Shown piece after piece: positions 1-37,722 of a DNA stretch of 37,722 bases (within the stretch, counting starts at the first letter, position 1; the number at the start of each line of letters is the position of its first letter). This DNA is from Trueperaceae bacterium. GTDB taxonomy: Bacteria > Deinococcota > Deinococci > Deinococcales > Trueperaceae. Where the stretch lies: positions 1 through 37,722 of the forward strand of contig SLRS01000087.1 of assembly GCA_007130855.1 (NCBI GenBank), in the 5' to 3' direction. Under the pieces are notes generated by a model, which did no database searches, was not told where the DNA came from, and saw nothing but the letters and a program-made list of their open reading frames with translations. A program made the position numbers and the translations under genes.

Positions 1-461
1 CCCCGACGCGCGCCGAGGCGATACGCCTCGCGGCCACTCGTGCACGCGAACTCGGCGCCACGGTGGCGGCCTCGGCGGAGCCGCTGGCGCAGGCGGTCGC
101 CGCCGCCGCCGGCCTGACGCCCGCGCCTCCCGACCAGGCAGACGTCGGCGTCAGCGGCGCCTGGCGCGGGATTGCCGAGACCGGCACGGTGGTGCTGCGC
201 TCGGAGCCGGGACGGCTGGTCGCCGCGCTGCCGCCGGTGCACCTGGTGCTCGTGCGCGCCGTCGACGTGGTCGCCGGCCTCACCGAGCTGATCGCCGACC
301 TGGGCGGCGAGCTGCCCTCGGCGCTCGTGCAGGTGACCGGACCGAGCAAGACCGCCGACATCGAGCAGACGCTGATCACCGGCGTCCACGGGCCGGGGCG
401 GCTGGTGCTGGTCTTGGTGGGGAAGGTGGCGGAGCGGCCGCGGCGGAACACGGCGCGTTGA
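1..461 (+). CDS. lutC: LutC/YkgG-type LUD-domain protein, 3' part
   Basis: The frame is open from the left edge, so the true start lies outside the window. About 152 codons remain. The C-terminal third carries the LUD-family signature [12 protein letters not shown] followed by GVHGP, typical of LutC/YkgG proteins. In the LutABC system the three proteins together oxidise lactate in the cytoplasm, and LutC is the small iron-sulfur-free partner. Partner genes lutA and lutB would be expected upstream, which cannot be seen. The protein ends with a short Arg-rich tail (RPRRNTAR). A strong GC-rich hairpin follows the stop. The family call is firm; the lactate role is inferred from the family because the neighbours are missing. 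Confidence 0.85.
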
Positions 462-470
462 CACGACAAC

Positions 471-503
471 GCGGCCCGGGCTGCGTGTTGCCTCCCGGGC
501 CGC
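471..503. terminator. GC-rich inverted repeat between lutC and tRNA-Pro
   Basis: A perfect 10-bp inverted repeat (GCGGCCCGGG / CCCGGGCCGC) is separated by 13 nt. It sits 9 nt after the lutC stop and 5 nt beyond the tRNA 3' end, between convergent units. There is no T-tract on the plus side; on the minus side a GTTGTC stretch follows. It probably acts as a bidirectional terminator. Confidence 0.55.
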
Positions 504-506
504 TCG

Positions 507-585
<79 letters not shown>

Positions 586-597
586 ACGCGACTGTCG

Positions 598-627
598 AGT
601 ATAGCGCGCGCTCCGCCGCCGCATCAA
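598..627 (-). promoter_or_regulatory. Promoter of tRNA-Pro
   Basis: TTGATG (-35, at 622-627) and TATACT (-10, at 598-603) are separated by 18 nt. The -10 ends 12 nt before the mature tRNA 5' end. It is the best sigma-70-type promoter in the window and the only one with a good -35. Confidence 0.75.
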
Positions 628-645
628 CCGTCGTGCGACCGCGCC

Positions 646-1149
646 TCAGCCTTCGTCGGGCCAGGCCTGCGCCACCGCCGTGGCCACGGCGTCGGGCTCG
701 AAGCCGCGACGAGCCAAGAACGCGGCGGCTCGCAGGCGTGCCTTGCGGGCCAGGTTGGGATCGTCGGAGCCGGCGCCCGCGAAGCGCCACGCCTGCGCGG
801 CGAGCACCGCCGCGGCGGCGGCGGCCTGATCCGCCTCGCCCTCCTCGGCCAGCGCCGCCTCCACGTCGGCTTCGTCGAGGCCCTTGCGGCGGAGCTCCTG
901 GCGCAGCGCCAGCGCCCCCTTGGTGCGCTTGCGTGAGCGCACGTACGCCTCGGCGTAGCGCGCGTCGTCGATCAGCTGTACCGCTTGCAGCCGCGTCAAG
1001 ACGCGCTCGGCGTCGGCCTCGGGGAGCTGACGCCGCAGCAGCCGACGCTTGAGCTCGGCGGCGCTGTAGGCCTGGCGGCCCAGCAGCCACAGCGCATAGT
1101 CCCAGGCGCGCTCCGGCGTGAGCGGCGTGCGGACGCGCGGCGGGCTCAT
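646..1149 (-). CDS. recX: Regulatory protein RecX
   Basis: The 167-residue protein is of typical RecX length. It has the helical RecX pattern: TPERAWDYALWLLGRQAYS, then ELKRRLLRR, a second unit with LIDDARYAEAYVRSR and KGALALRQELRRKGL, and a C-terminal unit ending LARRGFEPDAVATAV. RecX binds RecA filaments and limits RecA activity in recombination and the SOS response. The ATG at 1149 overlaps the upstream permease stop as ATGA. The reading frame runs further upstream inside the permease gene but without RecX similarity, so that start is rejected. No SD is visible, so translation is probably coupled. recA is not in the window. Confidence 0.92.
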   Translation of the reverse strand: MSPPRVRTPLTPERAWDYALWLLGRQAYSAAELKRRLLRRQLPEADAERVLTRLQAVQLIDDARYAEAYVRSRKRTKGALALRQELRRKGLDEADVEAALAEEGEADQAAAAAAVLAAQAWRFAGAGSDDPNLARKARLRAAAFLARRGFEPDAVATAVAQAWPDEG

Positions 1150-2327
1150 CGCAGCAGTTCGGCCGGGCGCAGCCGTGCGGCGCGGCGCGCGGGCACCAGC
1201 GAGGCGACCACGCTGGTGGCAAGCGAGACGCCGCAGACCCAGGTCACGTCCCACGCCTCGACTACGACCGGCAACTGGGTGATGAAGTAGAGGTCGCCCG
1301 GGAGCGGGAACGGCTGGAGTCGGAAGTAGGTGGTGACGCCCAGGCCGAGCAGCGTCCCCAACGCGGTGCCGGCTGCGCCGAGCGCGAAGCCCTCGAGCGT
1401 GAACACCGCCAGGACCTGCCGCGAGCTCGCACCGAGCGCGCGCAGGATGGCGATGTCGCGGGTCTTCTCGGCCACCGTCAGGACCATCACGTTGGCGATG
1501 CCCATGGCGGCCACCAGCACGATCAGGAAGGTGACGACGGAGATGACGGCCTTCTGCAGCCGCAGCTGGGTGATCAGGTTGCCGAACAGGCGCTCCCAGG
1601 AGGTGGGGAGCAGCGCGAACGCGCCGCCGAGGCGCTCGCCCACGGCCGAGGCCGCCTGCGGGTCGCTGACGCGGACGTGGTAGCCACCGATCAGCCCCTC
1701 GGCGTCGAGGTAGCCCTGCACCACCTCGAGCGACGCGTAGGCGGTCACGGCGTCGATCAACTCGTTGCCGACGCGGAAGGTGTCGCTGACCACGAGCGTG
1801 AGGGTGCGGCCGCCGAGCTCCCGCAGCATCACCGTGTCGCCCGGCAGCACGCCGAGTTGCGAGGCCAGCGAGGCGCCGAGCACGACGCCCCCCTCGCGCT
1901 CGAGCGCGGCGCGGGCGCGCGCGAGGGCGGGGAGGTCGAGCACCTGCGCGTGATGGTCGGGGTCGATGCCGACGAGCTGCGCGAAGCCCTGCCGGGCCGT
2001 GATGCCCAGCGTCGCGCTGGCGCGCCGCGCGATGAGCGCCTGGCCGGTGAGGAACGGGGCCACCGCCACGACGCCGTCTTGGGCGGCGAGCGTCGAGCGG
2101 ATCGTCTCGTCGTGCGGCAGCCGATCACCCACGACGTACGGCTGCAGCGTCACGTGGGGGGTGGCCTGCAAAGTGGTGGAGATGAGCTCGTCGATGAAGC
2201 CGTTGGTGAGCGACAGGGCCGTGATGAGCACGGTCACGCCGACTGCGACGCCCAGCACGGTGATCACGCTCTGGAGTCCGCGTCGACGGACGTGGCGCCA
2301 GGCGAGGAAGGGGACGAACGGGCGCAC
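1146..2327 (-). CDS. LolC/LolE-type (MacB/FtsX superfamily) ABC transporter permease
   Basis: The 393-residue inner-membrane protein has the LolC/E and MacB layout. TM1 lies at about residues 17-40, a periplasmic domain at 45-255, and TM2-TM4 at about 260-285, 308-332 and 358-380. The coupling-helix motif EKTRDIAILRALGAS is at 287-301. It ends with VPARRAARLRPAELLR, the usual tail of the family. Such permeases extract lipoproteins from the inner membrane or move other hydrophobic substrates. No ATPase gene lies next to it, so the partner must be elsewhere. The start is GTG behind a leaderless -10 (TAGACT, 5 nt upstream). It is first in a two-gene unit with recX. The substrate is not shown by the sequence. 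Confidence 0.85.
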   Translation of the reverse strand: MRPFVPFLAWRHVRRRGLQSVITVLGVAVGVTVLITALSLTNGFIDELISTTLQATPHVTLQPYVVGDRLPHDETIRSTLAAQDGVVAVAPFLTGQALIARRASATLGITARQGFAQLVGIDPDHHAQVLDLPALARARAALEREGGVVLGASLASQLGVLPGDTVMLRELGGRTLTLVVSDTFRVGNELIDAVTAYASLEVVQGYLDAEGLIGGYHVRVSDPQAASAVGERLGGAFALLPTSWERLFGNLITQLRLQKAVISVVTFLIVLVAAMGIANVMVLTVAEKTRDIAILRALGASSRQVLAVFTLEGFALGAAGTALGTLLGLGVTTYFRLQPFPLPGDLYFITQLPVVVEAWDVTWVCGVSLATSVVASLVPARRAARLRPAELLR

Positions 2328-2332
2328 GCGTC

Positions 2333-2338
2333 AGTCTA
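2333..2338 (-). promoter_or_regulatory. Leaderless -10 (TAGACT) for the permease
   Basis: TAGACT on the minus strand ends 5 nt before the GTG start, and no SD lies between. The rest of the 103-bp gap to the 3D-protein gene shows nothing else convincing. Confidence 0.6.
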
Positions 2339-2430
2339 GCCCGCGGCCCACGCGAGGCACGCCCCGGCACGGCACCGGCCGAGGCACCTGGCGTAAGTGC
2401 ACACGGGCAGCGACGACGAGGGCGGGCTGC

Positions 2431-3117
2431 TCAGCGCGAGGCCAACCAGCGCGGATCGACCTCGAAGGGGCGATCGGCCAGGAACTCGTCGAACACCGGG
2501 CCGTCGCGCCCGTAGCGGATGACGTCGAGCTCGACGCGGCGCACGCCCCAGTTGACCGCGCTGGCGTAGTCGGCGAACCAGAGGTCGATCTGGTTGGCCT
2601 TGCGCGGGTGCATGGTGTCTTCGACCACGAACAAGTGGGTGCCGTCGAGGAGCGTCTGGTACGCACCGTGGCCACGGCCGTTGTGGAAGTTGCCGAGGTC
2701 GCGCAGGCGCACCAGCGACCCGTAGGGCAGGTCGAAGTCGAGCAGGTCGCGGCTCACGGCGATGATGCCCCAGCGCGTCTGGGCGCCCGTGGCGGTGATG
2801 AAGGGTTGGGCGTTGGTCTGGCTCTCCAGGGAGTTGTACGCGGTGGCGCGCACCACCAGCGACGGCGTGGCGACCGGGCCGGCGAGCGGCAGCGGCTCGC
2901 GTTCGAGCACGCGGGCCTCGGCGAGCACCTCGATGCGTGGCTCGACCGCGAGCGCCACGCTGGGTGGCTCGGCGATCTCGATCGTGACCGCGACGAGCAT
3001 GCCGATCGATTCGGCGTTCGCGTGGTCGCTGATGTCCCCGGGAGCGCCGAAGGCGGTGATCAGGGCGACGATGACGAGCGCGATGACCGTCACCTTGCCG
3101 CTGAGATGGAGCGCCAT
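2431..3117 (-). CDS. 3D-domain envelope protein (RlpA-like beta-barrel)
   Basis: The 228-residue protein has one hydrophobic segment (about 9-24), either a signal anchor or an uncleaved signal peptide. A linker follows, then a 3D domain over about residues 85-200. Its hallmarks are ATAYNSLE, GTHLFVVEDTMHPRKANQ and IDLWFADYASAVNWG; D167 and D178 match the conserved aspartates. 3D domains form a double-psi beta-barrel found in MltA-type lytic transglycosylases and in secreted cell-wall hydrolases such as YocH and resuscitation factors. The likely role is peptidoglycan remodelling outside the inner membrane. The ATG at 3117 is chosen because AGGAGG lies 6 nt upstream; an in-frame extension to 3186 has no SD. 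No other catalytic domain is attached. Confidence 0.8.
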   Translation of the reverse strand: MALHLSGKVTVIALVIVALITAFGAPGDISDHANAESIGMLVAVTIEIAEPPSVALAVEPRIEVLAEARVLEREPLPLAGPVATPSLVVRATAYNSLESQTNAQPFITATGAQTRWGIIAVSRDLLDFDLPYGSLVRLRDLGNFHNGRGHGAYQTLLDGTHLFVVEDTMHPRKANQIDLWFADYASAVNWGVRRVELDVIRYGRDGPVFDEFLADRPFEVDPRWLASR

Positions 3118-3123
3118 CGCGCA

Positions 3124-3129
3124 CCTCCT
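3124..3129 (-). promoter_or_regulatory. Strong SD (AGGAGG) of the 3D-domain gene
   Basis: AGGAGG lies 6 nt before the ATG at 3117 and fixes that start. It contrasts with the SD-less leaderless genes around it. Confidence 0.8.
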
Positions 3130-3138
3130 AGCCGGAAT

Positions 3139-3144
3139 ATGGTA
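3139..3144 (-). promoter_or_regulatory. -10 (TACCAT) of the 3D-domain gene
   Basis: TACCAT lies 21 nt before the start codon, leaving a short leader that contains the SD. It overlaps an imperfect dyad (GGTAACAGTCGCTACC, 3141-3156) that could be an operator. Confidence 0.4.
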
Positions 3145-3251
3145 ACAGTCGCTACCACGCCGCGGCCCACCCGGGGCGACCATCACCGGGTCGCGTTAGG
3201 CTGAAGCCCGTCCAGCACGCATCGGCTCCGCGACGCGTGCTGGCGCCGTGC

Positions 3252-3257
3252 TATCGT
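3252..3257 (+). promoter_or_regulatory. Leaderless -10 (TATCGT) of tgt
   Basis: TATCGT ends 6 nt before the chosen GTG start of tgt, and no SD is present. Confidence 0.6.
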
Positions 3258-3263
3258 CGGCCC

Positions 3264-4583
3264 GTGTGCGAGCCTCGCCGGCACGGCGACAGCGCGCGCG
3301 ACGCGTTCGGTTTCGACCTGCTGGCGCGCGACGCGCGAGCGCGTCGCGGCCGTCTGCGCACCCCCCACGGCGCCGTCGAGACACCGGCGTTCGTGGCGGT
3401 CGCGACCCAGGCGACGCTCAAGGGCGTCGACCCCGCCGCCGCGGCCGCCGTAGGCACGCAGGTGCTGTTCGCCAACACCTACCACCTCTACCTGCGGCCG
3501 GGCGCCGAGCTCGTCGCCGAGCACGGTGGCCTCCACCGCTTCATGGGCTGGGAGCGGCCGCTGTTGACCGACTCGGGCGGCTTCCAGGTGTTCTCGCTCG
3601 GGGCCTCGATCGAGCATCGCGTGGGCAAGGTCGCGAACATCTTCCCCGACGAGCCGGGCGGGAGCGGCGGCGGGCCGCGGCTGGCCGCGCGCGGCGGCTC
3701 GATGGTGCGCGTCGGCGAGGACGAGGTGCGGTTCGTGAGCCACGTCGACGGCAGCCGCCACGTGTTCACGCCCGAGAAGAGCATCGCCATCCAGCGCGCC
3801 CTCGGCGCCGACATGGTGCTGGCCTTCGACGAGTGCACCAGCCCGCTCCACGACGAGGCCTACACGCGCGCCTCGATGCTGCGCACGCATCGCTGGGCGC
3901 GGCGCTGCCTCGAGGCGTTCGAGCGCGAGACCCCCGTGCATCCCCAGCGGCAGGCGCTCTTCGGCGTGGTGCAGGGCGGGGCGTTCGAGCGGCTGCGGCG
4001 CGAGAGCGCCGAGGTGATCGGCGGGCTGCCGTTCGACGGCATGGCCATCGGCGGCAACCTGGGCCGCTCGCATGCCGACATGCACCGCGTGCTCGAGTGG
4101 ACGCTGGCAGCGCTACCGGAGGCGCTGCCGCGCCACTTGCTCGGCATCGGCGACGTGCCCGGCATCCTGGCGGCGGTGGTCCGCGGCGTCGACACGTTCG
4201 ACTGCGTGGTCCCCACCCGCAATGCCCGCACCGGCACGGTGCTGGCGCGCTGGGACGACGACGGCCGGGCGCGGCGCGGCTTCCGCTTCAACCTCAAGAA
4301 CGCCGGCTTCGCGCGCGACCGGCGGCCGCTCGAGCAGGCCTGCGACTGCGCCACCTGCCGGCGCTTCTCGCGGGCCTACCTGCGCCACCTGCTCAAGGCC
4401 GGTGAGTCGCTCGGGCCGCAGCTGCTGAGCGTTCACAACCTGCGCTTCATGGAGCGGCTGATGCTCGAGCTGCGCGAGGCGATCGAGGCGAACCGCCTCC
4501 GTGCCTGCGTGCTGGCCTGGCTCGCGCACGACGCGTCGCTGGCGGCCGCGGTCCTCGGCGAGCGCAGCGTGCCGACCGGTTGA
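3264..4583 (+). CDS. tgt: Queuine/preQ1 tRNA-guanine transglycosylase
   Basis: The enzyme exchanges guanine-34 of GUN-anticodon tRNAs for preQ1 in the queuosine pathway. Residues counted from the GTG at 3264: LLTDSGGFQVF carries the general acid/base D103, DTFDCVVPTRNARTG carries the nucleophile D313, and the zinc site is CDCATC (C360, C362, C365) plus H391. The protein has 439 residues, longer than the usual 370-390. Much of the excess is a Gly-rich insertion of about 25-30 residues at roughly 114-149, between FSLG and the VRFVSHVDGS strand. The GTG is chosen because a -10 lies 6 nt upstream; a TTG-type start at 3237 is possible. It is monocistronic, with no other queuosine genes nearby. Confidence 0.96.
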   Translation: MCEPRRHGDSARDAFGFDLLARDARARRGRLRTPHGAVETPAFVAVATQATLKGVDPAAAAAVGTQVLFANTYHLYLRPGAELVAEHGGLHRFMGWERPLLTDSGGFQVFSLGASIEHRVGKVANIFPDEPGGSGGGPRLAARGGSMVRVGEDEVRFVSHVDGSRHVFTPEKSIAIQRALGADMVLAFDECTSPLHDEAYTRASMLRTHRWARRCLEAFERETPVHPQRQALFGVVQGGAFERLRRESAEVIGGLPFDGMAIGGNLGRSHADMHRVLEWTLAALPEALPRHLLGIGDVPGILAAVVRGVDTFDCVVPTRNARTGTVLARWDDDGRARRGFRFNLKNAGFARDRRPLEQACDCATCRRFSRAYLRHLLKAGESLGPQLLSVHNLRFMERLMLELREAIEANRLRACVLAWLAHDASLAAAVLGERSVPTG

Positions 4584-4609
4584 GTGCGGAGCGCAGCGCC
4601 GGGCTCGGC

Positions 4610-5182
4610 TCAGGGGGTGCGCGCCACGAGGTCAACGACGCTGCCGTCTTGGGTGATGAAGCGCACGACCCCGACGCTGGGCACGAAGAACAGGTCGAGC
4701 AGGGTGGAGGCGCCGGTGTTGGTGAGCGTGCGCTGCCGCACCTGCAGGGCGTTGAAGCGCCCCGCGGGCGTCTGGATGCCGCGCAACCCGACCACCTCGG
4801 CGTCGAGCGTGATCGTGAACGGCCCCAGATCGGTGGTGGAGCGCCAGTTCGAGCCCACCGCCAGCGGGGCGCTCGGGTACACCAGCAGCGGCGGGTCGTA
4901 ACGCAGCACCTGCCCCCCGGTCGCGCTGCCCAACGTGCGCACGCCGCCGGCATCGAACACGAGGTAGTCCTCGGAGATCGCGGCCCCGTCGACGTAGTGC
5001 GTGAGCACCATCACCTCGACGCCGTCGAGCAGTCGGGGGCCGCTCATGCGCTGGGTGACGCCCGAGTCGTAGGTCCAGCTCTTGCCCTCGCCGTGCGGGT
5101 AGTACTCCAGTTGCGCCGCCGCCAGGCCGAGGCCCAGCGCGACGAGCAGCACCATGCACGATCGGCAGTACGGCATTTGCAT
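4610..5182 (-). CDS. Secreted protein of unknown function, coupled to proC
   Basis: The protein has about 190 residues. An N-terminal signal peptide (hydrophobic core MVLLVALGLGLAAA, cleavage after AAAQ or close by) is followed by a beta-rich region. YYPHGEGKSWTYDSG, TPAGRFNALQVRQRT and LFFVPSVGVVRFI resemble a widespread group of secreted proteins that begin with a PLxxGxxWxY strand and end with a P-G-V-G-x-V strand. No catalytic residues are recognisable. The stop of proC and an ATG overlap as TGATG, so translation is probably coupled; ATGs at 5188 and 5176 are alternative starts. The pairing with proline synthesis does not suggest a function. Confidence 0.7.
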   Translation of the reverse strand: MQMPYCRSCMVLLVALGLGLAAAQLEYYPHGEGKSWTYDSGVTQRMSGPRLLDGVEVMVLTHYVDGAAISEDYLVFDAGGVRTLGSATGGQVLRYDPPLLVYPSAPLAVGSNWRSTTDLGPFTITLDAEVVGLRGIQTPAGRFNALQVRQRTLTNTGASTLLDLFFVPSVGVVRFITQDGSVVDLVARTP

Positions 5183-6018
5183 CACCATCCCGGTCCGTTG
5201 CCGGAGAGCTCGCTCGCGCGCTCGGTGGCGGCCTCGATGGCGTCCATCAGCGCGAAGCGGAGGCGGTGACGTTCCAGGGTGCGCACGCCCGCGATCGCGG
5301 TGCCGCCGGGCGAGGCGACCTCGTCTTTGATCGCGGCCGGCTCGGTGTCCTCGAGCAGCCGAGCGGTGGCCAGCAGCACCTGGCGCGCCAGGTCGCGCGC
5401 GAGGTCGCGGTGGAAGCCGACGCGCACGCCGCCATCGGCCAGCGACTCGGCCACCAGCGCCGCGAAGGCGGGGCCGGAGCCCGACAGGCCGGTGAAGGCG
5501 TCGAACAGCGACTCGGGCACGTCGAAGACGCTGCCGCAGCCGTCGAACAGGGCGCGCGCGAAGCGCAGGTCGGCGGGGCTGGTCTCGGCGGTCCAGGCGA
5601 GCGCCGTGGCGCTCGCCCCCACGCGCGCACCCAGGTTCGGCATCGCCCGCACCACCCGCGAGCTGCCGAGTCGCTTCGCCAGCGTGGCCAGCGTCACGCC
5701 CGCCATGATCGACACGAAGCCAGCGTGCCGGCGCGCGATCAGCGGCGCGACGCGCTCGAACGACTGCGGCTTCACCGCGATCAGCACCCGCTCGGCTTGG
5801 TGGACGCCGACATCGTCGAGCGAGGCGATACCGAACTGCGCGGCCAGCGCGTCGCGCCGCTCCGGTTCGGGATGGAACACGCCGAGGTCGGCGGGCCGGA
5901 GCTCGCCGGAGCGCAGGGCGCCGTGGATCACCGCACCGCCCATGCGGCCGGCCCCCACGACGGCCAGCCTGACCGTGGTCGGTTGCCGGGTCTCGGCGGT
6001 GTCGGCGACGGACGTCAT
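5182..6018 (-). CDS. proC: Pyrroline-5-carboxylate reductase
   Basis: This cytoplasmic enzyme performs the last step of proline synthesis, reducing 1-pyrroline-5-carboxylate with NAD(P)H. The 278-residue protein has the Rossmann motif VVGAGRMGGAVIHGAL near residue 20, VLIAVKPQ, VRAMPNLGARVGAS, and the ProC C-terminal signature LSGSGPAF with SPGGTAIAGVRTLE. There is a short extra N-terminus (about 15 residues) before the first strand. The ATG start follows a leaderless -10. It is the first gene of a two-gene unit; the downstream secreted protein overlaps it by one base. No proA or proB is nearby. Confidence 0.96.
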   Translation of the reverse strand: MTSVADTAETRQPTTVRLAVVGAGRMGGAVIHGALRSGELRPADLGVFHPEPERRDALAAQFGIASLDDVGVHQAERVLIAVKPQSFERVAPLIARRHAGFVSIMAGVTLATLAKRLGSSRVVRAMPNLGARVGASATALAWTAETSPADLRFARALFDGCGSVFDVPESLFDAFTGLSGSGPAFAALVAESLADGGVRVGFHRDLARDLARQVLLATARLLEDTEPAAIKDEVASPGGTAIAGVRTLERHRLRFALMDAIEAATERASELSGNGPGW

Positions 6019-6024
6019 CGGGGC

Positions 6025-6030
6025 ATCCTA
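6025..6030 (-). promoter_or_regulatory. Leaderless -10 (TAGGAT) of proC
   Basis: TAGGAT ends 6 nt before the proC ATG, with no SD in between. Confidence 0.6.
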
Positions 6031-6055
6031 CCAGCGCGGCGGGGTGCGAGCCGGG

Positions 6056-6508
6056 TCAGATCCGTCTCGGTTCCACGAGTTCCACCAGCGTGCCGCCCGT
6101 CCAGCCCGGATGCACGAAGGCCACCTTGGTGCCTGCCCGTCCGGCGCGCGGCACCGTGTCGATCAGCACCGCGCCCAACGCTTCGAGCCGCGCGAGTTCG
6201 GCGGCGAGGTCGTCGACGCGCAGGGCCAGGTGATGCAGCCCCGGCCCCCGGCGGGCGAGGTACCGCGCCACCGGCGTGCCCTCGCCGAGTGGCGCGAGCA
6301 GCTCCAGGAGCGTCTCGCCCAGTTGATACGCGCGCACCACGGCGCCCTGGTCGACGATGCGCTCGTCGGCGCCGTGGCGCTCGAGGCCGAGCAGCGCCCA
6401 GGGGCGCGAGCCGGTGTCGAGATCGGCGACGGCCACGGCCACGTGATCGAGTACCAAGCCGCGTAGCGCTCGCGGCAGCGCAGCCCGCGCGCCGTCCACG
6501 GGAGACAT
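6056..6508 (-). CDS. mce: Methylmalonyl-CoA epimerase (VOC family)
   Basis: The enzyme interconverts (2S)- and (2R)-methylmalonyl-CoA, linking propionyl-CoA carboxylation to the B12-dependent mutase. The 150-residue protein has two glyoxalase/VOC half-modules. Metal-ligand positions appear as H22 (LDHVAVAV), H92 or H93 (GLHHLALRVDD) and E144 (LVELVE). ARYLARRGPGLHH and KVAFVHPGWTGGTLVELVE are characteristic of epimerases. The ATG overlaps the asparaginase stop as TGATG; a longer frame upstream is only a shadow of the asparaginase gene. Neither mutase nor carboxylase genes are in the window. The call is firm at family level, since a few VOC enzymes of this size have other substrates. Confidence 0.88.
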   Translation of the reverse strand: MSPVDGARAALPRALRGLVLDHVAVAVADLDTGSRPWALLGLERHGADERIVDQGAVVRAYQLGETLLELLAPLGEGTPVARYLARRGPGLHHLALRVDDLAAELARLEALGAVLIDTVPRAGRAGTKVAFVHPGWTGGTLVELVEPRRI

Positions 6509-7551
6509 CACGTGCTCACCAGTGCACTCGGCTCGGCGCTGCGCTCGCCGGCCAGGTCGACGGCCATGCGCGCGCCGACCGCGGCCGGGTCGAGGTCCTG
6601 CGACAGCAGCACGCTCAGCTTCGTGAGCGCCGCCTCGGCCGTCATGTCGCCGCCGGAGACGACTCCCGCTTCGAGCAGCCCGCGGCCTGCGGCGTAGGCG
6701 TCCATGCGCACGGTGCCGCGCAGGCACTGCGTGACGTTGACGATCACCACGCCGCGGGCGCTGGCCTCGGCGAGGGCGGCGAGCAGGTCGGCGTCGCGCG
6801 AGGGGGCGTTACCGCTGCCGTAGGTCTCGAGCACCAGGCCGCGCACCGGGTCGCGCAGCACCTGCCGCAGCGTGGCGCCGGTGATGCCCGGGAAGAGCCG
6901 CAGGGCGACCACGCTCACGTGCCGCAGCCGCGCCGCCCGCACCGGTCCCGGCACGCCGGGCAGCAGCAGCTCGTCGCGCCACACCACCTCCACACCCACC
7001 TCCGCCAGCGCCGGTAGGTTGGGCGAGTCGAAGGCGTCGAACCCGAACGACGACACCTTGGTGGAGCGGTTGCCGCGCAGCAGGCGGCCGTTCATGTACA
7101 GCGCCACCTCGCGCAGGCGCGGCTCGCACGCCAGCAGCAGCGCGGTGATCAGGTTCTCGCGGCCGTCGCTCCGCACCTCGACCAGCGGGATCTGCGAGCC
7201 GGTCAGGATCACCGGGCGGTCGAGCCCCTCGAGCAGGAACGACAGCGCCGCGGCGGTGTAGGCCATCGTGTCGGTTCCGTGCAAGACCACCGCGCCGGCG
7301 ACCCCCGGCAGTCGCTCGACGAGCGCCTCGGCGACGCGCTGCCAGTCCTCCGGGCGCATGTCGGAGGAGTCGAGCAGCGGCTCGAACTCGAGCAGCTCGA
7401 CCTCGGGCAGGGGCGCGCGGCGCAGTTCCGGCAGCGCCTCGAGCTCGGCCGCGAGGGCCCCGGCCGCCGGCGCATAGCTGCCGTCGGGACCCCGCCGCAT
7501 GGCCAGCGTGCCGCCGGTATGGAGCAGGAGGACGCGGGGACGCTCGGTCAT
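6508..7551 (-). CDS. ansA: L-asparaginase, cytoplasmic type I-like
   Basis: The enzyme hydrolyses L-asparagine to aspartate and ammonia. The 347-residue protein has both active-site signatures: LLLHTGGTLAM with T12, and HGTDTMAYTA with T93 and D94. K165 lies in RGNRSTKVSSFG. ILTGSQIPL and LETYGSGNAP further support the AnsA type. There is no signal peptide, so it is cytoplasmic. The ATG follows a leaderless -10. It heads a two-gene unit with mce, overlapping it by one base. It is divergent from the PH-domain gene across 59 bp. Confidence 0.93.
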   Translation of the reverse strand: MTERPRVLLLHTGGTLAMRRGPDGSYAPAAGALAAELEALPELRRAPLPEVELLEFEPLLDSSDMRPEDWQRVAEALVERLPGVAGAVVLHGTDTMAYTAAALSFLLEGLDRPVILTGSQIPLVEVRSDGRENLITALLLACEPRLREVALYMNGRLLRGNRSTKVSSFGFDAFDSPNLPALAEVGVEVVWRDELLLPGVPGPVRAARLRHVSVVALRLFPGITGATLRQVLRDPVRGLVLETYGSGNAPSRDADLLAALAEASARGVVIVNVTQCLRGTVRMDAYAAGRGLLEAGVVSGGDMTAEAALTKLSVLLSQDLDPAAVGARMAVDLAGERSAEPSALVST

Positions 7552-7557
7552 GGCGCG

Positions 7558-7563
7558 AGGCTA
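7558..7563 (-). promoter_or_regulatory. Leaderless -10 (TAGCCT) of ansA
   Basis: TAGCCT ends 6 nt before the ATG of ansA. It is back-to-back with the plus-strand -10 at 7596-7601. Confidence 0.6.
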
Positions 7564-7595
7564 CCAGGACAGCAGCGCTCGGCGGCGACGGGTGG

Positions 7596-7601
7596 TACCC
7601 T
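7596..7601 (+). promoter_or_regulatory. -10 (TACCCT) of the PH-domain gene
   Basis: TACCCT ends 9 nt before the ATG, the longest spacer among the leaderless genes here. No SD is present. Confidence 0.5.
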
Positions 7602-7610
7602 GAGCGGCCG

Positions 7611-8102
7611 ATGAGCGAGCGAACGATGGACGAGCGGTCGCTGGGCCAGGTGCCGATCCCGGCGCGGATCGACGCCTGGCTGGTGGTCGGCGTGGCGCTA
7701 CTGCTGACGGCGATGGTGGCGGTGATCGCGCCGCTGCTGCTCTCCGACGCGGTGGCGGCGGGGGTCCGGCTGCTGTTGGTGGTGTTGGCGCTCGGCACGG
7801 TGCTGGCCACCATGGCCGTGACGGTGCCGGTGCGCTACGCTTTCGAGGACGGTGGCGTCTTCGTACGTGCCGGCCTGTTGCAGCTGCGGCTGGCCTACCC
7901 CGACATCGTGGTGGCGCAGAAGCGCGTCAGTCCGCTCGCGGGCGCCGCCTGGTCGTGGGTGAGGGTGCGCCTGGTGCTGCGGCAGGGGGGGCTGATCGAG
8001 ATCGCACCGCGCGACCGTGAGGCGTTCCTGCGTGAGCTCGCCAGGCGGGCGCCACACCTGCGACCCAGCGAGCGCGGCCTGCGCGACCCGGCCTACGGCT
8101 AG
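7611..8102 (+). CDS. Membrane-anchored bacterial PH-domain protein
   Basis: The 163-residue protein has two hydrophobic helices near the N-terminus (about residues 22-43 and 47-72). A compact C-terminal domain follows: VRYAFEDGGVFVRAGLLQLRL, YPDIVVAQKRVSP and REAFLRELARRAPHL. This is the pattern of bacterial PH (bPH/YdbT-like) domains, in which a short helical hairpin precedes the beta-sandwich. Such proteins sit at the inner membrane and their role is mostly unknown. The last residues are polar. It ends 4 nt from the stop of the convergent NAGS-like gene. The function is not predictable from the context. Confidence 0.6.
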   Translation: MSERTMDERSLGQVPIPARIDAWLVVGVALLLTAMVAVIAPLLLSDAVAAGVRLLLVVLALGTVLATMAVTVPVRYAFEDGGVFVRAGLLQLRLAYPDIVVAQKRVSPLAGAAWSWVRVRLVLRQGGLIEIAPRDREAFLRELARRAPHLRPSERGLRDPAYG

Positions 8103-8106
8103 GGCC

Positions 8107-8709
8107 TCAGCGGATGCCCGGCGGCACCTGCGCCGGCGGCGGCTCCGGCAGGTTCGTCGGCATCGGCACGCCCTCGAGGCGCTTGACCAGGCCGTTCTCG
8201 TTGCAGCCCACGAAGAAGGGGCAGCGCAGGCACTCCGACCACACCCGCGGGTGCAACTCGCGGGTCTTGTCGATCAGGGTGAAGCCGCACTTCTCGAAGA
8301 ACGCGACCGAGTAGGTCCAGGCGAACAGCACCGGGATGCCGATCCGTCGCGCTTCGGCTTCGCAGGCCGCCACCAGCGCCCTGCCGACCCCGCGCGCGGT
8401 GACGTCGGGCGCCACGGCCAGGCCGCGGACCTCGGCGATGTCGCCCCAGAGCACGTGCAGCGAGCCGTTGCCGGCGAAGACCGGGCCGTCATCGCCGTCG
8501 ACCTCGGCGACGAAGAAGTCGCGCAGGTTCTCGAAGATGCTCGGCATCGGGCGCACCAGCATCTTGCCTTGGCCGGCCCAGTAGCCGATGTTCGCGAAGA
8601 TCGCGGGCACGTCCGCGGCGTTCGCCGGCCGTACCCGCACGGCCGCGGAGCCGCCGGCGCGCTCCGTCGCGCCGGCCTTGACGCCGGTGCTCGCGCCGAC
8701 CTCGATCAT
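8107..8709 (-). CDS. Short-form N-acetylglutamate synthase (GNAT), last gene of the arg operon
   Basis: The 200-residue GNAT protein has the acetyl-CoA loop in VTARGVGRALVAACE. Around it lie features of stand-alone amino-acid N-acetyltransferases: RVRPANAADVPAI, GNGSLHVLWGDIAEVRGLAV, FAWTYSVAFFEKCGFTLIDK and the C-terminal PRVWSECLRCPFFVGC with clustered cysteines. It would acetylate glutamate, the first step of arginine synthesis. It overlaps the argH stop as ATGA, which fits the role. The same domain is fused to ArgH in some marine gammaproteobacteria, so the adjacency is meaningful. A Pro-rich tail ends the protein. The substrate is inferred from family resemblance and operon, not shown. 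Confidence 0.75.
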   Translation of the reverse strand: MIEVGASTGVKAGATERAGGSAAVRVRPANAADVPAIFANIGYWAGQGKMLVRPMPSIFENLRDFFVAEVDGDDGPVFAGNGSLHVLWGDIAEVRGLAVAPDVTARGVGRALVAACEAEARRIGIPVLFAWTYSVAFFEKCGFTLIDKTRELHPRVWSECLRCPFFVGCNENGLVKRLEGVPMPTNLPEPPPAQVPPGIR

Positions 8710-10289
8710 GGCGAGTGCTCGCCCCGCGTCGGCGCCTCGGCCGCCGCGGCCTCGGCCGCCGCGGCCTCGGCCGCGAGGGCACTGCGGGCACGCACCAGCT
8801 GCTCTTCCACGCGGCGTCGGGCCGTGCCTCCGTAGCTGTCGCGGGCGTCGACCACCGTCTCGACATCGAGCGCTGGGTAGACGTCGTCCTCGAAGTGCGA
8901 CGACACCTCGCGCAGGGTCGCCAGGTCGAGTTCCTGCAGGTCGACGCCGCGGTCGAGCGCCAGCGCGACCAGGCGGCCCACCGCCTCGTGCGCTTCGCGG
9001 AACGGGAGTCCCTTGCGCGCCAGGTAGTCGGCCAGATCGGTGGCGTTGCTGAACGCGCGGCCGGCGGCGTGCCGGGTGCGCTCGGCGCGGACCTCGATGC
9101 GCGGCAGCATGTCGGCCGTCAGGCGCAGGCACACGGCGAGCGTCTCGGCGGCGTCGAAGGCGCCCTGCTTGTCCTCCTGCATGTCCTTGTTGTAGGCCAA
9201 GGGCAGGCCCTTCATCACCGTCAGCAGGCCCATCAGCGCCCCGTAGACGCGCCCGGTCTTGCCGCGGATCAGCTCACAGACGTCCGGGTTCTTCTTCTGC
9301 GGCATGATCGAGCTGCCGGTGGTGTGCGAGTCGGGCAGCACCACGAAACCGAACTCCTGGGACGACCAGACGATCAACTCCTCCGACAGGCGCGACAGGT
9401 GCATCATCGCGATCGAGGCGGCGGCCAGGAACTCGAGCGCGAAGTCGCGATCCGAGACGGCGTCGAGCGAGTTCGCGGCCGGCTCGGCGAAGCCCAGCAG
9501 CGCCGCCGTGCGGTGGCGGTCGATCGGGAAGCCCGTGCCGGCGAGGGCGCCGGCGCCCAGCGGGCAGGCGGCGTCGAGCCGCGCGAGCGCGTCCTGGAAG
9601 CGGCCCTGGTCACGCGCCAGCATCTCCACGTAGGCGAGCAGGTGATGGGAGAGTCGCACCGGCTGCGCCACTTGCAAGTGGGTGTAGCCGGGCATGATCA
9701 CGTCGATGTGGCGCTCGGCCACATCGACCAGCACGGCGCGCGTCTCGCGCAGCAGCGCTAGTAGCCGGCGCGTGCGCCCGCGCAGCGCCAGGCGGAAGTC
9801 GGTGGCCACCTGGTCGTTGCGCGAGCGGGCGGTGTGGAGCTTGCCGCCCAGCGGACCGAGCTGCTCGGTCAGCCGCTGCTCGAGGTTCATGTGGACGTCC
9901 TCGAGCGCCACCGACCAGGGCAGCTCGCCCGTCTCCACCTGTCGCACGAGGTCGCGCAGGCCGGCGACGAGCGCCGTAGCCTCGTCCGGCGTGACGATGC
10001 CCTGCTCACCCAGCATGGTGGCGTGCGCGATGGAGCCCTCGAGATCCTCGAGCGCCATCGCCTGGTCGACCTCGATCGACGCATTGAAGGCCTGCACCAG
10101 CGCGTCGGTGGCGTCGGCGAAGCGGCCGCCCCACATGCCCTGGCCGCCCTTGGCGGGGGCGCCGTTCCCGCCGGCGCCGTTCCCGCCGGCGCCGTTCACG
10201 TCGGTGTCGTTCCCGTCGGTGTCGTTCCCGCCGGTGTCGTTCCCGCCGGCGCCGTTCACGTCGGTGTCGTTCCCCCCGGCGCCGTTCAT
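8706..10289 (-). CDS. argH: Argininosuccinate lyase with repetitive N-terminal extension
   Basis: The enzyme splits argininosuccinate into arginine and fumarate; it is a cytoplasmic homotetramer. The catalytic body starts at [15 protein letters not shown] (residue 52) and contains [22 protein letters not shown] (H204) and the superfamily signature [11 protein letters not shown] (325-335). Before it lie nine pentapeptide repeats of [10 protein letters not shown] type. At the C-terminus there is an Ala/Glu repeat (AEAAA). The upstream ATG is preferred because it overlaps the preceding stop as ATGA and M52 has no SD, but processing or initiation at M52 (10136) cannot be excluded. The total of 527 residues compares with about 460 normally. 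Confidence 0.95.
8736..8774. repeat. 15-bp tandem repeat in the argH 3' end
   Basis: The unit CTCGGCCGCCGCGGC occurs twice perfectly and a third time in part (8766-8774). It encodes alternating Ala/Glu at the ArgH C-terminus, just before the stop. Confidence 0.8.
10152..10286. repeat. Coding minisatellite, nine 15-bp units, at the argH 5' end
   Basis: Nine successive 15-bp units directly follow the argH ATG. In coding order they give [45 protein letters not shown]. All units keep the frame and start with Asn. Two alternating unit types (NGAGG and NDTDx) and a repeated block of about 30 bp suggest growth by slippage or unequal exchange. Confidence 0.9.
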
Positions 10290-10816
10290 GCCGCCGTCCC
10301 ATGCGTGCCGTTGCTCCCCGGTCGCTTGGTCTGCCAGGTGCCGCCGACGCGCTTGTGGAGGTCGATGCGGTCACCGTCGCGGCGCGTCTCGAGGTAGCCG
10401 ATGCGCGCGTAGTAGGCGAGCTGCCCGGTGGACGCGTCGCTCGGCAGGCTGAGCGAGAGGACGGGGATGTTGGCGCGGATGGCGGCGGCCTCCACCTTGG
10501 TCAGGAGCCAGCGGCCGTAACCCTGGCCGCGATGCCGCGGCAGGGTCGCCACGCGGTCGACCTCCCAGCCGTGGGCGTTCGGGCGCCAGCGCAGCGCCGC
10601 GAGCAGGGTACCGGTGGCGTCCAGGAGCATCAGCGCGCCGCCATGCTCGAGCCAGGGGCACATCGCCGCCTCGGTCTCGTCACTGTCGGGGTAGGCTCCG
10701 CGCCACAGCGTGCACAGCCGCTCGGCGTCGCCGAGCGCGGCCCAGCGCAGCCGTGTGGCCGCGTAGGCTTGGCCTGGGCGGCCCAGGACGGGGGCGCTCT
10801 CGGGCGTGTCGGTCAC
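10286..10816 (-). CDS. GNAT-family N-acetyltransferase between argG and argH
   Basis: The 176-residue protein has a typical GNAT fold: RLRWAALGDAERLCTLWRGAY, the core strand WEVDRVATLP, the acetyl-CoA loop RHRGQGYGRWLLTKVEAAA, and the C-terminal YYARIGYLETRRD. Its substrate cannot be told. It differs from the NAGS-like protein downstream and lacks that protein's features. The GTG at 10816 is chosen because GAGG lies 5 nt upstream, overlapping the argG stop region; the frame upstream lies inside argG. It overlaps argH as ATGA. A place inside the arginine operon suggests a role in arginine or acetyl-ornithine-linked metabolism, or simple co-expression. Confidence 0.82.
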   Translation of the reverse strand: MTDTPESAPVLGRPGQAYAATRLRWAALGDAERLCTLWRGAYPDSDETEAAMCPWLEHGGALMLLDATGTLLAALRWRPNAHGWEVDRVATLPRHRGQGYGRWLLTKVEAAAIRANIPVLSLSLPSDASTGQLAYYARIGYLETRRDGDRIDLHKRVGGTWQTKRPGSNGTHGTAA

Positions 10817-10823
10817 GACAGCC

Positions 10824-12050
<1,227 letters not shown>

Positions 12051-12107
12051 GTCGTCCTCCGAGACATCAGCGACCCGACCCCATAGCAACGGGCACGGCG
12101 AAGGCGG

Positions 12108-12123
12108 CGCTCCGGGGGGAGCG
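12108..12123 (-). promoter_or_regulatory. Hairpin in the argG leader
   Basis: CGCTCC and GGAGCG form a 6-bp stem with a 4-nt loop, about 58 nt before argG. It could be an mRNA structural element; no known riboswitch or T-box pattern is visible. Confidence 0.35.
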
Positions 12124-12184
12124 TCTTACCGGCGTCGTGCGCGTCGCGGGGGTCGGGTCGCTGGGTTGGGCATCGGTCGCTGCG

Positions 12185-12216
12185 CGGGCCGACTGCAAGC
12201 ATATGCAGGCCGCCCG
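12185..12216 (-). promoter_or_regulatory. Candidate argG promoter with overlapping operator palindrome
   Basis: Two 13-nt arms (CGGGCCGACTGCA and TGCAGGCCGCCCG, 11 of 13 positions complementary) flank a 6-nt centre. The minus-strand -10 candidate TATGCT lies exactly in the centre (12198-12203). A perfect 8-bp palindrome GCATATGC is also there. An operator over a -10 is the classical layout for a repressor; ArgR is the obvious candidate, but its gene is not in the window and the site does not match a consensus I can vouch for. Confidence 0.45.
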
Positions 12217-12246
12217 AATACCGGACCAACGTAGCACCGCGGCGGT

Positions 12247-12281
12247 CGGGGGTCAAGGGAGCCGCCTACCTCCGACCCCCG
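12247..12281 (-). terminator. Possible terminator of the EamA gene
   Basis: CGGGGGTC and GACCCCCG form a perfect 8-bp inverted repeat with a 19-nt loop spanning the EamA stop codon. There is no T-tract. It may separate this unit from argG. Confidence 0.3.
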
Positions 12282-13165
12282 TCCGTCGCGGGCCGTTGCC
12301 GCGGCGCTGCTGACCGCTGCCGTGACGCCAGCACCGCCGCGGCCAAGATGGCCGCGGCGCCCGCCACCCCCAGCGCGCCCAAGCGCTCGCCATAGACCGC
12401 CGCGGCCAGCGCCGCGGCGACCACGGGCTCCACCGTGGCCACCAGGACGGCGCGTGAGGCCTCCACCTCGCGCAGACCGGTGTAGTAGACGAGGTAGGCG
12501 AGGTAGGTCGACAGCAGCGCCAACGCCGCGAGCAGCGCCCACACGGCCGGGTCCTTGGGTGCGAACGTGACGAACGGCGCCAGGCCCAGCGCTCCGATCG
12601 GCAGGACCACGGCGAACACCGTCACCGGCGCGTAGCGAGCGAGCACCCACTTGCCGAACAGGTAGTACGAGGCGTACGCCACGCCAGCCGCCAGGCCCCA
12701 GCTCAGCGAGGCGGGCGACACCCGGACGCCGCGCGCGCCCTCACCGCCCGCGGCCACCAGCGCCACGCCCAGCAGCGCCAGCACCAGCAAGGCCAGCTTC
12801 GCGTGCGTCGGGCGCTCGCCCAGGAGTGGCCAGGCCAGGAGCGTCACGAACGCTGGCGCGGTGTAGAGCAGCACGAAGGCCAGGCTGATGCCACCGGTCT
12901 CGATCGCCAGCACCAGCGCCGCGTAGAACAGCGTGACACCGAAGAGTGCGAAGGCAGCCAGGCGCGCCAGATCGCGACCGTGACGAAGCCGCAGGCGTCC
13001 CACCAGCGCGGCGTGCAGCACGAAGGCCAGCCCCGCCAACGCGGCCCGCCAGAAGGCGATCTCGAGCGGGGCCACGCCCCGGTCCAAGACGGCGCGCGAG
13101 AACAGGCCGATCAGCGCCCACAGGACCGCCGCGAACGCGACGAGCACGAAGCCGCGCGGTCGCAC
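12266..13165 (-). CDS. EamA/DMT-superfamily transporter
   Basis: The 299-residue protein has ten predicted transmembrane helices in two EamA repeats. The first covers roughly residues 5-140 (AFAAVLWALIGLFSRAVLDR, YTAPAFVTLLAWPLLGERP). The second covers 150-285 (LAAGVAYASYYLFGKWVLARY, ATVEPVVAAALAAAVYGERL). The paired (Y/E)-P-(A/V) plus GER pattern ending each half is typical of drug/metabolite exporters in the inner membrane. The substrate is unknown. The GTG start is 10 nt after the stop of the large membrane protein gene, so the two are probably co-transcribed; GAGGG lies 9 nt before the start. Its place upstream of argG might suggest amino-acid export, but a palindrome and leader separate them. 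Confidence 0.85.
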   Translation of the reverse strand: MRPRGFVLVAFAAVLWALIGLFSRAVLDRGVAPLEIAFWRAALAGLAFVLHAALVGRLRLRHGRDLARLAAFALFGVTLFYAALVLAIETGGISLAFVLLYTAPAFVTLLAWPLLGERPTHAKLALLVLALLGVALVAAGGEGARGVRVSPASLSWGLAAGVAYASYYLFGKWVLARYAPVTVFAVVLPIGALGLAPFVTFAPKDPAVWALLAALALLSTYLAYLVYYTGLREVEASRAVLVATVEPVVAAALAAAVYGERLGALGVAGAAAILAAAVLASRQRSAAPRQRPATDGGRR

Positions 13166-13175
13166 GCGGGCGCCC

Positions 13176-15599
13176 TCAGGCGTCGGCGGGCAGGGGCTTC
13201 ATGCCGAAGTCGCGCGCCAGATCGGGCCGGTCGCGTCGCAGCTCGCGCATGCGGCGCGAGTAGGAGCTCAGTTCGATGCCCCACGCCACCAGGTTGACCG
13301 CGTAGAGCGCGGCCAAGATCCACATGCCGGTCACCAGCGGGATGCCGAGCGGGCTCAGGGCCCAGCCGAGCTGGACCAGCGCATCGATGCCGAACACCGC
13401 CCAGGGCACCAGCAGGAGCACGCCCCAGAGCTCGTCGGCGGCGCCGCTGCCGGGCACCACCAGCGCCAGCAGGTGGTAGCCGAGGGTGCGCGGTGCGTTG
13501 CGCGCCAAGCGCGGCCGGGGCACCAGCAAGAGCAGCAGGTGGAGCACGAAGAACACCAGGAACAGGCCCAACAGCAGCGGCCCCGACCAAGCCGGCAGCG
13601 CTCTGGGCGCCGGTGCGGCGGCGAGCGTCTGGAACGGGCTCACATAGGCGTCGGCCACGGTCCGCGTCCAGGTACCGGCCACGGCGGCGCGGATGGTGGT
13701 CGGTGAGGGTGTGGGTACCGGTCGCCCGGTCTGGATCGCGATCAGGCGCGACTCCGCGCTCGGGACGCCCTCGAGCGCGGCCCGTTCGAGCAGGCGCTCG
13801 GCCTGCCTGCGCTCGCCCGCCCGGTCGAACACGTAGGCGTCGAGCAGCAGGCGCTGCCCCTCGTCGGCCGACTCGGTCGGCCGCAGTTGCAGCGCCACGT
13901 GGGGCGCGCCGAGGTGACCGCCCACGGCGGCCTCCACCGCCGCGTCGCCCCGGGCGGTCCATACCGTCAAGGCGGCCATCGCGTGCGCTGCCGCCAGCAG
14001 CAACACCAGCGCCAGCTTCTCGGTGGTGCCGTAGTGGCGGATGGCTCGCAGGCGCCAGGCGCCGCCGGCCCGCCTGCCGGACTCGCGCGCCTGCCGGATC
14101 AGCATCGACTGCACCCGCCAGTACTTCGCCACCAGCGTCAGGTGGAGCATCATCGCCGCCGCCACCAGCGCGGCGGCGGCGTACCAGCCACCCTGGCCGA
14201 GCCCCACGGCCGCCTCGCTCATGACCCTGCGTGCGTTGGTGGCGCCGAGGGCGGCGGCTCGTGCCCGGGTCTCGGCTGCCGCCTCGGTGTCGTCGGTGAG
14301 CCGCAACACGTCGGCGTACTCGCGCAAGGCGGCGGCCGCGCCCGGCATGCCGGGCCCGGCGGTGCGCGGCAGCCAGCGCGCCCACAGCGAAGCTGCCTCG
14401 CGCGCGTCGGCCTGGAGGGCCCGCCAAAGGGGACGCAGCGGGAACCCGTAGCGCTCGTGGACCTCGGCGTCGGTGAGCAGGTCGGCATCGTAGCCGCGCG
14501 CCTCGAAGTCGGCCAGAGCCCCTTGCATCGCCTGGTCGGCGGCGTCGAGCCGCCCCATGGCCGCGAGGGCCCGGGCGACGTGGGCGCGCTCGAAGAAGGG
14601 TCCGCCGGCCTCGAGCGCCGCGGCCACCGCCGCGTCGCGCTGCGCGTCGTCGTCGGCCAGCGCGGCCACGCGCACGTGCAGGTGGGGGTTGGTGGGGTCG
14701 CGCCGGGCGGCGGCCAGCGGGTCGGCCACGTCGGCCTCGGCCTGCCACCAGTGCAGCAGCGGCGAGGTGTGGTCGAAGACGGCGAGCGGGTTGGCCGTGC
14801 CGCCCTCCACGCGGTGCTCGATGCGCTGGACCAGCGCATCCGCGCGGACCTCGGCTTCCACGCGCACGCCCGTACCGAGCGGCGCGAGCTGCACGATCGG
14901 GCCCGAGACCGGCGTCCGCGTGAGCACCCGGCCGTCGCTCAGATCGAGCTCCAGCACGTTGTGGCCATGGGCGATCCAGGCCCTTCCCAGGTGGAGGATC
15001 GCGGCGCGCGTGGCGCCGCTGCCGGTGGGGCGGGTGAAGCGCCAGCGGACGCTGCCGTCGGGCTCACGCAACACCACGACGCCGTCCTCGAGCGAGAGCA
15101 GCACGGCCTCGGGCGCGGCCTCGGGCGCGACCTCGGGCGCGGCCTGGGGCGCGCGGTCTTCGGGTGCCGTCTCGGGGGCGGGAGCGCGCGGCCTGGGGTC
15201 CGGTTCGAGCGGCGCGACGCCGCTGGTCCTGACGCGCAGCGACGCCTCGAGATCGGGGCCCGAGAGGTGCAGATCGGTCGTGCCCGGCTCGTGCAGGCGG
15301 AACTCGAAGGTGAGCGCCCCGGCCGAGCCGGCGACGGCCTCCAGCACTTCGGTGTGACCGGAGGGGGTCACGATCTCGAGGCGGTAGCGCGCGCCTGGGC
15401 GTAACCGGTCTGCCTCGACGGCGACGGTCTCGTCGAGCGTCCCGACGGCGGGCGAGACGGCGACGCGCGGAGCGCTCGGCGGCGCCTGCGCCGAGCCCAG
15501 CGTCGCGAGCGCGAACAGCAGACCGAACGCCAGGGCCCTGGCGCGGGCGACGGCGCGCGCGCGGCCCACGGCCGGCACCGAACGATGGTTTGCGGTCAT
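13176..15599 (-). CDS. Large multi-domain membrane protein of unknown function
   Basis: I do not recognise the family of this 807-residue protein. In order: a signal peptide (about residues 18-38, ending GSAQA); a beta-rich domain (40-120) like a secreted Ig-type fold; a Pro/Ala/Glu linker with PEVAPEAAPEA repeats; a short propeller-like stretch (VLLSLEDGVVVLREPDGSVRWRF, about 170-250); an alpha-helical, TPR-like region (about 285-450); then five or six transmembrane segments near 465-485, 526-545, 670-692, 706-735, 735-750 and 750-776. The second soluble helical part (about 570-620) has a Sel1/TPR look. It is probably anchored in the inner membrane with a periplasmic N-terminus. TAAGGT lies 6 nt before the ATG, and AAGGTGG could also serve as an SD. 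Confidence 0.75.
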   Translation of the reverse strand: MTANHRSVPAVGRARAVARARALAFGLLFALATLGSAQAPPSAPRVAVSPAVGTLDETVAVEADRLRPGARYRLEIVTPSGHTEVLEAVAGSAGALTFEFRLHEPGTTDLHLSGPDLEASLRVRTSGVAPLEPDPRPRAPAPETAPEDRAPQAAPEVAPEAAPEAVLLSLEDGVVVLREPDGSVRWRFTRPTGSGATRAAILHLGRAWIAHGHNVLELDLSDGRVLTRTPVSGPIVQLAPLGTGVRVEAEVRADALVQRIEHRVEGGTANPLAVFDHTSPLLHWWQAEADVADPLAAARRDPTNPHLHVRVAALADDDAQRDAAVAAALEAGGPFFERAHVARALAAMGRLDAADQAMQGALADFEARGYDADLLTDAEVHERYGFPLRPLWRALQADAREAASLWARWLPRTAGPGMPGAAAALREYADVLRLTDDTEAAAETRARAAALGATNARRVMSEAAVGLGQGGWYAAAALVAAAMMLHLTLVAKYWRVQSMLIRQARESGRRAGGAWRLRAIRHYGTTEKLALVLLLAAAHAMAALTVWTARGDAAVEAAVGGHLGAPHVALQLRPTESADEGQRLLLDAYVFDRAGERRQAERLLERAALEGVPSAESRLIAIQTGRPVPTPSPTTIRAAVAGTWTRTVADAYVSPFQTLAAAPAPRALPAWSGPLLLGLFLVFFVLHLLLLLVPRPRLARNAPRTLGYHLLALVVPGSGAADELWGVLLLVPWAVFGIDALVQLGWALSPLGIPLVTGMWILAALYAVNLVAWGIELSSYSRRMRELRRDRPDLARDFGMKPLPADA

Positions 15600-15605
15600 G
15601 GCACC

Positions 15606-15611
15606 ACCTTA
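15606..15611 (-). promoter_or_regulatory. -10 (TAAGGT) of the large membrane protein gene
   Basis: TAAGGT ends 6 nt before the ATG. The overlapping AAGGTGG could instead be read as an SD, so this gene is ambiguous between the two start classes. Confidence 0.45.
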
Positions 15612-15690
15612 CAAGGCGCATCGCCCGGCCGACCGCTCAGCATGGCTCCGCGCGCATGCCAACTGCGGTGGCGCGCGCGCCGGTGCATGC

Positions 15691-15696
15691 TATCCT
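15691..15696 (+). promoter_or_regulatory. Leaderless -10 (TATCCT) of the DdrA-like gene
   Basis: TATCCT ends 6 nt before the GTG start, with no SD. I found no radiation/desiccation response palindrome in the 103-bp divergent gap. Confidence 0.6.
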
Positions 15697-15702
15697 CCGC
15701 AC

Positions 15703-16377
15703 GTGTCCGATGCGCTCTGGACGCGTCTCGCTGCCCCCTTCGCGCCCTCGGCGCTGACGTGGCACGTGATCGCCGTCGACGAAGCTGGCGAGGAGGCGAC
15801 GGTGGTCGCGCGCCTGCGGAGCGAGGCGCTCGCGGCGCGGCTCGACGAGCACTGTGGTGTGGCGGGGTGGAGCCTGAGCTACGCCCCCTACGGAGGGGGA
15901 GCGGTGGGCTGCACGCTCGAGGTGAGCGAGGTTCGCAAGGCCGCCGTCGTCAACGCGCTGCCAGGCGGTGCCGCGGTGACGGCCGAGCATGCCTTCGCCG
16001 CCGCCGCCGCCCTGCTCGGCATGGTCGCGCCGGCGGACCCGAGCGCGCAGCGGGTGCCGTACGACGCCGAGGCGGGCGTCACCCTCCACGACCCCGAGGT
16101 GCCCGCTGCAGCGGCCGACGCCGAGTCGGCGACCGCGCCTGCGCTGCGCGAGGCCGACGCGCGAGCCCGCGACCTGTCCGACGAGGGACGCCGGATGATC
16201 GACCGCCTGGTCGACCGGCTCAAGGACGAGGGCCAGGGGCAGGCCGCCTCGCGCCTGTTGGTCCGGTTCGGCGGCTACGGCAAGGACGCGGACGCCGCCC
16301 GCGAGCTGTACGGCGAGCTGCGCGCGCTGCTCAAGCGAGCCTCCGACGCCGAGCCGGAGCGCGAGGTGGGGCCTTGA
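15703..16377 (+). CDS. Putative DdrA/Rad52-like single-strand DNA annealing protein
   Basis: The 224-residue protein begins LWTRLAAPFAPSALTWHV, then VARLRSEALAARLDEHCG and VAGWSLSYAP, and a strand with CTLEV. AEHAFAAAAALLGM comes next. The order PF-W, R-RLD, GW, C-L-V and an Ala-rich helix is that of Rad52/DdrA-fold proteins. DdrA binds single-stranded 3' ends and protects them during recovery from radiation. The C-terminal part (about 150-215) is a separate helical unit with MIDRLVDRLKDEG and LVRFGGYGKDADAARELYGELRALL. The GTG at 15703 is set by the -10 6 nt upstream; the frame extends to 15598 without resemblance. The next gene overlaps by 4 nt. The family call rests on remembered motifs only. 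Confidence 0.55.
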   Translation: MSDALWTRLAAPFAPSALTWHVIAVDEAGEEATVVARLRSEALAARLDEHCGVAGWSLSYAPYGGGAVGCTLEVSEVRKAAVVNALPGGAAVTAEHAFAAAAALLGMVAPADPSAQRVPYDAEAGVTLHDPEVPAAAADAESATAPALREADARARDLSDEGRRMIDRLVDRLKDEGQGQAASRLLVRFGGYGKDADAARELYGELRALLKRASDAEPEREVGP

Positions 16378-17123
16378 TCAAGGTCATCGCCGTCGGCGAC
16401 GTCCACGGCATGTGGCCGGAGTTGTGGCGGGTCTTGAAGGCGACCGCCGCGAGCAGTCACCGATTCGAGCCCACCGAGGCGGTGCGCTCGGGTCGCTACC
16501 GGGTGGTGTGCGCCGGCGACCTGGTGCACTACAAGGACGAGCGGGCCTACGCCGTCGCGGTCGGCCACGACCGCTTCGACCCAGCCGACCGTGACCACCT
16601 GCGGCGCGCGGCGAAGGCGCAGATCCGCGAGCTCTACCGTTTCAAGGACTTCGTCGAGGCGGCTGCCGGCAACGTCCAGGTGATCCTCGGGAACCACGAC
16701 GAGGCCGCCGTCAAGCGTACCTACGAGCTCGGCACGCGCGGCGGCATCATGCACTACGAGTTCGACGAGGAGCGCGGCGGCGTGGCCATGCCCGACGAGC
16801 TGGCGGCCTGGATCGGCGCCTTCCCGCGCGAGGTGGTGCATCACGGCGTCCACTTCGCGCACGCCGGCCCAACGATGGGGATGCAGCACTTCGACGACTT
16901 CTTCTATCACGACCCCGACACCAAGACCTGGTGGTTCGAGAAGCCCGACCTGGTGCGCCAGGCCGGCCACCGCTTCGGCGTGTACGGGCACACCGTGATG
17001 AAGGAAGGGATCTACCTCGACAAGGAGCACGGCTTCGCGATGATCGACGCGCTCGGCCACAAGCAGTTCCTCGAGATGATCCTCAACGACGAGCGGCTCG
17101 ATTACTCGATCAGCTCGCTCTGA
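16374..17123 (+). CDS. Calcineurin-like metallophosphatase
   Basis: The 249-residue protein has the full two-metal phosphoesterase set: GDVHG (8-12), AGDLVHYK (D49), GNHDE (106-110), then HFAHAG and YGHTVMKEG, which supply the late histidines. The spacing is that of PPP-type phosphatases and symmetrical Ap4A hydrolases such as PrpE or ApaH. The substrate may be phosphoprotein or dinucleotide. The start is TTG, overlapping the previous stop as TTGA, with GAGGTGGGG just upstream as SD. It is co-transcribed with the DdrA-like gene, suggesting a link to the damage response, which is inference. It is convergent with ftsE across 53 bp holding only a weak GGCAC/GTGCC hairpin. Confidence 0.88.
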   Translation: MIKVIAVGDVHGMWPELWRVLKATAASSHRFEPTEAVRSGRYRVVCAGDLVHYKDERAYAVAVGHDRFDPADRDHLRRAAKAQIRELYRFKDFVEAAAGNVQVILGNHDEAAVKRTYELGTRGGIMHYEFDEERGGVAMPDELAAWIGAFPREVVHHGVHFAHAGPTMGMQHFDDFFYHDPDTKTWWFEKPDLVRQAGHRFGVYGHTVMKEGIYLDKEHGFAMIDALGHKQFLEMILNDERLDYSISSL

Positions 17124-17176
17124 ACGGGCGGCCGCGGGCGCTGGCACGCCGGCGGTGCCGCCAGGCTGCGGTCGCC

Positions 17177-17857
<681 letters not shown>

Positions 17858-17865
17858 GACCCGGC

Positions 17866-17871
17866 ATGCTA
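17866..17871 (-). promoter_or_regulatory. Leaderless -10 (TAGCAT) of ftsE
   Basis: TAGCAT ends 8 nt before the GTG start. It lies in the 31-bp gap after the nucleoside hydrolase, so ftsE can be transcribed on its own. Confidence 0.5.
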
Positions 17872-17888
17872 CCAAGCCGCCGTGAGGC

Positions 17889-18830
17889 TCAGCCGTAGGA
17901 GGTCAGGGTCTCGACCAGCACTCCGGTGGCGGCCCCGGCGTGGAGCGTCGTGATCACCTCGACGTTCGGCGGCGCCGCGCGCGCCACGCCGCGAAGGTCG
18001 GCCACGGTCATGCCGCGCGTGTGGGTGCCGGTCAGCTCGATCACCACGTGATAGGGGGTGGTCGTCACGAGCGCCGGGTGGGTCAGGGCCAGCACCGCCA
18101 GCGGGTCGTGGAGCGGCCCCTCGAGGCGGTTCGAGCCGAGGCGTGCGTAGGCGTTGCCGTAGTACTCGAGCAGCTCGGCGCAGAACTGCGCGACCGGGCC
18201 GCCCCCGGCGCGCAGGCGCTCGATGTCGGTCTCGTCGAACATCCATTGGTGGGTGGCGTTCAGCCCGGCCATCGTCAGCGGCAGGCCGGCCCGGAACACG
18301 ATGTCGGCCGCCTCGGGATCGACCAGGATGTTGAACTCCGCCGCGGGCGTCACGTTGCCCCAGGGGATGCCGCCGCCCATGATCGACACCGCACGCAGCT
18401 GTTGCGCGATGTCCGGCGCGGTGCGCAGCGCCAGCGCCACGTTCGTGAGCGGGCCGGTGGCGATCAGGCAGACCTCGCCGGGATTGGCCCGTACGGTCTC
18501 GACGATGAAGCCGACCGCATCGTTTGATGCCACCTGGCGTGCGTGCGCGGGCGGCGTGGGGCCCTCGAGCCCGGAGGCGCCGTGGATGAACTCCGCGGTG
18601 CGCAGCTCCGCCACCAAGGGCGCGGGGCTGCCGGCGTGCACCGGCACGTCGAGCCCGAGCACCTCGCACATCACCAGGGCGTTGGCGGTGGTCCGCTCGA
18701 GCGGCACGTTGCCGGCGACCGTGGTGATCCCCAGCAGGCGGCCGTGCCTCGCCGCGAGCGCGATCGCGAGCGCGTCGTCGTGGCCCGGGTCGCAGTCGAG
18801 CAGCAGCAGCGGTCGGTCGGCGGCGCCCAT
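17889..18830 (-). CDS. Inosine/uridine-preferring nucleoside hydrolase
   Basis: The 313-residue protein hydrolyses the N-glycosidic bond of ribonucleosides in salvage. The calcium-binding N-terminus is DCDPGHDDALA (12-22). GITTVAGNVPLERTTANAL, GPLTNVALAL, IMGGGIPWGNVTPAAEFNI and LHDPLAVLAL complete the IUNH signature; the Asn in AEFNI and the Asp in LHDP are expected ligands. No signal peptide is seen. Its ATG is one base after the gyrA stop, so it is co-transcribed with gyrA, an unusual partner for a salvage enzyme. Base preference cannot be predicted. Confidence 0.92.
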   Translation of the reverse strand: MGAADRPLLLLDCDPGHDDALAIALAARHGRLLGITTVAGNVPLERTTANALVMCEVLGLDVPVHAGSPAPLVAELRTAEFIHGASGLEGPTPPAHARQVASNDAVGFIVETVRANPGEVCLIATGPLTNVALALRTAPDIAQQLRAVSIMGGGIPWGNVTPAAEFNILVDPEAADIVFRAGLPLTMAGLNATHQWMFDETDIERLRAGGGPVAQFCAELLEYYGNAYARLGSNRLEGPLHDPLAVLALTHPALVTTTPYHVVIELTGTHTRGMTVADLRGVARAAPPNVEVITTLHAGAATGVLVETLTSYG

Positions 18831-18831
18831 G

Positions 18832-21315
<2,484 letters not shown>

Positions 21316-21323
21316 GCGAACGC

Positions 21324-21331
21324 CCTCCTCC
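21324..21331 (-). promoter_or_regulatory. SD (GGAGGAGG) of gyrA
   Basis: GGAGGAGG, 8 nt before the TTG, decides this weak start codon for gyrA. Confidence 0.75.
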
Positions 21332-21351
21332 GGCCTGCGCCGTAACGGGTG

Positions 21352-21357
21352 AGTCTA
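21352..21357 (-). promoter_or_regulatory. -10 (TAGACT) of gyrA
   Basis: TAGACT lies 36 nt before the start, giving a leader of roughly 30 nt that carries the SD. No RDRM/DdrO palindrome is visible, although gyrA carries one in Deinococcus. Confidence 0.5.
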
Positions 21358-21388
21358 CCATCTCGGACTCCGCTACCGCCACCGACGC

Positions 21389-21418
21389 GATGCGTATGGG
21401 ACGCGTGCAGGACGCATC
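21389..21418. promoter_or_regulatory. 30-bp dyad in the gyrA / cyclodeaminase divergent gap
   Basis: GATGCGT and ACGCATC are 7-bp inverted arms placed symmetrically around a central ACGCGT palindrome (21401-21406). Eleven of 15 half-site positions match. It lies upstream of both divergent promoters and could be a regulator-binding site. Confidence 0.4.
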
Positions 21419-21482
21419 TTGGCGCGCGACCCGGGGGGCTGCGGTCGAGGCCGAGCGGTGCTCGGCGACGCCCGCCATCGGG

Positions 21483-21488
21483 TAGGCT
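21483..21488 (+). promoter_or_regulatory. Leaderless -10 (TAGGCT) of the cyclodeaminase-like gene
   Basis: TAGGCT ends 5 nt before the ATG, with no SD. Confidence 0.6.
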
Positions 21489-21493
21489 GGCCC

Positions 21494-22435
21494 ATGCGGA
21501 TCCTGCGTGAAGACGACGTCGCCGAGCTCACCTGGGAAGAGGTCCTGGACGCGCTCGAGGCGGCCTTCCTCGATCCCCGTCGGTTCCACCAGGCGGAGCG
21601 CGTCACGCTGCCGGCGCCGCACGGCGGCGCCAACCTGGCGATGCCTTGCGCTGACGTCGACGGCTGGTTCGGCGTGAAGCAGGTGAGCGTGCGGCCCGGT
21701 AACAGCGGCCGCGCCCGCGCCACGGTGCAGGCTTGGTACACGCTGTTCGGCCCCGACGGCCAGGCCCTGCTGGGGTTCCCGGCAGGCCTCCTGACCAAGC
21801 TGCGCACCGCTGCGGTCTCGGCGCTCGCGGCCGAACGCCTGGCCGCGCCCGGCTCCCGCAACCTGTTACTCGTGGGGTCTGGCTCGCTGGCGCCGTGGCT
21901 CGTACGCGCGCACCTGCAGGTGCGCGCGTACGAGTCGGTGTGGATCTGGGGGCGCAACCCGGCGCGGGCCGAGTTGGTGGCGGCCGAGGTGTTGGCGGCC
22001 TTCACCGGCGCCCCGACGCGCCCGGCGGTGGCGGTAGCGCCCGATCTGGAGACCGCGGTCCGGCGTGCGGACGTCGTGAGCGTGGCCACCACCGCGTCGG
22101 AGCCCCTGGTGCAGGGCGCGTGGTTGTCGCCGCGCCAGCACCTCGATCTGGTGGGCGCGTTCACGCCCACGATGCGTGAGACCGACGCCGCGGCGGTGCG
22201 GGCGTGCGACGTCGTGGTCGACCAGCTCGCCGCCGCGCGGCTCGAGGCCGGCGACTTGCACTTCGCCGCCGCCGAGGGCTGGTCGTGGCAGGACGTGGTC
22301 GGCGACCTGCACCAGGTGATGTGCGGCGCCGTCGCGCGTCGCGAGGGCCGCCCCACGCTGTTCAAGTCGGTCGGGCTGGCGTTCGAGGACCTGGCGGTGG
22401 CGCGACTGCTGGCGACGTCCGCTGGCGTAGCGTAG
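21494..22435 (+). CDS. Ornithine cyclodeaminase / mu-crystallin family protein
   Basis: The 313-residue NAD(P)-dependent enzyme has the family features: an N-terminal half with [24 protein letters not shown] and [18 protein letters not shown], then a Rossmann fold starting [15 protein letters not shown], with [10 protein letters not shown], and the end VFKSVG-like stretch [15 protein letters not shown]. Members act as ornithine cyclodeaminases, alanine or pyrroline-2-carboxylate dehydrogenases, or NAD-using dehydrogenases; the substrate cannot be fixed here. The gene contains a perfect 36-bp palindrome in the Rossmann region without disturbing the alignment length. It ends inside the purB promoter. 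The purine genes downstream do not explain it; proC or arginine metabolism elsewhere in the window might. Confidence 0.85.
21899..21934. repeat. Perfect 36-bp palindrome inside a coding region
   Basis: The two 18-nt halves are exact reverse complements with no spacer (first half CTCGTACGCGCGCACCTG). It encodes part of the first Rossmann helix and the turn after it ([12 protein letters not shown]) of the cyclodeaminase-like protein. Confidence 0.95.
22428..22433 (+). promoter_or_regulatory. Leaderless -10 (TAGCGT) of purB
   Basis: TAGCGT overlaps the last codons of the upstream gene and ends 5 nt before the GTG of purB. Its last T is the first base of the upstream stop codon. Confidence 0.5.
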
Positions 22436-22438
22436 GGC

Positions 22439-23743
<1,305 letters not shown>

Positions 23744-23751
23744 CGACGGTG

Positions 23752-23757
23752 TAGCAT
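23752..23757 (+). promoter_or_regulatory. Leaderless -10 (TAGCAT) of purC
   Basis: TAGCAT lies in the 20-bp purB-purC gap and ends 6 nt before the GTG of purC. Confidence 0.55.
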
Positions 23758-23763
23758 CGACAC

Positions 23764-24615
23764 GTGAACGCCCGACCCGAGCCACGCGAACTGCTGTACG
23801 AAGGGAAGGCGAAGCAGGTCTTCGCCTGTGACGATACCGACCTGGTGATCGTGCGCTACAAGGACGACGCCACCGCGTTCAACGCCGCCAAGCGCGGCAC
23901 CGTGCAGGACAAGGGCGTGGTCAACAATGCCGTCTCGGCGATGCTCTACGCCGAGCTCGAGTCGTTCGGCGTGCCGACGCACTTCCTGGAGCAGCTCTCG
24001 CCGCGTGAGCAGCTGGTACGCCGCGTCAGCATCGTGCCGGTCGAGGTGATCGTGCGCAATCGCGCCGCCGGCACCTTCGCCACGCGCTACGGGGTGGAGG
24101 AGGGGATCGAGCTCGATCCCACCGTGATCGAGTGGTGTTACAAGGCCGACGCGCTCGGCGACCCGCCCATGAACAGCGCCACGGCGGTCGCGCTCGGGCT
24201 GGCCGACGAGGCGCAGCTCGAGGCGATGTTCGATTACGCCGCCGATGTCAACGACTTCCTCGGCGCCCGCTTCGCCGTCGCCGGACTGGAGCTCGTCGAC
24301 TTCAAGCTCGAGTTCGGCATCGACGCCGCCGGCGAGTTGCGCCTGGCCGACGAGATCAGTCCCGATACCTGCCGCCTGTGGGACCTCGCCAGCGGCGAGA
24401 AGATGGACAAGGACCGCTTCCGTCGCGACCTTGGCGGCGTCGAGGAGGCCTATCAGGAGGTCTGGCGCCGGTTGCGCGAGACCCAGGGCGTACCGCTCGA
24501 CCTGCCCGAGCACGACGAGGCCGAACTCGAGCACGAGCACCTCGACGAGCTGCACGACCTCGACGACGACTCGCTCGACGCGGCCCTGCCGCGCCCAGGA
24601 GGGCCGCGTGGCTGA
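23764..24615 (+). CDS. purC: SAICAR synthetase with acidic C-terminal extension
   Basis: The enzyme ligates aspartate to CAIR using ATP in purine synthesis. The 283-residue protein has LLYEGKAKQVF, the KRGTVQDKGVVNNAVSAML region, VPVEVIVRNRAAG, DFKLEFGID and LADEISPDTCRLWD, all SAICAR synthetase signatures. The catalytic body ends near residue 243, close to the normal family length. The rest (about 250-280) is strongly acidic, rich in Glu, Asp and His (DEAELEHEHLDELHDLDDDS), and looks unstructured. The start is GTG behind a leaderless -10. It overlaps purS by 8 nt. Confidence 0.97.
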   Translation: MNARPEPRELLYEGKAKQVFACDDTDLVIVRYKDDATAFNAAKRGTVQDKGVVNNAVSAMLYAELESFGVPTHFLEQLSPREQLVRRVSIVPVEVIVRNRAAGTFATRYGVEEGIELDPTVIEWCYKADALGDPPMNSATAVALGLADEAQLEAMFDYAADVNDFLGARFAVAGLELVDFKLEFGIDAAGELRLADEISPDTCRLWDLASGEKMDKDRFRRDLGGVEEAYQEVWRRLRETQGVPLDLPEHDEAELEHEHLDELHDLDDDSLDAALPRPGGPRG

Positions 24616-24889
24616 CGCCCCGGTGCGCGAGTTCGACGCGGTTGTGTTCGTGATGCTGCGGCGCGCGATCCTCGACCCCCAGGGGCGCGCCGTGCAGGCC
24701 ACGCTGGCGCGATTGGGCCACGGCAACGTCGGCGACTTGCGCGTGGGCAAGCGCATCGAGCTGCGGCTGCGCGGTGAGCGCGCCGAGGTCGAGGCGCAAC
24801 TCGAGCGCATCGCCACCAGCGTCCTCTCCAACCCGGTGATGGAAGACGTCCGCACCGAGCTCACAGAGGTCACGCCGGCACCCACCTGA
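24608..24889 (+). CDS. purS: Phosphoribosylformylglycinamidine synthase subunit PurS
   Basis: PurS is the small subunit that bridges PurL and PurQ in FGAM synthase. The 93-residue protein has FDAVVFVMLRRAILDPQGRAVQATLARLG, DLRVGKRIELRL and VLSNPVMEDVRTEL, a clear PurS match. The GTG is fixed by AGGAGGG placed 4 nt upstream and overlaps the purC end by 8 nt. The usual partners purQ and purL do not follow; an alpha/beta hydrolase gene comes next. They must lie elsewhere. Confidence 0.93.
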   Translation: MADAPVREFDAVVFVMLRRAILDPQGRAVQATLARLGHGNVGDLRVGKRIELRLRGERAEVEAQLERIATSVLSNPVMEDVRTELTEVTPAPT

Positions 24890-24924
24890 GGGCGTTGCCG
24901 CCGGCGCACACCGAGGGAGCCACC

Positions 24925-25764
24925 TTGCGACAAGCCAGCGGTTCGCTGACCAGGCCCGACGGCGTTCGGCTCGCGACGCGCGCCTGGCTCCCCGCTGACG
25001 AGCCGGACGCGGGCGTGATCGTGCTCCACGGCATGGGCGAGCACATCGGGCGCTACGAGCGTCTGGCCACTGCGCTGGTGCGGGAGGGCTTGGCCGTGCA
25101 CGGCTTCGACCTGCGTGGCCATGGCGCCTCCGACGGCCCGCGGGCCCGGATCCACAGCATCGGCCAGCTGATCGACGACGCCGGCGCCGTGACCGCCTCG
25201 GTGCGCCGGCACGCGCACGGCCCGTGGCTGCTGTTCGGGCACAGCGTCGGTGCCCTGGTGGCGCTGCGCGCGGTGCAGACCGGGGCGCTGCGCCCCGACG
25301 CGCTGGTGCTCTCGAGCCCGTGGCTGCGCGCGAGCGCCATGCCCCACCCCGCGGTGTTAGGCCTGCTGCTCGTGCTCGCGCGCGTCGTGCCGGGTGTGGG
25401 CATCGCGCGCGTCGACGCCGCTGCGGTGTCGCGCGACCCGCTCGAGGTCGAGGCCCACCGCTCCGACCCCGCCGTCTGGCACGGACGGGTGCCGCTCGGC
25501 ACGGTGGCCGCCATGCTCCGCGCCGGTGCCGCCGCGCTCGCGCCCGATGTGGGCCCGCTGCGCCTCCCGACGCTGGTGCTGCACGGTAGCGGCGACCGCG
25601 TCGCCGACCCGGAGGGCGCGCTGGAACTCGAGCGCCGCAACCCCGGCCTCACGCTCCACCTCGAGCCCGAGGGTCACCATGAGCTGTTCAACGACACCTG
25701 CCGAGCCTTCGTCACCGACGAGCTCCTGCGGTGGCTGAAGGTGCGCCTCGGCGCGGCTGCGTGA
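24925..25764 (+). CDS. Alpha/beta hydrolase, monoacylglycerol lipase-like
   Basis: The 279-residue protein has the lysophospholipase/monoglyceride lipase pattern: VIVLHGMGEHIGRYERLA, GFDLRGHGASDGPR, nucleophile elbow GHSVG (S107), acid in GSGDRVADPEGAL and His in GHHELFND. There is no signal peptide. The TTG at 24925 has GAGGGAG 5 nt upstream and is preferred; the TTG at 24895 right after purS is an alternative that adds ten residues. It may be read through from purS. Its last 53 bp overlap, tail to tail, the 3' end of the methyltransferase gene on the other strand. The substrate is uncertain. Confidence 0.88.
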   Translation: MRQASGSLTRPDGVRLATRAWLPADEPDAGVIVLHGMGEHIGRYERLATALVREGLAVHGFDLRGHGASDGPRARIHSIGQLIDDAGAVTASVRRHAHGPWLLFGHSVGALVALRAVQTGALRPDALVLSSPWLRASAMPHPAVLGLLLVLARVVPGVGIARVDAAAVSRDPLEVEAHRSDPAVWHGRVPLGTVAAMLRAGAAALAPDVGPLRLPTLVLHGSGDRVADPEGALELERRNPGLTLHLEPEGHHELFNDTCRAFVTDELLRWLKVRLGAAA

Positions 25765-26968
25765 CCCGCAGCAGGACGAACTTCAAGTAGCGTCCTTCCG
25801 GGAAGGCCAGCGGCACGGGATGGTCGAGCGCGTGCCCGGACTCGTGCAGCACCTGCGCCTCGACGCGGGCCTCGCCGGCGGCCTCGGCCAGCACACTGCG
25901 GAATGCCTCGGGCGACACCTGCGCGGTGCACGAAGCCGTGGCCAGCAGCCCGCCTGCCGGCAGCGCCGCGAGCGCCGCGGCGTTGAGCCGTCGGTAAGCG
26001 CGCAGCGCCCCGTGGCGCTGGCCCTTGTGGCGCGCCAGCGAAGGCGGATCGAGCACGATCAGGTCGCTCCCGGCCACGGCCGGCTCGGCCAGTGCGGCGG
26101 CCGGATCGTGCAGCAGGTCGCGGCGCAGCGTGGCGTGGCGCGCGCCGGCGTCGGCACCGATCACGTCGGCGTTGGCAGCCACGTTGCGCTCCGCGTCGCG
26201 CAGCGCCGCGGCGGCGAGGTCGACGTCGATCGCGCGCGCGGCGCCGCCGGCCAAGGCGTAGACCGAGAAGGCCCCGCTGTAGGCGAACAGGTTCGCCACG
26301 CGCCGGTCGCGTGCGTGGGCGCGCACGAGCGCGCGATGCTCGCGATGGTCGAGGAACAGCCCGGTCTTCTGCCCGACGAACAAGTTGGCCAGGAAGCGCA
26401 GGCCGTGCTCGCGCACGGTGAGCTCGGCCGGCGGCCCCTCGCCCCACAGCACCTGCAGGGGCTCGCCGCCGCCCGGCGTGGCCAGCACGCCCTTGAGCGG
26501 CAGCGCCCGGGTGAGGGCCAACACCACCTCGCGCTGCAAGGCGGCGGCGTCGCTGTCGGCGCGGCGATAGCCGGCGGCGTACGCCTGCAACACCGCGAAG
26601 CGCCCGTAGCGGTCGACGGTGAGGCCCGGCAGCCCGTCGCCCTCGCCGTAGAGCAGGCGATACGCGTCGCTGCCGGCTGCCTCGAGGTTGGCGCGCAAGT
26701 GCAGGGCGCGCCCCACGGTGGCCTCGACCCAGGCGCGATCGGGTGGCGTGAGCACGTCAGGCTCGGCCCCGCGCCGTACCACGCGCACCGCGATCGCGCC
26801 GGCCGCGGCCCACAACCCCAGCGCTGTCGTGCGGCCCGCCGCCACGCGCACCCAGGCGCCGTCAGGCAGCGCGGTGCCGACTGGCACGTGATCGCGGTAC
26901 ACCCATGGGTGGCCCGCAGCCAGCGAACCCTCGAGGCGCGCCGGCAGCTGCAGCGTCTGCAGCTTCAT
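25712..26968 (-). CDS. RlmI/RlmK-like class I rRNA methyltransferase
   Basis: The 418-residue protein has an N-terminal PUA-like domain (about 1-80; HPWVYRDHV), an RlmI-type middle part with LLYGEGDGLPGLTVDRYG and VGQKTGLFLDHREHR, and a Rossmann MTase domain with VANLFAYSGAFSVYALAGG (SAM site), VLDPPSLARHK and SCTAQ, whose Cys fits the catalytic cysteine of m5C RNA methyltransferases. It probably makes m5C in 23S rRNA. The family normally ends at YLKFVLLRV; here about 16 extra residues (TQPRRGAPSATAGARR) are read from DNA antisense to the hydrolase gene. The ATG overlaps the UDG stop as ATGA. Confidence 0.88.
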   Translation of the reverse strand: MKLQTLQLPARLEGSLAAGHPWVYRDHVPVGTALPDGAWVRVAAGRTTALGLWAAAGAIAVRVVRRGAEPDVLTPPDRAWVEATVGRALHLRANLEAAGSDAYRLLYGEGDGLPGLTVDRYGRFAVLQAYAAGYRRADSDAAALQREVVLALTRALPLKGVLATPGGGEPLQVLWGEGPPAELTVREHGLRFLANLFVGQKTGLFLDHREHRALVRAHARDRRVANLFAYSGAFSVYALAGGAARAIDVDLAAAALRDAERNVAANADVIGADAGARHATLRRDLLHDPAAALAEPAVAGSDLIVLDPPSLARHKGQRHGALRAYRRLNAAALAALPAGGLLATASCTAQVSPEAFRSVLAEAAGEARVEAQVLHESGHALDHPVPLAFPEGRYLKFVLLRVTQPRRGAPSATAGARR

Positions 26969-27672
26969 GGGGGCCCCACGAGGCGCTTGGCCGTGGCCAG
27001 CACCTGGTCGAACATCGCTGCCGTCAGGCGCCCGGTGTTCGTGTTCTGGAAGCTCGGGTGGTACGCGTCCAGGATCGTCGGTGCGCCGCGGAGCGCCTCG
27101 AGCCGGTGGAGCGCGCCGTGCGCGAACGGGTGGCGGGCCAGCGTGAGCGCCAGGCCGTGCGCCCGCGCACGCGCCCGGTAGTGCTTGAGCACCCCGTCGT
27201 GCGCGATCTTCCCGAGCGCCAGCAGCACGCGCGGCTCGCCCAGGGCGTCGAGGTCGTGCGCCAACCACGACCGGCAGGCGTCGAGCTCGGCCGGGGTCGG
27301 CTTGTTCCCCGGCGGGACGCAGCGCGCCACTGCGGTGATCCACAGCCCGTGCAGCACGAGGCCGTCGCCGCGTGCGCGGCTGACGGGGGCCGAAGCCAGG
27401 CCGGCGCGGTAGAGGGCGCCGTAGAGGAAGTCGCCCGAGGCGTCGCCCGTGAACATGCGGCCGGTGCGGTTGCTGCCGTGCGCGCCCGGCGCCAGGCCCA
27501 CGAGCACGATGCGCGCGGCCGGATCGCCGAAGCCGGGCACGGGCGCGCCCCAGTAGGTGTCGTCGAGGTAGGCGCGGCGCTTGCGTGCCGCCACCGCCTC
27601 GCGGTGCGCCGCGAGGCGCGGACAGCGCCGGCACGAGGCGAGCGCACTCGGGTAGGGATCGAACGTCGTCAT
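26965..27672 (-). CDS. Family 5 uracil-DNA glycosylase (UDGb)
   Basis: This [4Fe-4S] glycosylase removes uracil, hypoxanthine and related deaminated bases from DNA. The 235-residue protein has four likely cluster cysteines C14, C17, C118 and C133. Motif 1 is VLVGLAPGAHGSNRTGRMFTGD; the absence of a polar catalytic residue in GLAPGAHG is typical of UDGb. Motif 2 is HPSFQNTNTGRLT. The long RLAAHREAV segment and the GAPVPGFGDP loop also match. Its ATG lies 10 nt after the oxidoreductase stop, with GAGGCGG as a weak SD. A heat- and radiation-tolerant, GC-rich host fits a need for uracil repair, but that is inference. Confidence 0.93.
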   Translation of the reverse strand: MTTFDPYPSALASCRRCPRLAAHREAVAARKRRAYLDDTYWGAPVPGFGDPAARIVLVGLAPGAHGSNRTGRMFTGDASGDFLYGALYRAGLASAPVSRARGDGLVLHGLWITAVARCVPPGNKPTPAELDACRSWLAHDLDALGEPRVLLALGKIAHDGVLKHYRARARAHGLALTLARHPFAHGALHRLEALRGAPTILDAYHPSFQNTNTGRLTAAMFDQVLATAKRLVGPP

Positions 27673-27682
27673 CGGGCCCGCC

Positions 27683-28777
27683 TCACGCAGCGTCCGGGAG
27701 TCGCCGCACGCTGCCCGGTACCACCGGCAGCCCGCCGCGGTCGGCGCTGGCGACGGCCGCGAAGCAGAGCTCCAGGCCGCGCATGGCGTCGCGCGCGTCG
27801 TGGCTCGGCCGGCGCTCGTCCTCGAGGGCGCACAGGAGTTCGGCCATGGCGCCGTGGAAGCCGTCGTCGAACCATGCGCCGACGAGCAGCGGCTCCAGCG
27901 CGCCGTCGCCGCGCGTCAGGCGCACGCGCTGCTCGTCGTAGTCGGGTCCTTCGCTGACGATCGTCCCGTCGCTCCCGACGATCGTGGTCCGGTCGCGGGG
28001 GCCGTGGCGGGTGTCGCCGTTGAACGAGAGCGTGGCGAGCGCTTCGGGGAAGTCGACGATCGCGTGTGCCAGCAGCGGCGGCCGCGTACGTTGCGCTGGC
28101 GAGCGGCGGACCGCGGCGCTCACCGACTCCGGTCGGTGCTCCCCCATCAGCTGCAGCAGCAGGTCCCACCAGTGGCTGGCGAAATCGAAGAGGATCAGGT
28201 GGCGAACGGCCTCGAACGGCGTGTCGGCGGTCCAGTTGTGATCGAACTGGAGGCTGAAGTCGACGCTTGAGACGGTACCGACGTGGCCACCGGCCACCGC
28301 CCGTCGCAGGTAGGCGAAGTGCGGCGCCCAGCGGCCGTTCTGGTTGACCGCCAGGACCCGCCGGCGCTCGTCGGCGAGCGCCGCGAGCCGGTCGCCGAGG
28401 TCGAGATCGAGCACGAAGGGCTTCTGGCTCAGCACGTGGCGCCCCGCGCGCAGGGCAGCCTCGATCGGCGCCGCGCGGTCGGCGGGGTGGGTGGTGATGT
28501 CGACCACCTCGGCGTCGCTCGAGGCGAGCAGGGCCTCGGCGCCCTCGAACACCTGCGCGTTGGGGTAGAAGGCGATCCTGCACGCCTCCGCCCTATCGAC
28601 GTGTTGATCACACAACGCCGTTACGACGTAGCCAGCCTTACGGTAGGCGCTCAGGTGGTGCCGGGCGATACCGCCGCAGCCGATCAGGGCGATCGGACGG
28701 CGCTCGCGCGGCTCGCGTGGCACTCGCGCGAGCGCCAGTGCTTCGCCGGCGTGCAGCGGCGGCTGCGGCCCGTGCAT
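27683..28777 (-). CDS. Gfo/Idh/MocA-family oxidoreductase
   Basis: The 364-residue NAD(P)-dependent protein has Rossmann motif LIGCGGIARHHLSAY (32-46), the strand VVDITTHPADRAAPIEAAL, and the catalytic-site lysine in LSQKPF (K119; usually EKP). The C-terminal beta-sheet domain follows, with VNQNGRWAPHFAYLR. Members act on sugars, inositols or cofactors; the substrate is unknown. An extra N-terminus of about 25 residues precedes the first strand. The ATG lies 6 nt after the aminotransferase stop. It is the second gene of a four-gene unit (patB-like, this, UDGb, RlmI-like). Confidence 0.9.
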   Translation of the reverse strand: MHGPQPPLHAGEALALARVPREPRERRPIALIGCGGIARHHLSAYRKAGYVVTALCDQHVDRAEACRIAFYPNAQVFEGAEALLASSDAEVVDITTHPADRAAPIEAALRAGRHVLSQKPFVLDLDLGDRLAALADERRRVLAVNQNGRWAPHFAYLRRAVAGGHVGTVSSVDFSLQFDHNWTADTPFEAVRHLILFDFASHWWDLLLQLMGEHRPESVSAAVRRSPAQRTRPPLLAHAIVDFPEALATLSFNGDTRHGPRDRTTIVGSDGTIVSEGPDYDEQRVRLTRGDGALEPLLVGAWFDDGFHGAMAELLCALEDERRPSHDARDAMRGLELCFAAVASADRGGLPVVPGSVRRLPDAA

Positions 28778-28783
28778 CGCGGC

Positions 28784-29971
28784 TCAGCGCTCGCCGCGGA
28801 CGGTCGCCACGAGGCGATCGAGGGCGTCGGCCAAGGTGGCGCGCGAGGTGGCGAAGTTCAGGCGTGCGAAGCCGGCGCCGCCCGGGCCGTACTCGGGCCC
28901 GGGGTTGAGCGCCAGGCGACCGCGCTCGAGCAGGGCCGCGCACGGGTCGTCGCCGAGGCCCGCGGCGCGCAGGTCGAGCCAGCTCAGGTAGGTCCCTTCG
29001 GGCGCATGGGCCGTCACCTCGGGAGCCTCGCTGCGCAGGCGCTCATGCAGGTAGTCGCGGTTGGCGCGCAGGTAGGCCAGCGCGGCAGCGAGCCAGTCGT
29101 CGCCGCAGCGATAGGCCGCGATCGTGGCCGCCTGCGCCAGCACGTTCACGCCCGGCATGCGCGAGGCGGCGCGCGCCTTGACGTGCGCCAGCAGCGCCGG
29201 GTTCTCCGACACCATGAAGGCGATCTTCAGGCCCGCCACGTTGAACGCCTTGGTGGGGCCGTACAGCGTCAGGGTGCGCTGGGCGACCTCGGGCGCAAGC
29301 GACGCGAAGGGGATGTGGCGGCCGTCGAACACCAGATCGGCGTGGAGTTCGTCGGAGAGGACCCAGAGGCGGTGCTCGAGCACCACCTCGGCCAACGCCT
29401 CGAGCTCGGCGCGGCCGAACACCCGGCCGGTAGGGTTGTGCGGGTTGCAGAAGATCATGGTCCGGGTGGCGGGGGTGATGGCCGCGCGCAGCGCAGCGAC
29501 GTCCATCCGGTAGCCGGCACCGTCGTCGACGAGCTGGTCGTGGAGCACGCGGCGGCCGGCGCGGTCGATGATCGAGAAGAATGGCGGGTACACCGGCGGC
29601 TGCACGATCGCTTCGTCACCCGGACCACTCGTCGCCTCGAGACCGACGAAGAGCGCGGGGATCACCCCCGGCATCGGCTCCACGGCCTCGACCGGCACGC
29701 CCCAGCCGAAGCGGCTCGCGAGCCGATCGACCACGGCACTGCGCAAGTCGGGGAGCCCGCCTGCGGGCGGGTAGCCGAGGCTGCCGCAATCGACGTGCGC
29801 GTGCATGGCGGCGCGCACCACGGAGGCCACCGGGAAGTCCATGTCGGCGACCCACAGCGGGAGCACGTCGGGCTCGTAGCGCGTCCACTTGCCGCACGGC
29901 ATCGTGCGCAGGCGCGCCTCCGTGGCGACGTCGAAGGCCTGCTCGGGGTCGATCGTCGAGGGGCTGGACAT
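28784..29971 (-). CDS. MalY/PatB-type PLP enzyme (cystathionine beta-lyase or aminotransferase)
   Basis: The 395-residue fold-type I PLP enzyme opens with KWTRYEPDVLPLWVADMDFPV, the hallmark of the MalY/PatB group. CNPHNPTGR (175-183), SDELHADLV (D207) and the Schiff-base lysine K241 in GPTKAFNVAGLK follow, and the substrate-binding Arg lies in FARLNFATSR. Members cleave cystathionine or cysteine conjugates and some regulate transporters. The precise substrate is uncertain. The ATG follows a leaderless -10. It heads the minus-strand unit and is divergent from the esterase. Confidence 0.92.
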   Translation of the reverse strand: MSSPSTIDPEQAFDVATEARLRTMPCGKWTRYEPDVLPLWVADMDFPVASVVRAAMHAHVDCGSLGYPPAGGLPDLRSAVVDRLASRFGWGVPVEAVEPMPGVIPALFVGLEATSGPGDEAIVQPPVYPPFFSIIDRAGRRVLHDQLVDDGAGYRMDVAALRAAITPATRTMIFCNPHNPTGRVFGRAELEALAEVVLEHRLWVLSDELHADLVFDGRHIPFASLAPEVAQRTLTLYGPTKAFNVAGLKIAFMVSENPALLAHVKARAASRMPGVNVLAQAATIAAYRCGDDWLAAALAYLRANRDYLHERLRSEAPEVTAHAPEGTYLSWLDLRAAGLGDDPCAALLERGRLALNPGPEYGPGGAGFARLNFATSRATLADALDRLVATVRGER

Positions 29972-29977
29972 GCCGGC

Positions 29978-29983
29978 ATGCTA
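29978..29983 (-). promoter_or_regulatory. Leaderless -10 (TAGCAT) of the patB-like gene
   Basis: TAGCAT ends 6 nt before the ATG and is back-to-back with the esterase -10 in a 65-bp gap. Confidence 0.6.
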
Positions 29984-30024
29984 CCAACCCGTCGTGTGCA
30001 ACCAAGCGTGCTGGACGGTCCTGG

Positions 30025-30030
30025 TAGCGT
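30025..30030 (+). promoter_or_regulatory. Leaderless -10 (TAGCGT) of the esterase gene
   Basis: TAGCGT ends 6 nt before the ATG, with no SD. Confidence 0.6.
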
Positions 30031-30036
30031 CAGCGC

Positions 30037-31098
30037 ATGCGACACGCGGTGCGAGTGCCCGACTGGGCCGCCTCGATCATCAGTGACTTCACCGATATGC
30101 ACCGCGCACCTCGCCCCGTCTCGGCCGCCAAGGTTCCGCGCTTCACGCTCGCACTGCCCGACGACGTCCGCTTCGAGTACGCCTTCCTCGACCGCGCCGG
30201 TATCGTGCGCGCCGACCCCGACTACGGCGCCAGTGGTGTCAACCCGTGGTACCCGGAGGTGACCGAGGTGCGCGGTCCCGACTACGCCCCGCAGCCACTG
30301 TTCGATCCGCAGCCGGCCCGGATCCCCTGGCGCGAGCGGCGTTGGCGCCTGACGGGAGCGGGCTTCGCGACGCCGCGGCGCGTGAACGTGCTGTCGCCGC
30401 CCGATCACGACGGGCCCCTGCCCGTGGTGCTGCTCCACGATGGCATCGCCTACCAGCGCTTGGCGCGCAGCGCCGACGTGCTGGCGGCGCTCATGGCGCA
30501 GGGCCGGGCGGGGCCGGCGCACCTGATCTTCAGCGAGCCCACCGAGCGGCTCGTCGAGTACGCCTGGGACGAGCGCCACCTGGCGTTCGTGCGCGACGTG
30601 CTGCGGCCGCACGCGCGGCGCGAACTGGCCGTGGACGGCACCTGGGTTGCCATGGGCGCCAGCCTCGGCGGCCTGGCCGCCGCCACCCTCGCGCTCGCCG
30701 ATCCCGAGGCTTGGTCGGTGGTGGTGGCGCAAGGCGGCGCCTTCCTGGGGATCCCCGAGGAGCGTCGCCACCATGGGGTGCGACGCTCATGGCTGCTCGA
30801 GCGCCTGCGCGCCGGCGCCGAGCTCGCCGACCAACGCTGGGTGCTCGACGTGGGCACCCTCGACTGGCTCCATGACGTCAATCAGCGCGTCGCCGACGTG
30901 CTCGCGAGCCGCGACGTGCCTGTCTGGTACGGCGAGTGGACGGCCGGTCACAACTGGGGCTGCTGGCGTGACGGGCTCGCGCGGGTGCTCGAGGCGGCGC
31001 TGCCCCCGTCCGAGGCGGCGGCGCCGGTCCGGCCGGGGTACGTCAGCCGGGCCGAGTTGGCGCTGGAGCGGAGCGAACCGAGCGCACCCGGACGCTAG
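30037..31098 (+). CDS. Esterase D/enterochelin esterase-like hydrolase
   Basis: The 353-residue protein has an N-terminal beta-rich part (about 34-120) like the Ig-type domain of Fes-like esterases, followed by an alpha/beta hydrolase domain. VVLLHDGIAYQ, the nucleophile elbow MGASLGG (S209) and the His in TAGHNWGCWRDGL (H307 or so) match the PF00756 esterase group. No signal peptide is evident. Possible roles include siderophore-ester cleavage or other ester hydrolysis. No iron-uptake genes lie nearby, so the substrate is open. A small hairpin lies after the gene. Confidence 0.85.
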   Translation: MRHAVRVPDWAASIISDFTDMHRAPRPVSAAKVPRFTLALPDDVRFEYAFLDRAGIVRADPDYGASGVNPWYPEVTEVRGPDYAPQPLFDPQPARIPWRERRWRLTGAGFATPRRVNVLSPPDHDGPLPVVLLHDGIAYQRLARSADVLAALMAQGRAGPAHLIFSEPTERLVEYAWDERHLAFVRDVLRPHARRELAVDGTWVAMGASLGGLAAATLALADPEAWSVVVAQGGAFLGIPEERRHHGVRRSWLLERLRAGAELADQRWVLDVGTLDWLHDVNQRVADVLASRDVPVWYGEWTAGHNWGCWRDGLARVLEAALPPSEAAAPVRPGYVSRAELALERSEPSAPGR

Positions 31099-31129
31099 CG
31101 CCCGTCGGCGATCGCACGTCGCGGGTGGT

Positions 31130-31143
31130 GGCGCGGCCGCGCC
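31130..31143 (+). terminator. Small hairpin after the esterase gene
   Basis: GGCGCGGCCGCGCC is a 14-bp palindrome that can fold as a 5-bp stem with a 4-nt loop, 31 nt after the stop. No T-tract follows, so it is weak. Confidence 0.25.
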
Positions 31144-31186
31144 GACGACCCCGTCGGCAGCCACCCGCCTGCCTCCGCTCGCGCGA

Positions 31187-31192
31187 TAGCAT
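31187..31192 (+). promoter_or_regulatory. Leaderless -10 (TAGCAT) of fumC
   Basis: TAGCAT ends 6 nt before the fumC ATG, with no SD. Confidence 0.6.
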
Positions 31193-31198
31193 CGCCGC

Positions 31199-32587
<1,389 letters not shown>

Positions 32588-32605
32588 GCGGGGTGCGCGC
32601 GCGGA

Positions 32606-32659
32606 AAGGTCAGCGGCGGCGCCGCAAGGTCAGCGGCGGCGCCGCAAGGTCAGCGGCGG
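32606..32659. repeat. 20-bp tandem repeat, 2.7 copies, at a convergent 3' end
   Basis: The unit AAGGTCAGCGGCGGCGCCGC occurs at 32606-32625 and 32626-32645, with a partial third copy at 32646-32659 that contains the stop codon of the minus-strand LolA-like gene. Each full copy can form the hairpin GCGGC-GGC-GCCGC, so the array may serve as a terminator between convergent genes. Confidence 0.85.
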
Positions 32660-33447
32660 TCGAGCACCTCGGCGTCGTCGGGGATCCAGACGACCTCGTC
32701 GGGATCGAGGCCGGTGTCGACGGCGACCGACATCAGCCGCAGGTCGGCGAACAGGTCGTGTTCGTTGGCGTAGAACACCAGCCGCAGCGGTAGCCAGTCG
32801 CTGGCGTCGATCACCGCGATGACGTGATGGATCTCGGCAGTGACATCGACGTTGTCGAAGCGCAGCGTATACACGTCTCCCTCACCGCCGGATTCGACCT
32901 GCTCGAGGCGAACCTCCCAGCCCGCGAACACGCTGCCGAGGTCGAGGTCGAGCACGAACACCTCGTCGCCCGGGAGCAGGCCCCCGAAGGCCTCCGGGTC
33001 GTCGACGGCGTACACGGCCACCTGGTTGGTGAGGAAGGTGTAGTTGTAGATCGCGCTCTCGGTGATCACGACCATGTTGTCGGCCAGCGCGTCGGGCTGG
33101 ATGATGTACATGCTGGCGGCCGTCGGCGACGGGATCGCCATCACCTCGATCTCGACGGCGATGCGTTGACCGGCCTCGTCACGCAACTCGCCCTCGAGCG
33201 TGAAGCTGATGTCCTGCAGGCGCTCCACGCGTGCCTCGAGTTGGGCGAGCACCTCGGCGGCGCTCAGGTGCTCCTGGGCCCGCGCCGTGGTCGCCATCAA
33301 GAAGAGCACTGTGGCTACGGCAGCGGCGGCGACGAGCAGCGTCCCGGCCAAGGCGGCGGCGACCTGCGCGGGGCTGGCGTGGTGGGGTCTGACGGCCACC
33401 ATGGGGCGGTGGGTGCGGCGTTCGTCGGGGGAGTGCGGCTCGCTCAT
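32650..33447 (-). CDS. LolA-like secreted or anchored protein
   Basis: The 265-residue protein has a polar N-terminus, one hydrophobic segment (about 27-50) and a possible signal-peptidase site at ARAQ. A LolA-type domain follows: VLAQLEARVERLQDISFTLEGEL, then strands with YIIQPDALADNMVVITESAIYNY and LRLVFYANEHDLFADLRL. LolA/MucB-like domains bind lipoproteins or lipids in the periplasm. Tight Lol function is unproven. The ATG at 33447 lies 6 nt after CATACT, a -10-like hexamer at the usual leaderless distance; the in-frame start at 33477 is not supported. A 20-bp tandem repeat covers its stop codon. Confidence 0.7.
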   Translation of the reverse strand: MSEPHSPDERRTHRPMVAVRPHHASPAQVAAALAGTLLVAAAAVATVLFLMATTARAQEHLSAAEVLAQLEARVERLQDISFTLEGELRDEAGQRIAVEIEVMAIPSPTAASMYIIQPDALADNMVVITESAIYNYTFLTNQVAVYAVDDPEAFGGLLPGDEVFVLDLDLGSVFAGWEVRLEQVESGGEGDVYTLRFDNVDVTAEIHHVIAVIDASDWLPLRLVFYANEHDLFADLRLMSVAVDTGLDPDEVVWIPDDAEVLDRR

Positions 33448-33453
33448 ACCGTC

Positions 33454-33459
33454 AGTATG
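33454..33459 (-). promoter_or_regulatory. Leaderless -10-like CATACT of the LolA-like gene
   Basis: CATACT ends 6 nt before the ATG. It lacks the first T of TAnnnT but has the position seen in the other leaderless genes. Confidence 0.4.
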
Positions 33460-33605
33460 GCGCCTGGTCGTGAGCACGAAGGTGCGCCGGGATGAAGAAA
33501 CGCTTTGGATCTCGAAACGAACGCGGTGTCCGCCCGAGCGCCCCGGAGGGGCGGTATGAAGGCCGGTTCAGTAGTTTCACACGGCCAACCCTGGGGGAAC
33601 ATTGC

Positions 33606-33611
33606 TAGCGT
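33606..33611 (+). promoter_or_regulatory. -10 (TAGCGT) of the PEGA gene
   Basis: TAGCGT lies 20 nt before the ATG, leaving room for an SD-bearing leader. No convincing -35 is seen. Confidence 0.5.
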
Positions 33612-33618
33612 AGTGACC

Positions 33619-33627
33619 AAGGAGGTG
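33619..33627 (+). promoter_or_regulatory. Strong SD (AAGGAGGTG) of the PEGA gene
   Basis: AAGGAGGTG lies 4 nt before the ATG, one of the most complete SD sequences in the window, suggesting high expression. Confidence 0.8.
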
Positions 33628-33631
33628 CCGT

Positions 33632-34879
33632 ATGCACCGCGTTCGTCTACTGATCACGCTCACCCTGTTGCTCGCGGCGCTGGCCACCGCCTCGGCGCAG
33701 CGCATCGTCATCAGCCCCCAAGCCATCGTCGTCAACCCCCTACCGGATTTCGACGTCGAAGTGTTCGTCGACCGCGATACCACTGGGCGCGGCACGCCCA
33801 GCTACGGGATCGGCGAGTCGATCGAGATCGGCGTGCGCGTCAGTGAGGACGCCTACGTCTACCTGTTCAGCATCAGTGCCGGCGGCGAGGTGGTGCAGAT
33901 CCTGCCCAACCGCTTCGACGACGCCGGCCGCGACAACTTCGTCCGGGCCAACCGGACGGTCTACTTCCCGCCGCCCGGGGCGCGCTACGAGTTCGGCGTG
34001 CAGGCCCCGACCGGGCTCGCCAAGGTGATCGCGGTCGCGGCGAAGCGCGAGCTCGATACGCGCACGCTGGCGCGCTTCCAGACCGAGCGTGACTTCCAGG
34101 CCACCTCCAACATCGGCGAGGAGGGCTTCGCGCGGGCGCTGTCGATCGTGGTACGGCCGCTGCCACAAGACGAGTGGGTGACCTCGACGGCGCTCTACTA
34201 CGTCGGTCGGGCACCCGCCCAAGCGGCCTACGGAACGCTCGACATCAGCTCCACGCCGCGCGACGCCGAGGTGTTCGTGAACGGCCAGTTCGCCGGCTTC
34301 ACGCCGCTGCGCTGGGGCGAGCGCCCCGGCAACGTCACGGTCGAGGTCCAGCGCGATGGTTACCAGACCACCAGCCAGCGCGTGCAGGTGCGGCCGAACA
34401 CCACCACGCCCGTTCGCTTCGACCTCAGGCCGGTGGCGCGCGAAGGCACCGTCACCTTCACGAGCGAGCCGCGGGGTGCCGAGGTCTTCGTCGGCGGCCG
34501 CAACGTAGGCCGCACCCCCACCGGCCCGGTCGCGTTCGCGCCGGGGGACTTCACGGCGACCTTCGAACTCCCGGGCTACCAGACCGAGACCACGCGCTTC
34601 ACCGTGCGTGATGGACGCAGCACCACCGTGAACCAGCGGCTGGTGGCGCAGCGCGCCACGCTCGACGTGGTCGGCAACGTCGGCGGCGCTCGCGTGTTCG
34701 TCAACGGCAGCGAGGTCGGCCGGCTGGCCTCCGGCTCGGGTCGGCTGCTCGTCGAGGACGTCCAGCCCGGAAACGTCGAGCTCGTCGTGATCGCGCCCGG
34801 GTACAACACCTTCCTCACCACCGTCCGGGTCGAGGCGGGCCGCGTCACCTCGCAGCGCATCAGCCAGTCGCGGCGCTGA
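33632..34879 (+). CDS. Secreted DUF4384 plus triple PEGA-domain protein
   Basis: The 415-residue protein has a signal peptide (cleavage near residue 22, ATASA-Q). A DUF4384-like domain follows (about 40-140: GESIEIGVRVSEDAYVYLFS, VVQILPNRFDDAG). Three PEGA repeats then occupy about 200-267, 271-338 and 341-410, each with the S-x-P-x-G/D-A-x-V-F-V-x-G pattern (STPRDAEVFVNGQ, SEPRGAEVFVGGR, GNVGGARVFVNGS). PEGA proteins are surface or periplasmic and are often linked to S-layer or outer-membrane structures. The function is not known. A strong SD and a strong hairpin after the gene suggest an abundant single-gene transcript. Confidence 0.88.
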   Translation: MHRVRLLITLTLLLAALATASAQRIVISPQAIVVNPLPDFDVEVFVDRDTTGRGTPSYGIGESIEIGVRVSEDAYVYLFSISAGGEVVQILPNRFDDAGRDNFVRANRTVYFPPPGARYEFGVQAPTGLAKVIAVAAKRELDTRTLARFQTERDFQATSNIGEEGFARALSIVVRPLPQDEWVTSTALYYVGRAPAQAAYGTLDISSTPRDAEVFVNGQFAGFTPLRWGERPGNVTVEVQRDGYQTTSQRVQVRPNTTTPVRFDLRPVAREGTVTFTSEPRGAEVFVGGRNVGRTPTGPVAFAPGDFTATFELPGYQTETTRFTVRDGRSTTVNQRLVAQRATLDVVGNVGGARVFVNGSEVGRLASGSGRLLVEDVQPGNVELVVIAPGYNTFLTTVRVEAGRVTSQRISQSRR

Positions 34880-34930
34880 GCACGCCGCCGGGCGCCGCCC
34901 ACCGAGGCGTCCGCGCCCGCAGCCCGTCCT

Positions 34931-34967
34931 CCCAGCCCCGTCAGGCCGAACGCCTGCCGGGGCTGGG
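34931..34967 (+). terminator. Long hairpin after the PEGA gene
   Basis: A 16-bp stem (CCCAGCCCCGTCAGGC with its complement, one mismatch) and a 5-nt loop CGAAC lie about 50 nt after the stop. T-poor sequence follows, as with other GC-rich terminators here. It is the strongest hairpin in the window. Confidence 0.65.
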
Positions 34968-35036
34968 GCGTGGTCGGACGTCGCGCGTCGCGCGCTGCGG
35001 GGTGTCGAAACGGTCGCCTGGGGCGGGCCAGCGTCG

Positions 35037-35042
35037 TAGCAT
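35037..35042 (+). promoter_or_regulatory. Leaderless -10 (TAGCAT) of the nucleotidyltransferase gene
   Basis: TAGCAT ends 8 nt before the ATG, with no SD. Confidence 0.5.
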
Positions 35043-35050
35043 GGTGCGGC

Positions 35051-35854
35051 ATGTCGGACTCCTCATCCTCCGTGATCGCTGTCGTGCTGGCAGGTGGCGG
35101 CGCCGAAGACCGGATCGCCCGCAGCGCCGGCGCACCGAGCAAGGCGCTCGTCTCCCTCGACGGCGCCCCGATGGGTGCCTACGTGGTGTCTGCGCTGCGC
35201 GACAGCACGGTCGTCTCGCACGTCGTCTACGTGGGTCCGACCGACGACCGCATCCGGCCGCTGGTAGACCACGAGATCCCGGCCGGGCGCCGCATGGTGG
35301 ACTCCTTGGCCCTGGGCCTCGGTGCCGGACTGGCATGCGCCAGCGAGCGTGCGCGCACCGACGTCCGGTTCTTGGTGGTGACCGCCGACATCCCTTGGTG
35401 GCGCGCGGCCGGCGTATGCGCCTTCGTGACCGACGCGCCCGAGGCCGATCTGGTGTACCCGGTCGTCGAGGCGGCGACCGCCGAGGCGGCCTTCCCGCAG
35501 CAGAAGCGGACCTACGTGCGGCTGCGTGAGGGCCGCTTCACCGGGGGCAACGCCATCTTGTTGTCCGCAGCGGCCGTGCCTGCATTGCTGCCGGTGATCG
35601 ACCAGGCGTTCTCGGCGCGCAAGGCGCCCTGGCGGCTGGCCTCGTTGGTCGGCGTCGACGTGCTGTGGGGCATCCTCAGCGGCCGTGCCGAACTCGCGCA
35701 GCTCGCCGAGCGCATCAGCCGTTTGTTGGGGCTGCGCGGCATCGTCATGGTCAGTGGCGACGCCGGCATTGCAGCGGACGTCGACGCGCCGGAGCAGCTC
35801 GGGTCCGACCTGCGCCGCGGACCGCCGCTCGCCGAGCTGCGAGGGCCGCTGTGA
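35051..35854 (+). CDS. MobA-like nucleotidyltransferase
   Basis: The 267-residue protein has the NTP-transferase entry VIAVVLAGGGAEDRIARSAG (LAGGG at 13-17), with Lys in PSKALV (K31). The acceptor-side motif is VVTADIPWW, whose aspartate fits metal binding, and TGGNAILLSAAAV follows. This is the MobA/IspD-like fold used to make activated sugars, cofactors or molybdopterin dinucleotides. The substrate is not clear; no molybdopterin or sugar genes are near. The start is a leaderless ATG; the frame extends upstream to 34970 without similarity. It overlaps the next gene as GTGA. Confidence 0.75.
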   Translation: MSDSSSSVIAVVLAGGGAEDRIARSAGAPSKALVSLDGAPMGAYVVSALRDSTVVSHVVYVGPTDDRIRPLVDHEIPAGRRMVDSLALGLGAGLACASERARTDVRFLVVTADIPWWRAAGVCAFVTDAPEADLVYPVVEAATAEAAFPQQKRTYVRLREGRFTGGNAILLSAAAVPALLPVIDQAFSARKAPWRLASLVGVDVLWGILSGRAELAQLAERISRLLGLRGIVMVSGDAGIAADVDAPEQLGSDLRRGPPLAELRGPL

Positions 35855-36411
35855 GGCGCCCGGATCAGCTTCGCAGCCGTGCCCTGCTCGGCGCCCTCGG
35901 CGCGGTGGCCCTGGCTCTGGGGGTGGCGTGGCTGGTACACCTGGCGCTCGGTCGCCAGGGGCTCCTCGGCTTCTCGGTGTCGAATCTCGCCGGGCTGGTC
36001 GAGGGCAGCGCCTTCGTGGTGGCGTTCATGGTTGGCCTGCGAGCGGTTCGTGCCCTGCTGCGGCTGCCCTCCTCGACGCTGCTCTCCTTCGGCGCGGCGA
36101 CGCCGCCGGCTGCCTCGAGCGCTGCGCGTCCGGTTCCGTCGGTCGATGCGGGCGCGTTGGTGCAGACGATGGCCGACCACCGGCAGGTGGTGGTGATCGA
36201 GGAGGGCGTGCCCGTTGGTATCGCTGGGATCCATCCCGAGCGACTCCTGGGCTGGGACGAGGTCGTCAAGGTGGACGGGCGCGTGGCGCTGAGCGAACTG
36301 CGGCCGGTGTTGGCGCGCGAGCCCCTGGTGGTCGTGCTCGACGGCGACCAGGTCGCCGGCATCGTCACGCAGGACAGCTACCTGGCCGCGTCGTGGGGCC
36401 GCGGCGCCTGA
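35851..36411 (+). CDS. Two-TM membrane protein with CBS-like C-terminal domain
   Basis: The 186-residue protein has two transmembrane helices (about 10-32 and 43-65). A short Pro/Ala linker leads to a cytoplasmic domain (about 95-180) with VVVIEEGVPVGIAGI and LVVVLDGDQVAGIVTQDSY, which resembles paired CBS motifs (VVD-G-x-x-G-I-V-T). CBS domains sense adenine nucleotides. The GTG overlaps the upstream stop as GTGA, so it is coupled to the nucleotidyltransferase and may anchor or regulate it. Its last 34 bp overlap tsaD, tail to tail. No family name is recalled. Confidence 0.65.
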   Translation: MRRPDQLRSRALLGALGAVALALGVAWLVHLALGRQGLLGFSVSNLAGLVEGSAFVVAFMVGLRAVRALLRLPSSTLLSFGAATPPAASSAARPVPSVDAGALVQTMADHRQVVVIEEGVPVGIAGIHPERLLGWDEVVKVDGRVALSELRPVLAREPLVVVLDGDQVAGIVTQDSYLAASWGRGA

Positions 36412-37436
36412 GCGTCGCGCGGGCGCGAGGGGCCCTCGGCCAGCGGTAGGTAGGGCGCGGCGTCGACGGCCAGCGCCTCGACCTGATCGGGTACGCCCCT
36501 GAGGCGCACCTGCTCGACGGCCGCGAGCGCGATCATGGCACCGTTGTCGGTCGCCAAGCCGGGCGGCGGCAGGTGGACGTGAAGCGCCGCGGCTGCCAAT
36601 GCCTCGCGCAGCGCTCGGTTCGCGGCGACCCCTCCCGCGACCACGAGCGTGTCGCGCCCGAAGGCCCTGGCGGCGCGCGTGGCCACGTCGACCAGGCTCG
36701 TCACCACGCGCTCCTGGAACGTCGCGGCCACGTCGGCCCGCGACGCGTCGGGATGCCGCTCGAGGAAGACGGCCACGGCCGTCTTGAGGCCGCTGAAGCT
36801 GAAGTCGAAGCCGTGTTGCCGCGCCATGGGCCGCGGCAACGGCAGCGTGCCCGGATCGCCGTCGCCGGCGAGCGCAGCCAACGCAGGACCGCCTGGATAG
36901 GGCAGGGCGAGCAAGCGCGCGACCTTGTCGAACGCCTCGCCGGCGGCGTCGTCGCGACTCCCGCCCACGCGCAAGTAGCGGCCGGCCTCGGGCACGTCGA
37001 ACAGCACGGTGTGCCCACCGGAGGCGATCAGGCACAGGAACGGTGGCTCGGGCGGCGGCCCGCGACCAGCGTCCTCGGCGAGGCACGCGGCCACGTGTCC
37101 CTCGAGATGGTGGATCGGGATGAAGGGGCTGGCGGCGCCCCAGGCGAGCCCCTTGGCGTAGCCGAGCCCCACGAGGAGCGCGCCGGCCAGCCCTGGGCCG
37201 CGCGTCGCGGCGATGGCATCGAGATCGTGCAGTTCGACCCCGGCCCGCGTCAGGGCCTCCCCGACCACGCCGTCGATGGTCGCGAGATGCTCACGGCTGG
37301 CCGCCTCGGGTAGCACACCCCCCATCGGGGCATGCAGCGCCGCCTGTGAGGCGACGACGTTGGCCAGCACCTGCCGACCGCGGACGACACCGACGCCGGT
37401 GTCGTCGCAGGAGGTATCGATGCCCAAGACCAGCAC
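36378..37436 (-). CDS. tsaD: tRNA N6-threonylcarbamoyladenosine transferase TsaD
   Basis: TsaD transfers threonylcarbamoyl to A37 of ANN-decoding tRNAs with TsaB and TsaE. The 352-residue protein has MLVLGIDTSCDDTGVGVV, the metal-binding HHLEGH (H110, H114), SGGHT, FSFSGLKTA, AGGVAANRALR and TDNGAMIA (D297), all TsaD motifs. The C-terminal tail (PSRPRDAQAPRPHDAAR) is extra and partly read from DNA antisense to the CBS-like gene. The GTG follows a leaderless -10. tsaB and tsaE are not next to it. Confidence 0.96.
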   Translation of the reverse strand: MLVLGIDTSCDDTGVGVVRGRQVLANVVASQAALHAPMGGVLPEAASREHLATIDGVVGEALTRAGVELHDLDAIAATRGPGLAGALLVGLGYAKGLAWGAASPFIPIHHLEGHVAACLAEDAGRGPPPEPPFLCLIASGGHTVLFDVPEAGRYLRVGGSRDDAAGEAFDKVARLLALPYPGGPALAALAGDGDPGTLPLPRPMARQHGFDFSFSGLKTAVAVFLERHPDASRADVAATFQERVVTSLVDVATRAARAFGRDTLVVAGGVAANRALREALAAAALHVHLPPPGLATDNGAMIALAAVEQVRLRGVPDQVEALAVDAAPYLPLAEGPSRPRDAQAPRPHDAAR

Positions 37437-37442
37437 CCCTGC

Positions 37443-37448
37443 AGCCTA
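37443..37448 (-). promoter_or_regulatory. Leaderless -10 (TAGGCT) of tsaD
   Basis: TAGGCT ends 6 nt before the GTG of tsaD, back-to-back with the next plus-strand -10. Confidence 0.6.
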
Positions 37449-37478
37449 CCAACGCACCCGCACGATCGGCGCCGCCGG

Positions 37479-37484
37479 TAGACT
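37479..37484 (+). promoter_or_regulatory. Leaderless -10 (TAGACT) of the right-edge gene
   Basis: TAGACT ends 6 nt before the ATG, with no SD. Confidence 0.6.
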
Positions 37485-37490
37485 GAGCCG

Positions 37491-37722
37491 ATGGTGGAAC
37501 GAGCGGCGCTGGCGGCGCACGCCGAGCACGTGCCGGTCACGTGGCGGGTGGGCGACCTGACGGTTCCGCTGGTGAGCGCCGTCGGCCTGCGTGGGTATCC
37601 GGCGCTCGACCCGGCGCTGCCGGCACTGGCGGAGGCGCTGGCCCGCGAGCGCCTGGCGCCGCCGACGGAGCCGTTCCTCGACGCCACCGGCGGTCCCGGC
37701 GCCGTCCTGGGGTTGGTCCGCG
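37491..37722 (+). CDS. Partial protein, possibly a methyltransferase
   Basis: Seventy-seven codons run off the right edge. The stretch FLDATGGPGAVLGLV near residues 63-77 looks like the SAM-binding motif I of class I methyltransferases, and the region before it (WRVGDLTVPLVSAVGLRG) resembles the N-terminal part of RsmC-type enzymes. This is too short to be sure. A leaderless -10 supports the start. Confidence 0.45.
   Translation, partial: MVERAALAAHAEHVPVTWRVGDLTVPLVSAVGLRGYPALDPALPALAEALARERLAPPTEPFLDATGGPGAVLGLVR

What the first reader, a model, noticed from the sequence alone, without database searches (positions are those of the whole stretch)
10152..10286. Nine-unit 15-bp coding minisatellite at the N-terminus of ArgH
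Nine in-frame pentapeptides ([10 protein letters not shown] and variants) are inserted between the coupled ATG and the normal ArgH start at M52. An Asn/Gly/Asp/Thr low-complexity arm on an essential tetrameric lyase is unusual, and 15-bp units keep the frame whatever the copy number. The arm could vary in length between strains and tune translation of argH, or form a flexible or Asn-rich assembly element.
Basis: seen in the sequence. Interest (0 to 1): 0.65.

Follow-up and report, generated by a model that had tools for sequence, protein, structure and literature searches.

The report
Repeat-expanded N-terminal tail of ArgH
The enzyme ArgH of this high-GC bacterium starts with a floppy tail made of nine copies of a five-amino-acid repeat; related species carry other tails, some with their own repeats, at the same place, so it looks like a real but probably harmless product of local DNA duplication rather than a new device.

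Summary
The array is real: nine in-frame 15-bp units at 10152-10286 (- strand), directly after the argH ATG that overlaps the stop of the upstream acetyltransferase gene (ATGA). No shuffle of the window, argH or the arm reproduces its score. M52 is not the normal start: in nearly all of the 35 family argH loci tabulated, a stop-start overlap lies 5-51 codons before (M/L)WGGRF. In six of seven same-genus species GGQG before M52 is conserved and varies only at third codon positions, so the arm is most likely translated. The arm is hypervariable, and unrelated tandem units arose independently in at least four species: here, G003 (18 bp), G005 (15 bp; single copy in its closest relative G004) and G021 (18 bp). 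Two co-binned G003 strains carry equal numbers of units in different order. C-terminal tails do the same. The sampled genome has many such arrays, nearly all with 3n periods when coding. RNA folding is unremarkable; AlphaFold2 leaves residues 1-54 unstructured. Best reading: recurrent tandem duplication in a dispensable disordered tail, tolerated because 15 bp preserves the frame. No evidence was found for regulation, assembly or metal binding. Ordinary in kind; the repeated independent origin at ArgH tails is mildly interesting.

The parts
8706..10289 (-). argH, argininosuccinate lyase ORF (527 aa); family core from residue 52
   Evidence: TIGR00838 621 bits, residues 52-505; Pfam Lyase_1 and ASL_C2; best solved relative 2e9f aligned from residue 52
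10152..10286 (-). nine 15-bp in-frame units, [10 protein letters not shown] and variants (the minisatellite)
10286..10289 (-). ATGA overlap of the GNAT stop (10286-10288) and the argH start (10287-10289)
   Evidence: same overlap at the homologous place in the family
10257..10259 (-). GTG in unit 2, an in-frame alternative start followed by A (GTGA)
10197..10199 (-). GTG in unit 6, second in-frame alternative start (GTGA)
10137..10151 (-). KGGQG; GGQG conserved in six of seven same-genus species with third-position changes only
10134..10136 (-).
   Evidence: relatives with L, P, T or K here have no start at this place
8734..8774 (-). second tandem repeat, 15 bp x2.7 (AAAEA) in the C-terminal tail of ArgH
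10286..10816 (-). GNAT acetyltransferase gene upstream of argH (likely GTG start at 10816 by comparison with relatives)
   Evidence: Pfam Acetyltransf_1
8107..8709 (-). N-acetylglutamate-synthase-like GNAT gene downstream, start overlapping the argH stop (ATGA)
   Evidence: PRK07757 160 bits, above its cut-off; also matches the acetyltransferase part of the ArgH fusion PRK12308

Best explanation
The array is a coding minisatellite produced by repeated local tandem duplication (replication slippage or unequal recombination, inferred) in the disordered N-terminal arm of ArgH. Translation most likely starts at the ATG that overlaps the GNAT stop, so the repeat is translated as a 51-residue flexible tail ahead of the conserved WGGRF core. 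Any unit of 3n bases keeps the frame and the tail lies outside the conserved fold, so such duplications are tolerated and come and go; the present array is a young, probably near-neutral example. Shown: array, reading frame, conserved stop-start overlap, hypervariable arm, independent repeats in relatives, unit turnover between two probable strains of one relative. Inferred: the duplication mechanism, near-neutrality, actual translation.
For: The array is significant against shuffles. The stop-start overlap lies 5-51 codons before WGGRF in nearly all family loci. GGQG varies only at third positions, in three of three variable columns. Unrelated tandem units sit at the same place in G003, G005 and G021. 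G004 has one copy of the G005 unit at 94.6% core identity, showing a birth. Two co-binned G003 contigs (97.85% identical) have units AD,GG,SG versus AD,AD,GG. Arrays scoring >= 50 are about 15-fold denser in the arms than in the rest of argH, and four of the other eight are in C-tails. In a 227-kb sample 24 of 25 coding arrays have 3n periods and 1 of 5 non-coding ones. Among units 1-8 four of five variable columns change the amino acid. Residues 1-54 have pLDDT < 50 and no secondary structure. Short protein repeats are known to favour protein ends and disorder (PMC7230257).
Against: Longest arm in the family and second-highest tandem-repeat score in the genome sample, so a selected role cannot be excluded. 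In delta-crystallin the first 25 residues dock into a neighbouring subunit and are needed for tetramer assembly (PMC4701392), so this end of the protein is not inert. The arm has no homologues in the structure alignment, which by itself lowers pLDDT. Variation within this species was not seen.
Confidence: 0.8

Rival explanations
1. The arm is a selected, length-variable module that tunes tetramer assembly, solubility or partner binding of ArgH.
For: The N-terminal segment of delta-crystallin matters for assembly (PMC4701392, PMC2779060); arms of 20 or more residues recur in several genera.
Against: No conserved motif or composition: Asn/Gly/Asp here, Pro/Ser in G003, Ala/Pro/Asp/Lys in G005, Gly/Ala/Ser in G021; many relatives have 5-8 residues. 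The docking part of delta-crystallin corresponds to the segment around WGGRF, not to the repeat.
Confidence: 0.08
2. The array tunes translation of argH, through the spacing or structure of the coupled start or through the two in-frame GTGA alternative starts inside it.
For: Units 2 and 6 contain GTGAAC, resembling the coupled start.
Against: The array lies after the start codon, the stop-start overlap is intact, and RNA folding is no stronger than shuffles (z -0.40, -0.10, -0.15). Relatives without repeats share the same overlap.
Confidence: 0.05
3. Initiation occurs at M52 and the array is untranslated spacer.
For: The core family match starts at residue 52; M before WGGRF is common in the family.
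Against: GGQG is conserved with third-position changes only (small sample); relatives with L, P, T or K in place of M52 must start upstream; coding arrays have 3n periods.
Confidence: 0.04
4. Assembly artefact of a metagenome-assembled genome.
For: Draft of 287 contigs; one relative shows a palindromic assembly artefact (G001:C351).
Against: The units are not identical and have an ordered variant pattern; the frame is kept; independent repeats occur at the same place in other assemblies. The exact copy number could still be wrong.
Confidence: 0.03

Closest known systems
Short protein tandem repeats at protein ends in disordered regions (census PMC7230257)
   Same: Short units, at a terminus, disorder-promoting composition.
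   Different: On a housekeeping metabolic enzyme, with several independent origins at the same tail within one bacterial family.
Bacterial VNTR / coding minisatellites
   Same: In-frame tandem units of 15-18 bp; unit turnover between close strains of a relative.
   Different: Copy-number polymorphism not yet shown for this species.
delta-crystallin / argininosuccinate lyase N-terminal segment
   Same: The residues before and around WGGRF are the homologous N-terminal segment.
   Different: Delta-crystallin has a short arm whose segment docks into a neighbour; here 45 repetitive residues precede it.
Phase-variable simple-sequence contingency loci
   Same: Tandem repeats near a start codon.
   Different: The 15-bp period cannot switch the frame on and off.

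Membership tests
Argininosuccinate lyase (ArgH) | Match above the TIGR00838 cut-off over the whole core | tested here: met
   621 bits against 279.5, residues 52-505
Argininosuccinate lyase (ArgH) | Conserved [11 protein letters not shown] and HTxRSRNDQ stretches | tested here: met
   Invariant columns 325-335 and 152-160 of alignment A1
Coding minisatellite | Tandem units of about 6-100 bp, in frame, above chance | tested here: met
VNTR (copy-number polymorphic locus) | Different copy number between strains of the species | not testable with these tools
   One genome per species is held; in relative G003 two probable strains have rearranged units but equal number
Phase-variable contingency locus | Unit length that shifts the frame or alters promoter spacing | tested here: not met
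   15-bp units, all inside the coding frame
RTX / calcium-binding repeats | Nonapeptide GGxGxDxUx recognised by family models | tested here: not met
   Period is 5 residues; no repeat family hit in Pfam or NCBIfam

The most novel reading that the evidence does not exclude
In this family the ArgH tails are evolvable length modules: repeats are repeatedly born there because tail length or stickiness adjusts tetramer assembly, or association with the products of the coupled acetyltransferase genes, under selection.
Probability: 0.07. Interest if true: 0.6.

Novelty: new member of a known kind. Interest (0 to 1): 0.28.

Why it matters
It gives a clear natural series (single copy, two copies, rearranged units, nine units) of repeat birth and turnover in a disordered tail of a housekeeping enzyme. 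It is also a caution for gene-start annotation: the tail would be trimmed away if WGGRF were taken as the start. If the tails proved functional, it would be a simple case of evolvable tail length in metabolism.

Tried and rejected
RNA structure over the start and array: not stronger than shuffles. Dispersed-element origin: the unit pattern occurs in the own genome only at argH; the nearest similar repeat (C204, 71%) is a different 30-bp Gly/Asn/Asp linker in a PKD-like lipoprotein, best read as convergent low complexity. RTX-type calcium binding: period and family models do not fit. The second argH in G001:C351 as a real duplicate: a perfect palindrome, hence artefact. The genome-contig scan returned mostly distant ArgH. 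A paper search for ArgH with repeats and N-terminal extension found none.

Full report
Observation. On the - strand, argH (10289-8706) begins with ATG, overlapping the TGA of an upstream GNAT acetyltransferase gene as ATGA. Nine 15-bp units follow at once (10286-10152), then KGGQG and M52-WGGRF. Units 1-8 vary at five columns: GGC/GAC, GCC/ACC, GGC/GAC (with one silent C/G) and GGG/GTG. Four of these five columns are amino-acid changing. Scores exceed every shuffle tried. The junction of two units occurs nowhere else in the genome at up to 3 mismatches.

Start site. The profile and the PDB match indeed begin there, but that only shows where family conservation begins. In the family (39 genomes held) an ATGA, GTGA or TTGA start overlapping an upstream stop lies 5-51 codons before WGGRF in nearly all of the 35 loci tabulated. 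Some relatives have L before WGGRF, and sampled relatives from other families of the order have L, P, T or K, and cannot start there. In six of seven same-genus species the four residues before M52 are GGQG, with three variable columns, all third positions (a small sample). GNAT tails end at matching positions, 12-13 residues after GGTWQTK, so M1 here is homologous by position to the GTG starts of relatives.

Arms in relatives. Arm lengths in the genus are 51 (this genome), 32, 26, 22, 17, 14 and 12 residues. G003 has an 18-bp unit (VPSSGG type), G005 a 15-bp unit (QAPDK twice) and G021 of another genus an 18-bp unit (GASAGS). The unit sequences are unrelated, so the origins are independent. 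G004, 94.6% identical to G005 over the 900-bp core, has the unit once (QAPDR), so the duplication is recent. G003 holds two contigs, 97.85% identical over 791 bp, with units in a different order but equal number. These contigs are probably co-binned strains; this is inference. Arrays scoring at least 50 number 5 in 1.6 kb of arms (4 if the second G003 strain is dropped) and 8 in 44.7 kb of the rest, about 15-fold enriched. This statistic is post hoc and the genomes are related. Four of those eight lie in C-terminal tails, including AAAEA here and ASDDT in G006.

Genome context. In 227 kb of this genome (window included), 30 arrays scored at least 60; 25 are coding, 24 with periods divisible by three, against 1 of 5 in non-coding sequence. 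Codon periodicity itself favours 3n periods and gene calls were approximate, so this is supporting evidence only. The argH array ranks second. A PKD-like lipoprotein and an acidic Asn/Asp-rich protein carry similar linkers.

Structure and RNA. AlphaFold2 with 23 sequences gives pLDDT below 50 over residues 1-54 and no secondary structure there, against a confident core; the missing alignment depth in the arm contributes to this. RNA folding of the start region and array is ordinary.

Interpretation. The most economical account is recurrent in-frame tandem duplication in a disordered tail that tolerates change. A published survey reports short protein repeats concentrated at protein ends and enriched in disorder (PMC7230257). 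A role in assembly is not excluded, since the N-terminal segment of delta-crystallin docks into a neighbouring subunit (PMC4701392), but neither sequence nor length of the arm is conserved. Low-complexity stretches before WGGRF, such as Asn/Ser/Gln in Psychrobacter, also occur in ArgH of other phyla, although their start sites are uncertain, so a low-complexity arm as such is not unique. The taxonomic family is unnamed here; the best PDB match (2e9f, which I recall as Thermus thermophilus ArgH) suggests Deinococcota, perhaps Trueperaceae, but this was not tested.

Noticed in passing
window 8734-8774: Second 15-bp repeat (x2.7, AAAEA) in the C-terminal tail of ArgH, next to the ATGA junction with a NAGS-like GNAT gene; G006 (ASDDT) and G033 (DATGG) have other C-tail repeats.
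   Followed up: partly
window 8107-12089: Apparent operon argG - GNAT - argH - NAGS-like GNAT with ATGA overlaps on both sides of argH; the last gene resembles the acetyltransferase domain fused to ArgH in PRK12308.
   Followed up: partly
window 32606-32659: 20-bp x2.7 perfect repeat between fumC and the convergent gene; a non-3n period outside coding sequence.
   Followed up: no
L002 1479-1644 (G000:C204): 30-bp repeat encoding a Gly/Asn/Asp linker in a PKD-like lipoprotein of the same genome.
   Followed up: partly
L179 3506-6493 (G000:C165): 996-aa acidic protein with several arrays, including an Asn/Asp/Ala-rich one (NDANDANDT).
   Followed up: no
L125 (G001:C351): Contig is a perfect inverted palindrome, two 9.8-kb halves 100% identical: assembly artefact.
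   Followed up: yes
L046, L050: Psychrobacter ArgH has an Asn/Ser/Gln-rich stretch directly before MWGGRF, possibly a long arm of independent origin.
   Followed up: no
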